Below are positions 1 through 64,000 of a stretch of 64,000 bases of DNA, piece after piece. Under the pieces are notes generated by a model. That model searched no databases. It saw nothing but the letters and a program-made list of their open reading frames with translations, and had not been told where the DNA came from. The stretch's first letter is position 1, and each line of letters opens with the position of its first letter. Source of the stretch: Cohnella cholangitidis (lineage in GTDB: Bacteria; Bacillota; Bacilli; Paenibacillales; Paenibacillaceae); NCBI RefSeq assembly GCF_014107495.1, contig NZ_CP041969.1:1485001-1549000 (forward strand), written 5' to 3'. The position numbers and the translations under genes are program-made.

Positions 1-660
1 TTTATTGAGGATCGTGAATTCGCAGGCTAACAGCACAAGCTGTACTCTCTGTTCAAGGGTCTCTCCGCTTGTCGTTAATTCCTCGAACAATTTATAGATG
101 CCCGGATTCACCCTTCTCATTTGCTCCCATACCGTAAGCTCCGGATGCATCCCCTCTTCGACCAGAACGATGTGCGCCCAATAATGAAGCGAAGCCAGTA
201 CGTTCGAATAAGCATCCAACACCTGACCGTCCCTAAGGTCTTGTTTCGCTTGCAAATAAGAGCGAACGAACTGTGAAAATTCGCTCAGCAGCTTCTGCTC
301 GCGGATAAGCGGCGACCATTCCATTAAACGATCGCGAAGGCTGGTTAAATAATTGTCGTGGTCGATCAGAATCTCGCCTTGTACTAACCAGTAGATGACA
401 TTGCGATTCGGACTGCTGACAATCCAGCTTTCCAGCTTTTCACGAGTTACTCTTCTTACCAGAATACGCGCGTCATTCCATATCCAGTGCTCGGAATCCT
501 TTGTCGAATTCGAAGCATTCGTAATAATGAGAGCCAACCGATCCATTCCGTCAATCAAAGGCTGATAGGAGTACGGATTGGCGATGAGAAGCAGGCTGAC
601 TATCCCCTCCTCTTGGCCGAGTTGCTCTAAATAAAACGAATTGTTGTCCAGTGACGCCAC
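1..660 (-). CDS. ygxA: YgxA-like nucleotidyltransferase-fold protein (3' part missing at window edge)
   Basis: An uninterrupted reading frame runs leftwards out of the window, giving the first 220 codons. The translation resembles Bacillus subtilis YgxA (about 290 aa), a protein with a nucleotidyltransferase-like N-terminal fold and a helical second domain; the stretches LDAYSNVLASLHYWA and HPELTVWEQMRRVNPGIYKL fit that family. Its substrate is not known. GTG at 660 is chosen because AAGGA at 675-671 lies 10 bases upstream; the in-frame GTG at 669 is too close to that site. The neighbours ygzB (divergent) and perR repeat the B. subtilis ygxA-ygzB-perR cluster, which supports the call. Confidence 0.82.
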   Translation of the reverse strand, partial: MASLDNNSFYLEQLGQEEGIVSLLLIANPYSYQPLIDGMDRLALIITNASNSTKDSEHWIWNDARILVRRVTREKLESWIVSSPNRNVIYWLVQGEILIDHDNYLTSLRDRLMEWSPLIREQKLLSEFSQFVRSYLQAKQDLRDGQVLDAYSNVLASLHYWAHIVLVEEGMHPELTVWEQMRRVNPGIYKLFEELTTSGETLEQRVQLVLLACEFTILNK

Positions 661-858
661 ATTATTCACATCCTTATTATCTTTACGATCTCATAAGCTC
701 GATGCAAGGTGGTCTGTCCACAAAATGTGAGCTATAATAAAAAATACGAGTATGGTCTAGTTCTACAAGCTATGCCTTGTTTCCTGCTTGCCGGATGGAG
801 CGGCTATCGGCGTGAATTGGAACTGCACCATGTGTTCTTTAAGATGGGAGACAACAAC

Positions 859-1248
859 ATGAAATGGAAAGCAAGCAAAATATCGACTATGCGGACTTGG
901 GGTCTGTTGCTCGTGCTACTCGGCATGGGCGTAATGGTCTTCGGAACAAGCGGTATTCTTCTGTTCGGCGAAGTCGGCAAAATTATCGCAGCTATCTTCA
1001 TGGTACTTGGGATGATCAGTTGCTTCATCAGTATGGGGATCTATTTCTGGGTCGGCATGTTATCCACTAGCGCCCCGGTTATCGATTGTCCCGAATGCTC
1101 TAAAAGGACCAAAATGTTAGGAACGACGGATCGATGCATGTATTGCCATACGATTCTTACGCTGGATCCTTCCAAAGCTACGGAAGAAGCCGCAGCCAAG
1201 GTTCCTTCCGATAATTCCGGGGATACTCCGCTGCAAACCCAATCTTAA
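859..1248 (+). CDS. ygzB: UPF0295 membrane protein YgzB
   Basis: A 129-aa protein of unknown function. Two hydrophobic segments (roughly residues 12-32 and 38-60) are followed by a CPEC...CMYC zinc-ribbon-like pair of CxxC motifs and a polar tail. The pattern, including FWVGMLST just before the first cysteines, is that of the UPF0295/YgzB family found beside perR in Bacilli. ATG at 859 is chosen because GGGAG lies 8 bases upstream and the family starts here; the open frame extends upstream but that part has no family similarity. The 198 bases between it and the divergent ygxA gene must hold both promoters; a TATAAT-like -10 is visible near 733-738. Confidence 0.85.
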   Translation: MKWKASKISTMRTWGLLLVLLGMGVMVFGTSGILLFGEVGKIIAAIFMVLGMISCFISMGIYFWVGMLSTSAPVIDCPECSKRTKMLGTTDRCMYCHTILTLDPSKATEEAAAKVPSDNSGDTPLQTQS

Positions 1249-1262
1249 TAAACCTGTATAAC

Positions 1263-1295
1263 AAAACCTCCGGAGCATTAGCATCCGGAGGTTTT
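1263..1295. terminator. Bidirectional terminator between ygzB and the GH18 gene
   Basis: A perfect inverted repeat (arms AAAACCTCCGGA and TCCGGAGGTTTT, 9-base loop) sits between convergent genes, with A-rich and T-rich flanks. It can form an intrinsic terminator on either strand. Confidence 0.85.
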
Positions 1296-1308
1296 CGTTT
1301 TTCATCTA

Positions 1309-3056
1309 TTACTTAGCCCTGCTCTGAAGCACCTTATCCAGAGCTTGCCAAATGTCGTTCGATTCGAATCCGCGCCGCCATGACGCGACTCCGGCCAAGT
1401 TGTATTGATTAGCCAGCTTCGCACGGGCTTGGATAGACGCGGCATCCTCGATCCATATTTTTTTGATCGCCTTGCCCTCTTTGAACTCTACATAGCTTTG
1501 GCCTGTTTCCTCGGAGTTCGACGGCTTCAGCTTTTTCTCGGCAATCAACTGCTTGACGGCATCCATGCTCATCGTTTTGGAAGAAACTTTGACGCCGCCT
1601 TTGCCATCCGGTTCTTCCGTCCATATCCGCGTGTAGTAAGGAACACCCAAGATCAGTTTATCGGACGGGACTCCGTCTTCCTCTAGAATGCGCTTAATGG
1701 AGTTTTCTACCCATGGAAGCGAAGAGACCGATCCGGCAACAGGACTCGATGCCCAATGCTCGTCGTAGGCCATAACCATCATAAAATCGACCGTCGTCCC
1801 CAACCGCTCTCGATCCAGGAAAGCCGACCACATCTCGCTGTTGGATTTAGGAGTCACGTCTATCGACACGACAAGGTTTTGTTCATGGAGTAGCGGCGTT
1901 AACTCTCTCATGAACTGCACTAAATTATCTTTGTCCTTCGTATATACGTTTTCGAAGTCGATGTTAACTCCTTGCAGCTTGAAAGTTTTCGCGTAAGCCA
2001 ACATCTGTTGAATCATAGCAAATCGAGATTCGTACGAAGCTAGCGCTGCTTGCGTGCGATCCGGTTCGAATCCATTGCTGAACAGCCCCCATACTTGAAT
2101 GCCTTTGGAGCGTGCCCATGCCGAGTAACCCGCATCGGCTTTGCTTCGGATGTTGCCTTTGCCGTCGATCAGTTCAAACCAAGTCGGACTAACTACGTTA
2201 ACGCCGGTAAGCTCTCCGATTTTCTTAGTGTCGGGATTCGCGGAGTATACGGCTTCCCAAGTCAAATTAATTCTTTGGCCGCTGCTCTTCCACGCGACAA
2301 AAGGCTCCTCGGTTGACGAGTTCGGCGGAATCGTCTCGATGGCCAACAAAGAAACCGCGCTCTTAGCCACGTATCCGATATGTCCCGTTTTCGATTGCGC
2401 CTTGTACCAGCCTTCTTCCTCTCCCCATAGCCGTAAATCTGCTCCGGCAGGCAAATCTTCAATAATAGCGAAGGATTTATTAGGACCTTCTCGTAACTTG
2501 ATACCCTTGCTGGATTTATCGGGCACTTTCGCATGTTGAATGGCTTCTCCGGGCACGAAGAGCGATACGATGCCGGCAGGCTGTCCGACTTCCGCTTTTA
2601 CGCCGAACAATTCCGTGAGCGGAGCCGCCGGCAAATAAAGAGTACCGTCCACTTTTTTCGCGGCGAACGCAGGGAAAACGGCTTTCGGTTCAGAGTAGCA
2701 TCCAATTCGCCCGTTTTGAAATGCAGAACTTTCGTATCCGTCGTCAGAACGATGGTCTCGGACTTCTCCTCGTAATGAACTCCGTCTCCCAACAACCGCT
2801 CGGCTATTTTCAAGGGAATAAGCAACCCGTCTTCGGTTCCTTGGGCATTAACTTCGGTCCATTCCCCTTTGATCATAATCGGGGATGGACTCTCGATATA
2901 TTTAGGCTGAACATATGACGTATTCGCCGAATGGGATGCTCTCCACCAAATGACGGCCACTGCCGCCACTACGAAGATTAACAAGAAGAACATCCACCTG
3001 CCGGATCTTTTACGCGAACGGCGCGGTCCGGCCACCAAATCGGAATTCAATTCCAT
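1309..3056 (-). pseudogene. GH18-family cell-wall or spore hydrolase with stalk and SH3 domains (frameshifted in this sequence)
   Basis: Two overlapping minus-strand frames (3056-2598 and 2652-1309) make one protein of about 580 aa if one base is added near 2655-2690. In order it has one N-terminal membrane anchor (FFLLIFVVAAVAVIWW), a copper-amine-oxidase-type stalk domain split by the frame change, a bacterial SH3 domain, and a GH18 barrel. The GH18 active-site signature is present as GVNIDFE with the catalytic Glu. Homologues in this group (YaaH/YvbX/YdhD-like) act on peptidoglycan or chitin-like glycans at the cell or spore surface; the real substrate cannot be read from the sequence. Both halves keep good codon structure, so the break looks recent or artefactual. 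Confidence 0.8.
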
Positions 3057-3140
3057 TCACTCTCCGTTTCTGTTGCTCTGGATGCAACGCTTGTCCTCTT
3101 AAAAAGAACGGCTTTGCGGGCTGAAAAGTTGCTAAACTCA

Positions 3141-3179
3141 AAAAGCACGCCAAGGCGTTAATCCCCGCGTGCTTTTTTT
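3141..3179 (-). terminator. perR terminator
   Basis: The arms AAAAAGCACGC and GCGTGCTTTTT surround a 16-base loop just after the perR stop. The A/T runs on both sides would let it stop transcripts from either direction. Confidence 0.8.
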
Positions 3180-3196
3180 AGATAAGTTAACTGAAA

Positions 3197-3628
3197 TTAG
3201 GAATGCAAACCTCTGCACGTCGGGCAGAGCCCGTATATTTCCAGCCGATGACCGATGACGCTAAAGCCGGTTGAGGCTGCAGCTGCCCTCTCCACTTCAA
3301 TGACCGGGGGATGATCGAAATCGACGATCGTGCCGCAGTTCGTGCAAGTGACATGGTAATGGTCGGACATATCGGCATCAAAGCGACTCGAATCATCTCC
3401 ATAAGTCAGCTCACGAACGAGTCCGGCGTCTACGAATACCTTCAAATTGTTATAAACCGTTGCCACGCTCAAACTCGGATACTGCGGAGACAGCGCACGA
3501 TAAATATCGTCGGCAGTCGGATGCGAGAACGATTCCATAAGATATTGTAATATTGCGTATCGTTGCGGAGTCATCCGGACACCGCCGGATTTGAGCTGGT
3601 CCACGGCATGCTCGACCTTGGATTCCAT
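3197..3628 (-). CDS. perR: Peroxide-sensing Fur-family repressor PerR
   Basis: A 143-aa Fur-family protein with an N-terminal winged helix (MTPQRYAILQYL) and a C-terminal dimerisation domain. The regulatory metal ligands of B. subtilis PerR are all present at a one-residue offset: His36, Asp84, His90, His92 and Asp103, where oxidation of His by peroxide inactivates the repressor. The structural zinc site is intact (C95xxC98 and C135xxC138). The Asp and His pattern favours PerR over Fur or Zur. It lies close to ygzB/ygxA as in Bacillus. A palindrome over its own -10 region suggests autorepression. Family knowledge: PerR controls catalase, Dps-type and haem genes; no such gene is visible in this window. 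Confidence 0.93.
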   Translation of the reverse strand: MESKVEHAVDQLKSGGVRMTPQRYAILQYLMESFSHPTADDIYRALSPQYPSLSVATVYNNLKVFVDAGLVRELTYGDDSSRFDADMSDHYHVTCTNCGTIVDFDHPPVIEVERAAAASTGFSVIGHRLEIYGLCPTCRGLHS

Positions 3629-3660
3629 GCTCTCACAGCCTTTCGTATAACATCTGCGTG

Positions 3661-3710
3661 TAGAATATAAAGATATCTATATTCTACGTTTCGTGATTGA
3701 ACATTGTCAA
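3661..3710 (-). promoter_or_regulatory. perR promoter with overlapping PerR/Fur-box-like palindrome
   Basis: Reading the minus strand, TTGACA (3710-3705) and TAGAAT (3686-3681) are separated by 18 bases, a good sigma-A promoter. The -10 is the start of a near-perfect 26-base palindrome (3661-3686, arms TAGAATATA and TATATTCTA) whose A/T-rich form resembles Per/Fur boxes. The placement fits autorepression of perR; this is inference from position. Confidence 0.72.
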
Positions 3711-3742
3711 TGGAAGATCAATCCCGAGATGCGCGACTGCGA

Positions 3743-4450
3743 TTAATTCCCTTTCCGATGATGCCCGCGGCCTTCCCAGAACCAAAGTCCCACTCCCGCG
3801 CCGATCAGCACGATTGCACCGAACATGGAACCGAAGGAATTGAACAACCAATTCGTCCAATTCGTACCCGACAAGAGAAGAATGACGACTCCTGAACCCG
3901 CTAATAACAATATTCCCGTAGGAGGAACGCTGCGTCCTTGACTACCTTCAACGGCTGGCTTAACCACGTTCTCCGTCCAGACGTTAGGCGTCGCAACCGG
4001 CGATCCGGAAGCGGCTCTCCCCATAGCTTTGCGTTCATTCACCGCATCCGTGCTTTGGATGGCATCGAACAAGCTGTAGAAATAGATGATAAGAAGAACA
4101 AAGCTCAACAAAACGATAAACAACACGTTGTCGCCCTCGATAGCGGCATATACGATCGAAGTGATATCGAACGCGACGAGCAGCATGATCGCTACGGCTT
4201 TAACCATTAACCCTAAATACATATGCCCAATACCCGGTACTAAAAACGCCAAGAGCCCGGATATCCATTTTCTTTTTCTGCCGGGTAGCTTGTGTCCTTG
4301 CGAATAGCCGCTAGGAACCGCGTATCCCGGCCATTGCTCCTGTTGCTGATGCTGCCGATGCTTATATGGCTCATGCTGCAATCTATCGCCTTCGTCCGGG
4401 CTCGGCGGCAGCGGATATTCGTTGTTATTCCAATCCCCTGTCTCTTTCAT
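3743..4450 (-). CDS. TM2-domain-like membrane protein
   Basis: A 235-aa protein with a long polar N-terminus rich in Gln, His, Pro and Tyr (residues 1-60). A hairpin of hydrophobic segments containing GLLAFLVPGIGHMYLG follows, the glycine-rich turn typical of TM2 proteins. More transmembrane segments follow, and the last two near the C-terminus (GILLLAGSGVVILLLSG and GAIVLIGAGVGLWFW) resemble LiaF/DUF5668-type membrane pairs. A cytoplasmic N-terminal tail and four to six membrane passes are likely. It is close to mgtC on the same strand and they may be cotranscribed. The function is unknown. Confidence 0.65.
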   Translation of the reverse strand: MKETGDWNNNEYPLPPSPDEGDRLQHEPYKHRQHQQQEQWPGYAVPSGYSQGHKLPGRKRKWISGLLAFLVPGIGHMYLGLMVKAVAIMLLVAFDITSIVYAAIEGDNVLFIVLLSFVLLIIYFYSLFDAIQSTDAVNERKAMGRAASGSPVATPNVWTENVVKPAVEGSQGRSVPPTGILLLAGSGVVILLLSGTNWTNWLFNSFGSMFGAIVLIGAGVGLWFWEGRGHHRKGN

Positions 4451-4469
4451 CCCAATTCCTCCAACTTCG

Positions 4470-5174
4470 TTATTCCGCTGCTACGGACTTTACTCCAGCC
4501 ATGCGATTGAATTCTTCTGCCAGCGCCATCATCTGCTCCCTATGCGGAAGAACGACGGTGATAACCATCCCTTGATGTTTGGCGTCGACGCTTACTTCAT
4601 GATCTTCCGGGCCTACGAATCGAACTTTAAGCAACTTTACTCCACGTTGGTTTAGAAGCGCCTGTATGTTCTCGACTCGAGGCGATTCGCCGTTCAGCAT
4701 TAGCGTAAAGGTACATTCTCGCCGGTTGTTTACATACCGCTTTTCAACGATATTTAGTCCCCACAAGATAAGCAGCACCATTACCGCCGATACGACGGCA
4801 GGCAAATAAAAACCCGCTCCGACCGTTAATCCTACGGCCATAACTACCCACACCGATGCCGCTGTCGTTAATCCCGTAATCGATTTTCCGGTAAACAGAA
4901 TGGTCCCCGCACCTAGAAATCCTACTCCGGTAATAACCTGCGCGGCGAGGCGAGCAGGATCGAGCCGAACATTCGGTTCGCCCACGAAATCGGCAAATCC
5001 ATACATGGAAAGAATCATAAGCAAACAAGAGCCCAAACATACCAAAGTGTGGGTTCGTAAGCCCGCCGCATGATTTTTCCGTTCTCTTTCATATCCGACT
5101 AACCCTCCGAGCAAGACGGATAAGAGTAGGCGGATGACAAGATGCACGCTGTCAATTACCCAAGGATTGTGCAT
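4470..5174 (-). CDS. MgtC/SapB-family membrane protein
   Basis: A 234-aa protein. The N-terminal half has four to five transmembrane helices with the family signature LLGGLVGYERERKNHAAGLRTHTLV and the later glycine-rich GVGFLGAGTILF. The C-terminal half is a small soluble ACT-like domain. In other bacteria MgtC proteins influence growth at low magnesium and regulate the F-ATPase or transporters; the role here is unproven. The start at 5174 is preferred because AAAGGG lies 6 bases upstream and the protein begins just before the first helix; the frame stays open to 5231. The next gene on this strand starts 19 bases after its stop. Confidence 0.85.
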   Translation of the reverse strand: MHNPWVIDSVHLVIRLLLSVLLGGLVGYERERKNHAAGLRTHTLVCLGSCLLMILSMYGFADFVGEPNVRLDPARLAAQVITGVGFLGAGTILFTGKSITGLTTAASVWVVMAVGLTVGAGFYLPAVVSAVMVLLILWGLNIVEKRYVNNRRECTFTLMLNGESPRVENIQALLNQRGVKLLKVRFVGPEDHEVSVDAKHQGMVITVVLPHREQMMALAEEFNRMAGVKSVAAE

Positions 5175-5263
5175 TGGCATCCCTTTCATCGTTTCAATTT
5201 TTATCATTGTATCACGGTAGAATTTGACCATACAATGGTTTTCGGACGGGGGTAAACCTAGGC

Positions 5264-5749
5264 TCAGGTCGGAGTTGTCTCGCCGGAAGGCAAACGAATA
5301 AGCTTAACCATCTCGATTCCCTCTATCGGACTGAATGTCATCCGACGAGCAAAACCAAAGCGCTCATACAAAGCGATCGCGGGCAGGTTGCGAATTTCCG
5401 CCGTAACGGACCAGACGCAAAACTTCAGCTTTTCCGTTGTCAGAAGATGCCGTAGCAAAAGCGTTCCGATCCCTTGACGCATGAAGTCGGGGTGCACCAT
5501 CATTCTGCTAATCGTATATTCGCTTGATCGGATACGTTCGTACGCAACGGCGCCGACGAGATCTCCCTCTTCGTTACGGTACCCGATGAAGGTCTCGCCG
5601 CAAGCTTGCAACGATTGAATCGTATCCTGCAGCGGTGGCAAATCGGGTACGCCGATCAAAGCAGCCTCGACGCGATAAGCCGGATGCTGCAACTCCCATA
5701 CTTCCTCCGCTTCTTCCCGGCGCTGGATCTCTATCCCCACAATCCCCAT
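5264..5749 (-). CDS. GNAT-family N-acetyltransferase
   Basis: About 161 aa from the ATG at 5749 (G-rich ribosome binding region AAAGGTAGG upstream). The acetyl-CoA pyrophosphate loop is visible as RQGIGTLLL (motif A), preceded by the beta-strand ISRMMVHPDF and followed by NLPAIALYERFGF (motif B), so the fold is complete. The substrate is not predictable. It lies between the mgtC gene and the terminator of the gat operon and appears to be its own unit. Confidence 0.85.
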   Translation of the reverse strand: MGIVGIEIQRREEAEEVWELQHPAYRVEAALIGVPDLPPLQDTIQSLQACGETFIGYRNEEGDLVGAVAYERIRSSEYTISRMMVHPDFMRQGIGTLLLRHLLTTEKLKFCVWSVTAEIRNLPAIALYERFGFARRMTFSPIEGIEMVKLIRLPSGETTPT

Positions 5750-5794
5750 CCTATAGCCTACCTTTCTTAGCATTACCGGCTGCCGCCGTCGTGA

Positions 5795-5833
5795 ACAAAA
5801 CGACAAATCCGCACTATGCGAATTTGCCGTTTT
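5795..5833 (-). terminator. Terminator of the gatCAB operon
   Basis: An imperfect 14-bp stem (5799-5812 with 5818-5831) and a short T-rich run on the minus strand lie directly after the gatB stop. It separates gatB from the downstream GNAT gene. Confidence 0.65.
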
Positions 5834-5842
5834 CTTGATGTT

Positions 5843-7277
5843 TTATGCATTTAAGCGCTCCACCAGAAGCTTGTTCACAAGCCCCGGGTTCGCTTTGCCC
5901 TTCGTTTCTTTCATGATTTGTCCGACAAGGAAGCCGATCGCCTTCTCTTTGCCGTTACGGAAATCTTCGACCGATTGCGGATTGGCGGCAATGACGGCGT
6001 CGACGATCGAGAGAATGGCGCCTTCGTCGCTAATTTGCACGAGCCCCTGCTCTTCGACGATTTGTTGCGGCGATTTCCCCGTTTCGATCAGGCCTTTGAA
6101 TACCGTTTTGGCGATTTTCGTACTGATCGTACCTTTCTCGATTAGCTGAATCATCTCGCCCAAACCTTGGCCGGTAATCTTAACGTCGCCGAGCTCCAAG
6201 TTATTGGCGTTCAAATAACCGAGCAAATCTCCCATGATCCAGTTAGCGGACGCTTTCGCATCGCTAGTATGCTTCAAGCTCTCCTCGAAGAAATCCGCAA
6301 GCTTCATGGATGCGGTCAGGACGCCGGCATCGTAAGACGATAAGCCGTATTGCTGGATGTACCGCGCTTGCCGCGCATCCGGCAATTCCGGAATCGAAGC
6401 CCGAACCCTGGCTTTCCACTCGGCGTCGATATGTAGGCGAACGAGATCCGGATCAGGGAAATAACGATAATCATGCGCCTCTTCTTTGCCGCGCATGCTG
6501 ATCGTTTTTCCTTGCGCCTCGTCCCACCGACGCGTCTCTTGCACGACCGTGCCGCCGCTGTCGAGCACATCCGCTTGACGCAGCTCCTCGTACTCGAGAC
6601 CGCGCTGAACGCCCCGGAAGGAGTTCATATTTTTCAATTCCGCGCGGGTTCCGAACTTCTCTTGCCCGTATGGACGAATACTAATGTTGGCGTCGCAACG
6701 CAGGCTGCCTTCTTCCATCTTCACGTCTGAGACGTCGATAATATTGCATGATGGCTCTTAGTTTCTCCAGATAAGCTTTCGCTTCTTCCGGGGAACGGAT
6801 GTCCGGCTCGGATACGATCTCGACAAGCGGCGTTCCGACGCGGTTTAAATCGACTAAGGAACCATAGCCCCCTTCGATATGCGTCAGCTTGCCGGCGTCC
6901 TCCTCCAAGTGAAGGCGAGTGATGCCGATCCGTTTCGTTTGGCCGTTCACCTCGATGTCGATCCAACCGTTCTGTCCGATCGGTTGGTCGTATTGCGAAA
7001 TTTGGTAGGCTTTGGGCGAATCGGGATAAAAATAGTTTTTACGGTCGAATTTGCACCATTCCGCGATTTCGCAGTTGATCGCCATCGCGGCCTTCATCGC
7101 GTATTCTACCGCTTGACGGTTAAGGACTGGCAATACTCCGGGATGGCCTAAGCATACCGGACATGTGTGCGTGTTGGGCGGCGCGCCGAAAGAAGTCGAG
7201 CACCCGCAGAAAATTTTCGATTTCGTATGCAGTTCGACGTGTACCTCAAGGCCGACGACCGTTTCATATTTGGACAT
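5843..7277 (-). pseudogene. gatB: Asp/Glu-tRNA amidotransferase subunit B (frameshifted in this sequence)
   Basis: The kinase-like and tail subunit of GatCAB, which converts Glu-tRNA(Gln) (and Asp-tRNA(Asn)) to the amidated form. Frame one (7277-6681) begins [19 protein letters not shown] and runs to AIMQY; frame two (6724 to 5843) continues [24 protein letters not shown] and DYRYFPDPD and ends in the YqeY-like tail. One extra base near 6735-6741 separates the two parts; dropping it restores [16 protein letters not shown], the expected family sequence. The restored protein is about 477 aa, normal for GatB. Bacilli lack GlnRS and need this enzyme, so a true disruption is unlikely and a sequence indel is the better reading. 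It is the last gene of gatC-gatA-gatB. Confidence 0.93.
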
Positions 7278-7289
7278 GTTGTGCTCCTC

Positions 7290-8750
7290 CTAAGACAGTG
7301 CCGGACGCAGGTCATGGAACCCGGTTTGGCTTTCGAATGCGTGTGCCGCTCTCAATACCGTCCGCTCGTCGAACGGCTTGCCGATGATTTGCAGACCGAC
7401 GGGCAAACCGTCAGCCGATCCGCAAGGAATGCTGATCGCCGGCACTCCCGCCAAGCTGACGGGAATCGTGCAAATATCGTTTAAATACATCGTAAGCGGA
7501 TCTCCGACTTGCGCTCCCAATTTGAACGCGGGAGTCGGCGCTGTAGGCCCGATAATCAAGTCGTATTTCTCGAACGCATTGTCGAAGTCTTGCTTGATCA
7601 ACGTACGCACTTGCTGGGCTTTCTTATAATAAGCGTCATAATAACCCGAGCTTAACGCATAAGTACCTAACATGATCCGGCGTTTCACTTCCGGACCGAA
7701 GCCTTCGCTGCGGGAACGACGATACAGATCGATTAAATTAGCCGGATTGTCCGCGCGAACTCCGTAGCGCACGCCGTCGAACCGGGCCAGATTGGAGGAT
7801 GCTTCGGAAGAAGCCAGCAAATAATAAGTCGCAATCGCGTATTCCGTATGCGGTAGGGATATTTCCTCCCATGCGGCGCCCATCGATTCGAACACTTTCA
7901 GCGCCTCCAACACGCGTTCCTTCACTTGAGGATCGATGCCTTGACCTAAATATTCTTTAGGAACGCCGATTCGCAAGCCTTTGACATCTCCGGTCAACGC
8001 GGACAAATAGTCGGGAATGTCGACTTTAGCCGAAGTGGTGTCTCTCTCGTCATGGCCTGCGATCGCTTGCAGGACATATGCGGAATCTTCCACGTTTTTC
8101 GTGATCGGACCGATCTGGTCGAGCGAAGACGCGAACGCGACTAACCCGAAACGGGAAACGAGGCCGTACGTCGGCTTCAGTCCGACAACGCCGCAATACG
8201 CGGCAGGCTGGCGAATAGATCCTCCCGTATCGGAACCTAAAGTAAAGTATACTTGACCGGCCGCGACGGCAGCCGCGGAGCCACCGCTAGAGCCCCCCGG
8301 TACGCGCTCTAAATCCCATGGGTTGCGAACCGGATGGTATGCGGAATTCTCGTTGGATCCGCCCATCGCGAATTCGTCCATGTTGAGCTTGCCGATCGTG
8401 ACGGACTGCGCGGCGCGCAGTTTCGTAACGACCGTTGCGTCGTAAATCGGATCGTGGTTTTCCAGAAACTTGCTTCCGCAAGTCGTGCGCAAGCCTTCCG
8501 TGACGATGTTATCCTTAATGCCTGCAGGCACGCCGAATAACAAGCCCCGTTCTCCGCCAGCTGCGAGCTGCGCATCGAGAGCTTCCGCTTCTTTGCGCGC
8601 TCCCGCTTCATTCAAGGCAAGAAAAGCGCCAATCTTGTCGTCCGTATCGGAAATCCGTTTAATGGATTGCTCCACCAGTTCGGCAACGGATAATTGTTTA
8701 TTTTGAAGACGATTATGTAGTTCCGCCAATCTCAAATCAAAAACCGACAT
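7290..8750 (-). CDS. gatA: Asp/Glu-tRNA amidotransferase subunit A
   Basis: A 486-aa amidase-signature enzyme that releases ammonia from glutamine for GatB. The Ser-cisSer-Lys catalytic signature is intact: the glycine/serine-rich core [15 protein letters not shown], the downstream [15 protein letters not shown], and an N-terminal [10 protein letters not shown] that carries the lysine. The length is standard for GatA. It lies 18 bases after gatC and 12 bases before gatB, so the three are cotranscribed. Confidence 0.96.
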
Positions 8751-8768
8751 GCTTGCTCCTCCTAATCT

Positions 8769-9056
8769 TTATTCCAGAACCGCAGGCACTTTGAACTGCC
8801 AGTCCTCTTCTTCCGGAGCGTTGAGAAGTACTTTCTCAATTGGCCAAGAAGGTTTAACGACGTCTTCCCTCATCACGTTGGCGAGAGGCAATACGTGGCT
8901 CGTCGGCTCAATGCCGTCCGTGTCCAGTTGGTCTAATTTATCGGCATATTTCAGAATCGCGTTCAATTGTCCGGTGAATTGTTCCTTCTCCGCATCGGAC
9001 AGCTCAAGACGCGCCAAATTGGCAACATGCTCGACATCTTTGATCGTAATGCTCAT
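8769..9056 (-). CDS. gatC: Asp/Glu-tRNA amidotransferase subunit C
   Basis: A 95-aa protein, the small subunit that wraps around and stabilises GatA. It begins with the family pattern IKDVEHVANLARLELSDAE and ends with the conserved VPAVLE tail. It is the first gene of the gat operon and is preceded by a good sigma-A promoter and an AAGGAGG ribosome binding site. Confidence 0.95.
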   Translation of the reverse strand: MSITIKDVEHVANLARLELSDAEKEQFTGQLNAILKYADKLDQLDTDGIEPTSHVLPLANVMREDVVKPSWPIEKVLLNAPEEEDWQFKVPAVLE

Positions 9057-9101
9057 GTTTGCATAACCCTCCTTATTTCCGCATATCCGCTCATTCTTTT
9101 C

Positions 9102-9130
9102 ATTATATCGGACAAACTAAGGGAACTCAA
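9102..9130 (-). promoter_or_regulatory. Sigma-A promoter of the gat operon
   Basis: On the minus strand TTGAGT (9130-9125) and a perfect TATAAT (9107-9102) are separated by 17 bases, about 45 bases upstream of the gatC start. Confidence 0.7.
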
Positions 9131-9205
9131 TGACGGGTAAATGCTTTAGGGGTTCGGAAAACGGTTAAAATAAGACGACAAACGTCCACGTAAGGAGGAA
9201 TTAAG

Positions 9206-10282
9206 ATGCCCCGTTACCATAGCGCGATAAGTTCCGCTCCATTAAGGGATTACGGGCTCGTAGAATTCGCGGCGGACGATCCGGCAATTCTTGAAACCTT
9301 ATATGAAGCGATAAAAGAATGCACATCTTCGCATAACGATAAGCCTTCTCTTACGCTACGCTACGACGATCAACGGCCGCTGCTTAAGCTGATGAGCAAG
9401 CTGCAGAGGAAAATAGAGACTCCGGAAGCTCAGAAAGTGCAATGTCGGATCTCGTACGACAGCGATGATTCGGAATCGGAAGAAGCAAGCATCGAGAACG
9501 ATAAAGCCGGTTGGATCGCGTTGTCCGAGTTATTCGGCGAAGTCGGCGGACGGAGCGTCTCCGATTATATTTTGTATCGGTTGTTCACGACTTATTTGCA
9601 GCCTATCGTACAGCCGAGCGGCAATATTGTCGGCTATGAATTTTTGCTGCGTCCGTTGCCGGAACAACCGCCGTTTCGCCCGGCGGAGCTATTCCGCACC
9701 GCCAGAAGAATCGGGCAACACGCTTATTTGGATAGAGCCGCCAGACATTCGGCGATTCGGCTGGGGGCATCGCATTTGCCGTCCGGCATGAAGCGATTCG
9801 TCAATTTCCTCCCCTCTTCCTTGCATCAGCCGGCCGCTTGCCTCAAAGGCACGTTCGAGACGATCAAGGAATCCGGCACCGACCCGCGGGATTACGTATT
9901 CGAAGTGATGGAGTCCGAGCCGCTTGACGACCCTAGATTAAAAAGCGTTTTTGACGCGTATCGCAACGAAGGGGTAAATCTTGCTTTAGACGACGTTGGC
10001 GCGGGGTTTGCGACTTTGGATATCGTGGACCGGTTACAGCCCGACTACGTCAAAATGGACCGAAGATGGGTCAGCCAATGCGACGCGGACCCGAAGAAAC
10101 AGCGATATATCGACCGGCTGCTGGAACGCGTTTCCCGGTTTCACGGCGTTGTTCTGGCCGAAGGCGTGGAACGGCAAGAGGAATGGGATTACCTGAAAAA
10201 TGCAGGCGTCCCTCTGTTTCAAGGCTATTTGTTCGGACGGGCGATGCCGGTTCCTAGCGAAACGGCGGTCGGAGTCAATTAA
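9206..10282 (+). CDS. EAL-domain protein, likely cyclic-di-GMP phosphodiesterase
   Basis: A 358-aa soluble protein. Residues 1-120 form an unrecognised N-terminal region with an acidic stretch near 84-94; residues about 125-350 are an EAL domain. The name motif reads EFL (145-147). The catalytic set otherwise looks complete: Asn200, Glu233, Asp262-Asp263 in the DDxGxG loop (DDVGAGFAT), Lys283, Glu319 and Gln339. Most metal and substrate ligands are therefore present and hydrolysis of c-di-GMP to pGpG is plausible, though the Phe substitution and changed loop leave a binding-only role possible. There is no membrane segment or signal peptide. The ribosome binding site AAGGAGG is strong. A terminator follows, so it is probably monocistronic. 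It is one of three c-di-GMP genes in the window. Confidence 0.85.
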   Translation: MPRYHSAISSAPLRDYGLVEFAADDPAILETLYEAIKECTSSHNDKPSLTLRYDDQRPLLKLMSKLQRKIETPEAQKVQCRISYDSDDSESEEASIENDKAGWIALSELFGEVGGRSVSDYILYRLFTTYLQPIVQPSGNIVGYEFLLRPLPEQPPFRPAELFRTARRIGQHAYLDRAARHSAIRLGASHLPSGMKRFVNFLPSSLHQPAACLKGTFETIKESGTDPRDYVFEVMESEPLDDPRLKSVFDAYRNEGVNLALDDVGAGFATLDIVDRLQPDYVKMDRRWVSQCDADPKKQRYIDRLLERVSRFHGVVLAEGVERQEEWDYLKNAGVPLFQGYLFGRAMPVPSETAVGVN

Positions 10283-10294
10283 GAATAGAAAAAA

Positions 10295-10331
10295 GCACCG
10301 AAAGTCTCTTGAAGCATGAGAACTTCGGTGC
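10295..10331. terminator. Terminator between the EAL gene and the convergent hypothetical gene
   Basis: The outer arms GCACCGAA and TTCGGTGC with an inner GTCTC/GAGA pairing lie between two convergent genes, with an A-run before and a T-rich stretch after. Confidence 0.7.
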
Positions 10332-10339
10332 CTATTTTA

Positions 10340-10723
10340 TTAAATCCAAGCTTTCAAGTTGACTTGCCGAATAAATTCCTCGCGGCTCAGTACTTCTTTG
10401 CTCGCTTCTTCGACAGGTTCCTCTTCTTCCTTGCCGCCGTTCATGATTCGCTTAAACAGCTCCTCGTTCCGGGTAACCAAGGCGAAGTCGATCAGGGCTT
10501 CTCTTTCAATGCGGTCGACTTCGAGCTCTATCAAAGTTTCTTCTAATTCAATATCTTCACCTGGCACGTAAAATTGTCTATTAGCTTTCGGTACCCGAAT
10601 AATATAATCGAACGCGCTGTCGTTGTTACGGTCATAAGCGATTACATACCCATACTCGCCCACGGGCAAATTTTGCTCGAACCGATCATCCACGATGATG
10701 ATTTTCTCTCCCAGCTTCAGCAT
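10340..10723 (-). CDS. Conserved hypothetical protein with SH3-like N-terminus
   Basis: A 127-aa soluble acidic protein. Residues 1-60 (LGEKIIIVDDRFEQNLPVGEYGYVIAYDR) have the alternating pattern of a small beta barrel, and residues 65-105 are helical and charged. The C-terminus carries an EEEEPVEE linker and a short amphipathic SREEFIRQVNLKAWI segment that could bind a partner. Proteins of this type appear to be common in Paenibacillus genomes, but no function is assigned here. It has its own ATG with an upstream GGGGAGAAT site and is flanked by a convergent EAL gene. Confidence 0.65.
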   Translation of the reverse strand: MLKLGEKIIIVDDRFEQNLPVGEYGYVIAYDRNNDSAFDYIIRVPKANRQFYVPGEDIELEETLIELEVDRIEREALIDFALVTRNEELFKRIMNGGKEEEEPVEEASKEVLSREEFIRQVNLKAWI

Positions 10724-10825
10724 ACCGATTCTCCCCTTCCCATGTTTCAGGTAATAATACTATCCTACTAGAAAATCATTACCTTATGCAAATGGAGTCG
10801 TATTTAGGCTGTCTATGAGAGTAAT

Positions 10826-11599
10826 CTATCCTTTTTTCCTTAAGCCCGCTCCTTTTGCCGCAACCGTTAACAGCGTCGCGATGCAGATCCCCGTAACGAT
10901 AGCGGAGCCTGCCCAGCTCGGCGAACTTCCCGTCGCCAGCTTGGAGATCGCCGCGGCGTCAAGTCCGGACGGCAGCCAAGAAAGCTTGTTATCGAATAGG
11001 CCATGAACCAACTGCAGAACGATCGCGCCGCCAAAGGTAATGAAAGCGGCAGCCGCGGGAGAACGAAGCAAGGCGCTGGTCATAATCGTAACCGTACCGA
11101 TGAACACGAGCCAGATATAGTACAAAAACGCGGAGATAAGGGCGTCTCCCGAATTCGGAACGCCGATTAATAGATTCGTGTAGTACCACGATCCGCCAAA
11201 CCCTAGACCGAACGCAATCGCGACGATCAGGCAAAGCACGACCCATTTGGATGCCACATAAGCCAACGGGGAGACGGGTTTGACGAGAATCCAATCCGCG
11301 GTGCCGTTTCGCTTCTCTCCGGCAATCGTTCCCATGAACGCCAGACATACGGCCAGCAATCCTACCGTTCCGAACTGGCTGATCGTTTGTCCCAATACCT
11401 CCCCGGGCGTTGGAACCGGGATTTGGATAAGCGTGCCTTCAGGCAGATTGCCGGCGGAAGCAAGGATGTCCGGCATGAACTTCGCCGTAAGCGGCTGAAG
11501 GAGTCCTAGCAAGAGGAATACCGCCGGCAACCAAATCAATTTAGCCGTACGAAGGGCTTCGCGCCATTCTTTGTGAAGCAATATTCCGAAGCCGCTCAT
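10826..11599 (-). CDS. yxlG: YxlG-like ABC-2 permease of the sigma-Y operon
   Basis: A 257-aa integral membrane protein with six hydrophobic segments, built like ABC-2 permeases that partner ATPases such as YxlF. The motif GEKRNGTADWILVKPVS between helices is typical of this group. Its start overlaps the end of yxlF by 4 bases, which shows translational coupling. It is the last gene of the sigY operon, as in B. subtilis. The exported substrate is unknown; sigma-Y operons have been linked to bacteriocin-like toxin maintenance and nitrogen stress, but that is not visible here. Confidence 0.85.
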   Translation of the reverse strand: MSGFGILLHKEWREALRTAKLIWLPAVFLLLGLLQPLTAKFMPDILASAGNLPEGTLIQIPVPTPGEVLGQTISQFGTVGLLAVCLAFMGTIAGEKRNGTADWILVKPVSPLAYVASKWVVLCLIVAIAFGLGFGGSWYYTNLLIGVPNSGDALISAFLYYIWLVFIGTVTIMTSALLRSPAAAAFITFGGAIVLQLVHGLFDNKLSWLPSGLDAAAISKLATGSSPSWAGSAIVTGICIATLLTVAAKGAGLRKKG

Positions 11600-12513
11600 G
11601 CCTGCACCGCCTCAACGAACCATTGCTCTAACGATTTGCGGCTAACCTCGAAGGTCAGCAGTTTTACTCCTTCATCCAAGGCGCTTCGCAGTACCTTATC
11701 CCTTACGGAATCCATTTCGTCCGTGTGAACGCGGCATTGGCACTTCCCGCCTTCCACCTTCGTCACGCCCTGAATCCGCCCGATTCTTCCGAGCCAATTA
11801 TTCGCTGCTTCTCCTTCTTCTACGACGATATTCAAGTAGGGGTCTCCCGCGGTTTGGCGCAACTGTTCGATCTCCCCCTGCATCATGACTCGGCCGCGAT
11901 TCATTAAGATCAGCTCATCGCAAACCTGCTCCGCGTCGTGAAGAACGTGGGTGGAGAGCACGATCGTCATCTCCCGCTTCCAATTGTCCAGCATCGTGAG
12001 CACGTCACGTCTTCCTATCGGATCCAAAGCGGAAACAGGCTCGTCCAACAGAAGCAAGCGTGGACGATGAACGACGGCTTGAGCCAGCCCCAGACGCTGC
12101 TTCATTCCTCCGGAATAGCCGGAAACGCGACGATTCGCTGCTTCTTTCAACCCTGCCGCCTCCAGCAATTCTTTGCCGCGCTCCGCCGCCTCCTTGGAGG
12201 ATAAGCCGCATAACCTGCCGGCGGTAACCATCGTTTCGAATCCGGTCAACCAACCGAAAAACGCGGGATGCTGCGGGAGGAACCCCATCCAGCGTCGCCT
12301 GTCCGAGCTTAGATCGCTATTCATGACGAGCGTGCCGGACGTCGGATCCAACAAACCCGCTAACAGGGATAACGTCGTCGTTTTACCCGCTCCGTTAGGC
12401 CCCAGCAAGGCGATGCAACGATTCTCGCCGATGACGAAGCTGGCTTGGCTGAGCGCATCTGTTTTTCCGTATCTGCGAGATAATCCTTCTGCCTTTAGAA
12501 GATTCATAGTCAT
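11596..12513 (-). CDS. yxlF: YxlF-like ABC transporter ATPase of the sigma-Y operon
   Basis: A 305-aa ATPase with Walker A GPNGAGKTTT, the ABC signature YSGGMKQRLGLAQA, Walker B LLLLDEPVSALD and the switch histidine in STHVLHDAE. The C-terminal 80 residues form the regulatory extension seen in ABC-2 exporters. It overlaps yxlE by 4 bases and yxlG by 4 bases. With YxlG it should form a membrane exporter or a resistance/regulatory transporter under sigma-Y control. Confidence 0.88.
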   Translation of the reverse strand: MTMNLLKAEGLSRRYGKTDALSQASFVIGENRCIALLGPNGAGKTTTLSLLAGLLDPTSGTLVMNSDLSSDRRRWMGFLPQHPAFFGWLTGFETMVTAGRLCGLSSKEAAERGKELLEAAGLKEAANRRVSGYSGGMKQRLGLAQAVVHRPRLLLLDEPVSALDPIGRRDVLTMLDNWKREMTIVLSTHVLHDAEQVCDELILMNRGRVMMQGEIEQLRQTAGDPYLNIVVEEGEAANNWLGRIGRIQGVTKVEGGKCQCRVHTDEMDSVRDKVLRSALDEGVKLLTFEVSRKSLEQWFVEAVQA

Positions 12514-12704
12514 CTCTCCTTCCTTCCGAACGCGAAAAATAAGATCGGTCCAACGATATTAACGAGAACGATCACCAGAACCCATACCCACTTCTTCCCT
12601 CGAACGGAATCCATCCGGAATAAATACGTCAATGCCGTCACCAGCAAAATAAGCTGTATGAGGACTACCGGAAGCAATATTTTTAATAGATCTAATTTAT
12701 CCAT
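12510..12704 (-). CDS. yxlE: YxlE-like membrane protein, negative regulator of sigma-Y
   Basis: A 64-aa protein with two transmembrane helices (about residues 5-25 and 38-58) and the phospholipase-D-nuclease N-terminal (PLDc_N) pattern between them. The ATG at 12704 is chosen because GGAGGG lies 7 bases upstream; it overlaps the end of yxlD by 8 bases. In B. subtilis YxlC, YxlD and YxlE hold sigma-Y inactive. Confidence 0.82.
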   Translation of the reverse strand: MDKLDLLKILLPVVLIQLILLVTALTYLFRMDSVRGKKWVWVLVIVLVNIVGPILFFAFGRKER

Positions 12705-12954
12705 CGTTGGTCCCTCCATCCTTTAGTCTGTTATTTCCTTCGGCTTCAAGCTTGCGTTTGCGGTTTTTCCACCACTGCAACAGCAAGTATACGAGCGTTG
12801 GACACGGAAACTGGGTCAATCCCCATAGTCCCCAGAACCATGCCTTTCCTCCCCGGCTTCGGGCATGCACGAACAGTCCGGTGCTCTGCGCCAGCAACAG
12901 AAGTCCGAGAAAAGTCCACAGCCACCAGTTCCCCTGCATGGATGCTTCAGTCAT
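12697..12954 (-). CDS. yxlD: YxlD-like membrane anti-sigma factor component
   Basis: An 85-aa protein with two hydrophobic segments (WWLWTFLGLLLLAQSTGLFV and WFWGLWGLTQFPCPTLVYLLL) and a charged cytoplasmic tail. ATG at 12954 overlaps yxlC by 8 bases; the longer open frame to 13092 reads through yxlC in another frame and is not credible. Position and size match YxlD of the B. subtilis sigY operon, which with YxlC/YxlE represses sigma-Y. Confidence 0.78.
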   Translation of the reverse strand: MTEASMQGNWWLWTFLGLLLLAQSTGLFVHARSRGGKAWFWGLWGLTQFPCPTLVYLLLQWWKNRKRKLEAEGNNRLKDGGTNDG

Positions 12955-13288
12955 AGGTCGACGCCCCTTTGCGCCAAGAAGCTTTAAATTCGTTAATCGC
13001 CAGGGGAATACCGACGATGACGGATATCCCTTGCAGCAGCCAAAACCACACCGATATTCCCGAACCGAGGAAAAGAACGCCGCCCGAAACAAGCGGCACC
13101 GCGACCGACCAGAAGAGGAGTAAATCTCGCCATAAGCGTCGCCTCGTAACTTGACGTTGTCTATGGACTAGGGATTCCCATACGTCTAGCGGCGCCGGAT
13201 TAACGGAATAGGTTTTCTCTAGCGCTTCCCAATCTCTGCGCAAATCCGCAATGAGTTTATTATCCTGATCTTGATCAGTAGGCTTCAT
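12947..13288 (-). CDS. yxlC: YxlC-like anti-sigma factor component
   Basis: A 113-aa protein with a soluble N-terminal helix-rich half (residues 1-45, LIADLRRDWEALEKTY) that would face sigma-Y, and two transmembrane helices (LLLFWSVAVPLVSGGVLFLG and WFWLLQGISVIVGIPLA). The order directly after the sigma factor, with a 14-base overlap, and the topology match YxlC. It is probably a membrane anchor that sequesters sigma-Y. Confidence 0.8.
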   Translation of the reverse strand: MKPTDQDQDNKLIADLRRDWEALEKTYSVNPAPLDVWESLVHRQRQVTRRRLWRDLLLFWSVAVPLVSGGVLFLGSGISVWFWLLQGISVIVGIPLAINEFKASWRKGASTYD

Positions 13289-13808
13289 CCTTGACTCGCT
13301 CCTCTCGGATTTTTCGAATAACGTAATGAACTCTTGATTTGACCGTTCCTGGCGGCAGGGATATCATCTCTCCGATTTCCTCGTAGGTGTATCCGTAATA
13401 ATGCTTGAGCACAAGAGGAATTCGGTCTTCATTCGCGAGCTTCTCCAGGCTCGACAGCAGCTCGCTCCATTCCGCCCCCCGCGATTCCGTTTCCCATTGC
13501 AAAGCGGATATTTGGGATTGCTGCTTCAAGCTTTCGTGTTCCCTTTTGCGTTTACGAAGGAAATCGAGATACAATCTCGTACCGATCGTAATGAGCCATG
13601 ACGAGAACTTAGAGCTGCCGTCGTATCTATCGATCTTCTCGATCGCCCGAATCATCGTCTCCTGGGTGATATCCTCCGCGAGAGTTCGGTTCATCGTCGC
13701 TTTGAGTAAATAGTGAAACACGATTCCGTAATGCTCCCGGAGCAACGAAGGCAACTCGGCAGGCGAGATTCGTCCGTTGCGGGAGTGGTTCGGAGTGGAT
13801 TTCGGCAT
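13275..13808 (-). CDS. sigY: ECF RNA polymerase sigma factor, SigY type
   Basis: A 177-aa ECF sigma factor. Region 2 contains AEDITQETMIRAIEKIDRYDGSSKFSSWL and region 4 contains YTYEEIGEMISLPPGTVKSRVHYVIRKIRE, the helix-turn-helix that reads the -35 element. The ATG at 13808 is chosen because GGGAG lies about 9 bases upstream; the frame is open further up but that sequence overlaps the promoter. The gene order sigY-yxlC-yxlD-yxlE-yxlF-yxlG is exactly that of B. subtilis, and a sigma-Y-type promoter lies just upstream, so autoregulation is likely. Confidence 0.9.
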   Translation of the reverse strand: MPKSTPNHSRNGRISPAELPSLLREHYGIVFHYLLKATMNRTLAEDITQETMIRAIEKIDRYDGSSKFSSWLITIGTRLYLDFLRKRKREHESLKQQSQISALQWETESRGAEWSELLSSLEKLANEDRIPLVLKHYYGYTYEEIGEMISLPPGTVKSRVHYVIRKIREERVKDEAY

Positions 13809-13863
13809 AAGGTTTGACTCCCGCCTCCTTCTGAAATTCGCGTGGTTCTCAATGGGTGCAATT

Positions 13864-13891
13864 AATACGTTTCCCGACCGCGAATCGTTCA
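13864..13891 (-). promoter_or_regulatory. Sigma-Y-type autoregulatory promoter
   Basis: On the minus strand TGAACG (13891-13886) and CGTATT (13869-13864) are 16 bases apart, 56 bases before the sigY start. B. subtilis sigma-Y uses a TGAACG -35 and a CGTC-type -10. The assignment is from motif match and position. Confidence 0.7.
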
Positions 13892-13900
13892 ACCCTAAAT

Positions 13901-13937
13901 AAAAAAACAACGATAACCATTTTCTGGGTACCGTTGT
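13901..13937 (-). terminator. Terminator of the M24 peptidase gene
   Basis: An imperfect stem (outer arms ACAACG and CGTTGT on the minus strand) followed by a run of seven T lies 20 bases after the peptidase stop and before the sigY promoter. Confidence 0.7.
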
Positions 13938-13957
13938 CGAGAGAATGCAGGAAATTC

Positions 13958-15166
13958 TCAGGGCAATGCATAAATCTTCTCCGGAGACACCGTTAATGCC
14001 TTGCAGCCGAATTCCGTAATCAGATACGTGTTCTCTACGCCGACGACGCCTCGTCCCGGAAACGTGAATTTGGGTTCGACGGCGATCGTCATTCCGGGTT
14101 CCAACGGAGCTCGAAAACCTTTGGCAAGCACCGGCCATTCGTCGATCTCGAGTCCGATCCCATGCCCCAGGAATTTAACTTGGTCGCGGCCAAACCCCAT
14201 GAAATGCTCCGACAATCCCGCGGCCTTCGCCATCTCTACGGCTTGGAAATAAATCTCCTCGGGGATACCGCCCGGACGAAGCGACCGCTCGCTGATCCTC
14301 ATGATCTCCGCGGCGGTATCGTAAGCGGCGCGAAGATCGGGGTCTAGCTCTCCTATCACGGCCGTACGCGTCTGGTCGATCACGTATCCGTCGACGCAGC
14401 AGCCGATATCGATCAGTATCGGTTCATTGCGGCCGATCGGGCGAAGGCTAACGCTCTTCGGGGAGGCCGGGGACAACCCCCTCCCCCCCGCGGGACCATC
14501 GAAATACGAAGGCTCCGCCGCCGCTTCTCCCGAAGCGACGATACCGGTCATAATCTCTTGGTTGTAATTGCGCATCCTCATTAATCCAATGTGCTCGTTC
14601 CTTCGAATCGAGTATTCGATAACGGACATCAATTCCAACTCCGTCATGCCTTCTCGCAAGCTGGCTAAGCCCGTCTCGAGAGCAACCGCAACGACCTCGG
14701 CCGCGCGGGAAATCCGCTCGATCTCGTAGGGAGACTTTACGCTTCGAACGTTCCTCAGAATGGCGGACGCATCGGCCAATCGCGCCCGAGGAATCGCATC
14801 GGCAAGCCTAAGGTACAATTGAGCGGGCATCACGTCCAGATCGGCTCCCAATAGAGGCAGTTCGCCCGATGGTTCCCCTAATTCGGGGTAATCGGCTTCT
14901 AACTGCATTCCGAATGAACGAAACGAGCCTAGCTCGACGGTTCTCACTCGCGATTCTTTGAGCGCCCGTTCCATGCTTCTTCGGACGTAATAGGTAGGCT
15001 CGCCCTCTACGGGCATGAACAGATAACCGGTTTGCATCGAACCCGTGAAATAGTAAATCCCGACGTTCTGCGATACCAAACAGCCTTTCATTCCGCACTC
15101 GTCTAATTTTTGTTGCAACCTGAGCTTACGATTCAACCACTCGTCTTGCGGTGGGAATTGATGCAT
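13958..15166 (-). CDS. M24-family Xaa-Pro dipeptidase/aminopeptidase
   Basis: A 402-aa enzyme with the two-domain creatinase/prolidase architecture: an N-terminal substrate-positioning domain (about 1-150) and a pita-bread catalytic domain. The five dinuclear-metal ligands are visible in order: Asp in LIDIGC, Asp in VIDQTRT, His in FLGHGIGLEIDEWP, Glu in VEPKF and Glu in GVENTYLIT. It therefore should cleave X-Pro peptides in the cytoplasm; the exact peptide preference is open. The gene is alone, with a repeat block upstream and a terminator downstream. The internal proline/glycine-rich insertion GPAGGRGLSPASPKS near residue 225 is unusual. Confidence 0.87.
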   Translation of the reverse strand: MHQFPPQDEWLNRKLRLQQKLDECGMKGCLVSQNVGIYYFTGSMQTGYLFMPVEGEPTYYVRRSMERALKESRVRTVELGSFRSFGMQLEADYPELGEPSGELPLLGADLDVMPAQLYLRLADAIPRARLADASAILRNVRSVKSPYEIERISRAAEVVAVALETGLASLREGMTELELMSVIEYSIRRNEHIGLMRMRNYNQEIMTGIVASGEAAAEPSYFDGPAGGRGLSPASPKSVSLRPIGRNEPILIDIGCCVDGYVIDQTRTAVIGELDPDLRAAYDTAAEIMRISERSLRPGGIPEEIYFQAVEMAKAAGLSEHFMGFGRDQVKFLGHGIGLEIDEWPVLAKGFRAPLEPGMTIAVEPKFTFPGRGVVGVENTYLITEFGCKALTVSPEKIYALP

Positions 15167-15280
15167 ATATTTGGCGCCCCTTTATCTTCTATCCTTCTTC
15201 ACGTACTCATTACAACAAAGATGCGGCATGACGTCAACCGAATGGGGGAGCGAACCTCGTTGAGGTAACGGGGCTAAGGA

Positions 15281-15484
15281 ATAACGGCACCGCGTGCCGT
15301 TATTCATTCGGGAAATATTAGTTTGGATGATATAACGGCACCGCGTGCCGTTATTCATTCGGGAAATGGTAGTTTGGGTGATATAACGGCACCGCGTGCC
15401 GTTATTCATTCGGGAAATGGTAGTTTGGATGATATAACGGCACCGCGTGCCGTTATTCCTTCGGGAAATGGTAGTTTGCTTTTC
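15281..15484. repeat. Four 51-bp tandem repeats, each with a perfect hairpin
   Basis: The unit repeats exactly every 51 bases, starting at 15281, 15332, 15383 and 15434. Each copy starts with a perfect hairpin (10-base arms ATAACGGCAC and GTGCCGTTAT around CGC), followed by a 28-base linker beginning TCATTCGGGAAAT. Copy 1 and copy 4 differ by a few bases in the linker. The block fills most of the 398-base gap between the last gene of the Tad-like operon and the M24 gene. Open frames through it are a consequence of the 51-base (17-codon) period and do not look like genes. The rest of the gap holds no recognised feature. Confidence 0.95.
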
Positions 15485-15564
15485 AAATCAAAAGGAGCCG
15501 TCTCATCGGTACCGATACTGACCGAATGGGATAGCTCCTCCGACTATAGCTTGCTAATAACCTA

Positions 15565-16047
15565 TCAGAATACCAATTCCGCCGCCCCCTTTAAGTCCCA
15601 CTCTACGGGAGCGAGTACTCCGAATAGACGTGGATACTTTACGTGGACGATTAACACGACGCCCGGTCGGTCTAGCGTCACTTCATAGTCATAGAGGGGA
15701 TTGCGATACGTGAACGGGAAATCCGAATCCTCGTTAATGATCTCGAAGGCAAGTACTTCGACGGCTTCCCGAAGGAAGCTATCCGGCAATGGCTGCAGTT
15801 CCGCATCTAACGACAAATTGTGCTGCAAATAGGTCAGAGTAGCTTCTTCCGCTAACTCGGATTGAATAGAGATAACGCCCATCTCCAGCTTGTCCCGGTC
15901 TAACTGTTGGGCAGCGGCATGCGCAGCGCGGTCAACCGCTCGCTTAGCGTCATGCACCGTCCCCATCGCCACTTCTTCGTCGATCTGCAACGCATGGAGC
16001 ATCCACCACACTACGATCATAAGCACGCTGAACACAAGCTTGGCCAT
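15565..16047 (-). CDS. Membrane-anchored Tad-locus protein, TadE/pseudopilin-like (last gene)
   Basis: A 160-aa protein with one N-terminal hydrophobic segment (LVFSVLMIVVWWMLHAL) followed by an acidic and helical region, then a beta-rich C-terminus. The pattern, one membrane anchor with an external domain containing TVHDAKRAVDRAAHAAAQ, resembles minor pseudopilins of TadE/TadF type, although the usual signal motif is absent. It follows the previous gene by 18 bases. No direct homologue is recognised; the function is inferred from the operon. Confidence 0.6.
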   Translation of the reverse strand: MAKLVFSVLMIVVWWMLHALQIDEEVAMGTVHDAKRAVDRAAHAAAQQLDRDKLEMGVISIQSELAEEATLTYLQHNLSLDAELQPLPDSFLREAVEVLAFEIINEDSDFPFTYRNPLYDYEVTLDRPGVVLIVHVKYPRLFGVLAPVEWDLKGAAELVF

Positions 16048-16065
16048 AGTCCCGTCTGCTCCTTG

Positions 16066-16497
16066 TTATCGGCTGGGGACATACTCGCTCATTTTCATCC
16101 CGCCGCCGGCGATTCTAGCCTCATCGGACGGAGGCGTTACCCCGATCAAACGATCGATGTCGAGCAAATTGTCGTACGGATACGTAATACGTAGACGAAT
16201 CCCGACTCCCCGTAGCAAGGGCGAGGCAGCATTGTCGGCGTCGGCTCCCGACGTGGAGGTCACTTCATATCGAAGAGAAGACGCAGTAAACCCGTATTGC
16301 GACAGCCTGTCCCTTGATTCCGCAACCATTCCCCCGTCAATGTACCCGTATCTCCCGCTAGCGCCGACTTCCAGCAAGTAGTCCGCTTCTTGTTGTAACA
16401 GGGCCTGCCGGATGACGAGCACGTGTTTATAAATCGGAGAGAACATCAACCAACAAAACAACGCGGCGAACAGCAAAAATACTAACAGTTGTTTCAC
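16066..16497 (-). CDS. Membrane-anchored Tad-locus protein, unknown
   Basis: A 143-aa protein with one N-terminal hydrophobic segment (LLVFLLFAALFCWLMF) and an external domain. The start overlaps the preceding small gene by 4 bases, so the two are translationally coupled. Topology is like the next gene: single anchor, then a beta-strand-rich domain (LRYEVTSTSGADADNA, GVGIRLRITYPY). It may be a second pseudopilin-like component of the same envelope machine. Confidence 0.6.
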   Translation of the reverse strand: MKQLLVFLLFAALFCWLMFSPIYKHVLVIRQALLQQEADYLLEVGASGRYGYIDGGMVAESRDRLSQYGFTASSLRYEVTSTSGADADNAASPLLRGVGIRLRITYPYDNLLDIDRLIGVTPPSDEARIAGGGMKMSEYVPSR

Positions 16498-16640
16498 GGA
16501 CTGATTCGGGATATGTGATCCGCCATACGCCCGCCCGATGTTTGAATCAGCTCATCCGTGCCCCCGGTCCCCTGCGTAATAGAGCTATACAGTAAAACGA
16601 CTGTAACGATCAACAGCATTGTCATTAACAGCTGTCGCAT
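16494..16640 (-). CDS. Small single-TM protein of the Tad-like operon
   Basis: A 48-aa protein: MRQLLMTMLLIVTVVLLYSS then a short polar tail rich in Gly, Thr and Ser. It starts from ATG at 16640 after a GAGAGG site and overlaps the next gene by 4 bases; the longer open frame upstream is rich in Arg and not credible. It could be a very small pilin subunit or an assembly factor; no classical Flp pilin motif is present. Confidence 0.55.
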   Translation of the reverse strand: MRQLLMTMLLIVTVVLLYSSITQGTGGTDELIQTSGGRMADHISRISP

Positions 16641-16662
16641 GGCATCCTCTCTTCCTTTCCGC

Positions 16663-16812
16663 TTAAGGCGCAAGATTCCCGAGCGTCGTGTTCGCCGAGT
16701 TGCCGTGCGTTTCAATACGCGCTCGCGTTCCCGTATTATCTTGAGCCACGATCGTATTAAACAATAAAGCCACTACGATTAACATCATGACCGTAATCAG
16801 AATGTTCCTCAT
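16663..16812 (-). CDS. 49-aa single-TM protein of the Tad-like operon (candidate pilin)
   Basis: A short gene with a perfect AAGGAGGTG ribosome binding site. It encodes MRNILITVMMLIVVALLFNT (one membrane segment) plus a 29-residue polar tail ending in TLGNLAP. Layout and length match its 48-aa neighbour 22 bases downstream, so the two may be a diverged duplicate pair. Flp-type pilins are also about 50-70 aa with one hydrophobic helix, but the usual leader-peptide cleavage site (G/E-x4-Y) is missing. The very strong ribosome binding site suggests high expression, which fits a structural subunit. Confidence 0.65.
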   Translation of the reverse strand: MRNILITVMMLIVVALLFNTIVAQDNTGTRARIETHGNSANTTLGNLAP

Positions 16813-16827
16813 CCAAACACCTCCTTC

Positions 16828-17721
16828 CTACGGGCTGAGGGCGTCAAAAAGCTTAGCCGCTTCTTGGACCCAGGGGTACAGAAAAATTTGGAACGTATAC
16901 AAAATCGGAATACCAGCCAGTACGAACAAGAGATAGGAAGTCGTCTCTTTGCGGCTATCCTTGGCAAGCTCTATCTGCGATTTATAATCCCGTACCACTT
17001 CACGGAGCATATCGTAGATCTCGTCGCTTTCGTTCATGCGCAGGGAGCGCAAACTTTCGGCAAATCCGTAGGCCTCGTCGGTTCCTAACCGTTCCTTGAA
17101 CCGTTTCAGAGCGGCATCGGCATCGTGATACCATTCGTTCAGCAACAGCCCCATTTCGCTTCGAATGTACCGGGTTAGACCGAGACATTTCATGAGCTTG
17201 CCGTGAAGATGCTGCCTTGAACCCGTGTAATACAATAGTTGGCTGCTAACGGCCACGATCTCGCGCCTTATTCGGTCCGTCCGGTAGCGCCGGATGGATT
17301 GAAGCCACATCCGATCGAATGCCGCCAAGCCGATTATGATCAAGAGCGCAATTAGCATATTCCAGGCAAGTACGGCCGAAAGCTGTCCCCTATCTTGCAT
17401 TACGTACGCAATTCCACCGATAAAAGGAAGCGCGAATAACGAGCATCGGCGATAAGCCAAGTACGACTCCGGAGGATAACGTATTCCGCATCCCGCTAGC
17501 AGCATCCGTCTCTCTTGCAGGCTTACGCTTTCCCTGTCCGTCCTCCATATTCGAAGCCACCATAGAGGCATCCTCCTATCGCGCCAGCCCTTCAGATGGA
17601 TTCGCCAGCGATTGCGGGGAACGAACCAAAACCTCAAAATGACGGATATACCGGCAAAGATGAGCGCAAACTGGACAAACCCGCCAATTCCGACTGTGAG
17701 TGTCTGCACGTAATCGTTCAC
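16828..17721 (-). CDS. tadC: TadC-like inner-membrane platform protein (T2SF fold)
   Basis: A 297-aa protein that starts with GTG (GAGGTGACC site upstream). It has an N-terminal membrane segment, two central helices, and a C-terminal pair with a cytoplasmic helical domain before it (T2SF). It follows tadB by 18 bases; paired TadB/TadC are diagnostic of Tad systems. Residues AYGFAESLRSLRMNES lie in the conserved cytoplasmic domain. It should form the membrane platform with TadB above the ATPase. Confidence 0.75.
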   Translation of the reverse strand: MNDYVQTLTVGIGGFVQFALIFAGISVILRFWFVPRNRWRIHLKGWRDRRMPLWWLRIWRTDRESVSLQERRMLLAGCGIRYPPESYLAYRRCSLFALPFIGGIAYVMQDRGQLSAVLAWNMLIALLIIIGLAAFDRMWLQSIRRYRTDRIRREIVAVSSQLLYYTGSRQHLHGKLMKCLGLTRYIRSEMGLLLNEWYHDADAALKRFKERLGTDEAYGFAESLRSLRMNESDEIYDMLREVVRDYKSQIELAKDSRKETTSYLLFVLAGIPILYTFQIFLYPWVQEAAKLFDALSP

Positions 17722-17739
17722 GATCGGTCACCTCGTCCT

Positions 17740-18675
17740 CTATATTTTTCTCCTGGACAGATAAAGCCCCATCATAAACGATCCGAACAACAGCACGAGC
17801 GCATTAAGAAGCATCCCTCTCCCTCCGGAATCCAAAATGTAATAGCGATAACTTCCTTCCGGATTCAACCGAAAGTTCACCCCCATGAACAGCGCTAAGA
17901 ACAATACCGGCGTAAAGTTAGCCATTCGAATCTCGAGCAACCGGTGGCGTTCCAATTGATTCGCCATTTGGGCTTTGCGCATATCCGAGATGAGTTCCTT
18001 CAGGTTATCCGCAACGTTGTTTCCTTCTTCGATCGCCACTTTAAGAATGCTTCCGAAATAATCCGCCCAAGCGTTGCCGAACGACAACGAAAACCGACGT
18101 AAACTACCCTCATCGTCCCCCTTGACCGATAAATTCCGATAGAGCTGTTCGAACACCGATTGTACTTCGCCGGGCAGACGACGCTCTTCCACCGTTTTCT
18201 GCAGGGCAACCCGAACGTGCCGGCAACCAGTAATCAGGTAACTCTGGTAGAACAGTTCCACGGCGGGCAAGAACTCCAATCTTGTCGCCATTTGCCTGTT
18301 GATCAACGACATGCGAAGCAGCAAATAAGGCAAGCAGCTTAGCACGCCAAACAAAATGATTACAGAACGAAAGGACTGAAACACCAGTACCCCCGCGACG
18401 ATACCCATCATCCCCATTGCCAACGAACAAGTCGCGAGACCTTGCGGCTTCATGCGCCACCCCATCGCTAACAGCAGATCGGAAACATGCTGATGGGGTT
18501 TGCTTAAACGCGTCCAACTCTGCAGCGGATCCCATTTCCAACGGCTGACTTTCATCGCTTTGAGCCGTCGTTTACGAGATTGGGTATCCCACCATGCCAG
18601 CAATCCAAACCGGAAACTTACGAACAACAATAGAAAGAGCAATCCGATCAAGGATACGATGGCTAGCTTCATCAT
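17740..18675 (-). CDS. tadB: TadB-like inner-membrane platform protein (T2SF fold)
   Basis: A 311-aa protein with helices at the N-terminus, middle and C-terminus, and the T2SF cytoplasmic domain marked by FGNAWADYFGSILKVAIEEGNNVADNLKELISDMRK, which is the typical helical bundle. It starts with two ATG codons and overlaps the end of the ATPase gene by 4 bases. Function by family: part of the integral-membrane base on which pseudopilins are assembled. Confidence 0.78.
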   Translation of the reverse strand: MMKLAIVSLIGLLFLLLFVSFRFGLLAWWDTQSRKRRLKAMKVSRWKWDPLQSWTRLSKPHQHVSDLLLAMGWRMKPQGLATCSLAMGMMGIVAGVLVFQSFRSVIILFGVLSCLPYLLLRMSLINRQMATRLEFLPAVELFYQSYLITGCRHVRVALQKTVEERRLPGEVQSVFEQLYRNLSVKGDDEGSLRRFSLSFGNAWADYFGSILKVAIEEGNNVADNLKELISDMRKAQMANQLERHRLLEIRMANFTPVLFLALFMGVNFRLNPEGSYRYYILDSGGRGMLLNALVLLFGSFMMGLYLSRRKI

Positions 18676-20081
18676 TTAACGCTGCCTCCTGAAGGGGATA
18701 TTCCAATCGGCCGATTGCCTTCGGGAGAGATTCTGGCCATTTTCCGCAACGCTTTGTCCGAGAAAGATTCGGGAAAAGTCCACTGTCCCGTTGCCTCATC
18801 GTATCGAACCAAATCCCTGACCCTGACCGCTCCGTTGCACCATTCGAACTCTCCTACCCTGACGAGCTTCCGCACTCCTTGAACCATGCGCATCTCGAAC
18901 CCGATATGCGTGACATGCTCCGTAATGCGCCGAATCATCGAGATCGGATTCATTCCCCGGCCATCGAGCATGCACATGTCCGTGATCGTGTCGGGGACGT
19001 CCTCCAAGCCGTTGGCATGTACGGAAGTGATGCTCCCTTCATGACCGCGGGTACAAGCACGAACGTAAATGTTGGCGTCTTCATCCCGTATTTCCGCGTG
19101 ACAGATACGCTGAGGGGATTGCCTTAACGCCAGCTTGAACGCTTGACGGGGTCCGTGAAGAGGATCATCCTCGTCGGATTCGTACTCCACGACGTTCTTG
19201 TCCGGGAAGTCTCTGGCAAGCATCAGTTCATATCGGCTTTCGATCGTTACGATTCTCTCTTCGTCGGGCATCGCGGAGATAAGCGCCTTAATCAGATGAG
19301 TTTTACCGGTATTCGTCGCGCCGATCACGACCATATTCAATCGGCTGCGCACGATGACAAGCAGAAGCTCGCGCACCCGGTCATCCATCGTCAGATATTC
19401 CGGGCTGCATAACGTTTCGAGATTGAACCGTTTTACCGTATACAGACGAATCGTTAACGTTGGCTGTGCCGTAAACCCGAAGCCCGTCAAAGTGACGCGG
19501 GAGCCATCCAACAGCAACACCTCCGCCCATCTTTTACGCGGGTTGATCCTATCGTTATTGAATAGCACTAGATTCTGTTGAATTCTCTCGACATGACTCA
19601 GTTCCTGAAACCGATAAGATGAGGCCGTCGCCTTGCCGTCCCTCACTTCGAAAATTCGGGTGCCGACGACTTGCACCTCTTCCAAGCCTTCCCGGTTACG
19701 GAGCACAAGCTCGAGCATGTTCATCCCGATGACTTCCGCGAACAAAGCCTCCGCCAATGTCGCATAGGGCAAGTTACCGAAAGAAACATGCTGCAGCCTT
19801 TTGCGGATGATCCAATCGGAAATGATCGCGAGCATCTCCGCTCTCTCCTGGGGAAAGCCGATAACCGCCCGATTAAGCTTCTCGGCATATCGCCGCCGCT
19901 CCTCTTCGCTCCAGCCTCTCGGAGTCGCCAGCATATGGCGGACTTCTTCCGTATACGACCGCAAGCTAGCCAAACCATCCGAACCATCGCTAGTCGCTAT
20001 AGCCGACCTATTAATCGAAGTCTGCAAGTCGGCCGCATAACCGGTAGTAGAAAACCGTTTAGCGGCGCGATCGGCGCTCAA
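18672..20081 (-). CDS. tadA: Type II/IV secretion ATPase, TadA/CpaF type
   Basis: A 469-aa cytoplasmic ATPase of the VirB11/GspE superfamily. Walker A is GATNTGKT (residues 254-261); the Asp-box/Walker B region CHAEIRDEDANIY and His-box RGHEGSITSVHANG follow. An N-terminal domain about 230 residues long precedes them, as in CpaF. It powers assembly of the pilus or export machine. It starts at TTG with GGAGGG upstream and overlaps the preceding gene by 4 bases. Confidence 0.88.
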   Translation of the reverse strand: MSADRAAKRFSTTGYAADLQTSINRSAIATSDGSDGLASLRSYTEEVRHMLATPRGWSEEERRRYAEKLNRAVIGFPQERAEMLAIISDWIIRKRLQHVSFGNLPYATLAEALFAEVIGMNMLELVLRNREGLEEVQVVGTRIFEVRDGKATASSYRFQELSHVERIQQNLVLFNNDRINPRKRWAEVLLLDGSRVTLTGFGFTAQPTLTIRLYTVKRFNLETLCSPEYLTMDDRVRELLLVIVRSRLNMVVIGATNTGKTHLIKALISAMPDEERIVTIESRYELMLARDFPDKNVVEYESDEDDPLHGPRQAFKLALRQSPQRICHAEIRDEDANIYVRACTRGHEGSITSVHANGLEDVPDTITDMCMLDGRGMNPISMIRRITEHVTHIGFEMRMVQGVRKLVRVGEFEWCNGAVRVRDLVRYDEATGQWTFPESFSDKALRKMARISPEGNRPIGISPSGGSVK

Positions 20082-20914
20082 CGGTCCCTCCGCCTATGAA
20101 TCATCAATCTTCTGAGCCACGGACGATCGGTTTTTTGCAGCCTTTGCGCCCAATTCAACCGATTAAGCAGGGGATTGGCCACCGCGTCGAAGGCTGCGGC
20201 ATTCCTCTCTTCTGCCGCCAGCCATTCATCCAACCTGCCGCTATCCAACTGAAGATGCACGCTCTCCAGCAACTTCAGCTCCGTAAACTCGGTACAACCG
20301 GTTTCCTTGCGAATTTCCTTCATTCGAAACCCTCCCGTCGTTCGATGATTACTATGCAGCAATACCAATTGAAACTGCTCGGGCGCCATTCCGAATTGCG
20401 AACCGACTTGGCCGGTCCAGCGATGAATATCCTCTTGAAAATGGCTCAAGCTGTCCGTCGTCACTAAAAATCGGTCGTCCGCTTCTCTCATCGCGCATAC
20501 GGTCGCCGCATTGTCCCAATAGGCGCTCACGTCCGCGATCGTTAAATCGAATGCTTCCCTGGAGGCCGCCAACAACCTTTCCATATCTTCCGGTTCGTAG
20601 TACTCCGCCTGCTCCCTCGCCATATTGCCGAACAAGACGTGTAAGCCGCCAAGCTTAGGAGAACGAAATGCGTATTGCCGCAATTTGTCGCCGGATAAAG
20701 TACCCGCTCTTAATTCCGGCCTTACGCCATCCAGGGTGACGTCGGGTTTGTCTACGCCCAAATACAAATGCGTTTTGGCGCTTTTCAAATTGAGGCACAA
20801 ATACCCTACTTTACGTCCCGTTAACGCCGCGATGCGATAGGCCGTTCCGAATGCCGTCAAAGATGTGCCGATATTAGGCGTCGAACCCGCGAATGCCGCC
20901 AATCTTCCCGACAT
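20078..20914 (-). CDS. TadZ/CpaE-like protein with degenerate P-loop
   Basis: A 278-aa protein with the ParA/MinD-like start AAFAGSTPNIGTSLTAFGTAYRI, followed by YLCLNLKS at the second strand and IADVSAYWDN at the third. The expected KGGxGKT Walker A is replaced by GSTPNIGTS, so the essential lysines are absent and ATP hydrolysis is unlikely. The same loss is known in some TadZ localisation factors. It overlaps cpaB-like and tadA by 1 and 4 bases. It may place the machine at a cell site. Confidence 0.7.
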   Translation of the reverse strand: MSGRLAAFAGSTPNIGTSLTAFGTAYRIAALTGRKVGYLCLNLKSAKTHLYLGVDKPDVTLDGVRPELRAGTLSGDKLRQYAFRSPKLGGLHVLFGNMAREQAEYYEPEDMERLLAASREAFDLTIADVSAYWDNAATVCAMREADDRFLVTTDSLSHFQEDIHRWTGQVGSQFGMAPEQFQLVLLHSNHRTTGGFRMKEIRKETGCTEFTELKLLESVHLQLDSGRLDEWLAAEERNAAAFDAVANPLLNRLNWAQRLQKTDRPWLRRLMIHRRRDR

Positions 20915-21621
20915 TATCGTTCATCCTCCTTAATAGACGAAGCCTGAAAAGCGATAATGAGCTTAGCTGTTCCGCCTTTGCACGCGGTATCTAGCGCAAG
21001 CCATTGGTCTTCGGTCAAATTCAAATTGATGGCATCGATCGTCCCGTTAGCATCCCGCCTAGACGTATACATCCCTTCTTTGTCATCGTTAGCCATGGAC
21101 AGCAGGTTCGGATTTTTCGGATTGTCGATCTCCAAGTTCGCCGCGGTTTTGACGGCCGCAACCCTCACGGCATCCGCATACAGCTTGCGGGAAACCGTAG
21201 CCTCATCAGACAGATAGACGACCACCTCATCTCCGGCGCGGATCCCGTTGGAAACCGATTTGACGTATTCCCTCGGAATTTGAAAGGTCGATTGTCCCGC
21301 GCCGGGCAACAAGCGATACTTGTCTACTTTCCATCGCAGAACGGGCTCATTCCCGCCCAGGGGAATGGAAGTTTCCATTCCGACCGCTTCCGACAAGTCC
21401 GTCATCATCTCCGCCGACACGGCCGAGCGAGGCAAAGCCAGCAAGGTCAAATGATCCGTTTCCAACTTTGTCCCGGTCCCGATAAATTGCTTGGGAACGA
21501 CAACCTTCGTCGTTTCTTCCAATCGAATATGTTTTAACTGAAGCGAGTAAACGCCGTACACGAGCAAACCCGATATCACCGCGGCCGACAAACTGATTGC
21601 CGCGCTTCTGCGCCTGTTCAT
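20914..21621 (-). CDS. CpaB/RcpC-like SAF-domain protein, first gene of the Tad-like operon
   Basis: About 235 aa from the ATG at 21621 (GAGGGTGAGGG upstream). One N-terminal membrane segment (ISLSAAVISGLLVYGVYSL) is followed by an SAF-like domain with the VVVPKQFIGTGTKLETDHLTLLALPR pattern of CpaB/RcpC proteins. The family acts outside the membrane and binds peptidoglycan or stabilises the pilus. The open frame upstream of 21621 reads through a terminator and is not translated. It is the first gene of the operon, just past a terminator, so its promoter must lie between 21622 and 21690. Confidence 0.75.
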   Translation of the reverse strand: MNRRRSAAISLSAAVISGLLVYGVYSLQLKHIRLEETTKVVVPKQFIGTGTKLETDHLTLLALPRSAVSAEMMTDLSEAVGMETSIPLGGNEPVLRWKVDKYRLLPGAGQSTFQIPREYVKSVSNGIRAGDEVVVYLSDEATVSRKLYADAVRVAAVKTAANLEIDNPKNPNLLSMANDDKEGMYTSRRDANGTIDAINLNLTEDQWLALDTACKGGTAKLIIAFQASSIKEDER

Positions 21622-21642
21622 TCCCTCACCCTCTTTTCCGGA

Positions 21643-21690
21643 AATAAAAAAACGCAGGCGGAAGAGGACAATTCCTCTATCGCCTGCGTT
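21643..21690 (-). terminator. Strong terminator upstream of the Tad-like operon
   Basis: Nested arms AACGCAGGCG/CGCCTGCGTT with inner AGAGGA/TTCCTCT form a long stem on the minus strand followed by an eight-base T-rich run. It terminates the upstream thioredoxin-like/metallohydrolase unit and insulates the Tad-like operon. Confidence 0.85.
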
Positions 21691-21793
21691 CTTCGCAGCG
21701 AACAATAGCCTATATGGGCTTGACAAGGCTCACTATATCAAATGCTAGCAGGAGTGTAAAGCCTTTTTTGACATTTCCATGCGGAATTCCCTT

Positions 21794-22420
21794 TTATCTG
21801 ACAAAAGGATTCTCTTTCCGCTCTTCCCCGATGGTCGTCTCCGGCCCGTGTCCGGGCAGAACGAGAACGTCCTCGGGCAATACATAGAGCTTCTCCCGAA
21901 TCGAGCGGTATAGCTGGTCCTGATTGCCTCCCGGCAGATCCGTGCGTCCGATCGACCTGCGGAACAAGGCATCTCCGGCAAACAAGAGATCGCCCACCAA
22001 GAAGCTCACGCTGCCGGGAGAGTGACCCGGGGTATGCTTCACGAGGAAGCTTTCCCCGATCAGCTCCAGCAATTGGCCATCCTCCAAGAACCGGTCCGGC
22101 AAATCCGTCGTAATCGGCGGCGTTACGTCCGTCCAACGACTGGAACCGTTTTTCCCCGCATCGGTCAACCATTCTTTCTCCGCCGAATGGAGATAGACCG
22201 GACAGCCATACCGTTTACGTATCGCATCCACTCCGCCGATGTGGTCGAAATGGGCATGCGTAAGGAGAATCGCTTCCACTTTTAATCCGTCTAACTTGCG
22301 CAATAGAGCTCCGTCCGGCATACCCGGATCAATAACCACGGCATGCGTGCGCTCCGAGTTTACGACTACGTAAGCATTCGTCTGTAGCGCCCCTAACGGG
22401 TAACGTTGAAAAGTCAGCAT
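21794..22420 (-). CDS. Metallo-beta-lactamase-fold hydrolase, YqgX/glyoxalase II-like
   Basis: A 208-aa zinc hydrolase. The metal motif THAHFDH (His55, His57, Asp59, His60) and later HTPGHSPGS and LPGHGPETT supply the ligands of a two-zinc site. Length and motifs match small glyoxalase-II-like enzymes (YqgX) that act on thioesters or similar small molecules; the substrate is not known. It follows the thioredoxin-like gene by 12 bases. Confidence 0.88.
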   Translation of the reverse strand: MLTFQRYPLGALQTNAYVVVNSERTHAVVIDPGMPDGALLRKLDGLKVEAILLTHAHFDHIGGVDAIRKRYGCPVYLHSAEKEWLTDAGKNGSSRWTDVTPPITTDLPDRFLEDGQLLELIGESFLVKHTPGHSPGSVSFLVGDLLFAGDALFRRSIGRTDLPGGNQDQLYRSIREKLYVLPEDVLVLPGHGPETTIGEERKENPFVR

Positions 22421-22432
22421 CGGTTATCGACC

Positions 22433-22999
22433 TCAGACCCCGGACAATATTTCGCGAATTTCCTGCAAAATAACCGTCTGATAGCCGGTACCCTCTCCGT
22501 AGCGCTGTCCCATCTCTTGTCTTGCGACCGCGATCTTCTCTTGATAGTCCGGCGCTTCGCGATCGGGATTCGCCGCTTTGAAGGCGTTCATGACTTCTTG
22601 AACGTGTTTCGGGCGAGCGCCCCATTTGCCAAGCAGATGCCCGCCGGTATCGATGAACAGAACGACCGGAATCGCTCGGCCTCCCATCGTCAGATGCTGA
22701 TCCATCAAATCCAGATGCTCCTCCATGATCAGCACTTCCGTCGGGATTCCCGCTTTCTCCATCGCTTGGAACACGACAGGCACGTTGCGAACGACGTCGC
22801 CGCACCATTCGGCTGCCAGAATCATGCAACGCAGATCGTCGCGGTTGTTCAAAGAATCGTAGAACTCCTCCAATTCCGCGTCATTCCATTGGAATTGGTC
22901 ATGCCAGGACTTGAAAGCATCTTGGTTCTTGGCCATGCCGTCAATGAACTGACGTGGCGTAAGGCCTTTATGTAATTTGCTCGCGATCAATTGGCTCAT
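22433..22999 (-). CDS. Thioredoxin-family protein with a single active-site Cys
   Basis: A 188-aa thioredoxin-fold protein (thioredoxin_9-like). The active-site region reads AAEWCGDVVRNVPV; the resolving cysteine of CxxC is replaced by Val. The cis-Pro region GGRAIPVVLFID is intact. A full disulfide reductase is therefore unlikely; monothiol activity or binding is possible. It is cotranscribed with the metallohydrolase gene. Confidence 0.8.
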   Translation of the reverse strand: MSQLIASKLHKGLTPRQFIDGMAKNQDAFKSWHDQFQWNDAELEEFYDSLNNRDDLRCMILAAEWCGDVVRNVPVVFQAMEKAGIPTEVLIMEEHLDLMDQHLTMGGRAIPVVLFIDTGGHLLGKWGARPKHVQEVMNAFKAANPDREAPDYQEKIAVARQEMGQRYGEGTGYQTVILQEIREILSGV

Positions 23000-23037
23000 G
23001 CTTATTTCCCCTCACTTGTTCGAATCTGTTTAATATT

Positions 23038-23649
23038 TTAGATGCTTTTGCCTCTTTTGCGCAAATATTGATACAGGAAGTATACGACTAACAGGGCAAG
23101 GGCGATCAGAATCGCCGGTTGGACATACTTGGACGCCTCTTGATCGATCGTTTCCCACTTCTCGCCAAGGGTAAATCCGAGCCATACGAACAAAATCGAC
23201 CAAGGAATGGAAGCCAGTACGGTTAGCCACGTAAACTGCCACAGACTCATTCGCGCCATCCCGGCCGGAATGGACACGACCTGGCGCATGACGGGTACGA
23301 ACCGTCCCGTGAATACGATCATCGGTCCGTATTTGTCAAACCACTTTTCCGCGATGTCGATATGCTTCGACTTCAAGTGCAAGTACTTCCCGAACTTATC
23401 CAGGAACGGCCTGCCTCCATATCGGCCGATCGCATAGAGCAACCATTGCTGAAGGATGGCCCCGATCACTCCGCAAATGACGGCGACCGGAAAGGAGATA
23501 ATGTCTTGGAACACAAGATAACCCGCGTAGCCGAGCACGATTTCGCTTGGAATCACTTCAATCGCAAGTCCGATAATAATGCCCCAGTAGCCTAAACTCT
23601 CAATCCAAACCAGAATCTGGGCCAACCATTCGTGCAACGTATCCATCAT
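23038..23649 (-). CDS. DedA-family membrane protein
   Basis: About 203 aa (201 aa before the second ATG). It has the DedA pattern: an N-terminal amphipathic helix, reentrant helix with VIPSEIVLGYAGYLVF, and FTGRFVPVMRQVVSIPAGMARM with the conserved basic/proline block, then two C-terminal helices. DedA proteins take part in phospholipid recycling (undecaprenyl-phosphate or phosphatidylethanolamine flipping) and proton-dependent homeostasis. The open frame continues far upstream to 24615 but that part runs antisense to the cupredoxin gene, so the start is 23649 (AGG upstream). Confidence 0.88.
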   Translation of the reverse strand: MMDTLHEWLAQILVWIESLGYWGIIIGLAIEVIPSEIVLGYAGYLVFQDIISFPVAVICGVIGAILQQWLLYAIGRYGGRPFLDKFGKYLHLKSKHIDIAEKWFDKYGPMIVFTGRFVPVMRQVVSIPAGMARMSLWQFTWLTVLASIPWSILFVWLGFTLGEKWETIDQEASKYVQPAILIALALLVVYFLYQYLRKRGKSI

Positions 23650-23817
23650 GGCATAAACCTGCTTTCTCCCCTTAATGACCGTCTCTATTCTAGCATAACC
23701 CGGCGGCCTCGTTCCAGTTATACGAAGCTCATGCGAAATCGTTGCGGGCTTGTCATGAGAGGACGGGCCCACGCATACACTGCCATAGGTGGACAAAGTT
23801 GAAGAGGAGAGAGCGGA

Positions 23818-24270
23818 ATGAGTAAAATCGTTGTGCTTAACAAAAAAAAGATTCAGTTGTACGCGGTAATCGCGGCTGTCGTCATCCTTGCCGGCGCTTA
23901 TATCGGTTGGCAGCAGTCCAAGCCTGTACTTGCCCCTACGGTAAGCGACAACACGCAAATCTTTCATCTGACCACGGGAGAATTCTCGGCTATGTCGGAC
24001 AGCGGCAAGAAACTGGAAACCTATCTCTTCTATCCGGGAACCGTCGTAGTTAAAAAAGACGTACCCGTTGAATTGCGGATTTCCGGCATTAACGGCCAAT
24101 CCCATCCGTTCGTCATCGAGGGATTGAATATTTCCGGGGAAATCAACAAAGGAAAAACGACAGTCGTACGATTTACTCCTAAGGATGCCGGAATCTACAC
24201 CATCCTTTGCCAAACCCACGCCGATCCGAAAACCGGCGGGCCCATGGTCGGCTATCTGGTCGTACAATGA
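23818..24270 (+). CDS. Membrane-anchored cupredoxin-domain protein
   Basis: A 150-aa protein with an N-terminal membrane anchor (LYAVIAAVVILAGAYIGW) and an external cupredoxin domain (about 60-150). The blue-copper ligands are visible in order: His in SHPFVIE, Cys in TILCQTH, His in the same motif and Met in GGPMVGYL. It should bind copper outside the membrane; it resembles domains in nitrosocyanin/plastocyanin-like proteins, and partner and role are not known. It is divergent from dedA and has a GAGAGAGCGG ribosome binding region. Confidence 0.85.
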   Translation: MSKIVVLNKKKIQLYAVIAAVVILAGAYIGWQQSKPVLAPTVSDNTQIFHLTTGEFSAMSDSGKKLETYLFYPGTVVVKKDVPVELRISGINGQSHPFVIEGLNISGEINKGKTTVVRFTPKDAGIYTILCQTHADPKTGGPMVGYLVVQ

Positions 24271-24330
24271 CGAGTGACCTCCTCTTTCTCCCGTGCATAG
24301 GGTATGGGAAGAGAGGCAAGGTGAATCCGG

Positions 24331-24642
24331 ATGAAGATGTTCCAAGAAAAGCATTCCTCCCCGCTTCCGACTCCGAGAAGCATTCGCAGGGCATGCGGGA
24401 ACGAGCTTTATCGCACGGTTAAAAGACTGAAACAACATATCCCCGCCCCCTTGGTTAAACAAGCAGAGGAGTTGTACGTGAAACGCGTCATCGGAAATTT
24501 GATGTGGATCGCGGAAAACCGGAGCAATCGCAAAGCTCTGGCCGACTGGTGGGACGAGGAGATAAGCGGGGAAATCGCGGAGCTGTGGAACGTGGATCAA
24601 GCGAGGCTGAAACAAGCGTTTCGCGACGCCTTCGGAGGATAA
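24331..24642 (+). CDS. Conserved hypothetical protein, 103 aa
   Basis: A small basic soluble protein, mostly helical. The pattern PAPLVKQAEELYVKRVIGNLMWIAENRSNRKALADWWDEE is well spaced and codon use matches neighbours, which supports a real gene. AAGGTG lies 8 bases before the ATG. It sits 60 bases after the cupredoxin gene on the same strand and has a strong terminator after it, so the two may be cotranscribed. No family is recognised. Confidence 0.65.
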   Translation: MKMFQEKHSSPLPTPRSIRRACGNELYRTVKRLKQHIPAPLVKQAEELYVKRVIGNLMWIAENRSNRKALADWWDEEISGEIAELWNVDQARLKQAFRDAFGG

Positions 24643-24650
24643 ACAAAAAA

Positions 24651-24697
24651 AAACAAACGGTTGGGACAGACTTGCTGCCCGACCGTTTGTTTTTTTA
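24651..24697. terminator. Bidirectional terminator after the 24331 gene
   Basis: A 15-bp perfect stem (AAACAAACGGTTGGG with its complement at 24678-24692) is flanked by an A-run on the left and a T-run on the right. It serves convergent genes. Confidence 0.9.
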
Positions 24698-24719
24698 TTG
24701 CCGGCAGCTTCTCCCTCGA

Positions 24720-25082
24720 TTATCCGATGACCGCGAAAACCTCCACGCCCGCGGGAATCGTACGGGTACGGAACAAAATCCCGTTGTTGTTGAACAATCG
24801 GAGCGTGAAAGGAACATTCGTTAAAGTGCGAATGTTATTAAACCGAACGACCCCGAATCGATCGAAGCGCGCCGTAGATACTAGAGTGCTCCCGCGCGAC
24901 AGGCGCGCGAAAAATCCGGTCGTATCGAAAGGAACGCCGTTGTTCTGCACCCAAACGACGGTCAGGCGGGAAAAGGTCGGATTGCTTCCGGTGCCGGACG
25001 AACGAGAATTGACTTTAGTGCGCTTAATTACTCTGGACTTAAGGGAACCCCCCAGCAACGGTTTGGAACGTCGAACAACCAT
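24720..25082 (-). CDS. Hypothetical beta-rich protein, 120 aa
   Basis: A basic, Arg/Thr/Ser-rich protein with N-terminal polar region (about 1-35) followed by alternating hydrophobic strands such as FSRLTVVWVQNNGVPF and TLTNVPFTLRLFNNNGILF, ending VFAVIG. The ATG at 25082 is chosen because AAGGAG lies 8 bases upstream. No signal peptide, membrane segment or known motif. A spore-coat or surface protein is possible from composition, but this is a guess. Confidence 0.55.
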   Translation of the reverse strand: MVVRRSKPLLGGSLKSRVIKRTKVNSRSSGTGSNPTFSRLTVVWVQNNGVPFDTTGFFARLSRGSTLVSTARFDRFGVVRFNNIRTLTNVPFTLRLFNNNGILFRTRTIPAGVEVFAVIG

Positions 25083-25217
25083 GAAATCACTCCTTTGCCG
25101 CTTTTGCTTCATTGTATGTGGCAAACGAGCCGCGCATCACGGACATCCCCCCATCCGCTCGTCCATTTTCCCCCGAATCCGCGCTTGTCCGAACGATTCT
25201 CCGCGTAAACAAATAAA

Positions 25218-25236
25218 CAGGCCTGTATAAGGCCTG
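25218..25236 (-). terminator. Short terminator downstream of the PilZ gene
   Basis: Arms CAGGCC and GGCCTG around a 7-base loop; on the minus strand the stem is followed by a T-rich stretch. It lies 25 bases after the PilZ stop. The rest of the gap 25083-25260 holds no recognised feature. Confidence 0.55.
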
Positions 25237-25260
25237 CCGAGTAATCGTTATTGTCCGGAG

Positions 25261-25976
25261 TTAACCGTTACCGCTGCCGAAGGAGCGTTTTTTTCCTAAA
25301 TCCCGCCGCGTTTGAGCATGCTTCTCCACCTGTTGTCGCAAGATCAGAGCTCTGAGCGGACGGAGCATTTCCGGCTCAAGCACTTGCATTTTGGCTCCCC
25401 AGTGCAAGCGATCCTCTTGTCTCTCCCGACGGACGATTTCCAACTCGCAGTTAAAGTCGAAGCCGATCTCCACTTTCGCCTTCAATCGAGATTTCGTCAC
25501 CAAATGAGGAGCGTCTTGTCCGGAAAAGCTAATACCCGCGATGCTAATATCATGAATCGTGAGGGCAACCGATTGATCTAACGCAAGCTCTTCGCCCGAG
25601 TCGCTTAACACATGAAAAATATGGGCATTTCCGTTAATTTCCACTCGCGGGTGCTCGCGTCTCTCTTTGAAACGCTTCTGCACCTCTGGCGGTTGAAGCA
25701 ATGCGATCGCGCTTCGTATTTCGCAAAGACGATCGAAGGCATGGATTGGATGCCGGCAGGCGAATATACGGTCAGCTTCACGGTTTCCCCTAGCTCGAAC
25801 TGATCGAATTCAGGAAGCTCTACTTCGAAGAGTTCCCCTTCCACATGGGTCATCACGCCGGTCGTAACGAAATTTTTGCCTTCCACGACGGTCCGGCAAT
25901 GGAGCAGCACGTTTAACGGAAGCAAATCCTTGTCCAACTCGGACAGCATGACTTTATTGTCCCCGGCTTGAGTCAT
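25261..25976 (-). pseudogene. PilZ-domain c-di-GMP receptor (frameshifted in this sequence)
   Basis: Two frames (25976 to 25605, and 25701 to 25261) make one protein of about 238 aa when one base is added near 25708-25715. The N-terminal half is a YcgR-N/flagellar-brake-like beta domain (GVMTHVEGELFEVELPEF, KLTVYSPAGIQSMPSIVFAKYE). The C-terminal half has the PilZ signature: RxxxR in KERREHPRVEI and DxSxxG in IHDISIAGISFSG. These residues bind c-di-GMP in the family. Location just downstream of a c-di-GMP riboswitch and after a diguanylate cyclase gene makes a c-di-GMP effector likely. In the family such proteins act on flagellar motors or exopolysaccharide systems. No flagellar gene is visible in the window. 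The reading-frame break looks like a missing base. Confidence 0.82.
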
Positions 25977-26012
25977 CCCGCCAAACCACCTTTCTAGCGT
26001 CCTGATTGATAG

Positions 26013-26044
26013 AAAACAGACTGCCTCCCATTGGAAGCAGCCTG
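26013..26044 (-). terminator. Expression-platform terminator of the c-di-GMP riboswitch
   Basis: On the minus strand a 12-bp stem (arms CAGGCTGCTTCC and GGAGGCAGTCTG, with two G-U pairs, AATG loop) is followed by TTTT. It lies about 15 bases after the aptamer and 40 bases before the PilZ start, the normal place for transcription control by this riboswitch class. Confidence 0.8.
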
Positions 26045-26057
26045 ATTCGCCTGAATA

Positions 26058-26165
26058 GCCCTCGCGGAACCTTCGGCAGCCAGGCTGTCATCGTTCGCGA
26101 GAACATTAGACCCTGTGGCTTTGCGTCCTTGCTTTTCAGCAAGTTTGCCCTTAACGAAAACGTTT
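26058..26165 (-). promoter_or_regulatory. Cyclic-di-GMP-I (GEMM-I) riboswitch
   Basis: The minus strand carries the aptamer hallmarks in order: AGGGCAAAC (26151-26143), a stem closed by a GAAA tetraloop (TTGCT-GAAA-AGCAA), GGACGCAAAGCC, GGGTCTAA as the tetraloop receptor side, a small hairpin, then GATGACAGCCTGGCTGCCGA, which closes the second helix. These are the conserved elements of the c-di-GMP-I class, including the ligand-binding A and C positions. It is in the 5' leader of the PilZ gene and directly after the diguanylate cyclase gene. A following terminator indicates transcription attenuation; whether c-di-GMP turns it on or off cannot be read directly. Confidence 0.92.
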
Positions 26166-26240
26166 CAACTGGTAAGATTGTACCATATTACGAGTTAACG
26201 CGACATCTATTTCTCTATGATCCGATCAAAAAAATCCTCG

Positions 26241-27899
26241 TTATCGCGCCATGACGACACGGTTGCGACCGTCGTTCTTCGCTTTATACAAAGCCGAGTC
26301 CGCGCTTGAGAATACCTCTCGCAAATACTCCTTCGGATCTTCGAATCTAAGCTCTTCGCTAGATTCCGATAACACGCCCATGCTTATCGTAACATGTACT
26401 TTTTCCGACCCGGTATCCACCCAATTGTCTCCGACCGCCAGCATAATCCGTTCAGCCAATAGTTCGGCTTGCTCGCGATTCGTATGCGGCAAATAAATCG
26501 TAAACTCTTCTCCGCCGTATCTGGCCAATATATCGGTTCGTCTAAGCTTCGAACGGACAATATCGGCCGTACTGCGAATGACTTCATCTCCCACGAGATG
26601 ACCGTATTTGTCGTTAATTTGTTTGAAATGGTCGATATCGAACAGGAAAATCGCAAACGGAATTTGATATCTCATGTTGAGCAGCACTTCGTGCTCCAAT
26701 TGCTGCATTAAATACCTGCGATTAAAGCAGCCCGTCAGCCCGTCCGTCACGGCCATTTGCTCAAGCTTCTGGTTAACTCTGAACAGCTCTTCCTGGATCG
26801 TGATCAATTCCAAATTCCGCTCATGCAAAGCTTCGTTCTTGCGGTTCATTTCAACGACGAGTTTACGCAGCTCCGACACGTCATGGAAAGTGATAATACG
26901 GCCAAGCAGCGTCTTCCTGTCATCGAGCACCGGCGATATTTGAATGGATACATGCTTCCCCGAGTTTTCCTGCAACGAAAATTCCATTTGCATTTTCTCG
27001 TAGGGATGATGGTTATAACGATATAGAAACTCGTATACTTCCCCCTGCGCCTGCAGAGGAGCTAGAAACTTCTCCATTTCGAAAGATTCGCCCTTGGACA
27101 ATTGAACGAACGGCGACGAGCCCTTGTTCACTTCAAGCACTTTGCCGTTCTCGTCCACTACGATCACTCCGGTTGTCATATGCTCGAAGATGTCCCTCTG
27201 GGCCATGCTTAAGATATCGAAGATTCCGAAACGGTATATCGCAATGACGAAGCATAAGTCGGACAGTAAAATTCCAAGCGCCAGCAATCCCGGTATGACG
27301 GGCAGCCATTGAGCCAGCAATACGTTGACGAGAACGTCAAGAAGGCCGAACCCGGTCAGAACGAACATCCCGATTAAAGCGGTTGCAAGTTGTTTGCTCT
27401 GATTCAAGGATTTGACAGTCTTGAGGGCGTGGAACATATTCATCAAAGCCGTGAAGAAATACGCAAACTGTATAAGCACGAGCAACCAGAACAAGGGACC
27501 GTAATCACGATCCAAATAATTGCCCCCTACCGGCGACATAAACAAGTTCTCCGGGTTCCAAAGAGCTCCGACTACGCAAAGGGAGGCCGGGAAAATATAG
27601 AGAAGAATCCGGCTTACCTTCAGATGCGCGGCTCGTCCGGTAAGGAAAAAAACGAAGAGAAGCCAGCCCGGTCCCAGCATTCCCATCGCTACGAAAGAGA
27701 TATTAATGAAAAACAGTTGAACATCGGTAAAATCCGTCAATTTGACGGCGAATTGACCTAGCGGCCATAGCATCATAACAAAATGAAAAGCCAAATACAC
27801 TTTATGGGTCTGGGTAATTCTATTAAACGCAATCACGCTTACAAATAGAATAAAAAGCATAATGAACAACGTAAAATCAGTCCATTGAAAATCCAACAC
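26241..27899 (-). CDS. Membrane diguanylate cyclase (7TM-PAS-GGDEF)
   Basis: About 552 aa (554 from the upstream GTG). Residues 1-220 hold seven or eight transmembrane helices like the histidine-kinase 7TM sensor module; then a PAS domain (about 235-350, IVVDENGKVLEVN), a coiled coil, and a GGDEF domain (about 390-554). The active site is GGEEF (464-468) and an inhibitory RxxD (455-458) lies five residues upstream, so product feedback inhibition is likely. It makes c-di-GMP from two GTP at the inner membrane. The start is uncertain: GTG at 27899 fits AAAAGG better than 27905. It is the gene just upstream of the c-di-GMP riboswitch and PilZ gene. Confidence 0.92.
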   Translation of the reverse strand: MLDFQWTDFTLFIMLFILFVSVIAFNRITQTHKVYLAFHFVMMLWPLGQFAVKLTDFTDVQLFFINISFVAMGMLGPGWLLFVFFLTGRAAHLKVSRILLYIFPASLCVVGALWNPENLFMSPVGGNYLDRDYGPLFWLLVLIQFAYFFTALMNMFHALKTVKSLNQSKQLATALIGMFVLTGFGLLDVLVNVLLAQWLPVIPGLLALGILLSDLCFVIAIYRFGIFDILSMAQRDIFEHMTTGVIVVDENGKVLEVNKGSSPFVQLSKGESFEMEKFLAPLQAQGEVYEFLYRYNHHPYEKMQMEFSLQENSGKHVSIQISPVLDDRKTLLGRIITFHDVSELRKLVVEMNRKNEALHERNLELITIQEELFRVNQKLEQMAVTDGLTGCFNRRYLMQQLEHEVLLNMRYQIPFAIFLFDIDHFKQINDKYGHLVGDEVIRSTADIVRSKLRRTDILARYGGEEFTIYLPHTNREQAELLAERIMLAVGDNWVDTGSEKVHVTISMGVLSESSEELRFEDPKEYLREVFSSADSALYKAKNDGRNRVVMAR

Positions 27900-28068
27900 A
27901 TTCACCTTTTCACAAAAGGACTTTATTTAAAATAATGGATGTTCATGTTTGATTTTACCATATCGCCGATTTTTTCGACAACCATTATGCCCGCAATAGT
28001 CGGATTTTTATGCTTTTTTAGGTGATTTCAAGGACTTTTTTACTTGGTTTTTGTGACCTTTGGCATAT

Positions 28069-29238
28069 TCACTTCATTTCTCTTTCCATAAAAGGGTTAA
28101 CCCCCAAAAAATCCCTAAATCGCTCGTATTCCCGCTCCAATTCGGCAATATCCGTTTTGCCGCCCTTCACTGCGCGAATAAGAATATTCTTGGGCGTATG
28201 CTCCATGTCAATGAACTCCAGCAATTGCGTGCGATATCCCGCGATTTCAAGCAGATTAGCCCGAATCGCATCCGTTACCAGTGCGGAGAAACGTTCCTTC
28301 AGAATGCCGTGTTTAAGCAACGGCTTCAGCGTCGGTTGCGATAGTTGGCGGAAAAGCTCGTGCTGGCAGCACGGAACCGATAAAATGACGCTTGCCCCCC
28401 AGCCGATCGCTTTGATCAACGCGGCATCCGTTGCCGTGTCGCAGGCATGAAGAGTCACGACCATATCTACCGAGGAATGCCCTTCATAGTCCGAAATATC
28501 GCCGACCATGAAAGTCAATTGGTCCCAATTCAACTCTTTGGCGAGCTTCGAGCAAGTTTCTATGACATCTTCCTTAAGATCCAGACCGATGATACGGACC
28601 GGGAGTTTCTCTTTAATAGCCAACAGATGGTACAACGCGAAGGTCAAATAAGATTTGCCGCATCCGAAATCCACGATCGTCAGCGGTTTGCCGCGAGGCA
28701 AATCGGAGATCACGTCGGATACCATCTCGAGAAATCGGTTAATTTGCCGGAACTTATCGTACTTCGCCTTTACGACCCGGCCTTCCTCAGTCATAACCCC
28801 TAGCGAGACCAAAAAAGGAACCGGCTCCCCTTCCGGCAGCACGTAAGCTTTATTGCGATTATGCTCCTGCGGCACGGCTGCTCTCTTCACGGACTTGCCG
28901 CGGCTGATGAGCGCCAGCTCTCCTTTCTTATTCGCCAGAATTTGCACGTCCGCATCCTCGGTTTTGAATAACGCTTGCTTATATTGCTCCATCGTCGATT
29001 GCAGCTGTTCCTTCAACCGCTCGACGGGTACGTTCTCGTGAAAAACTTTGTTCGCCAATTGACGTTCGAATTGATAGAATACGCCTGTCTTAAGCTTGAT
29101 CGGACGTACGGTCAGCTTCTTGGCCGTTTCCTCGTCTTTGCGGCGAGGCGCGCTGAAGGAAGCTTGAACGAGCTTTCCCTCCGTCGCGATTCCGTCCAAG
29201 AATGCCAGCCATTCCGCCGATTGCGTCTTCCCGTTCAT
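28069..29238 (-). CDS. SAM-dependent methyltransferase, METTL25/DUF-type
   Basis: A 389-aa protein from the ATG at 29238. The SAM-binding motif I is VVDFGCGKSYLTFALYHLL; motif II region is RIIGLDLK and the catalytic-region line is VVTLHACDTATDAALIKAIGWG followed by SVPCCQHEL. This is the PF13679-like methyltransferase group, which often acts on RNA or protein. The start codon overlaps the preceding stop (TAATG) with AAGGAG 8 bases upstream, indicating coupling. The N-terminal 150 residues are not recognised. Confidence 0.8.
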   Translation of the reverse strand: MNGKTQSAEWLAFLDGIATEGKLVQASFSAPRRKDEETAKKLTVRPIKLKTGVFYQFERQLANKVFHENVPVERLKEQLQSTMEQYKQALFKTEDADVQILANKKGELALISRGKSVKRAAVPQEHNRNKAYVLPEGEPVPFLVSLGVMTEEGRVVKAKYDKFRQINRFLEMVSDVISDLPRGKPLTIVDFGCGKSYLTFALYHLLAIKEKLPVRIIGLDLKEDVIETCSKLAKELNWDQLTFMVGDISDYEGHSSVDMVVTLHACDTATDAALIKAIGWGASVILSVPCCQHELFRQLSQPTLKPLLKHGILKERFSALVTDAIRANLLEIAGYRTQLLEFIDMEHTPKNILIRAVKGGKTDIAELEREYERFRDFLGVNPFMEREMK

Positions 29239-29897
29239 TACCCATTCTCCTTCGTTAGAGCGCCCCATTGCCTGCGCCCTTCTTCCATCTCGTCCCTGGA
29301 TATTCCTCCGGCCTCCAGAGCCGGGTCATCGCAAGATAACAGCCTTGCGTAGAAGGCATCGCCCTCTTCCGCGGTAACCGCTCCGTCCTCTTGCAGCTCG
29401 TATAGCAAATCCTCCGAAGCTGCGAACTCCCCGCTCCATTCGTACCATGTCCATAAAGCCCGCTTAGTCTCCGCGTCAAGCTCATAAGGAGACAGGGCTT
29501 CCAACAATTCCGCGATGCGCCCGCGAACGTCCCAGTTCTCGATTTCCATATCATTCCGTACAAGATATAGATTTAGTCGCAATGCCTTCGCGAATCTCGG
29601 CACGCTTTCGTCCGTTCTGCCCAGATCGGACAACAACTCCGCTTCTTGTTGCAGCATCGCGGCTATTACGGCCACCGATTCCGCGTTCGGACTGCCCGTG
29701 ACCGATAGCATGGACAACAGATCCTCATCCGTCAAGCCCATGGCAAGACGAGAGCGCAGGCGCAGCTCTTTGCCCAGAAACTCATCTATGAGCTCAAGAG
29801 CTTCTTTCTGCTTCTTAAGCTCCTTTAATCCCATTGCTTTGCCAAGCACTAGTCCCGCTTGAGTCAGCAACCTGACCAAGTAATCCCGTTCAAACAC
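29238..29897 (-). CDS. Helical repeat protein, DUF6483-like (tentative)
   Basis: A 219-aa soluble protein, nearly all helical, with MFERDYLVRLLTQAGLVLGKAMG at the N-terminus and TPR-like pairs (VPRFAKALRLNLYLV, RIAELLEALSPYELDAET). The N-terminal RDYxxRxxxQ pattern is like DUF6483 proteins, but the match is tentative. It overlaps the hydrolase gene upstream by 8 bases and the methyltransferase downstream by 1 base, so these three genes form one operon. Confidence 0.6.
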   Translation of the reverse strand: MFERDYLVRLLTQAGLVLGKAMGLKELKKQKEALELIDEFLGKELRLRSRLAMGLTDEDLLSMLSVTGSPNAESVAVIAAMLQQEAELLSDLGRTDESVPRFAKALRLNLYLVRNDMEIENWDVRGRIAELLEALSPYELDAETKRALWTWYEWSGEFAASEDLLYELQEDGAVTAEEGDAFYARLLSCDDPALEAGGISRDEMEEGRRQWGALTKENG

Positions 29898-30696
29898 GCC
29901 CAGTCCCCCGATTCCGCTTTAAAAAATTTACGATCGCTTCCGCAAAAGCTTGAGGCTCCTCCATCATTCCCATGTGGGCAACTTCCTTAAGGGTATGTGC
30001 CGTTACGTTGCCGCTCGTTACCGGAAACCTTTTGTCCGGCGGTATGACTTCATCCAGCTCTCCCGCAAGCAGCAGAATCGGAACTTCCAGCGATTTCAGA
30101 ACATCGATTCGCTCCGGCCTTTCTCTCATGCCGAGCGCGCAGCCTATCGCGCCTTCCGCGGACGTTCCGTATCCGATTTCTATCGCTCGCTTCAGTTGCT
30201 CCGACCGGGAAGCGCGGTGCTCGGCCGTGAACAGCTTCGGCACGAGTCCTTCAACGAAAGCGTTAATTCCGCCCGTTCGAATCGCTTCTACCGCTTTCAG
30301 CCGATTCTCCTTCGCTTGCTCGGCGTCCGGGAAAGACGTCGAGTGCACCAATCCTAACGTAAGGATTCGTTCCGGATACTTCTCCGCGAAAGCAAGCGCA
30401 ACGTATCCTCCCAAGGAATGCCCGAACAGGTTCGCTTGCGGCAAGTTAAGCTCGTCGAGCAGACCCGCCAGATCCTCGGCCAACCGCTCCATCGAATATA
30501 CGCCTTCGCCCGCGGATGAAGCGCCGTGCCCGCGCAAATCCGGAGCGATGACCCTGCCATGCGCGGCTAACAGCGGACGAACCTCATCCCAATAACGATG
30601 GCTCCCGCAATATCCGTGCAAGACGACGATCGGCTCGCCTTGACCTTCTTCTACGTAAGCGATGGAAGTTCCGGAAATCAGCTGTGACTTCTTCAT
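29890..30696 (-). CDS. Alpha/beta hydrolase
   Basis: A 268-aa enzyme from the ATG at 30696 (AGAGG nine bases upstream; the ATG at 30705 overlaps the binding site). The oxyanion-hole motif HGYCGSHRYWDE, nucleophile elbow GHSLGGYVAL, Asp in LAGELDEVIPP and His in EVAHMGMMEEPQ give the catalytic triad. Related to esterases and haloperoxidase-like hydrolases; the substrate is not known. First gene of the operon with the helical protein and the methyltransferase. Confidence 0.87.
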   Translation of the reverse strand: MKKSQLISGTSIAYVEEGQGEPIVVLHGYCGSHRYWDEVRPLLAAHGRVIAPDLRGHGASSAGEGVYSMERLAEDLAGLLDELNLPQANLFGHSLGGYVALAFAEKYPERILTLGLVHSTSFPDAEQAKENRLKAVEAIRTGGINAFVEGLVPKLFTAEHRASRSEQLKRAIEIGYGTSAEGAIGCALGMRERPERIDVLKSLEVPILLLAGELDEVIPPDKRFPVTSGNVTAHTLKEVAHMGMMEEPQAFAEAIVNFLKRNRGTGRV

Positions 30697-30717
30697 GACA
30701 TACATCCTCTCTTAGGT

Positions 30718-31236
30718 TTAATCTTTATTCCATTGCATGCTAATCGCTTTCGAAATTTCTTGAGCCATTCCCATGACGCGATACAGAGAAGTAGACTGCA
30801 ACGTCCAGTAAGGCTTCAAGCTAATGGCATTCACCACGCCGGCTATGCTGTAAGCGCCGACAGCCCCTAGGCCTCCGTTCACCGATCGGGCCGGTATCAA
30901 CGGCCCTTGCCTCACCAGATATGCTCCTACGCTATCGGGTTTTCCCAGACAGGCGTCTATAGCTACGATTGTACCCTTTTCCTCCAATGCGGGCATCAGC
31001 CGGGGAAGCTTGTTCGCGTCGCATGGATCTCTAAGCGTCCCGATGACTCTCGCGAAGCCCTGCTCTTCCAATAGCGTGCCCACCCAAGGACCTAAGCTGT
31101 CTCCCGTAGAGCAATCCGTTCCGATGCATAGAAACGTCAACTCTTCCAAAGAATGCGCAGCGGCTATCCGGCTCATGAAGGCGTTCAGCCCCGCGGCATC
31201 TACTCGATCCGTTGCCCGGTTATCATAATCTATCAT
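30718..31236 (-). CDS. yyaC: YyaC-family sporulation protein (germination-protease-like fold)
   Basis: A 172-aa protein. The motifs FLCIGTDCSTGDSLGPWVGTLLEE and IVAIDACLGKPDSVG match the YyaC/GPR-like sporulation protein group, which has an HybD-like hydrolase fold. B. subtilis YyaC is a sporulation protein of unproven activity. This supports an endospore-forming host. It is divergent from the DUF1128 gene and 12 bases upstream of the hydrolase operon. Confidence 0.85.
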   Translation of the reverse strand: MIDYDNRATDRVDAAGLNAFMSRIAAAHSLEELTFLCIGTDCSTGDSLGPWVGTLLEEQGFARVIGTLRDPCDANKLPRLMPALEEKGTIVAIDACLGKPDSVGAYLVRQGPLIPARSVNGGLGAVGAYSIAGVVNAISLKPYWTLQSTSLYRVMGMAQEISKAISMQWNKD

Positions 31237-31396
31237 TCGTTTATCCCCTGTCGATCATCGAACGGCGCGTTTCCTTCAGGTTACCACTCCGCCCCGAGGA
31301 ATGCCACTTTCCGGCTCTTCGATTGTTTTTTAGCGGAACCCGTTCTCCTATGTTACAATAACAGCATCCCCATTTACGCAAGAGAGGAAGTTACCC

Positions 31397-31618
31397 ATGG
31401 ACTTAAATCAACCTTCACAGCAAAACGTTGAATATATGATCGAGGCGATCAAGACGAAGCTGCGTATGGCAACCGGAGCGGCCATGCAAGCGTCCAGCTT
31501 CACCGTCGACAAGTACGAGGATCTCAAGGACATCTACGATATGGTGAACTCCAAAGAAAGATTCAGCATTAGCGAAGTCGAAGCGTTAGTATCCGAGCTT
31601 GGCAAACTGCGAGCGTAA
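31397..31618 (+). CDS. yfkK: DUF1128 small protein (YfkK-like)
   Basis: A 73-aa helical protein. NVEYMIEAIKTKLRMA and YEDLKDIYDMVNSKERFSISEVEALVSELG match DUF1128 proteins of Bacilli; the function is not known. AGAGGAAG lies before the ATG and a strong terminator follows, so it is a single-gene unit. Confidence 0.87.
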   Translation: MDLNQPSQQNVEYMIEAIKTKLRMATGAAMQASSFTVDKYEDLKDIYDMVNSKERFSISEVEALVSELGKLRA

Positions 31619-31630
31619 TCCGGATAAAGG

Positions 31631-31677
31631 AAAAACGGTTGAGCAGCATGTTAACTCTGCGGCTCAACCGTTTTTTT
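31631..31677 (+). terminator. Terminator of the DUF1128 gene
   Basis: Arms AACGGTTGAGC and GCTCAACCGTT around a 17-base loop, with a run of seven T. Confidence 0.85.
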
Positions 31678-31710
31678 GCGCATCCTCGTGCACGATCTAT
31701 TTTTACCCGC

Positions 31711-33735
31711 TCATCTTTCTTTCCATTTAAATTTTCTTAACGATTCCTGCAGCACCGCGGATAAGGAATCCAATTTCTCCGCCAATGCAACGAGTTTCTC
31801 TCCCACGTTCTTTTGCTCCATGCTAAGGGACGCTACCTCTTCGGAAGTAGCCGATGATTGCTGGGCAACCGCGCTGACATTCGCCATCGCTCCCGCGAGC
31901 TCGCCCTGGTTGATTTCAAGCTCGTTGATCGAATGGGCTACTTCATCGAGGTTCGCCGTAAATCCTTCCACCTGCTCCCTTACTTGTACGAAGATCGTGT
32001 CGGCTTCCTTGACCGCAACGATCTGCTGGCTGAAAATCGGAAGCGCCGCGGATAACAACGCGACGGTTTCATCCATTTCCGTCTGGATCTTCTCCGTGAT
32101 ATGCCCCACGACCAGGATGGATTGCTTGGATTGGTCCGCGAGCGTACGTATTTCATCGGCAACGACCATAAACCCTTTGCCCGCGCTCCCTGCGCGCGCC
32201 GCCTCAATGGTCGCGTTCAAGGACAAGATATTCGTCTGATTCGCCACGTTATTCAGTAAAGCGAGGATTTGGCGGATAGATTGGGTACTTTCCTTAAGCA
32301 TATCTATCTTCTCCGTCATCGAACGCGTTAATCGTTCATTCGAATTCGTTCGCTCGATCAGTTCCTCCATATATTGAATTCCTTGATTACTGGCGTATTG
32401 CACCTCTCTAGCGGATGTCCCTATCTCCTCTTTGGCGGCCATTACTCTCCTTACTTGGAGTCCGATCGAGCCGGTCAGCTCATTCCCTTTCTCCGCTCCG
32501 TTCGCAAGGTTCATCGCCCCTCCTGCTATTTCTTCGGTTGCAGTCGCAATCTCCTTTGCGGATTGGGCGGTATATCTGGCAGCTTCCGTCAATTTCTCCG
32601 ATGTCTCGAGCACTTCTCTAGCCGACAGCGTCGCGTTTCCTACCAGATCGCCGATGTTGCCGATCATTTCGTTAAAGCTTGTCGCGAGCTGTCCAATCTC
32701 GTCCGACCGATTCATATTCATTCGAACGGACAAGTTCCCTTGAGCTCCTTCTTTCATCAAGCGGCTCGCTTGATTCAGCGGTTTCCCGATCAGCAGGATG
32801 ACCAGATAACCGATCCCCGAAGCCGCAATAACCGCGATAATGATCATTAAAACCGTGATTTGCGCGATTCTCCGGGCATCTTTATGCAGTTCCTCCAAAG
32901 GCACGGTGCCAATGGAATACCATCCCGTGCTTGTAAGTTGCTGCATGACGACCCGAACGCCCTTGCCGGCATCTACGTCGTCATATTGCTGCCCGGCTTG
33001 CCCGGAAGGATTCGAGAGAGGAGAGGCTTCCCCGAGCAGCTCGGGATTCTCGTTATAGATATAACGGCCGTCCTCGTTCAGAATGTAGCGGTTCCCGCCT
33101 TCTCCCATATTCACGTTACCCATTAATTCCTCTAAAGGCCCCGTCCTGAACTCCAGAACCAATACGGTAGGTTTCGAGCCGGCCGCCGCGCTTTTGATTA
33201 AGCGTCCCAAAGCGAAACCGCTGCTCCCGCCCTTATTGATATATCCGGACTTGGAGGTTTCCAACCATGCTATTCCGCCGTCCGCTTCGGCAATGCGGGC
33301 AAACCAATCCGGAACCGAAGACATCATTGCCGTATTCGTGGATGCGATCTCCGTTCCGTCTTCCTCATAGAACCCATAAGCGGAAATTTGATTGTGGATA
33401 AAGGGAGATGCGCTGTCAAGGAGTCGAGAAGAAGCCTCAACGGCTGCTTCCCCTCCCTTTTCCGATTCATAATAGAGTTGCAGGGAATCCCTGATGCGCA
33501 GATCGTTATCCAACTGCGCGGAAAGGTCCGCAAGCCTCGCGAAGAACAGATCCAGCTTCTGTCCGGTTTGAACGATCGTTTGGAGCGATGCATCGGATAC
33601 CTTCTTCTCTATCGTGTTTTTCGAAATCACGTAGGAGGTGGTCCCCGTCACCCCGACAAAAAACAAGAGGCTCACGAAAATGATGAGAAAAAGCTTCATT
33701 CCGACCGATTTGATCCTAACCGATATTTTCGCCAA
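31711..33735 (-). CDS. Transmembrane methyl-accepting chemotaxis protein
   Basis: A 674-aa chemoreceptor. Two transmembrane segments (about 12-34 and 280-303) bracket an external Cache-type sensor domain. A HAMP domain follows (about 305-357, NQASRLMKEGAQGNLSVRM), then the cytoplasmic signalling domain with the hairpin tip LNATIEAARAGSAGKGFMVVADEIRTLADQS. The ligand is not predictable. There is no chemotaxis operon beside it. It lies upstream of the GH43 gene's downstream end on the same strand but is not obviously coupled (56-base gap). Confidence 0.92.
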   Translation of the reverse strand: MAKISVRIKSVGMKLFLIIFVSLLFFVGVTGTTSYVISKNTIEKKVSDASLQTIVQTGQKLDLFFARLADLSAQLDNDLRIRDSLQLYYESEKGGEAAVEASSRLLDSASPFIHNQISAYGFYEEDGTEIASTNTAMMSSVPDWFARIAEADGGIAWLETSKSGYINKGGSSGFALGRLIKSAAAGSKPTVLVLEFRTGPLEELMGNVNMGEGGNRYILNEDGRYIYNENPELLGEASPLSNPSGQAGQQYDDVDAGKGVRVVMQQLTSTGWYSIGTVPLEELHKDARRIAQITVLMIIIAVIAASGIGYLVILLIGKPLNQASRLMKEGAQGNLSVRMNMNRSDEIGQLATSFNEMIGNIGDLVGNATLSAREVLETSEKLTEAARYTAQSAKEIATATEEIAGGAMNLANGAEKGNELTGSIGLQVRRVMAAKEEIGTSAREVQYASNQGIQYMEELIERTNSNERLTRSMTEKIDMLKESTQSIRQILALLNNVANQTNILSLNATIEAARAGSAGKGFMVVADEIRTLADQSKQSILVVGHITEKIQTEMDETVALLSAALPIFSQQIVAVKEADTIFVQVREQVEGFTANLDEVAHSINELEINQGELAGAMANVSAVAQQSSATSEEVASLSMEQKNVGEKLVALAEKLDSLSAVLQESLRKFKWKER

Positions 33736-33791
33736 TTCTACCGCCCGTCCCCTTAACTTGCCTGTTTATATGGTTTACTCTACACTCCGAA

Positions 33792-36284
33792 TCAAGAGAT
33801 CGGCGAAACCGCTACGTTGTCGAAATAAGCGGATTCTCCAACTGACTTAAGCCCCATTCCGCCTTGCATGTACGGGGATGCGCTCCTATCTTCATACACG
33901 ATAACCGGCTCGGTGCCGGAACCCAAATAAACTTCTATGACCGCCCCGCGGACCCTTACCTTCAGGCGCTCCGCAATCCCTGCCGGACGCTTGATGGCGA
34001 CATACTTAAGGTTCAATGTGTCGTAGTTGTGCTTAGCCAGATGAACCCCTTCGGAATCGAGATATGCATAATAACCTTGCACGAAGTCTTCGCGGTTCTG
34101 ATTCCGCTCCATCCCGTTCGCCGGATTATTGACGCGAACCAAGATTCCCGCATTCCCCTTTCCGTCTTTAAGCACGATATCCGCTTCCGCGGTATAATCC
34201 GTCCACCTATGCTGCCCGAAAACCGACTTGGCGGCTTGCGCCGAAGAAGCTTTAAGCGCGCCTTTGCTTACTCCCCACATCCCTTCATAACGCGTCCATC
34301 CGAAGTCGTTGCCGTCTTCGAAATCATCGGAAGCGGAGACCACGTCCTCATGCGGAGATAAAGTAAAGGACGACAATTCCAATTTGCCCGCAATGACTTC
34401 CAATCTCCAAGCGCTCGTTCCGGCTTCCGCCTTGACCGATTCCTTCATGAGGTTAATCCATTCGTTTGCTTTTACGTCTGCCGGAATTTCAATCTCGCCC
34501 GTCATATCCGTCTCGCCGTTCCTTAAGCGAAATTTAGTCCCGCTTTTACCGGCCACGCGGAAGTGAATATCGTAGGTACCGGTTTCGGAAGCCTCGGATA
34601 CGTTGACCCGATAATCCACCCATTCGCCGGCTTCCATGTTCGTGATGGCATAACCGCCTTCGCCATCCTCTCTGATCTCGACGCCCCCGGACCTGTAGAG
34701 AGACTCCTTGTCGCGGAAAGCCTCTCCATCCGCGCCGCTCTCATAATGGACGCCTTGAACGGTTCCGGGCATCGGCTTGTAAATATCCCATGCTCCGCTC
34801 CCATTTACTTTATTGCTGTAAGCGATATAACCGAAGGAAGCATCCGTACCTTCGCTCGCATAACCGATTTTCCCGCCGCCCAGCGAAGACTCGAACTTTT
34901 GCTTCTGCATTCCGTCGACGTAAAGAGCGAACGTGCTTCCAGCCTTCTCTACGCGAAGCAGGTGCCACTTGGTTAAGTCGTAACCCGCGGGGAGTTCGGC
35001 AACTTGCGACTCCCCCGCGACCCCATCCACGATAAGCCGGGTTTCCAGCACATTCGTTTTCTTATTTAGCGTAGCAAGACCGTAGTTGTCTTCATTCTTA
35101 TAAGAAAAAACAGCTCCAACCTTTGCTTGCTCCTCGCCTAAGGAGTCCATCTTAATGTGATATTCCGCCGTATAATCCTTTTTCGTCTCCTCTTTCGAGA
35201 CGGCAATGGCACGTTCGCCCGATGCGGCCGTCAGTCGAAGCCCTTCCTTCGGATCGATCTCCCATTTCCCTGACTTGGACTTATCCCAATTGGAACCGAG
35301 CTTCTCGCGGTCGAATCTATCCGAGAAATCCGGCAGCGCCGGAGCCGGCTGCGAATCGGACGTCGGCCCTAGAACCGACATCCGATCTCCGTTCCACACG
35401 ATGGCATCCATGTTCATGTGCCGAAGCGGACCGACGATGCCCGGTCCCTCCAGGTTATGATAGATCATGTACTGCGTATCCAGATCGGGTCCCCTCACTA
35501 CGCTGTTATGGCCTAATCCGACGGTTTTCCCTTCCGTCCGTATAAGCGCGGGATTGCCGGATGCGCCTTTGAATCCGGTTAACGGAGATGAACTCATAGC
35601 GGCATCCACCCGGTAAGCATTGCTAAACACATGATTGCCCGTAAGAGTCATGTAGTAATGGCCGTTTCGCTTCCATACTGCCGGTCCTTCCGTCCATCCG
35701 CCCATGAATGCCTCGGTAGGCATACTCTCCTCGAACGTCAATGGGTCGCTCATTTTCGCGGCTTCGATTCCGTAAGGACCCGCATGGTAGAAATACCATT
35801 GCCCATCGTCATCGACGAAGATGGAGCCGTCGATCGACTTGCCGATATTGCCGGTCGCCAATTCGAAAGGGCCTGTCGGGCTTTCGCTAGTCAGAACGTA
35901 ATGGCCTGCTCCTGCCGGAGAAGTATACATGTAGAAGAGGCCGTTCCAATAAATTACTTCCGGAGCATAAGCCGCCATCGTAACCGGATCGTCCGTACAT
36001 ACCCCTCTATATTCCCATTTGACAAGATCGGTAGAGCTCCACACTTTTATCCCGGCGTCCGTATCCCTGGTACTCACGTACAAATAGTAACTACCGTTGA
36101 AGGAAAAGACATAAGGATCCCCTAATCCGTATTGCTCCCATTCGTCCGGCAAGCTGATCGGATTGGTCCAGAATACGTCGGATTTCTCTTCCTTCGTCGT
36201 TGGAGTACAGCCCGCCAACCCGGTTAAAATCATCATTAGTGCCAACAGCGCCCCAATGGATTTCCTAGTTCTCCCATTCATCAT
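33792..36284 (-). CDS. GH43 lipoprotein glycosidase with two laminin-G-like modules and a CBM6-like module
   Basis: An 830-aa protein. The lipobox is LAGC near residue 25, so it is a surface lipoprotein. Residues about 35-320 are a five-blade GH43 domain with the triad visible as Asp in GLGDPYVFS, Asp in SIDGSIFVDDDG and Glu in WTEGPAVW. Then comes a LamG-like module (about 325-495), a CBM6-like module (YESGADGEAF, MEAGEWVDYRVNV; about 505-640), and a second concanavalin-like module (650-830). GH43 enzymes act on arabinan, xylan or galactan side chains. The gene lies at the downstream end of a galactose-related island, so a galactan or arabinogalactan substrate is an inference. Confidence 0.87.
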   Translation of the reverse strand: MMNGRTRKSIGALLALMMILTGLAGCTPTTKEEKSDVFWTNPISLPDEWEQYGLGDPYVFSFNGSYYLYVSTRDTDAGIKVWSSTDLVKWEYRGVCTDDPVTMAAYAPEVIYWNGLFYMYTSPAGAGHYVLTSESPTGPFELATGNIGKSIDGSIFVDDDGQWYFYHAGPYGIEAAKMSDPLTFEESMPTEAFMGGWTEGPAVWKRNGHYYMTLTGNHVFSNAYRVDAAMSSSPLTGFKGASGNPALIRTEGKTVGLGHNSVVRGPDLDTQYMIYHNLEGPGIVGPLRHMNMDAIVWNGDRMSVLGPTSDSQPAPALPDFSDRFDREKLGSNWDKSKSGKWEIDPKEGLRLTAASGERAIAVSKEETKKDYTAEYHIKMDSLGEEQAKVGAVFSYKNEDNYGLATLNKKTNVLETRLIVDGVAGESQVAELPAGYDLTKWHLLRVEKAGSTFALYVDGMQKQKFESSLGGGKIGYASEGTDASFGYIAYSNKVNGSGAWDIYKPMPGTVQGVHYESGADGEAFRDKESLYRSGGVEIREDGEGGYAITNMEAGEWVDYRVNVSEASETGTYDIHFRVAGKSGTKFRLRNGETDMTGEIEIPADVKANEWINLMKESVKAEAGTSAWRLEVIAGKLELSSFTLSPHEDVVSASDDFEDGNDFGWTRYEGMWGVSKGALKASSAQAAKSVFGQHRWTDYTAEADIVLKDGKGNAGILVRVNNPANGMERNQNREDFVQGYYAYLDSEGVHLAKHNYDTLNLKYVAIKRPAGIAERLKVRVRGAVIEVYLGSGTEPVIVYEDRSASPYMQGGMGLKSVGESAYFDNVAVSPIS

Positions 36285-36306
36285 ATTCGCTCCATCCCAA
36301 TGGCAA

Positions 36307-36343
36307 AGCCGGCGGAAGCGTCACAATGACACCGCCGCCGGCT
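36307..36343 (-). terminator. Hairpin between GH2 and GH43 genes
   Basis: Arms AGCCGGCGG and CCGCCGGCT are 19 bases apart. There is no clear T-run, so it may be a weak terminator or an mRNA-processing hairpin. Confidence 0.45.
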
Positions 36344-36370
36344 CCATTTCGTCTCGTATTTTATCGAAAA

Positions 36371-38146
36371 TCAGGGACGCGGCAGGGAAACCGGCCATTT
36401 TCCTTCGTTGATTAGGCGAATCTCGGACAACGGCACCTTCGGCTTGCGATCATAAGTCAACAAACCGTTTATTTCTTGCTCTACGTCCGTTAACTGCGTA
36501 TAGCAGAAGCCTTGGATCACCGGGGATCCGATCATCGGATGCACGACGTCCGCAAGCCTCTTCAGGAAATCCTCGTCGCTTTCGGCGCCGGAGTAGCCCC
36601 AACCTTCCCAATCGCTCTTCTTGAAAGAGATGCCGCCGAATTCCGTTATCAGGATCGGCTGATCTTCATATTCAACGCCGGGAACCAGTATCCATCGATT
36701 AGCAGGACGGGCGTTAATCGCGGATTCCGTCGTGCCGTAACGCTCCTGCAGCACTTCGCGGCGCCATTCGTAATCATGGATCGTGACCAGATCCGTCTTC
36801 ATATGTTCCCAACCGTCGTTGGAGATAACCGGACGCGTATTGTCGATCGACTTCGTCATGTGATAGAGCGCCAACGCATGCTGTTGCTGTTGAGGATCGA
36901 CGAGAATATTCGTCACGCCCCAGCTCTCGTTAAGCGGTACCCACGCCACGATGCAAGGGTGATTATAGTCGCGTTCGACCGCCTGCAGCCATTCGCGCGT
37001 CATCTTGCCGGCGTAGGACTCCGTAAAATGATAGGCGTTCGCCATCTCCCCCCATACGAGCAAACCGAGCTTATCCGCCCAATAGAGATACCGGGGATCC
37101 TCGATCTTCTGGTGCTTGCGCGCACCGTTGAATCCCATTTCTTTCGTATACTCGATATCTTTGCGCAGATCGTCGTCGCTAGGAGCGGTCAACAAGCCCG
37201 TCGGAAAATAGCCTTGATCCAGAACCAGCTTCATGTAGTAAGGCCGATTGTTGAGCATTAATGAACCGTCAACGATGGACACTTTCCGCATTCCGAAGTA
37301 GGAGTCGACGCAATCCGTTTGTTCGCCGTTCACGATCAGCTTCAATTGCAGATCGTACAAGTTCGGCTTTTCAGGACTCCACCAACGCCCCAAATGATGA
37401 TCGTTGAAGTCTTGAATGGCTATCGAACGAATTTCGCCATCGCGCGTAACCGTATAAGTATCCTGGGAAATGAATTCCCCGCCAAAGGCGATCGTTGCCT
37501 GCAATTGAACGTTCGCCCCCGACGAAAACCCGGAGATGAACGATTGAACCGTAATCTCGTTGCGGTCAATGTTAGGCGTTAACCGAATGCGCTCCAGATG
37601 AACTTCGGATACGGGCTCAAGCCATACGCTCTGCCAAATGCCCGTTGTACGCGTATAGAAGATGCCCGCCGATTTTTCTTCCCAGTATTGCTTGCCGCGC
37701 GGAAGGGTTACGTCCTTGCTGTAATCTACCGCTTTCACTACGATAGAATTATCGCCGGAGAGCAACACGTCTGTAATATCCGCATGAAAAGGCGTATGTC
37801 CGCCTTCGTGAGTCGCCACCAGCTTGCCGTTGACCCAAACTTTAGAATCGTAATCGACGGCTCCGAAGTGCAGCAACACTCTCTTGCCTTCAAAATCGGA
37901 AGGTACCGCGAACGATTTGCGATACCAGACGACATCATGAAAGTCGGTATCGCCGATTCCGCTCAGTTCGCTCTGGTAACAGAATGGCACCCGTATCTTT
38001 TTCGGGAAGGAATGCTTCTCGTACCACGCATCCCGTTCTCCGATCGCTCCGTCATCATAGTCGAATTCCCATTCCCCGTTCAAATTCATCCATTGTTCCC
38101 GCACGAATTGCGGACGAGGGTATTCATTACGCAATGCTTTAGTCAT
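36371..38146 (-). CDS. GH2 glycoside hydrolase (beta-galactosidase/glucuronidase type)
   Basis: A 591-aa cytoplasmic enzyme (no signal peptide) with the three-domain GH2 core: jelly-roll sugar-binding domain (about 1-175; MNLNGEWEFDYDD and VWYRKSFAVP), an Ig-like domain (about 180-285) and a TIM barrel (about 290-580). The acid/base is the Glu in VAWVPLNESWG and the nucleophile is the Glu in ILITEFGGISF. The short length lacks the two extra domains of LacZ. With the importer and Leloir genes nearby, cleavage of imported galactosides is plausible; substrate specificity needs assay. Confidence 0.88.
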   Translation of the reverse strand: MTKALRNEYPRPQFVREQWMNLNGEWEFDYDDGAIGERDAWYEKHSFPKKIRVPFCYQSELSGIGDTDFHDVVWYRKSFAVPSDFEGKRVLLHFGAVDYDSKVWVNGKLVATHEGGHTPFHADITDVLLSGDNSIVVKAVDYSKDVTLPRGKQYWEEKSAGIFYTRTTGIWQSVWLEPVSEVHLERIRLTPNIDRNEITVQSFISGFSSGANVQLQATIAFGGEFISQDTYTVTRDGEIRSIAIQDFNDHHLGRWWSPEKPNLYDLQLKLIVNGEQTDCVDSYFGMRKVSIVDGSLMLNNRPYYMKLVLDQGYFPTGLLTAPSDDDLRKDIEYTKEMGFNGARKHQKIEDPRYLYWADKLGLLVWGEMANAYHFTESYAGKMTREWLQAVERDYNHPCIVAWVPLNESWGVTNILVDPQQQQHALALYHMTKSIDNTRPVISNDGWEHMKTDLVTIHDYEWRREVLQERYGTTESAINARPANRWILVPGVEYEDQPILITEFGGISFKKSDWEGWGYSGAESDEDFLKRLADVVHPMIGSPVIQGFCYTQLTDVEQEINGLLTYDRKPKVPLSEIRLINEGKWPVSLPRP

Positions 38147-38188
38147 TTTCTCCTGCTCCTCTGCGCGTTTCTATATTTCTGTGCTTGT

Positions 38189-39231
38189 CTATGTTTCTAT
38201 CTGCGCTTTTGTATTTTTTATATCCTCCGACAGGGAACGGGGAGACTTGGTCACGATCCATACGCCGAACCCGACGATCGAGAGAAAACCGATCGCCAAC
38301 CCAAAACCGTCCAAAGGACTAACGCTCAAATATTTTTGGTTGCTCTTTACCGCAAAAATAAGAACATTGGACATGACGAGGAACCAGAGCACGTTCCGCC
38401 CCATCGCTTCGAGCGGAAAGAAAGGCGAAGGAAACCGTTCCATCCATCGAGACAACAAATAGTATCCGTATAACACTAACGCAGGCCCGATTATCCACCA
38501 TACGGAAGGTGGGAATCTTTCCGGAAGCGCGTCCCCTACGGCGGTTTGCCACTTCCATAGGAACGCGCCGCTCGCGATAAGCGCCCGGACAACGCTCGCC
38601 AGTCCCAGCCTATTCGATGTTTCGCGAACAGCATTCCGACGATATAGTAGGGCAAATATTGAAGAACGGGAAACGATGCGAAATCGCGCGTACCCAACAG
38701 CGGAGCTAACTGGGTCTGGTGGATAGAACCGTACGGGATATACGTCGCGGCGAGCAACAGACCCGCAACGGCGAACCCGATTCGCTTCCGCTCCGCCAAC
38801 CAGCGTAAAGGAACGAAAAGGGCGAGCCCTATCATCATCAAATAAGTGAAGGAGGACAGGAATTCCGACCATCCCGGCATATCGTTCAGCAGAAGGATCG
38901 GCTTTAAGGTTGCCCATTCCAATGCTCTTTCGTCGATGAATATCCGATACGCCGTACCCGATACGTAAAAGGCCATCAACGTTTTTAATGCCGCCGTCAG
39001 CAGCCTCGGCGCCGCTTGCCGGAACGGTTTCGCGTAATACGCGAGTTGCGATACGTAACCGAAGCTGAAGACGAATCCCGAGAACGTGATTAAATTTATG
39101 AAATCAATGAACCGTTGACCGTTCGGATAGATTTGAGGATCGCTGAAAAACTGAAGCGTATGGCAGTAGACCATCCCTATCACTAGCAAGCCTTTGAAAA
39201 TATCGATTCCTCTTTCACGCTTCTTCGTCAC
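38189..39231 (-). pseudogene. Acyltransferase-3-family membrane protein (frameshifted in this sequence)
   Basis: Frame one (39231-38536) and frame two (38917-38189) together make one protein of about 346 aa if one base is added near 38575-38620. The N-terminus RGIDIFKGLLVIGMVYCHTL is the acyltransferase-3 signature with the catalytic histidine; about ten transmembrane helices follow across the break. The family O-acylates sugars or antibiotics on the outside of the membrane. The gene starts at GTG with AAGGAG 10 bases upstream and lies between the ABC permease genes and GH2, all on one strand, so it may modify the glycan being handled. Confidence 0.75.
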
Positions 39232-39245
39232 TTAAGACAAGCTCC

Positions 39246-40052
39246 TTATCCTTTAATTCCCGACATGCTGATCCCTTTGACGATCTGGCGCTCGAAAACG
39301 AGGAACAGGGCGAAAATCGGAATCGACGCGATCATGTTGACGGCCATCGGCATGACGTAGTCGCCCGACTGCTGCCTTAGAATAGTAGGAATTCCGATCG
39401 GCAACGTGAACATCGTATCGTCCGAGATCGCCAGGAACGGCCACAAATAGTTGTTCCAAGATGCGATAAACGTAAGGATCGCCATCGAAGCGATGGCCGG
39501 GCGAGTCAGCGGGAGCATGATGTTATAGAAGATGCGCCATTCGCCGCCGCCGTCGATCTGAACGCTTTCCAGCAAATCGTTCGGAACTCCGTCGAAGAAG
39601 CTTTTCAGTACGATAACGGCAACCGGCGAGGCGAGTACGGGAACGATCAACGCCTCGTAAGAATTCAGCATTCCAAGGTCTTTCACGACCTGATAGAGCG
39701 GAATAATAACCGCTTCGCCCGGAATCAGAAGCCCGGATAAGATAAACAGGAACATGAATGCCTTGTAGCGAAACGGGATCTTCGACATCGCGAACGCGGC
39801 AACGGCGGCAATAATAACCGTTAACGCCGTTACGCAAGCGGCGATTAGAAAACTGTTTCCGATCCAGCTCAGCAATAGCGTATCCTCGATGACTTGTTTA
39901 TACATTCCGAAGGAATACGGAGGAGTAAACCAATCCACCAGCGAGGCGATACTCATTCCTTCTACCTTAATAGAAACTACGGCCATCCAAATTAAGGGGA
40001 TGATAAATATAAACGCGAACAGCAACGAAACCAAGCGATATACCCATTTCAT
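39246..40052 (-). CDS. Sugar ABC transporter permease, MalG type
   Basis: A 268-aa carbohydrate permease with six transmembrane helices. The EAA-loop, which docks the ATPase, is ESVQIDGGGEWRIFYNIMLPLTRPAIASMAIL. It starts 1 base after the preceding permease gene ends. No ATPase gene is present in the island, so a shared MsmX-type ATPase probably serves it. Confidence 0.92.
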   Translation of the reverse strand: MKWVYRLVSLLFAFIFIIPLIWMAVVSIKVEGMSIASLVDWFTPPYSFGMYKQVIEDTLLLSWIGNSFLIAACVTALTVIIAAVAAFAMSKIPFRYKAFMFLFILSGLLIPGEAVIIPLYQVVKDLGMLNSYEALIVPVLASPVAVIVLKSFFDGVPNDLLESVQIDGGGEWRIFYNIMLPLTRPAIASMAILTFIASWNNYLWPFLAISDDTMFTLPIGIPTILRQQSGDYVMPMAVNMIASIPIFALFLVFERQIVKGISMSGIKG

Positions 40053-40053
40053 C

Positions 40054-40941
40054 TTAAGCGGCCTCCTTGCGATTGTTCATCCAATATTGGAATCCCGACA
40101 AGACCAGCAAAATGACGAATAGCATGTACGACATTGTCGCCGCGTAGCCAAGATCGTTCTTCTTGAAACCGGCTTCGTAAATGTATTGGATGACCGGTCT
40201 TGTTTTGTCGAGCGGCCCCCCGCCGGTGATCAGATAGATTTGCACGAAAACTTTGAACGAAGCGATAATTTGCAACATGACGATCGTTCTCGTGATCGGG
40301 TTTAGCAAGGGCAGCGTAATGCGCCAGAACGTCTGGGAGCTCGTCGCGCCGTCCAAGCGCGCGGCTTCGTAGATATCGTCCGAGATCTCCTGCATGGCCG
40401 ATAGATACAGGATGAAATTAAACCCCACCGTCCACCATAGCGTGAGAAGAGTCATGGCAATCCAGGAGAGCGCCGTCTCCGTCAGCCAGAAAATCTCGGT
40501 ATCCCCCGGAAGCAGCTTGATCAAATGCAGGAATGAATTTGCGAAACCCATATAGGGCTGGAATATGAATAGCCCGAGAAAAGAAGCAACCGCAACGGAC
40601 AATACGCTAGGCAAGAAAAATACGCTGCGGTAAAATTTCTGCAGACGGGATTTTCGATTGGCGATTAAGGCTAATAGAATGCCAAGAATAACCATCGTTG
40701 GCGTTGTTAAAATAACGAAAATGGTAGAATGCCAAAGAGAAGCCCAGAAATCGTTGTCGCTAAGCATGCGTGTGTAGTTGTCAAACCCGACGTATTTCAT
40801 TTTTTTGATTAGCGTCCATTTGTACATGCTCATCTCTACGCCTTTAATCATGGGCCAAACCGTAAAAGTAATATAAACGGCCAGGAACGGCAGCAGGAAC
40901 AGCAGCGCTAGCAGGTCCGCTCGCATTTTGCCTATTTTCAA
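40054..40941 (-). CDS. Sugar ABC transporter permease, MalF type
   Basis: About 295 aa; six transmembrane helices and the EAA motif DIYEAARLDGATSSQTFWRITLPLLNPI. The start is uncertain: TTG at 40941 has GAGG 8 bases upstream, while the ATG at 40947 lies too close to that site. It pairs with the downstream MalG-type permease and is separated from the binding-protein gene by a 34-base palindrome. Confidence 0.9.
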   Translation of the reverse strand: MKIGKMRADLLALLFLLPFLAVYITFTVWPMIKGVEMSMYKWTLIKKMKYVGFDNYTRMLSDNDFWASLWHSTIFVILTTPTMVILGILLALIANRKSRLQKFYRSVFFLPSVLSVAVASFLGLFIFQPYMGFANSFLHLIKLLPGDTEIFWLTETALSWIAMTLLTLWWTVGFNFILYLSAMQEISDDIYEAARLDGATSSQTFWRITLPLLNPITRTIVMLQIIASFKVFVQIYLITGGGPLDKTRPVIQYIYEAGFKKNDLGYAATMSYMLFVILLVLSGFQYWMNNRKEAA

Positions 40942-40965
40942 GCACATCACCTCTTCCCTGTTGAT

Positions 40966-40999
40966 CGACAAGCTTGCGGCAGCTGCCGCAAGCTTGTCG
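40966..40999. repeat. 34-bp perfect palindrome between binding-protein and permease genes
   Basis: The two 17-base halves (CGACAAGCTTGCGGCAG and its complement) form a perfect stem with no required loop. It lies between the stop of the binding protein and the start of the permease. Such intercistronic stems in sugar ABC operons usually protect the upstream mRNA from decay or weaken expression of the permeases; that role is inferred here. Confidence 0.85.
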
Positions 41000-41021
41000 G
41001 ATCTGCTAGACGAGCACAGGC

Positions 41022-42362
41022 CTATTCGTCGAGTACTTTTTGAACCTCCGGCTGTATTTTCGCGATTGCGTCAGCGGGAGTCATTTTGCCGGCCCAAACC
41101 TCGTTCAGGAATTTCCACAACGCCAGATCGCGAATCTGCCAGTTTTTCGTGGACGGCTTATTGAACTTAACCGTGTCGGCTACGGATACATAGTCGCTGC
41201 GGTAAGGAAGGTCTTTGAATTCTTGTTTCTCGAATACGGAAGGCTTCGAAGGGATATGGCCCGCTTTAGCCCATACTTGACCGTTGTCCGCCACCCAGTT
41301 GGCGAATGTAATCGCCGCTTGGCGTTTCGCCGGATCTTCGTCTTTCGTCATAGGAAGGACGATCGTATGGGAGTCGCCCCATGTCGCTTCTTGATCAAAC
41401 ACTTTAGGAATCGGCATGGCGCCGAAATCAAGGTCTTTGGTTGTCTCCCAGATTCCGGTTGCCCATACTCCCGTCATCATGATCGCTGCGGTTCCGCTTT
41501 GGAAGTTTTTATAGAAATCGGGATCGTTTTTCTTGATATATCCGTTAGTGAACAAGTCTTGGATATAGGCAGCCGCTTTGGTTGCTTTATCCGCGTCGAT
41601 TTGAGCCGTTGTCAGATCGTCCGCGATAACGTCGTTACCGCCTTGTTGGGAGTACAGCGCCCACCATAGACGATAAGGATCGTCGTTTGTAGGGGACATC
41701 GCGAACGGAGTCGTTTTGGCAGGAAGCTTTTCCTTAAGCGTCGCAAGGAATTTAACGAATCCTTCGCCCGTGTTCTCCAATACCGGCTTGCCATCATCGC
41801 CAAGAAGACCGGCGTCTTTAAGCAATTTTTTGTTGTAGTACATAATGAACGGATGGGTGTCGATAGGTACCGCATAATGCTTGCCGTCGACTACGGTCGC
41901 GTTCAGAAGGTTCTGGTTGTAAGAACTCCAATCCACGTTGGCGGCGGTAGCTACTTCGTCGAGTTCGGTGACTACGCCTTGGTTGATCAAATCCGGCAAC
42001 CGCGAAGTATGGGAAATCCCGATATCGGGCCCGTTTCCGTTGCCAACGGCCGTAATCAACTTTGTGTAGTACTCGGCCCATACGAGCTTCGTATTCTTTA
42101 CTTGAATATTCGGGTGCGTTTTGTTGAATTCGTCGATAAGCGCTTGCATGTTCGCGCCGTCCCCGCCGTCAAACAATGTCCAGAAGGATAAGTTCACTTT
42201 CTCGCCGTTTCCCGGATCTGCGGACGGAGCCGTGGAGCTTCCTTCCGAAGCGGCGGGAGACGCAGAAGCATCGTTGTTTCCTTTGTCGTTCCCTCCGCAT
42301 GCGCTTAGCAGCATCGAGAATGCCAATACCATTGCCAGCATTAAACCGAATGACTTTTTCAT
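41022..42362 (-). CDS. Sugar ABC transporter substrate-binding lipoprotein
   Basis: A 446-aa extracellular solute-binding protein of the MalE cluster. The signal peptide ends in a lipobox (SMLLSACGG), then a Ser/Ala/Asp-rich linker (residues about 24-50). The domain shows LSFWTLFDGGDGANMQALIDEFNKTHPNI at the start, typical of this cluster. ATG at 42362 follows GGGGAGGAACTAC; the open frame upstream is not used. It is the first gene of the importer operon and probably sets what sugar is taken up. The exact sugar is unknown. Confidence 0.92.
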   Translation of the reverse strand: MKKSFGLMLAMVLAFSMLLSACGGNDKGNNDASASPAASEGSSTAPSADPGNGEKVNLSFWTLFDGGDGANMQALIDEFNKTHPNIQVKNTKLVWAEYYTKLITAVGNGNGPDIGISHTSRLPDLINQGVVTELDEVATAANVDWSSYNQNLLNATVVDGKHYAVPIDTHPFIMYYNKKLLKDAGLLGDDGKPVLENTGEGFVKFLATLKEKLPAKTTPFAMSPTNDDPYRLWWALYSQQGGNDVIADDLTTAQIDADKATKAAAYIQDLFTNGYIKKNDPDFYKNFQSGTAAIMMTGVWATGIWETTKDLDFGAMPIPKVFDQEATWGDSHTIVLPMTKDEDPAKRQAAITFANWVADNGQVWAKAGHIPSKPSVFEKQEFKDLPYRSDYVSVADTVKFNKPSTKNWQIRDLALWKFLNEVWAGKMTPADAIAKIQPEVQKVLDE

Positions 42363-42461
42363 GTAGTTCCTCCCCTTCGTATACAAGGCTAATAAGGTAC
42401 AAAACATTATTTTTGTTTTATTACAATTTTTCTGTACCTTTGAACTCATAATATCGGGTTT

Positions 42462-42483
42462 AAAGCGCTATGTCAAGCGCTTT
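42462..42483. promoter_or_regulatory. Inverted repeat upstream of the sugar importer operon (candidate operator)
   Basis: Perfect 8-base arms AAAGCGCT and AGCGCTTT with a 6-base spacer lie 100 bases upstream of the binding-protein gene. The right half resembles a catabolite-responsive element (AAGCGCTTTCA), so CcpA or the neighbouring regulator could bind here. This is inference from form and position. Confidence 0.6.
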
Positions 42484-42564
42484 CATTCTGTTTTTTTGTA
42501 TTTAATGCGGTAAATGACCTCTATTGTTACTGATTTGTTGTAATATTTAAACGATAACTCTATT

Positions 42565-43497
42565 CTAATTTAGCGAATAATGAATTTTCATGACGATCTC
42601 CTGCTCGTAATCGCCGAAATGCCGACCGAACAGATTAACCCCGCCCTTATGAACGGCATCCTGCTTCACCCCGATGCGAAGCCTTAGATTCGGTTTTTGA
42701 AGCAGACCTAGACGGTCTACCGTTACCTCCGACACTTTTTGCATATCCAACGTGGTACGCTCGTTATCGATCTTCCAGTTTTTCAAGAGCCCGTATTGCG
42801 TAGCCATATCCGGCCACCACGAAGGATTCCGTTTTCCTCGGCGTCCGCCGAAGTCGCCGGGGCTCGTCCATGTGCCGATATCGACTCCATTCACCCATAA
42901 CGTTATATCCGACGGCCAATCGTTATCGTAATTGGGCGCTTCCGAGCACATTTCCATCGAAAACTCCAATTGTTGTATTTTCGCGTTTTGGGGAAGCTCC
43001 AGTGGAAACAAATATTCAAGATACCCTTTTCGGAACCAAATAATCTGTGCCCCGACGTGCTTTGGATGATAGAAGCTTGCTGGCTCGTCTTCCAATATGA
43101 TCATGCTTTCCTGACTAGCCATTCCGCAAGTCGGCAACACTTCGCAATCGCTATAATGCCCGATCGGCATTTCCAACTCGTAGATAAGAGCTTCTTCCGC
43201 GTTAGTGGATTGAAAAGCGTTATTAAGCACGATATGGATATCGTCGAAGCTCCTGCTGCATACTTTCATCGCTCCCCTTACGGCAGGCAATAATTCGGTC
43301 GTAATCAGTTTGGCCCCCTCCAACACCTTCACGTTCGATGCGACCGTGGATACCGGGAGGCTTAACGCTTCCGCTATTTCTACGATGTTCATGCTGCGAG
43401 TATTCAATAATCGAAGCATATCGATTCTTGCCCGCGTAGATAAAGCATGCGTAACCGCGATCAATTTATCTGGCTCATTAATATTCAACTCAAGCAA
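42565..43497 (-). CDS. ArsR-type winged-helix regulator with large C-terminal beta domain
   Basis: About 310 aa. The N-terminal ~75 residues are an ArsR-like winged helix (ALSTRARIDMLRLL, NIVEIAEALSLPVSTVASNVKVLEGAKLI). The next ~230 residues form a beta-rich domain with LPQNAKIQQLEFSMEMCSEAPNYDNDWPSDITLWVNGV and GVKQDAVHKGGVNLFGRHFG, which recalls carbohydrate-binding jelly rolls. No metal-site cysteine pair of classical ArsR is apparent. Such regulators are common beside glycosidase loci in Paenibacillaceae. The likely start is TTG at 43497 with AAGGA 10 bases upstream; ATG codons at 43521 and 43545 lack a binding site. It may control the adjacent importer operon. Confidence 0.7.
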   Translation of the reverse strand: MLELNINEPDKLIAVTHALSTRARIDMLRLLNTRSMNIVEIAEALSLPVSTVASNVKVLEGAKLITTELLPAVRGAMKVCSRSFDDIHIVLNNAFQSTNAEEALIYELEMPIGHYSDCEVLPTCGMASQESMIILEDEPASFYHPKHVGAQIIWFRKGYLEYLFPLELPQNAKIQQLEFSMEMCSEAPNYDNDWPSDITLWVNGVDIGTWTSPGDFGGRRGKRNPSWWPDMATQYGLLKNWKIDNERTTLDMQKVSEVTVDRLGLLQKPNLRLRIGVKQDAVHKGGVNLFGRHFGDYEQEIVMKIHYSLN

Positions 43498-43713
43498 GAG
43501 GGTCACTTCCTTCCAAGTCATTTCATTATTACAGTGATCATACATTGAATGAGTAATATTTTCAATAATTCTGTATTAAAACAATTATACGATAACAAAT
43601 CATGGTTGCGTTTCCATCGATAAAAATGATGAACCCTATGAAAAAGGCTCGCTAACTCGTTCTCTCTCCCCCCTGATATGATGTTAAACAAATCAAACCG
43701 GGAGGCGAAATAG

Positions 43714-43875
43714 ATGTTGATTCAAGAGTATACTGCCCTTAAAATATGGGAAAGCGATCAACGGATACGCGAAATGCAAATCGAAGCGCGGATGAATGGC
43801 CTCGATGCGAAAAAGGTCGTCGTCAAAGACGGCTCGTGGAGGATATTGGCCCTGCTGCTCGCCAGATTTGCCTAA
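43714..43875 (+). CDS. Small hypothetical protein, 53 aa
   Basis: A short frame with GGGAGG nine bases before ATG and a clean stop 45 bases before the LysR gene. The protein MLIQEYTALKIWESDQRIRE... has a charged amphipathic helix (about 5-30) and ends with a hydrophobic LALLLARFA. The strong ribosome binding site is the main support. The function is unknown. Confidence 0.5.
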   Translation: MLIQEYTALKIWESDQRIREMQIEARMNGLDAKKVVVKDGSWRILALLLARFA

Positions 43876-43920
43876 ACAACAGAAACCGGTTCTCGGTTCG
43901 CTAAGGGGCGGTGGTACGGC

Positions 43921-44850
43921 GTGGATTTAATTTACATGAGATCTTTCCTGGAAGTCGCACGCTGCCAAAGCTTCACGAAAGCGGCGGAAAACCTGGGGTA
44001 CGTGCAATCAAGCGTCACCGCTCAAATCCAGAAGCTCGAGAACGAATACGGAGTCGTCCTGTTCGAGCGATACGGGCGGACGATTCGGCTGACTTCGGCA
44101 GGAGAACAATTGCAAGACTCCTTTGAACAGATTTTGAAAATTTACGACGATTCCAAGAGACTGGTCGCCAGACAGGCAAAAGGCAGCTTGGAAATCGGAA
44201 CGATCGAATCGCTTATGGCCTTCTATCTGCCTCCGTTATTCCACCGTTTCCTGCAAAGCTTCCCCGACATCAACCTGCAGGCGAATCCGCTGGTCGAATC
44301 GGCCATTCTCCAATCCGTCAGGAACGGCCAGTTGGACCTCGGCATCGTGATGGACTTGCCCATTACGGACAACGACATCGAATCGATTATCATCCGCGAG
44401 GAGCCTTTGGTATTGGTCGCCAAGCCGGAGCATCCGCTCTGTTCGGCAGACCGCGTGGACGTCTCGCAGCTGGACGGACAATTCCTCATTACGACGGAGC
44501 AAGGGTGCACGTATCGAGCCGCTTTTGAACGGCTGCTAGGAACACACGGGGTCACCTACCATATTCATCATGAATTCGGCAGCTTGGAAGCCATTAAGCA
44601 ATGCGTAAGCTATGGCCTCGGAATCGCTCTCGTCCCCCGCATCGCCGTTACCCGCGAGCTGGCGGAACAGCGGCTTGTCGCTCTGCCTTTCGCGCACCCG
44701 GACATTACTTTCTATACGCAAATCGTTCACCATAAGAAAAAGTGGCTCAATCCCGCAATCCGGCACCTGATCGAACTGCTAGCCGAGACGGATGAAATGG
44801 GCCAGCCGACCGATTCGAGCGACAGGCAAACGTCGCGAATCGGTAAATAA
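43921..44850 (+). CDS. LysR-family transcriptional regulator
   Basis: A 309-aa regulator starting with GTG. The N-terminal winged helix-turn-helix reads FTKAAENLGYVQSSVTAQIQKLENEYGVVLFER, typical of LysR. The effector-binding domain covers about 90-295. Which gene it controls is not clear; the neighbours are a small protein upstream and convergent galactose genes. Confidence 0.92.
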   Translation: MDLIYMRSFLEVARCQSFTKAAENLGYVQSSVTAQIQKLENEYGVVLFERYGRTIRLTSAGEQLQDSFEQILKIYDDSKRLVARQAKGSLEIGTIESLMAFYLPPLFHRFLQSFPDINLQANPLVESAILQSVRNGQLDLGIVMDLPITDNDIESIIIREEPLVLVAKPEHPLCSADRVDVSQLDGQFLITTEQGCTYRAAFERLLGTHGVTYHIHHEFGSLEAIKQCVSYGLGIALVPRIAVTRELAEQRLVALPFAHPDITFYTQIVHHKKKWLNPAIRHLIELLAETDEMGQPTDSSDRQTSRIGK

Positions 44851-44882
44851 CCCGCCTCGCGATTTTCGCGGGCGGGTTTCTT
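44849..44882. terminator. Terminator between LysR gene and DUF4380 gene
   Basis: Arms AACCCGCC and GGCGGGTT with an inner CGCGA/TCGCG stem lie between convergent genes; a T-rich run follows on the plus strand. Confidence 0.8.
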
Positions 44883-44896
44883 GTTCTTGCTATTCG

Positions 44897-45829
44897 TTAT
44901 TTCTTGACGTAGGGCCGCAACGATGACACCGCGTCATCCAATCCCTTTGCCCTCAAATCCAAACCCTTCACGACTTGCCACTTTTCCGCATGTACGACGG
45001 TTGCGCCGGATTCTACTTCTTGCAGCTCGCCAAGCGTTTCCAATTCTAACATCAAGCTGTTCGTGTACAATTCGAACGATACTCCGAAGTCGGGATAAGT
45101 TCCGCCGGCGACGGGCTCGTAGCTCTTGATGAACGTATCTCCATGATTGCTGTATGCCGCCCATCCGGCTTCGTTGTCGCTTCCGAACTTATAAGGCGTC
45201 GGTCCGGTTCCTTGATCGACGATCAATTCCGATTCCGTGAATTTGATACGGGAGTCGTTGAGACGGTTATAAGGCCACAGAACGAATCTGCGGTTCGGCA
45301 GCAATCCGTTATCCGTTCCGGTCATCGGAACGACGGCACGCCCCCCCGCGCCCATTACCGATAAAGCCCATGGAGCGAAGGTAATCGGCCAAGCGCCTTC
45401 ATTGGTGACGCGGTGCACGACTGTGACGCTTCCGCCGGAAGCATCCAAGCGAAGCTCGATTTCCTTCTTGATTTGATTCCAACGTTCCGCGGGAGGACGC
45501 AATACGATCGTATCGTTGCCGACTCGTTCCCATTCGACCGGTTCGTTATCGGGGTAAGTCGTGCGCGGTATCCGCTCGGGGCTTGTCCACAGACGATGCC
45601 CTCCGTAGATGTTCCAACTGCCGCCGCCAACCGGCGAGAAAGCTTCTCCGCCCTGCTGGATCTCGCCATTAACGTCCTCGAAAAACAGATTGGCTCCGCC
45701 TTGCGAGGAAAGATGAATGATTCTCGGGCCGTAATCGAGCGTAGCTAGCAGTTCGACGCTGCCATTGCGTGCGGAGACGCAACGGCCCCATTTGTCATGC
45801 TGAATTTCTTCGATCGCAATCGTAGACAT
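44897..45829 (-). CDS. DUF4380 galactose-mutarotase-like protein
   Basis: A 310-aa soluble protein with an all-beta pattern and a start like aldose-epimerase relatives (VELLATLDYGPRIIHLS, GGGSWNIYGGHRLWTSPE). These fit the DUF4380 group with a galactose-mutarotase fold. It follows galT by 52 bases on the same strand. A GalM-like sugar epimerase role in the Leloir pathway is suggested by fold and position, but the catalytic His/Glu pair could not be placed with confidence. Confidence 0.7.
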   Translation of the reverse strand: MSTIAIEEIQHDKWGRCVSARNGSVELLATLDYGPRIIHLSSQGGANLFFEDVNGEIQQGGEAFSPVGGGSWNIYGGHRLWTSPERIPRTTYPDNEPVEWERVGNDTIVLRPPAERWNQIKKEIELRLDASGGSVTVVHRVTNEGAWPITFAPWALSVMGAGGRAVVPMTGTDNGLLPNRRFVLWPYNRLNDSRIKFTESELIVDQGTGPTPYKFGSDNEAGWAAYSNHGDTFIKSYEPVAGGTYPDFGVSFELYTNSLMLELETLGELQEVESGATVVHAEKWQVVKGLDLRAKGLDDAVSSLRPYVKK

Positions 45830-45881
45830 AATTAATCTTCTTTCCCCTCTCGGCTATTGAATCGAACAACTTGCCAGGCGT

Positions 45882-47474
45882 TCAGACTAGAGCGGAGGCT
45901 TCAAGGAAGCGCCGGAACGCCGCGCGGCCGCTTTCCGTCCCTTTGTACACCCCTGCGTCCTGCAGCACGGCATAGAACTTGTCTCCTACGTCCGCTTGAA
46001 GCAATAATCGCACGGCATCGGCAGAACCGTCCGTACCGTACAGATCGACGAGCGTCCAAATCCAATCCGCGTGTTTGTTCAACGGATGCTCCGGCGCGGC
46101 GATCGCCGCTTCGTCGTAAGGAGCGCGCCCCGTCAGAATGTCCGCGATTTGTCCAAGCTCGACTTGCAGCCTGCCTGGCAATACCGCCAACCCCATCACT
46201 TCGATCAGTCCGATATTTTCCTTTTTAATATGATGCAGCTCCCGATGCGGGTGGAATATCCCGTCCGGATGCTCCTTGCTCGTTCGGTTGTTGCGCAACA
46301 CGAGATCCAACTCGTATTGTCCGTTGTCCTTGAATCTGGCGATCGGCGTAATCGTGTTGTGCTCGACCCGTCCGCCTTCTATGTCGCTGAAAGCCAGCAC
46401 GTCCGCTGCCTGATCGCTGTATCCTCGCCATTGCGCCAGCACATTCGCGGCTACGCTAAGGAGAGCCTGACGATTGCTCGAACGCAAACGCAGCACGGAC
46501 ATCGGCCATTGCACGATTCCGAGGGAGACTTCCGGCTCTTGCGAACAGTTCAGCCATTCATGCACCGGCGCCGTCTCCATCGGGAACACGTGGCGTCCCG
46601 CCTGGAAATGGTCATGATTAAGAATCGATCCCCCGACGATAGGCAAATCCGCGTTCGAACCGATAAAATAATGCGGGAATTGCTCGACGAAATCCAACAA
46701 ACGGCTAAACGTAGCCGGCGATATTTTCATCGGGATGTGCTCGCCGCAAAATACGATGCTATGCTCGTTGTAGTAGACGTACGGAGAATACTGGAAAAAC
46801 CACGACTCATTGTGCAGCGTGACCGGCAATACCCTCAGGTTCTGGCGAGCGGGATGGTCCGGACGGCCGGCGTACCCGACGTTCTCTTTGCAGAGCAGAC
46901 ATTTCGGATAGTTCGATTGAGGCAGCGACTTCAGCAGCGCGATCTCCTTAGGATCCTTCTCCGGTTTGGACAGATTAACCGTGATTTCCAATTCTCCGTC
47001 CGGAGTGCGATGTTTCCAGTACCCGTTCTTCTTGATTCGATCCATGCGAATATAGTTGGAATCGATATTGAGCTTATAGAACCAGTCGGTGGCGCCTACA
47101 ATGCTTTGTTGAGCCGCCAGGCTTAGGAACTGCCGATTCGTCGCGGACGGTCTAGGCAGAAGCAAACCCATGATCCGAGCGTCGAATAAATCCCGGTACG
47201 TTAACGTGTCATCCGGGATAAGCCCTTTCTCGACCGCCGCGTCGAGCAGCGGATCCAGCAAAGAAACCGGGCTTGCCGGAAGACCGTCCGGATCGGTCAG
47301 GACTTCTTCCGCAGGCTCCTTGAGCGAAAATAAATCAAGCAGCGCATTGCGCGCGTCATCGCTATCCAATGAATCTATCATTCCGTTATGCAGCGCGAAC
47401 GCGACCAATTTCTCGATCGCGAGCGCGAGCGCTTGTTCCGATGTTGCGGACGGGATTGATGTCGTTGCCTTCAT
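45882..47474 (-). CDS. galT: UDP-glucose:hexose-1-phosphate uridylyltransferase, class II
   Basis: A 530-aa enzyme of the Bacilli-type GalT family, longer than the 350-aa E. coli form. The domain markers YFIGSNADLPIVGGSILNHDHFQAGRHVF and RPDHPARQNLRVLPV match this class, including the HDHFQ histidine motif. It exchanges UMP between UDP-glucose and galactose-1-phosphate in the Leloir pathway. It is third in the operon galK-galE-galT. Confidence 0.94.
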   Translation of the reverse strand: MKATTSIPSATSEQALALAIEKLVAFALHNGMIDSLDSDDARNALLDLFSLKEPAEEVLTDPDGLPASPVSLLDPLLDAAVEKGLIPDDTLTYRDLFDARIMGLLLPRPSATNRQFLSLAAQQSIVGATDWFYKLNIDSNYIRMDRIKKNGYWKHRTPDGELEITVNLSKPEKDPKEIALLKSLPQSNYPKCLLCKENVGYAGRPDHPARQNLRVLPVTLHNESWFFQYSPYVYYNEHSIVFCGEHIPMKISPATFSRLLDFVEQFPHYFIGSNADLPIVGGSILNHDHFQAGRHVFPMETAPVHEWLNCSQEPEVSLGIVQWPMSVLRLRSSNRQALLSVAANVLAQWRGYSDQAADVLAFSDIEGGRVEHNTITPIARFKDNGQYELDLVLRNNRTSKEHPDGIFHPHRELHHIKKENIGLIEVMGLAVLPGRLQVELGQIADILTGRAPYDEAAIAAPEHPLNKHADWIWTLVDLYGTDGSADAVRLLLQADVGDKFYAVLQDAGVYKGTESGRAAFRRFLEASALV

Positions 47475-47488
47475 GCCTTAACCTCCCA

Positions 47489-48475
47489 TTACTTCGAGTA
47501 GCCGTTTGGATGAGCCTTATGCCATGCCCACGAACTGGAGACGATGTCCTCCAGCTTGCCGAAACGCGGCGTCCATCCAAGCTCCTTGCGGGCACGCTCC
47601 GAAGAAGCGATGAGCACCGCGGGATCTCCCCCGCGACGCGGTTCGAACTTGGCCGGAATCGGGTGGCCCGTCACCTGCCTCGAAACTTCGATGACTTGCT
47701 TAACCGAATAGCCGCTGCCGTTGCCCAGATTGTAGATGGCGCTATCCGCTCCGTTGCGAAGCCGTTCCAAGGCCAGAATATGCGCGTCCGCCAAGTCGCT
47801 GACATGGATATAATCGCGGACGCAAGTCCCGTCCTCCGTCGGATAATCGTCCCCGAATACGGAAATATGCTCGCGCTGCCCTAGCGCCACTTGAAGAATA
47901 AGCGGAACGATATGGGTTTCCGGATTATGGGCTTCCCCGATTTTGCCCGAGATGTGCGCGCCTGCGGCATTGAAATAGCGCAAGGATACGAATTTGATGC
48001 CATGGGCGACATCGAACCAGCGGATCATCTTCTCCATGGCCAGCTTCGTTTCGCCGTAAGCGTTCGTCGGAACGGTACGGTCGTACTCGTCGATAGGCAC
48101 TTTTTCCGGTTCCCCGTAAGTAGCCGCCGTCGATGAGAAGACGATGCGGGATACGCCGGCTTTCTGCATTTGCTCTAATAAGCACAGCGTTCCGTACACG
48201 TTATTATGATAATATTTGCCTGGATCCTTCATGCTTTCGCCGACCAACGAATTCGCCGCGAAGTGAATAACCCCGTCAATGTCGTTTTCCTGAAATACGC
48301 GAGCAAGAAAATCCGCGTCGCGAAGGTCGCCTTCGTAAAATTTCCCGCCGAGCACGGCCTCTCTGTGTCCTTGATACAAATTATCGATAATGACGACTTG
48401 CTCGCCTTTCTCCAATAAAGCCGCGACCGCGTGCGAACCGATATACCCCGCTCCGCCCGTTACGAGAACTGCCAT
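47489..48475 (-). CDS. galE: UDP-glucose 4-epimerase
   Basis: A 328-aa short-chain dehydrogenase-type enzyme. NAD-binding GGAGYIGSH at the start, the Ser-Tyr-Lys triad (FSSTAATYG...YGETKLAMEK) and CVRDYIHVSDLADAH are intact. It interconverts UDP-galactose and UDP-glucose. It sits 14 bases before galT and 3 bases after galK. Confidence 0.96.
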   Translation of the reverse strand: MAVLVTGGAGYIGSHAVAALLEKGEQVVIIDNLYQGHREAVLGGKFYEGDLRDADFLARVFQENDIDGVIHFAANSLVGESMKDPGKYYHNNVYGTLCLLEQMQKAGVSRIVFSSTAATYGEPEKVPIDEYDRTVPTNAYGETKLAMEKMIRWFDVAHGIKFVSLRYFNAAGAHISGKIGEAHNPETHIVPLILQVALGQREHISVFGDDYPTEDGTCVRDYIHVSDLADAHILALERLRNGADSAIYNLGNGSGYSVKQVIEVSRQVTGHPIPAKFEPRRGGDPAVLIASSERARKELGWTPRFGKLEDIVSSSWAWHKAHPNGYSK

Positions 48476-48478
48476 ATG

Positions 48479-49660
48479 TTACGCCTCCCCTTTGATTTCG
48501 CGAACGCCGTCGCCGATGTCGCACACATAGAACGCCGGCTTCAGCCCCGTCGCCGCTTCGTATTTGCTTCCTACCTCGCTAATGAACCGTTCTACCGAAT
48601 CTTGGTGTACTAGAGAAACCGTGCATCCGCCGAAACCGGCGCCCGTCATGCGCGAGCCGAGCACTCCCGGTACGGATCGTGCCGCATCTACCATCGTATC
48701 GAGCTCGATACCGGTCACTTCGTATAGATCGCGCAAAGAATCGTGCGAACCGTTCATTAATTGGCCGAATGCCGCCAGATCGTTGTTCTTCAACACTTCC
48801 ATAGAGCTGGATACGCGGTGGATTTCTTCGATAACGTGCCTAGCGCGGCGGCGTACGGTCTCATCTTGGATGAGATGCTCGTTCGCTTGATATTGCTCCA
48901 GCGTTAATTGGCCCAGCAAAGTGAGCTCCGGAAAAGCCTGGCGCAAATCTTTAACCGCTTGCTCGCACTGGGAACGTCTTTCGTTGTATTTGGAGTCTAC
49001 CAGACCGCGCCGCTTGTTCGTATTGCCGATGACAAGCTTATAATCGCCGGAACGGAACGGCACGAGCTCGTATTTCAAAGTATCGCAATCTAGTAAAATC
49101 GCATGCTCCTTACGGCCGTTCGCCACCGCGAACTGATCCATGATTCCGCATTTGACGCCGACGAATTCGTTCTCCGCATGCTGGGACCACACCGCGATCT
49201 CAACCGTATCGGTAGGCTTGCCTTCCAACGCGAGCAAGGCGTACGCCGTTACGACTTCGATGGAAGCCGATGAGGATAGGCCGGACCCGTTAGGAATTTC
49301 GCCATGGAACAAGAAGTTATATCCTCGGCTCAGGTCGATCCCTCTATGTTTCAATTCCCAGACGATCCCTTTCGGGTAATTCGCCCAATCGTCCTCTTCG
49401 GAGAACGCGATGTTATCCAGCGAAATTTCTTTGGTCAAAGGAAAATTCGTCGAAGCAAAACCGAGCTTACGATCTTCCCTTGGAGCGATGAGCAACGTCG
49501 TCCCGAACGTTAACGCCGCGGGAAATACCGAACCTCCGTTATAATCCGTATGCTCGCCAATCAGATTGACTCTGCCAGGCGCTTGGAATGCCGAGATGTC
49601 GGCCTCGTTGCCGCCGAAATGCTGTACGAACTTCTGTTTCAACTCTGTTAGCTGTGCCAT
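48479..49660 (-). CDS. galK: Galactokinase
   Basis: A 393-aa GHMP kinase. The galactokinase signature PGRVNLIGEHTDYNGG, the ATP-binding GSGLSSSAS loop and the C-terminal GAGFGGCTVSL motif are all present. It phosphorylates galactose at C1, the first Leloir step. It is the first gene of the galKET operon, with a promoter region shared divergently with the AraC-family gene. Confidence 0.96.
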   Translation of the reverse strand: MAQLTELKQKFVQHFGGNEADISAFQAPGRVNLIGEHTDYNGGSVFPAALTFGTTLLIAPREDRKLGFASTNFPLTKEISLDNIAFSEEDDWANYPKGIVWELKHRGIDLSRGYNFLFHGEIPNGSGLSSSASIEVVTAYALLALEGKPTDTVEIAVWSQHAENEFVGVKCGIMDQFAVANGRKEHAILLDCDTLKYELVPFRSGDYKLVIGNTNKRRGLVDSKYNERRSQCEQAVKDLRQAFPELTLLGQLTLEQYQANEHLIQDETVRRRARHVIEEIHRVSSSMEVLKNNDLAAFGQLMNGSHDSLRDLYEVTGIELDTMVDAARSVPGVLGSRMTGAGFGGCTVSLVHQDSVERFISEVGSKYEAATGLKPAFYVCDIGDGVREIKGEA

Positions 49661-49839
49661 CTGGAATATCGACTCTCCTTGGGAATTCGTTGTTTGGTTA
49701 TATTATAACGAAATTTCCAGCGCGCACGAAATGGCGTGATATGCTTTCTATATGGAGAAATGTGACTTTCGGAAGAGTTCGCGTTTCGGTTTCATGTTAT
49801 GATGAGGGTAATTCGCATTATGATGGAGGACGACTAAAC

Positions 49840-50712
49840 ATGAGCCTGACAACGACTTATCGCGTCGTATCCAATCCGGTCAGCTATACCGCCAGCGAGC
49901 TAACCGTCTTGTTTGCGGGGGAGAGCCAAACGAAACCTCTACATCGCATCGGACCTAAAGTCGTCGATTATTATCTGCTTCATCACGTGGTGTCGGGAAA
50001 AGGGTCGTTTCGCACCGGAGAGTTCCAGGCGGAGCTCGCGGCGGGGGACAGCTTTCTCATCCATCCCGGCCAGCTCTTTCATTATGTGTCGGATGAGGAG
50101 CATCCTTGGCGTTATCGTTGGGTCGCGTTCGCCGGCGCGCAGGCCGCGTCCCTTATCGCGGAAGCCGGGCTCGGGCTGGAGAATCCGATCGTCCATTCCG
50201 GCGGCAGTAAAATTCCTGGGGAACGATGCCGTTCCATCTTCGAAGCATTCCGCGAACGCGGCAGCTCCGCCTCATTGCTTGCCTCTGGGCATCTTCATTT
50301 GCTGTTCGCGAGCCTTCACGAAGCGACGGCCCAGGGAACGGCTTCGCCGTTGCGCCCGGATTCGCATAGCGAAGATTTAGTCCGGAAGGTGATCGGCTAC
50401 TTGTCGACGCAATACGCCGAGCCGGTGACGATCGAAGGGATGGCGGAGACGCTTGGCTACAACCGGGCTTATTTGTCCCGTCTGTTCAAGCAACATACGG
50501 GCATATCGCCCGTCGGTTTCTTAACCAAGATCCGAGTCGACCACGGCAGGCGCTTGTTGCGGGAGCGGCCGGAACTGACCGTCGAGCAGATCGCGTCGTC
50601 CGTCGGATTCCAAGACGCCCTATACTTCTCCAAGCAATTCCGACGCTTGCACGGGCAATCGCCTACCGATTACCGCGTTTCCGTCGGGGAATCCTTGAAG
50701 CCTTCGCATTAA
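49840..50712 (+). CDS. AraC-family transcriptional regulator
   Basis: A 290-aa protein from the ATG at 49840 (GGAGGA nine bases upstream). The N-terminal cupin-like arm (about 1-150; FLIHPGQLFHYVSDEEHPWRYRW) binds an effector; the C-terminal double helix-turn-helix includes TIEGMAETLGYNRAYLSRLFKQHTGISPVGFL and VGFQDALYFSKQFRRLHGQSPTDYR. It is divergent from galKET, so it is a good candidate for the galactose regulator. Confidence 0.9.
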   Translation: MSLTTTYRVVSNPVSYTASELTVLFAGESQTKPLHRIGPKVVDYYLLHHVVSGKGSFRTGEFQAELAAGDSFLIHPGQLFHYVSDEEHPWRYRWVAFAGAQAASLIAEAGLGLENPIVHSGGSKIPGERCRSIFEAFRERGSSASLLASGHLHLLFASLHEATAQGTASPLRPDSHSEDLVRKVIGYLSTQYAEPVTIEGMAETLGYNRAYLSRLFKQHTGISPVGFLTKIRVDHGRRLLRERPELTVEQIASSVGFQDALYFSKQFRRLHGQSPTDYRVSVGESLKPSH

Positions 50713-50750
50713 TCGGAGCTTCCGCTTCATTGTCCCCGCGACGCGCCTTC

Positions 50751-50926
50751 CCATAGTCGGTTTTTGCGACTATGGCGGACGTTTCCCCGCAGCGCGCCTT
50801 CCCATAGTCGGTTTTTGCGACTATGGCGGCGTTTCCCCGCGCGCGCCTCCTCATAGTCGGTTTTTGCGACTATGGCGGGCGTTTCCCCGCGACGCGCCTT
50901 CCCATAGTCGGTTTTTGCGACTATGG
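50751..50926. repeat. Four hairpin-bearing tandem repeats, about 51-bp period
   Basis: Each copy has the arms CCATAGTCG and CGACTATGG around a GTTTTTG loop, at 50751, 50802, 50851 and 50902 (periods 51, 49 and 51). The linker is GC-rich and contains GTTTCCCCGC. The block fills the 257-base gap between the AraC gene and the convergent asparaginase gene. The period is like that of the other repeat block, but the sequence is not. The rest of the gap shows no other feature. Confidence 0.9.
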
Positions 50927-50969
50927 CGGGCGTTTCCCCGCGGCGGCATTCGGCTAACCGCCACCCGAA

Positions 50970-51983
50970 TTAAAACACGGCTTGCCAATTCCCCGCGATT
51001 TCGTTAGCGTCGTTAAGGAACTCCGCCGGGAACGTCTGCTCCAGCTTTTTTTTCGTCTCCTCGTTAATGCCGCCGATTCGTTCGAGTATCGCTTTAACAA
51101 TATGCGGCCATGCGATTTCGGTGCCATCCGTAACCGCGATGGAAACTCCCAACTGCTCTCGCCGCAAGCCTAACGTAAATACGCCATGCGCTCCGCTTTT
51201 GGCGACTACGTTGGCATCGCCCAACAGAATGCTGGCCAAACGATTGCGCCCTTCCACTAATTCGGGGAACGCGTTCATCGCGCCGGTAATCCGCCGCGCC
51301 ATTCCGGCAGCCGCTTGATCCTTGGCGAAATCCGGGCTAGCCAATCTTCCGTATGCGAATCCCAACTGCCATAGAGGGATGGCCGCTACAGGAAATCCGC
51401 ACCCGTCCTTCCCGATCGTGACTTGATCCGCCTCGTCCTCCACCCACAGCTTCAGGCGGCGAATAATTTCTTGCTGCGCGGGATGATCCGGGCGAATGTA
51501 TCCTTCCAACGGCCAACCTTTGAGCTTGCACCAAGCAAGAACGCCTAAGTGTTTGCCCGCGCAAGTATGGCATAGCTTACGGGGTTTGCTTCCCTTAGCC
51601 ATCCATTCGTCCCTCGATTTGCGTCCGATCGGAAGTCCCGGATGAACAGCCAGATGATCCTCGTCCAATCCCGTCAGCTTTAGAATCTCTTCTAATGTTT
51701 CTATTTGTTCCTTGCTACCCCGATGGGAAGCGGCCAACATCGCCAGATGGCGTTCCTCGAAACCGTAAGCTTCGGCCGTCCCCGCCAGCAAGGAAGCCAA
51801 AGCTTGGATAGGCTTAGCGGTCGAACGGACGTACGTCGGCGCCTGCACGTCCTCCCATGAATGGAGCAGCTTCCCATCCGCAGCCGATACTACGCAAACC
51901 CGGCCTCTATGTACGTTTTCCGTCTGCGCGCCTCTGTTCATGACAACCAAGGGTACATCCGCCGGCATTTTTATCGTTTCCAT
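50970..51983 (-). CDS. L-asparaginase, thermolabile (PF06089) type
   Basis: A 337-aa enzyme from the ATG at 51983 (AAGGAG ten bases upstream). The motif STAKPIQALA near the start and the KDGCGFPVAAIPL and SGAHGVFTLG segments match the second asparaginase family (not the E. coli type). It should hydrolyse asparagine to aspartate and ammonia in the cytoplasm. No partner gene is coupled. Confidence 0.87.
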   Translation of the reverse strand: METIKMPADVPLVVMNRGAQTENVHRGRVCVVSAADGKLLHSWEDVQAPTYVRSTAKPIQALASLLAGTAEAYGFEERHLAMLAASHRGSKEQIETLEEILKLTGLDEDHLAVHPGLPIGRKSRDEWMAKGSKPRKLCHTCAGKHLGVLAWCKLKGWPLEGYIRPDHPAQQEIIRRLKLWVEDEADQVTIGKDGCGFPVAAIPLWQLGFAYGRLASPDFAKDQAAAGMARRITGAMNAFPELVEGRNRLASILLGDANVVAKSGAHGVFTLGLRREQLGVSIAVTDGTEIAWPHIVKAILERIGGINEETKKKLEQTFPAEFLNDANEIAGNWQAVF

Positions 51984-52128
51984 TCTTCGCTGCTCCTTTT
52001 GGTTCATTTGTCGCAAAAATCCAGACGTCGCCGTCTGGATTCTCATAAGTAAGCAATTCGCGCAATATGAACATTATACCCTAGGTTCTTGCCAATACCC
52101 AAGCTCCCGACATTCCGAGCTCATTACG

Positions 52129-53139
52129 TTACTTTACGGACCCGACGCCTACGCCGACTTTTTCTTCCGCCGGTTTACGCTCCCGCGAGGATTCGTCTTC
52201 ATTGGAGAAGTTGATCGCTTCCGAGACGAGATACAGCGGGCGTCCTTTCGCTTCCTCGTACGTTCTCCCGATATATTCGCCAAGCACGCCTAGCAGCGAA
52301 AGGGTAATCCCATGGAACAACAGGCTTATGGCGATCATGGACGTCCATCCCTGAGTCGTCGTGTCCGTGAACAACCTTTGATACAACACGATGAATAAAT
52401 AAATGAAACCGATCGCCGACAGAACGAAACCAAGAACGCTTGCGATCTTCAGCGGTTTGGTGGAGAAAGATGTCATCGCGTCAAGCGACAGCCTGATCAT
52501 TTTGCGAAGCGGATACTTCGTTTCCCCGGCAAAGCGCTCATCGCGCACGTAATCGACGGAAGTCTGCTTAAAGCCTGCCCAGCTGACCATGCCGCGGATG
52601 AAACGGCTGCGCTCCCTCATCGAGGTGAGCGCATCGCAAACCTTACGGTCCATAAGCCGGAAATCCCCGGTATCTACCGGAATATTGACCGATGTCATCG
52701 AACGCAGCAAACGATAGAACATCGCCGCGGTCATTTTTTTGAACCAGGATTCTCCTTTGCGCTCGATGCGTTTGCCGTACACGACGTCGTACCCTTCGCG
52801 CCATTTCGCGACCATATCCGCGATCAGCTCCGGCGGATCCTGCAAATCCGCATCGATCAGGACGACCGTTCTTCCGCTGGAATGGTCCATCCCCGCCGTG
52901 ACCGCGATCTGATGGCCGAAATTACGCGAAAACTCGACCAGCTTCACCGAAGGATCAACGGAACAAAAGCCTTTCACGATGTCCGACGTTTTGTCCCGGC
53001 TGCCATCGTTTACGAATACGATTTCGTATGTTTCTCCAAGCTTATCCAGAACCGCCTTCAACCGGCGGTAAGTCACTTCGATAACTTCTTCCTCGTTGTA
53101 CATAGGAACGACAACGGAAAGAAAACATGCCTTCTGCAC
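52129..53139 (-). CDS. Glycosyltransferase family 2, polyprenyl-phosphate type
   Basis: A 336-aa enzyme. The N-terminal GT-A domain (about 1-230) has SVVVPMYNEEE and the metal motif in LIDADLQDPPE; two C-terminal transmembrane helices (about 235-260 and 270-300) are followed by a charged tail. The layout matches GtrB/DPM1-like enzymes that load sugar on undecaprenyl-phosphate. It is 18 bases after the PMT gene, so it may supply the lipid-sugar donor that the PMT uses. Confidence 0.88.
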   Translation of the reverse strand: MQKACFLSVVVPMYNEEEVIEVTYRRLKAVLDKLGETYEIVFVNDGSRDKTSDIVKGFCSVDPSVKLVEFSRNFGHQIAVTAGMDHSSGRTVVLIDADLQDPPELIADMVAKWREGYDVVYGKRIERKGESWFKKMTAAMFYRLLRSMTSVNIPVDTGDFRLMDRKVCDALTSMRERSRFIRGMVSWAGFKQTSVDYVRDERFAGETKYPLRKMIRLSLDAMTSFSTKPLKIASVLGFVLSAIGFIYLFIVLYQRLFTDTTTQGWTSMIAISLLFHGITLSLLGVLGEYIGRTYEEAKGRPLYLVSEAINFSNEDESSRERKPAEEKVGVGVGSVK

Positions 53140-53156
53140 GAACTTGCAGCCTCCTT

Positions 53157-54950
53157 CTAGAAACCCCAGCTAGGCAACCATCTGATCGCGACGTTCATCC
53201 ACTCGCGGCTCACCGTCATGCCCGTATAGATCGGATAGAACCAAACAAGCAACGCCGCCGCCACGCCCGTGAAAGCCATCGTTACCCAACGTCCCTTGTA
53301 ACTACGCTCCTCGAACCAGCGCAGCATCCACACGATGGATAAGATCAAGAGCGGCACCATAGGAAAATAATGATACAGGAACGTAATGCTTCGCGGAGCC
53401 ACCATCCATGGAACGTAGAAGGATAAGTATGCGACCGCAAGCGTGAGCACGACTCTGTCCCTTCTCCGGAAGCCGAGCCACCAGGACGCTAGCATCGCCA
53501 GCAATCCGCCCCACCAGATCAGAGGATTTCCGATCGCCGCGATGCTTTGGGCATCGCCATTCTCTAAATCCTTGCCCCCGTAATACCATACCGGCCTGAT
53601 CATCAATGGCCAAGTGTACCATTTCGAAGCATAAGGATGAGGTTCTTTGACGCCTTTATGGTAATGGTACATGTTTTTCTGATATTGCCATAAATCTTTA
53701 TAGCTATCATCTGCTTTGGTCGCTTGAATATACGGTTTATAGGAAGCCGTATATACTCCGACGGGTACGGCGACGAATAAAATGACGCACGCCATCAGCG
53801 TCAAGACTAAACGTCTCACGTAATCGTAATCCCCTGCCATCTTCCCTTCCCGCCAGCGGCGGACGAGAGCGAAGACAAGCAGGATCGCTAGTCCGGCCCC
53901 TCCGTACAAGTAGTTCCATTTGACGGCGGCGGCGGCGCCGAAGAAAAACCCGCTGAGCGCAAGATAACCGATGCTTCGCCGAAACCCTCCGTTGCGCCAT
54001 GCGGTTTCGCCGTATCGATACATGCCGTAGAACATAATGATCGTAAAAGTGACCCCGATAATATCCACGTTCGAGGAACGGGAGTGCACGAGATGGAAAC
54101 CTTCCAGCACGAGCAACAATGCCGCAAGGAACGCGTATCTCGTCCGTTGGAACATCCCCTTGGCCGCGGCGTAGAGCACTGGAACCATCAAAGTCCCGAA
54201 CACTCCGGCCATGAACCTCCAACCGTAAGGAGTCATATCGAACATTTTCACGCCGATAGCCAGAAGCACTTTGCCTAACGGCGGATGCGTATTCTCGTAA
54301 GGCTCCATCCGTTCGATGAATTCGTACGCGGTACGTCCATGGTAGATCTCGTCGAAATACATGCCGTTCCGGTAATCCGGCCGATATGGCGCGTACTCCT
54401 GCTCGTCGAATACTTCCAGCCCGCTGCCTTCGGAAGTTAATGAATTATTGCTGTCGGATTGAACGTTCATCACGGCGATCGGAGCGTAAATCCCGGTCGT
54501 GAAAAAGCCCGCTTCGTAGAGACGGTATCCCGTCGTCTCCGTCGTAAACCGCATATACCTCGCTTTAACCGATTTCTCGTCGAGCTTCCAGGTGAATACG
54601 CGGTTCGTTTTGTGTTCCACTTCTAAATAGTCTTCCCAAGATACGCCATCTATCGAGGATTCGATTTTCGTATTGCCCTTCGCTCCCGGACCCTCGTATA
54701 GATTGATCCTGTCGACCGTCCGCGTCTCCCCGAAATCGACGGTGAAGTTGTCCCCTGCTTTATCGGGTTTCCAGAATGTCTGAGGAGCCGAGCGGTCGCC
54801 AAGATCCGTAAACGTCATTAGAGCCGATACGATCGTCAATAACAATACCAAAACAATATCTAGCGGCCTCCACCGCCGATCTTCCCGGTTACGAACGGAA
54901 GTTGCTCCCCATTGCACCGGACCGGATCTGCTTGTTTCCTTGTAATCCAT
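53157..54950 (-). CDS. PMT-family (GT39-like) glycosyltransferase with discoidin-like F5/8C insert
   Basis: A 597-aa integral-membrane protein. After a cytoplasmic start and the first transmembrane helix (about 37-55), residues about 65-180 form an F5/8-type-C/discoidin-like domain (TVDFGETRTVDRINLYEG, KARYMRFTTETTGYRLYEAGFF). A PMT core follows with FDEIYHGRTAYEF and NTHPPLGKVLLAIGVKMF, the loop carrying the catalytic acidic residues, then about ten more helices. PMTs transfer sugars from polyprenyl-phosphate donors to protein or glycan outside the membrane. The start at 54950 has GAGGAC upstream. It pairs with the downstream GT2 gene. Confidence 0.85.
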   Translation of the reverse strand: MDYKETSRSGPVQWGATSVRNREDRRWRPLDIVLVLLLTIVSALMTFTDLGDRSAPQTFWKPDKAGDNFTVDFGETRTVDRINLYEGPGAKGNTKIESSIDGVSWEDYLEVEHKTNRVFTWKLDEKSVKARYMRFTTETTGYRLYEAGFFTTGIYAPIAVMNVQSDSNNSLTSEGSGLEVFDEQEYAPYRPDYRNGMYFDEIYHGRTAYEFIERMEPYENTHPPLGKVLLAIGVKMFDMTPYGWRFMAGVFGTLMVPVLYAAAKGMFQRTRYAFLAALLLVLEGFHLVHSRSSNVDIIGVTFTIIMFYGMYRYGETAWRNGGFRRSIGYLALSGFFFGAAAAVKWNYLYGGAGLAILLVFALVRRWREGKMAGDYDYVRRLVLTLMACVILFVAVPVGVYTASYKPYIQATKADDSYKDLWQYQKNMYHYHKGVKEPHPYASKWYTWPLMIRPVWYYGGKDLENGDAQSIAAIGNPLIWWGGLLAMLASWWLGFRRRDRVVLTLAVAYLSFYVPWMVAPRSITFLYHYFPMVPLLILSIVWMLRWFEERSYKGRWVTMAFTGVAAALLVWFYPIYTGMTVSREWMNVAIRWLPSWGF

Positions 54951-55031
54951 GTCCGTCCTCGCTTTCACGCATTTTCCACATTTTTGCCTGTCCCTATTGT
55001 AGTCGAAAGCGTTACCGGATGGAAAGAGTCC

Positions 55032-55056
55032 GTTTCATTTTGCCGGATAAGGGTTA
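55032..55056 (+). promoter_or_regulatory. Sigma-B-type promoter of the YtxH-like gene
   Basis: GTTTCA (55032-55037) and GGGTTA (55051-55056) are 13 bases apart, close to the sigma-B consensus GTTTAA/GGGTAT, and 42 bases upstream of the start. YtxH-type genes are sigma-B targets in B. subtilis, which supports the call. Confidence 0.75.
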
Positions 55057-55098
55057 ATTCTCAGCAAGGACGTATTCCATGACGAGGAGGAAATGACA

Positions 55099-55428
55099 AT
55101 GGCAGACACACGTGGAACGATAAAAGGAGCTTTAATCGGAGGGGTAATCGGAGCGACGGCGGCACTTCTTCTCGCGCCCAAATCGGGCCGCGAATTGCGA
55201 GGCGACATTCGCGACAAGTACGCTTCCGTTCAAGATCGCACGAAACGGTTGATGACGGACGCGGGACACAAAACCCAGGAAATCGCCGCGCAAGTCGGGC
55301 AAACCGCCTCGGGCATTATGGACAAGACGCGATCCGCCTTATCCGCCGCCAAAGAGGAAGTGCAAAATTGGAAGGACGAACATTCCGATGGCAAGGACGA
55401 ACGGAAGCACGACGGTAAAATGAACTAG
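55099..55428 (+). CDS. YtxH-domain general stress protein
   Basis: A 109-aa protein from the ATG at 55099 (GAGGAGG eight bases upstream). The glycine-rich GALIGGVIGATAALLLAPKSGRELR is the YtxH signature with one membrane-associated helix; the tail is helical and highly charged, ending in Lys/Asp/His-rich sequence. YtxH proteins are stress-induced in Bacilli; the mechanism is not known. A sigma-B-type promoter precedes it. Confidence 0.87.
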   Translation: MADTRGTIKGALIGGVIGATAALLLAPKSGRELRGDIRDKYASVQDRTKRLMTDAGHKTQEIAAQVGQTASGIMDKTRSALSAAKEEVQNWKDEHSDGKDERKHDGKMN

Positions 55429-55515
55429 CCAGCGTTCTTCTAACCGTTAGGCGAGCCGCTGCGGCGAACATCGCCGGAAATCGGCTTAGGAGGATCATGA
55501 AGGGAGAAAACGCTC

Positions 55516-56010
55516 ATGAAATCCAAACCAAGGATGATCATTTCCGGTCCCGCGTCCAGGATGAAGGAATATTTGTCGCAGACCGGATACGTCCGCGATT
55601 TCATTCATCGCTCGACTTACCGTTTGGAGCTGCGAGCGGCAACCGGAATTTACGTCTTTCAAGTTCCTTTCGAAGAAGCCGACGGGGCGCTGGCTTTGTA
55701 TGGCGAAACGGCCTTCTTCGACGGAATCGCCGATAGCGATGTCCCCGGCGATATACAAATCGCCGCATTGGACAGATGGCAGGCGTTAAGCTCCCGCGTC
55801 GCCAACGCCCAAACCAAAGTGTACTCCCCGGACAGAGGAGATCGCCGTCCGTCCGCTCCGGTCCGCTCCAGAAGCGTCGAATCCGCTAGCAACGGTTCGA
55901 TGGTGCAGGATCTCTCCGATATGAAGAGGCTTGGCAAGGACATGGAACGAATGAAGACGGAACAGCAACTTAACGAAGAAGGGCTCGTCAACGATCCCAT
56001 TCAATATTAA
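55516..56010 (+). CDS. Hypothetical protein, 164 aa
   Basis: An N-terminal beta-rich domain (about 1-95) with a hydrophobic core and a C-terminal polar region (about 95-164) containing Arg/Ser/Pro-rich linker and a charged helix ending in NDPIQY. GGGAG lies nine bases before the start. The ATG at 55497 in another frame has an AGGAGG too close to it and is rejected. Possibly cotranscribed with the YtxH-like gene (87-base gap); function unknown. Confidence 0.65.
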   Translation: MKSKPRMIISGPASRMKEYLSQTGYVRDFIHRSTYRLELRAATGIYVFQVPFEEADGALALYGETAFFDGIADSDVPGDIQIAALDRWQALSSRVANAQTKVYSPDRGDRRPSAPVRSRSVESASNGSMVQDLSDMKRLGKDMERMKTEQQLNEEGLVNDPIQY

Positions 56011-56039
56011 CGCCATTTGATCCGCCACGAGGCGAACTT

Positions 56040-56073
56040 CCCATTCCCGAATCGACAGGAATGGGATTTTTTT
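56040..56073 (+). terminator. Terminator after the 55516 gene
   Basis: Arms CCCATTCC and GGAATGGG with a 10-base loop and a run of seven T. It ends the YtxH-like unit and separates it from the chemoreceptor gene. Confidence 0.88.
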
Positions 56074-56162
56074 AGTTTGAATTGACAAACTTTAGGAGGA
56101 ATGATTTAATTCATATAATTCCTATTAAATTACTTATATTTGAGTGAAGAGGAGCCGATTAC

Positions 56163-58121
56163 ATGACCCTACTCCGCAAAGGCTTAAAATACTTTCAAAC
56201 GTCGAAAATCGCGGAACCGCTCCCGGACCAGGTCGTACAATCTCCGGCGATTCCGACCGTCGCTCGGGAAGATAGCGGCAAATTGCGCCAAGCTACCCGT
56301 TCCTTAACGAACTCGACGGATTCTTTAACCCATTTCGTAAAGCATGCGATCGAGAACGTGGAAACCATGTCTTTATCGATCAACGAAATCGTCAATTCTT
56401 CGACTTATCAATCCAATGAAGCCGAGAAGAGCTTGCAGGATGCGGAGAATCTCGGGCAAGTGCTCAATCGCTCCCTCACTCATATGAATGAAATGGGCTA
56501 TACCGTGAGCCAATCGATGCTTGCTTCCGAGACCGGTCAAGCCGCCGTCAAATGGTTGACCGAGCAATCGACCCGCCATGCCGAAATTTCCAACCTTCTG
56601 CATGAAACGATGGAACAGTTGAAACTGCACTCCGCGGAAATCTCCAAAGCGCTGGAATTGATCTTCGGAGTATCGAGCCACATTCAAATGCTGTCGCTTA
56701 ATGCTTCCATCGAGGCGGCCCATGCGGGCGAGCACGGAAAAGGCTTCGGCGTCGTCGCGCAAGAGGTACGGAAGCTGGCTCAGGAGAGCGCGGCGAACGG
56801 CAAGCAGATCAAATCTTATTTGCAAGCCGTGCAAAATCAGATCGAGAAGTTCAACGTAATCGTGGAGCATTCGCGCGAATCCTCGGAAGAGATCTCTAGC
56901 GGCGTGGAGCAGACAAGACAGCAGTTCGATGCGATCAATCGGAACTTGCACTCCGTCGTTCGGCACACGGGTGAAATCAGCGGTTTTCTCGAAATGGCGA
57001 GCCAAAAGAAAGACAAGCTCATCCACAACTTCAACACTGTCGTTTCCTTGACCCAGCAATCGTTGGCTGCGGCTTACGAAGTCGCGCATCTGTCGGAAAA
57101 CCAAGCCTCCTCCGTGCTGTCGGTAGCAGGCGCTACCCAAGAACTGCAGGGCGCCAACGCGGATATCAGAAATTCGCTCTCCGATTGGTTCGACAACGGC
57201 AAGTCGGAAAGCCAGTCCGACGCCAAACAAATCCGTATCGGATTCATCCCCAATGTATCTCATGCTCCGGCCCTTCTAGTTGCCGACGACGAACGTTTTC
57301 GCGAGCATTTCGGGCATCAGGCGGAGACGAAATCTTACTCCGCGGGCCCTGCGCTAGTCGATGCGTTGCTGAACGATCAGATCGATATCGGCTACTCCGG
57401 ACCGGGGCCGGTATTCGAAGCGTTCGCCAAGAACGGCGCGGTCAAAATTCTCTCCGGCGTCAACGAAGGCGGAGCCACGCTGCTCGTTAGCGCGAAATCG
57501 AATATTCGGGAGCTCTCGCAGTTACGGGGGAAAACGGTCTCCATTCCGCAGTACGGGAACGGACAGCATATTCTCCTTCGTCAGTTGCTCAGGAAACACG
57601 GCCTTAAGGACGTTTTCCGCGGCGGAGACATTCGAATTATCCAAACCAAGCTTAACTCTCTCTCCGAATTGCTTGAAAAAGGGGAAGTCGAAGCGGCATT
57701 GGTTCAGGAGCCTTGGGTGACGCTTCTAGAGAGCAAGGGCATCGCTCGCGTACTGATCGATTGGGATAACCTTTACGACCAAGGGTCCCCTCCTAATACC
57801 GTCATTGCGGTCAGCCAAGCTTATTATGATCGTCATCCGGACAGGGTTAACCGATTTCTTGATTTCCACTACCAAGCGCTGCAATCCCTTCAGCATAACC
57901 CCGATGCCGCGTACGAGACGTTATCCCGCTCGTTGACGCGCTATACGGGGCACGAACTGCCCGTGGAGTCGATCAAGAAGGCGATGGCAAGAATCGTCTG
58001 GACATCGACGACGGATCGCTCCAATCTGCAACGCTTCGCGGAGCTTATCAAACGAGAAGGATTCTTGAACAAGGAAATCGACTTCGATCGTTTGTTCGCG
58101 CAAAAAACCGATGCCCTTTAA
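56163..58121 (+). CDS. Soluble chemoreceptor fused to a NitT/TauT-type substrate-binding domain
   Basis: A 652-aa protein. Residues about 35-345 are a methyl-accepting signalling domain, mostly coiled coil, with the tip LNASIEAAHAGEHGKGFGVVAQEVRKLAQES. Residues 357-652 resemble periplasmic binding proteins of the NMT1/SsuA/NitT group (IRIGFIPNVSHAPALLVADD at the start, GPGPVFEAFAKNGAVKILSGVN, LVQEPWVTLLES). There is no signal peptide, transmembrane segment or HAMP domain, so both parts are in the cytoplasm. This reads as a soluble sensor for an imported sulfonate-, nitrate- or pyrimidine-like molecule. No chemotaxis operon is adjacent, but cheR starts at the end of this window. Homologues of this architecture may be uncommon; see findings. 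Confidence 0.87.
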   Translation: MTLLRKGLKYFQTSKIAEPLPDQVVQSPAIPTVAREDSGKLRQATRSLTNSTDSLTHFVKHAIENVETMSLSINEIVNSSTYQSNEAEKSLQDAENLGQVLNRSLTHMNEMGYTVSQSMLASETGQAAVKWLTEQSTRHAEISNLLHETMEQLKLHSAEISKALELIFGVSSHIQMLSLNASIEAAHAGEHGKGFGVVAQEVRKLAQESAANGKQIKSYLQAVQNQIEKFNVIVEHSRESSEEISSGVEQTRQQFDAINRNLHSVVRHTGEISGFLEMASQKKDKLIHNFNTVVSLTQQSLAAAYEVAHLSENQASSVLSVAGATQELQGANADIRNSLSDWFDNGKSESQSDAKQIRIGFIPNVSHAPALLVADDERFREHFGHQAETKSYSAGPALVDALLNDQIDIGYSGPGPVFEAFAKNGAVKILSGVNEGGATLLVSAKSNIRELSQLRGKTVSIPQYGNGQHILLRQLLRKHGLKDVFRGGDIRIIQTKLNSLSELLEKGEVEAALVQEPWVTLLESKGIARVLIDWDNLYDQGSPPNTVIAVSQAYYDRHPDRVNRFLDFHYQALQSLQHNPDAAYETLSRSLTRYTGHELPVESIKKAMARIVWTSTTDRSNLQRFAELIKREGFLNKEIDFDRLFAQKTDAL

Positions 58122-58133
58122 GATGGGCATCGG
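58102..58133 (-). terminator. Terminator inside the 3' end of the chemoreceptor gene
   Basis: Arms CCGATGCCC and GGGCATCGG; read on the minus strand, the stem is followed by a run of six T. It would terminate transcripts coming from the minus-strand gene at 58153, and it includes the stop codon of the convergent chemoreceptor gene. Confidence 0.75.
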
Positions 58134-58152
58134 CGAAAGGTAAGCTTGATTT

Positions 58153-58488
58153 CTAAGTTTTAAGAATCAAAGCGTTATGTTCGAGCATCTCCGTCATCGC
58201 GTCAACGGAAATATCCTTTTCCAATAGTTCCGGCACGGGGATCGACGGCATCCCTTCCTTAAGAAAGACGTTGCCTTCAAGATGGTAACCGTACTTCTTG
58301 ATAAGCGTGTACATGGCGCAAAACTTATCCGCCGCGTCGATCGCCCGGCCTAACGAAACGTAATCGGCGAGCTTATTCCCGAAGCTGAGAGGGTTAACGC
58401 GCGAACCGATCGTCAAATGAAACCCGTCGTCCTTGTCCAATACGAAAATGTCGCTTCCCGAGCATGGAATCCGATATTTTACCGTCAT
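58153..58488 (-). CDS. Hypothetical protein, 111 aa
   Basis: A small acidic protein of mixed alpha/beta type with a good ribosome binding site (AAGGAG nine bases before ATG 58488). Residues such as IPCSGSDIFVLDKDDGFHLTIG and LGRAIDAADKFCAMYTLIKKYG are well spread. No family is recognised. It follows sigB by 86 bases on the same strand and could be transcribed with it. Confidence 0.6.
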   Translation of the reverse strand: MTVKYRIPCSGSDIFVLDKDDGFHLTIGSRVNPLSFGNKLADYVSLGRAIDAADKFCAMYTLIKKYGYHLEGNVFLKEGMPSIPVPELLEKDISVDAMTEMLEHNALILKT

Positions 58489-58574
58489 CTTCTCCAACTC
58501 CTTTGCGGATAGATACTTCCGTAAGGACTATTACACCATCCCAGGATGGATGAAACGGATATCCAATAATAAAA

Positions 58575-59345
58575 TCAAGAATCCTCGGCCTTTTGAATAA
58601 GCTTCTTGAGCTTATCGATCGCCCGCTTCTGGATTCGGGAGACGCTCATCTGGGATACGCCAAGCTCGTCCGCGATCGAGCGTTGCGATAGCCCGCTTTC
58701 GAAAACGAGCCATAGCACTCTCCGTTCTTCCGGCTTCAACTGCTCCATCGCCTCTTGCAGATCGAGTTTCCTCTCCAGCGCCGCGTAATCGTCCGTCGGC
58801 GAACCGATCAACTCTCCCAGCACGGACGTATTGTCCTCGTCCGATATCGGCGTATCCAACGATACGTATTGATATAAATCCCGGCCTGCCAATATTTCTA
58901 ACGTTTCCTCCGTGTCGAGCCCTAAATGGCCGGCGATCTCGTCGACGGTAGGGGATCGCTCGAGCTTGCTCATCAGCTCATCGATCGCGTGTTGAACGAC
59001 CAGTCCTTTTTCCTTGATCCTCCGGGGCACTTGAATGTACCAAGATTTATCTCTTAAGTAGTTTTTCATGTGGCCGATCATGCTCTTCATAGCATACGGC
59101 TCGAAAGGCATGCCAAGTTCGGGATCGAATTGCTTAAGCAGCCTGAACAGCGACATCTGGCCGACCTGGAACAGATCGTCGAACAAATCCGGCCGATTGC
59201 GCGACATTTTATTGGCGGCCATCCTAACCATCGGCTCGTAGATGCGAATCAACCGGTCGGCAAGGTCACTGCATAACGTTCTCTGGTATTCGAGAAGTAT
59301 CGTGATTGCGTCGTCGGGCAAACGCGCGGAATGGGATACATTCAT
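58575..59345 (-). CDS. sigB: General stress sigma factor SigB
   Basis: A 256-aa sigma-70-family protein of group 3 (SigB/F/G type). Region 2 (DLFDDLFQVGQMSLFRLLKQFDPELGMPFEPYA), region 3 (EKGLVVQHAIDELMSKLERSPTVDEIAGHLGL) and region 4 (ERRVLWLVFESGLSQRSIADELGVSQMSVSRIQKRA) are complete. It overlaps rsbW by 4 bases (ATGA), so expression is coupled. It should transcribe the stress regulon, including its own operon. Confidence 0.93.
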   Translation of the reverse strand: MNVSHSARLPDDAITILLEYQRTLCSDLADRLIRIYEPMVRMAANKMSRNRPDLFDDLFQVGQMSLFRLLKQFDPELGMPFEPYAMKSMIGHMKNYLRDKSWYIQVPRRIKEKGLVVQHAIDELMSKLERSPTVDEIAGHLGLDTEETLEILAGRDLYQYVSLDTPISDEDNTSVLGELIGSPTDDYAALERKLDLQEAMEQLKPEERRVLWLVFESGLSQRSIADELGVSQMSVSRIQKRAIDKLKKLIQKAEDS

Positions 59346-59782
59346 GCGGTCTCTTCGGATTTCATCCGTTTCTTCATTAGTGTGACCGAAGTACCGTCAT
59401 CGTTCTGCACGTCCACCCGGTCCATTAGCGCTTGCATCAAGTATAAACCCAATCCGCCCGACTGGATTTCGTTAATGGATTTGCCGTGCAACGAAGCCGG
59501 CTCCTTGCTGTCGACGATCGTGAAGCTCTTGCCGTAATCCCGTACCGTTATCGAGAGCTCCTCGTCGGAACTCGCGAACGACACCTCGATCTTGCCTTCG
59601 GCCCCCCCGTATGCGTGAAGTACCGCATTGTTGCACGCCTCGGATACGGCGACCTTCATATCCTCGATATCTTCGAAGGTGAATTTCATTTTGCTAGCGA
59701 CGCCGTATAAGGTAAGCCGAACCAAATCGACGTACTCCGGCAAGGCGGGAACGGTTAATGTTACGTTGCTTTCTTTAGCCAT
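59342..59782 (-). CDS. rsbW: Anti-sigma-B serine kinase RsbW
   Basis: A 146-aa GHKL-type kinase. The ATP-binding N box is EACNNAVLHAYGG and the G1 region is GGLGLYLMQALMDRV. It binds SigB and phosphorylates RsbV. It lies between rsbV and sigB, the standard order. Confidence 0.93.
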   Translation of the reverse strand: MAKESNVTLTVPALPEYVDLVRLTLYGVASKMKFTFEDIEDMKVAVSEACNNAVLHAYGGAEGKIEVSFASSDEELSITVRDYGKSFTIVDSKEPASLHGKSINEIQSGGLGLYLMQALMDRVDVQNDDGTSVTLMKKRMKSEETA

Positions 59783-59812
59783 GGGATTCTCTCCTCATTC
59801 CTCTCTCGATTC

Positions 59813-60133
59813 TTATTCCGCTTTCGCCAGATAAGGGGTAATCCCGGTCATGTCGAATAGCTTGCGTATATGGGTTGGAATTTGCTCGACGTCGAAGGCG
59901 GCGTTGCGCGCGTGCCGCGCTTTCACGATGGAAATGAGGATTCCGATCCCCGTGCTGTCAATGTATTTCAAATTTTGGAGATTCAGCGTCAGCCGGATAT
60001 CGGCTAATTCGATCAGCGGTTCCATCGCCGCCCGCATTTGCGTGGCGACCTCCAGATCGAACTCTCCCCCCAAGAATACGATCGTCTGTCCTTCCTTGCT
60101 CTCGGTTCGAAGCGTGAATTTATTCGTCACCAT
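59813..60133 (-). CDS. rsbV: Anti-anti-sigma factor RsbV
   Basis: A 106-aa STAS-domain protein. The phospho-acceptor serine is Ser60 in YIDSTGIGILIS. Unphosphorylated RsbV releases SigB from RsbW. No rsbR/S/T/U/X genes are nearby, so the upstream input must be elsewhere. It begins the operon, 71 bases after a sigma-B-type promoter. Confidence 0.92.
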   Translation of the reverse strand: MVTNKFTLRTESKEGQTIVFLGGEFDLEVATQMRAAMEPLIELADIRLTLNLQNLKYIDSTGIGILISIVKARHARNAAFDVEQIPTHIRKLFDMTGITPYLAKAE

Positions 60134-60203
60134 AACGCTCTCCTCTCTTCCTGTCCCCTAACATGAAACGTGTTTCATCCTAATTGATTGCTCTAATGAT
60201 GTT

Positions 60204-60230
60204 ATAACCCGATTGTTACCCTATTGAAAC
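60204..60230 (-). promoter_or_regulatory. Sigma-B-type promoter of the rsbV-rsbW-sigB operon
   Basis: On the minus strand GTTTCA (60230-60225) and GGGTTA (60210-60205) are 14 bases apart, matching the sigma-B consensus. Position upstream of rsbV fits the known autoregulation of such operons. Confidence 0.78.
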
Positions 60231-60318
60231 ACGAAAATCTATTTAACTGAATATCGGTCCGCTAATTCGGTATCCTAAGAGATATGGTTTCGAATAACGC
60301 GATTCAGGTTAACATTTC

Positions 60319-60366
60319 CATAACAACAAAGCTTCCAGCTCATCAACTGGAAGCTTTGTTGTTATG
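60319..60366. repeat. Perfect 20-bp inverted repeat between rsbV and the FAD gene
   Basis: Arms of 20 bases (CATAACAACAAAGCTTCCAG and its complement) flank an 8-base loop. The stem reaches into the start region of the next plus-strand frame and covers its first ATG, which is not used. There is no clean T-run, so an operator, attenuator or bidirectional terminator is possible. Confidence 0.8.
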
Positions 60367-60387
60367 CTGGAACATGGGAGGCGGCTT

Positions 60388-61611
60388 ATGGGCTTACACT
60401 TCGGAACGTTGTTCTGGCCGGGAACAACTATATCGGCGTCTACGCGTTACCCTGCGCTGAAAGGCCTCGTTAACGCCCGTGCCGTCATTATCGGCGGAGG
60501 AATGTCCGGAGCCGCGTGCGGATACATGTTGGCCCGAAGCGGCATCGACGCCGTATTGATCGAGCAACGATCGATCGCATCCGGGAGCAGCGCCGCGAAC
60601 ACGGGTCTATTGCAATATAGCAACGATACGATGTTAAGCGAATTCGCCGAGCGGATGGACGTGCGACAAGCTGTTAAATTCTACAGGGCATGCAAGCAAG
60701 CCGCGGAGAAGCTATGCGTTATCGCCGGCAATCTGCAGAGAGCAACGGACTTCAAGCGACGCAACAGCCTTTATTATGCCTCTTCGCAGGAAGATGTTCC
60801 CGCGTTGCAACGGGAATACGCTATGCTCCGCCAGTATGGATTCGATGCGGAATGGTGGGATGAATCGCGCATTGCCGAGCATTTCCCCTTCCGCAGGGCG
60901 GCCGCAATCGTCACCCGCGGCGACGGAGAAGTGAATCCTTATTCATTTGTCCAAGCTTTAGCCGAGGACGCTTGCCGGAATGGTCTGGGCATATACGAAA
61001 ATACGGCCATGTTATCCGTCGAGCCCCGTTCGGGGGGCTACCGGGTCATGACCGAAGACGGGGCGATCGATGCGGAACACGTTATTTACGCCGTAGGATA
61101 TGCGCCTGAACTTGCCGGAGGACGATGGCTTCAACCGATTATGAACCGCTCCTTCGCGATCGTGACCGATCCGGTGCAATCGCTATCCGCTTGGCACGAG
61201 CGCTTCTTAATGTGGGAAACCGCGCGGCCTTATCTGTATGCGAGGACGACGGTCGACAATCGAATCGTCGTGGGCGGATTGGATGAGAACGTCCGTCAGC
61301 CCGTCCTATCGGAGCGGGAGCTGCGAAACCGTTCGATGAGGCTGCTCTCGGAGCTTCACAAGCTATTCCCGGGATTGGACGCGCGGATTCGGTACGAATG
61401 GTGCGCCACTTTCGGAGAATCCGCGGACGGACTGCCATGGCTGGGCGAAGACCCTGATCGGCCGGGGCAGTATTATTGCTTAGGCTACGGGGGCAACGGT
61501 TCGATCTACAGCCTGCTCGGAGCGGAAATCATCCGAGACAGGCTGCTTGGCTTAGACAACCCCATTGCTTCTATCGTGCGCCCGGACCGTCCGACGAAGG
61601 TTTCGCCGTAA
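60388..61611 (+). CDS. FAD-dependent oxidoreductase (DAO family)
   Basis: A 407-aa flavoenzyme from the ATG at 60388 (GGGAGGCGG six bases upstream). The dinucleotide-binding loop is VIIGGGMSGAACGYMLARSG, and GSSAANTGLLQYSND follows. The C-terminus has CLGYGGNGSIYSLLGAEI, typical of D-amino-acid/glycine oxidase-like proteins. The substrate, an amine or amino acid, is not known. Its 3' end overlaps the convergent phosphodiesterase gene by 41 bases. Confidence 0.85.
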   Translation: MGLHFGTLFWPGTTISASTRYPALKGLVNARAVIIGGGMSGAACGYMLARSGIDAVLIEQRSIASGSSAANTGLLQYSNDTMLSEFAERMDVRQAVKFYRACKQAAEKLCVIAGNLQRATDFKRRNSLYYASSQEDVPALQREYAMLRQYGFDAEWWDESRIAEHFPFRRAAAIVTRGDGEVNPYSFVQALAEDACRNGLGIYENTAMLSVEPRSGGYRVMTEDGAIDAEHVIYAVGYAPELAGGRWLQPIMNRSFAIVTDPVQSLSAWHERFLMWETARPYLYARTTVDNRIVVGGLDENVRQPVLSERELRNRSMRLLSELHKLFPGLDARIRYEWCATFGESADGLPWLGEDPDRPGQYYCLGYGGNGSIYSLLGAEIIRDRLLGLDNPIASIVRPDRPTKVSP

Positions 61612-63169
61612 GTTTGGACCCGGCAAGCTTTAGCAAATAAGGCTTCAAATCGATTAACCGGTGTTGCCGCGGCTTAAGATCGGTACCGCAAATAATCAAC
61701 GGCACCAGAGATTCCGCGCGATGCAGCGAGCCGTGCCCTCCTCCTCCCCGATGGGTCGGCGAGTTGCTCGCAACGAGCTCATAGCCGGGTTCGGACGTAA
61801 TCGTCAAATAGTTTCCGCGATGGGAGTTCAATGCGGAGTGTAGACGTCTAAGTCCATCGGGATATCGAGATTCGTCCAATACGCCGGGATTGCCTTCCCA
61901 CGTCCATGCTTGTCCATAACGATCGATCCGCTCCCCGCCTTTCCTGAACCTAAACTCTCCGGCAACTGCTCCGCGAGTCGAATGAATCCAGTCGTTCTCC
62001 TTCCAAGCGATCAGCCCGATTCGCGAATCGGAGCGGAGGCGCGCGGCGATTTCCCGGAGCGACAACTCCGGTTTGAGGGAGTACACGTACGCCATCGTCT
62101 CGTTCACCGCAAGAGCGATATCCTGCTCTCCGGTTGCGGATTCGCCCGCTCCCAGCAAATCGTATTCCTTTAACAGCTCGGGCAAATCAACGATCGGATC
62201 TCGTCCCGCCGGCAAAATAGACGACATCCCGCTGTCGCCGGCAATGACGATAACAGCTTTCTTCAGCGCTTCCTCCGGCGAGCCGAATGCCCGCAACAGC
62301 GATTGGAGCTGCTCGTCAAGCTTCCTCACGCCTTCCAGGTCGGACGGGCCGTGCTTATGCAATCGTTGATCCAAATCGGGCAAGTACGCATATAGAAAGT
62401 CCGGCAGCTTATCGTTCCGGACCAAATATTCGATCGTCTCCAGCGCGAAACGATTATTGAAGCCGAACTTGTTCACCGCTCCGTCCGATGTCTGCTTTAT
62501 CCCCTCAAGAGGATTTGAGAAATCCCCGAACGAGAAATATTCCGGTCCGCGAGTTTTGATCTCGGCCGGAAAACCGAACGGCAACTGGATGATGCCCGGC
62601 ATGCGCAAAGAGTGCTCCGTCTTCCCTCTGTAAATCATTCCGTTGACGGATCCCGAGGTTAACCCTTGCTTGGCCAGATCTTCGTAGATCGTGCTGACTC
62701 CTTTATTTAGATGAAGCGCGTTCAAGTTGGAGAGAAAATCGGTCAATACTTGTTTGCCTCCCGTATCGATCGCTTCCATCGGGCCCGTTCCATAGTTGAC
62801 GATTCTACGTTCGTCGGCCGAATACCAGGACAATCCGGGAACTCGATGCCCGTCGGGATATTCTCCCGTCACTATTGACGCGTCGATCGTGACGGACATC
62901 GTCGGAAACGAGCTCACGACGTCGGAATAATATTGCCCGCGCTCGATCAAATAACGGAAAGTGGGGAGTAATCCGTTCTGTACTCCCCGGTCGATCGATT
63001 GCGCCATTAAGGAATCCGCCACAAGCAAGATCACTTTCTTGCGGCCGTCCCCCTGTTCGGACTTGACGCGCAACAAATCGCTCTCTCCGTGACGGGCATG
63101 GTTGCCGAAGCAGCCCCCGAGCAAGAGGGTAATAGCTACGACGCCTATCGTTCGAAAAGTTTTTCTCAT
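61571..63169 (-). CDS. Type I phosphodiesterase/alkaline-phosphatase-fold lipoprotein
   Basis: A 532-aa protein with a lipoprotein signal (AITLLLGGCFG) and an alkaline-phosphatase superfamily domain: VILLVADSLMAQ with the metal Asp, SFPTMSVTIDASIVTG with the nucleophile Ser/Thr, DFLYAYLPDLDQRLHKHGP, VIAGDSGMSSI, and GGGGHGSLHR near the C-terminus. It should hydrolyse phosphodiesters or phosphonates at the cell surface. The start is the GTG/ATG near 63169. Its stop lies inside the FAD gene's end. Confidence 0.82.
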   Translation of the reverse strand: MRKTFRTIGVVAITLLLGGCFGNHARHGESDLLRVKSEQGDGRKKVILLVADSLMAQSIDRGVQNGLLPTFRYLIERGQYYSDVVSSFPTMSVTIDASIVTGEYPDGHRVPGLSWYSADERRIVNYGTGPMEAIDTGGKQVLTDFLSNLNALHLNKGVSTIYEDLAKQGLTSGSVNGMIYRGKTEHSLRMPGIIQLPFGFPAEIKTRGPEYFSFGDFSNPLEGIKQTSDGAVNKFGFNNRFALETIEYLVRNDKLPDFLYAYLPDLDQRLHKHGPSDLEGVRKLDEQLQSLLRAFGSPEEALKKAVIVIAGDSGMSSILPAGRDPIVDLPELLKEYDLLGAGESATGEQDIALAVNETMAYVYSLKPELSLREIAARLRSDSRIGLIAWKENDWIHSTRGAVAGEFRFRKGGERIDRYGQAWTWEGNPGVLDESRYPDGLRRLHSALNSHRGNYLTITSEPGYELVASNSPTHRGGGGHGSLHRAESLVPLIICGTDLKPRQHRLIDLKPYLLKLAGSKLTAKPSSDGPGAR

Positions 63170-63189
63170 TTCTGTTCCACCCCGGAGTC

Positions 63190-63687
63190 TTAGCGAATTT
63201 GGCTATTCGATGACGTCGCGCCCGCTTGGCTTAGCAGGGACGCGGCGCTTCCTTCCCTATCCGTCTCCGCCAGCAGCACGAAATGCCCCGAATTCGTCGC
63301 TCTCGCGCAACGTTTCGCGGCTTCGCCCGTTACCCCGATTCGGTTAAAAGCCTCTTCGCCGTCCAATCCGTCTTCGGAATCGTATCCGTATGCCAATACG
63401 ACTCCGGCCGGTCCGGCTCCCGTCGTCGTATTGCCTGCGGGGTACCAGAGCGGGGCCGAAGCCGCAATCCATGCGTCGTCATCTCCGCCCGCCTCGTTGC
63501 CGCGTGCTCCGCGAAGCTCATCCAGCGCTTCCAGCGGCACATTGCCGTCCTCGGTCAACAGCGGAGCGCCTTCCCTATTCTTTACGGCAACCCTGATTCC
63601 GCTAATGTCCTCTCCCGCTTCGTTCAACTTCCGAATCGCTTCCAGCACCTTCGCTTCCTGTTCGAAAATACCGATGGTCATCGACAT
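63190..63687 (-). CDS. General stress protein YflT/GSP17M-like
   Basis: A 165-aa soluble protein. The N-terminal IGIFEQEAKVLEAIRKLNEAGEDISGIRVAVKN is like the YflT/general-stress-protein-17M domain; the C-terminus contains CARATNSGHFVLLAETDREG. AGGAGG lies 8 bases before the start. A clean sigma-B-type promoter lies upstream, so it is a probable sigma-B target. Confidence 0.8.
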   Translation of the reverse strand: MSMTIGIFEQEAKVLEAIRKLNEAGEDISGIRVAVKNREGAPLLTEDGNVPLEALDELRGARGNEAGGDDDAWIAASAPLWYPAGNTTTGAGPAGVVLAYGYDSEDGLDGEEAFNRIGVTGEAAKRCARATNSGHFVLLAETDREGSAASLLSQAGATSSNSQIR

Positions 63688-63735
63688 GAAATTACCTCCT
63701 ATCTCGGATTTGCCCTAAAGGGCCGCATACTAGCT

Positions 63736-63760
63736 ATACCCTTAAGAAGGAGCTTTGAAC
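63736..63760 (-). promoter_or_regulatory. Sigma-B-type promoter of the YflT-like gene
   Basis: On the minus strand GTTCAA (63760-63755) and a perfect GGGTAT (63741-63736) are 13 bases apart, 48 bases before the start codon. This is the best sigma-B match in the window. Confidence 0.85.
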
Positions 63761-63788
63761 CGAGACGGAGGCAAACTGCGCTCTATCG

Positions 63789-64000
63789 TCAACGAATTTT
63801 ACGGAAGATCCGATTGCGGTCGTTGAACGTCTCGTATTTCTCCGATACGGGAGTGAAGCCGATAGACTCCTTGGCTCCGACGATCAGAATCCCTTCCGGC
63901 GCCAAACTCTCGTAGAACAGCCTGTGGACTTGATCCCGCAACTGGTTGTTGAAATAAATCATTACGTTACGGCACAGGATGACATGAAATTCGTTAAAGG
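63789..64000 (-). CDS. cheR: Chemotaxis methyltransferase CheR (3' end only)
   Basis: The last 70 codons of a protein cut by the window edge. HVILCRNVMIYFNNQLRDQVHRLFYESL, followed by GILIVGAKESI, matches the SAM-dependent methyltransferase domain of CheR, which methylates chemoreceptors. The chemoreceptors in this window could be its substrates. Confidence 0.88.
   Translation of the reverse strand, partial: FNEFHVILCRNVMIYFNNQLRDQVHRLFYESLAPEGILIVGAKESIGFTPVSEKYETFNDRNRIFRKIR

Follow-up and report, generated by a model that had tools for sequence, protein, structure and literature searches.

In C. difficile, the seven functional class I c-di-GMP riboswitches are reported to be OFF switches (PMC6366702), and in one OFF switch of this species, Cd1, the terminator is described as compatible with the aptamer, with the strand logic that is predicted here for most Cohnella leaders (PMC9262584). 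According to the same account, ON forms with near-identical aptamers exist, and in the ON form the terminator and the aptamer are mutually exclusive (PMC9262584). Furthermore, position 20 of the c-di-GMP-I aptamer has been tied to the choice of c-di-GMP rather than c-AMP-GMP (PMC10333796). In the titles and the beginnings of abstracts of the open-access literature, neither a report of a c-di-GMP riboswitch ahead of a PilZ gene nor any c-di-GMP work on Cohnella was recognised; with this scope, an earlier report is possible. The locus described here lies in a 64-kb stretch of a Cohnella genome (the window). We read it, with a probability of roughly 0.7, as an OFF switch: a c-di-GMP-I riboswitch that probably has a promoter of its own and controls a YcgR/MotI-like PilZ gene through transcription termination, the break in the PilZ frame being a likely assembly error. 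The locus is real and well conserved, and all of its parts are of known kinds; of note are the loop's sign and the occurrence of the riboswitch-PilZ pairing in several families.

The cyclase gene, the aptamer and the PilZ gene all lie on the minus strand (Table 1), and the order given in the earlier note, cyclase to riboswitch to PilZ on the transcribed strand, was borne out. The proposal that 2.7 kb encode the synthesis of one molecule, an RNA sensor for it and a protein that binds it is likewise supported at the level of sequence. The motifs named in that note were found as described; however, it had overlooked a break in the PilZ frame.

Table 1. Features of the locus, in window coordinates.
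Feature	Position	Strand	Basis
Membrane diguanylate cyclase, HisKA_7TM + PAS + GGDEF	26241..27905	-	ORF, Pfam, 14-protein alignment
Extended -10 promoter-like element TGGTACAAT, just 5' of the aptamer	26177..26185	-	Motif scan
c-di-GMP-I riboswitch aptamer	26072..26159	-	Rfam RF01051, 86.1 bits
Intrinsic terminator, 5' arm CAGGCTGCTTCC	26017..26044	-	Sequence, folding
Ribosome binding site region AGAAAGGTGG, ahead of the ATG at 25976	25986..25995	-	Sequence
PilZ gene, 5' piece (N-terminal domain)	25605..25976	-	ORF; C. mopanensis similarity as far as ~25713
PilZ gene, 3' piece, different frame (PilZ domain)	25261..25701	-	ORF, Pfam; C. mopanensis similarity from ~25710
Terminator-like hairpin 3' of the PilZ gene	25216..25238	-	Terminator scan

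The gene directly upstream encodes a predicted membrane diguanylate cyclase of 554 aa, as had been claimed: its three domains were recognised by Pfam, and its GGEEF motif is preceded, five residues before, by an intact RxxD I-site (RRTD). This RxxD is kept in 13 of 14 aligned cyclase proteins, the protein of locus L059 being the only one without it. The closest relatives of the cyclase are those of C. mopanensis (93%) and C. luojiensis (89%), on which the assignment to Cohnella rests. Among the 25 NCBIfam matches listed, only general GGDEF and PAS domain models scored above their cut-offs.

In a search of the whole window, the aptamer was the sole place above an Rfam gathering score. The match scores 86.1 bits (gathering score 35; E 1.3e-15) and covers model positions 1-87 of 87. 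The covariance search agrees with the earlier description of a clear c-di-GMP-I riboswitch. By its sequence the aptamer is unambiguously a c-di-GMP-I riboswitch, and it is predicted to bind c-di-GMP. At what we take to be the ligand-choice position, 33 of the 34 aptamers checked carry G, the window's among them. The aptamer of C. kolymensis (L025/L060) has A there, and the adjoining cyclase has at least two breaks.

The leader also contains the elements expected on either side of the aptamer in this reading. The extended -10 pattern TGnTAnnnT was found in 24 of 26 Cohnella leaders, compared with a rate of 0.119 in shuffles, and begins 15-45 nt 5' of the aptamer (one locus has an extra match at 7 nt). 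The element in the window was absent from the list produced by a sigma-70 scan, there being no good -35. The riboswitch probably has this putative promoter of its own. On the other side of the aptamer, the terminator consists of a 12-bp stem followed by the tail TTTTCTATCA; the 3.1-kb region has 8 terminator-like sites, and 3.6 would be expected from shuffles. In all 26 Cohnella leaders the terminator stem starts 21-65 nt 3' of the aptamer and has no strand in common with it, and therefore aptamer and terminator can coexist. The terminator 5' arm, mostly AGGCTGCTTCC among Cohnella leaders, is in the window (CAGGCTGCTTCC) also complementary to aptamer strands, which makes it a candidate antiterminator strand. 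Control of the PilZ gene by the riboswitch, another claim made from the sequence, is well supported by this anatomy and by the conservation described below.

The downstream gene is read in two overlapping frames (Table 1), with the break near 25,71x. The 3' piece contains a PilZ domain (Pfam, 29.0 bits against a cut-off of 22.5) with both RxxxR and DxSxxG present; the N-terminal piece had no Pfam match. The R...R motif was found in 42 of 42 proteins and [DN].S..G in 41 of the 42; locus L147 gave no match and does not enter this count. A sequence search of the PDB with the PilZ protein returned nothing at E 0.1. When the C. mopanensis protein was represented by its AlphaFold model (pLDDT 82, pTM 0.71), matches were obtained to MrkH, B. 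subtilis MotI/DgrA and YcgR at E 1e-8 to 9e-7. The TM score for the two domains together was about 0.4, which may reflect a different orientation of one domain to the other. The gene is predicted to encode a two-domain receptor of the YcgR/MotI kind; a MotI-like brake on flagella would be a guess.

In C. mopanensis a single frame of 237 aa spans both PilZ pieces, and the frame is open in all 25 of the other riboswitch-bearing Cohnella loci, 24 of them with 228-270 aa and one (L042) with 199 aa running to the contig end. A programmed frameshift was ruled out, since these relatives read straight through. When C. mopanensis frames of at least 120 aa, some of which are perhaps not genes, were used as queries, 8 of 100 were split in this assembly, while the control run in the opposite direction had 2 of 109 split. 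Of the 59 frames compared in the window 3 were split, and of the 41 in the 100 kb beyond it 5 were, at 4 places; some of these splits, including that at 54906-55425, lie near a start and may reflect only a longer upstream frame. The reverse control gave 2 of 60 and 0 of 49, both splits being near a start. Because of this excess over the reverse control, the break in the PilZ frame is most likely an assembly error in an indel-prone assembly.

The single-copy gatB gene (5846-7277, minus strand) is also in two frames, with 96-97% identity to C. mopanensis on both sides of the split. It had been considered as proof of assembly error, but this argument is weakened by the presence of a GlnRS gene, and the two-way comparison of frames was used instead. 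With that gene present, the cell may be able to do without gatB, and a real break in PilZ is conceivable. The module would then have decayed: PilZ would be a genuine pseudogene in the strain, leaving the riboswitch nothing to control, as the break itself would allow. We regard such decay as unlikely, because similar breaks occur elsewhere in the same assembly, gatB included, with few in the reverse control, and because the leader and both PilZ pieces are still well conserved.

The sign of the switch was examined from the folding of the leaders. Among 20 leaders with an 88-nt aptamer, compared with the energy of the ligand left out and tertiary structure ignored, the fold in which the terminator arm pairs upstream beat the fold with aptamer plus terminator in 18 of 19 usable leaders. 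The exception was L033; L036 was void because its fixed structure was out of register. In the best alternative fold, the aptamer's 3' strand is the arm's main partner in 18 of the 20 leaders; in the window's leader and L037 the arm pairs elsewhere in the aptamer. The antiterminator pairing was better than in shuffles (at most 15 of 300 as good, both ways) in 12 of 26 Cohnella leaders. For the window's leader, 19 and 24 of 300 shuffles were as good, beyond that limit. The OFF reading is supported less strongly by this leader than by those of its relatives. Swapped pairs of aptamer and platform were as good as cognate pairs (p 0.46), giving no covariation proof of the antiterminator. The pairing energy of platforms with aptamer 3' strands was about -20 kcal/mol in Cohnella and about -12 to -14 kcal/mol at six loci from other families. 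Arm-aptamer pairing was weak in the leaders of a second family of the order. It was uneven in 14 terminator-bearing leaders of the order: at 6 of them no more than 10 of 200 shuffles did as well (none at L168 and L175), and at the other 8 this limit was exceeded.

The alternative is an ON switch, in which binding of c-di-GMP blocks termination and the receptor rises with its ligand in a coherent loop. To make a receptor in the presence of its ligand is intuitive, and near-identical aptamers serve ON forms (PMC9262584). An ON switch is nevertheless improbable here: in each of the 26 Cohnella leaders the terminator lies 21-65 nt beyond the aptamer and is built from separate strands, whereas terminator and aptamer are described as exclusive in the ON form (PMC9262584). 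The anatomy is like that of Cd1 and therefore predicts an OFF switch, such that high c-di-GMP should lower the receptor. If the riboswitch works as a switch at all, OFF is in our estimation quite probably its sign.

Conservation was examined first within the genus. Of 60 genomes, 38 have a relative of the PilZ protein; 30 of these are among the 37 genomes of Cohnella. A c-di-GMP-I or c-di-GMP-I-GGC aptamer lies upstream of PilZ at 26 of these 30 Cohnella loci, and none was found upstream at the other four (L018, L031, L032 and L035). The cyclase is also upstream of PilZ at 26 of 30 loci; at the remaining four (L030, L036, L038 and L040) the one GGDEF gene in the examined flank is a second, smaller membrane gene (~230 aa). 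Weak GGDEF matches at these four loci had suggested replacement by a non-orthologous cyclase, an idea that was dropped when the matches proved to be this second gene. In several species the small gene lies between cyclase and riboswitch: in L053 (5693-6376; Pfam, run on L053 only), and also in L027, L029, L030, L036, L038, L040 and L041.

In C. phaseoli (L049) the cyclase stop is ~20 bp from the PilZ start and the ribosome binding site is kept, which indicates that the cassette of promoter, aptamer and terminator is missing. L018 and L049 are presumably the same species, to judge from identical PilZ figures. The PilZ tree groups L018 with L019, a sister that has the riboswitch (support 100/99), and the loss of the riboswitch in L018 was therefore probably recent. 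The presence and absence of the riboswitch require at least 4-5 changes on this tree, in which deep joins are unsure and several branches are long.

As a separate observation on the window, the ~12 kb at ~31.7-43.6 kb have no counterpart at the same place in the Cohnella loci L043, L045, L046 and L048, whose matches jump from 31.6 kb to 43.6-43.8 kb. A chemoreceptor-like gene (31711-33735) lies within this stretch.

Outside Cohnella, the protein was found in 6 of 8 genomes of the second family, with an aptamer at all 6 loci, and other families of the order had an aptamer at 2 of 6 loci. The PilZ protein alignment matched 105 of 246 genomes of the order, and at the 27 highest-scoring further non-Cohnella loci among these an aptamer was found on the PilZ strand in 21, L173 being weak (Rfam, used on 20 of the loci, was positive at 15; a model built from 31 aptamers, used on all 27, at 21). 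Together these sets give 21 + 6 + 2, or 29, riboswitch loci outside Cohnella. At 28 of the 29, tblastn with three GGDEF proteins found no GGDEF gene in the examined flank; the exception, L143, has a GGDEF-EAL gene. Conversely, L059 (39% identity) and L167 (42%), both from outside the genus, have the cyclase beside PilZ but lack a riboswitch. Both pairings therefore occur outside Cohnella, and a late arrival of the cyclase in Cohnella was not upheld. Among the loci examined, the full three-part order was found only in Cohnella. Riboswitch and PilZ form a wider unit than the three-part arrangement.

The earlier note had seen in the locus a self-contained circuit, in which the adjacent cyclase feeds its own riboswitch and PilZ protein and an EAL gene at 9206 could close the loop. 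The adjacency of cyclase and PilZ at most Cohnella loci, the small GGDEF gene at the other four, and the pairing of cyclase and PilZ in L059 and L167 speak for such a circuit. However, the genome has 17 GGDEF, 10 EAL and 6 PilZ matches, with 6 aptamers spread over 5 places. These numbers of GGDEF and EAL matches speak against a closed circuit with this cyclase as the exclusive source, as does the lack of a GGDEF gene at nearly all riboswitch-PilZ loci outside the genus. The EAL gene is encoded on the other strand at a distance of 16 kb, and nothing was found that links it to the locus. We therefore give little credence to a closed circuit. The GGDEF and EAL proteins of the genome presumably act on a shared pool of c-di-GMP, and the local loop is one node of a wider network. 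That the cyclase product sets the level of its own effector is plausible, with a sign that is predicted to be negative because the switch is read as OFF.

In the EAL protein encoded at 9206-10282 (plus strand), EFL and DDVGAG were read by eye at the sites for which we take the reference motifs to be EAL and DDFGxG, respectively. At 2.667 Mb (L127), another c-di-GMP-I riboswitch precedes a FapA-like gene and an HD-domain gene, and it is a nearer candidate than the EAL gene for feedback through c-di-GMP breakdown. Tandem c-di-GMP-I aptamers precede a transglutaminase-like gene at 5.828 Mb (L130), beyond which lie polysaccharide genes and a PilZ-glycosyltransferase-like gene. The other aptamer sites are ahead of a chemoreceptor and a large surface protein; these labels, like those of the transglutaminase-like and polysaccharide genes, were given by eye from translations.

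For the OFF switch that we favour, the following mechanism is proposed. When no ligand is present, the 5' arm of the terminator would pair with strands of the aptamer as an antiterminator, and the PilZ gene would be read; when c-di-GMP is bound, the aptamer would hold those strands, the terminator would form and the PilZ gene would be off. Here one ligand has two receptors, and the RNA one apparently regulates the protein one; such an arrangement would amount to negative feedback, or an incoherent feed-forward loop, on the supply of receptor. Cells low in c-di-GMP would stock the PilZ receptor, and cells high in c-di-GMP would stop its production. The membrane cyclase would probably belong to the same unit in Cohnella, yet be one of many sources of c-di-GMP. 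Conserved in several families, such control would point to a cell that tunes its own sensitivity to c-di-GMP as well as its outputs. A broader proposal, which we offer tentatively and rate at somewhat under even odds, is that several families of one order have kept an RNA receptor before the gene of a MotI/YcgR-type receptor, that a supply inverse to the ligand serves adaptation, and that a membrane cyclase is joined to this pair in Cohnella.

Taken together, each part of the locus can be placed beside a described system. The cyclase has the HisKA_7TM, PAS and GGDEF domains and the I-site of 7TM-PAS GGDEF diguanylate cyclases. The PilZ protein has in common with YcgR, MotI (DgrA) and MrkH an N-terminal barrel followed by a PilZ domain, the RxxxR and [DN]xSxxG motifs and a match in fold, but it differs from them in sequence, no PDB entry matching at E 0.1, and its function in Cohnella is putative. 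With Cd1, the riboswitch has in common the c-di-GMP-I (GEMM-I) aptamer family, an aptamer-compatible terminator and, as a candidate feature, an alternative pairing between aptamer strands and a terminator arm; switching in Cohnella is predicted. Lastly, Cd1 controls a flagellar operon, whereas the Cohnella riboswitch precedes the gene of a PilZ receptor.
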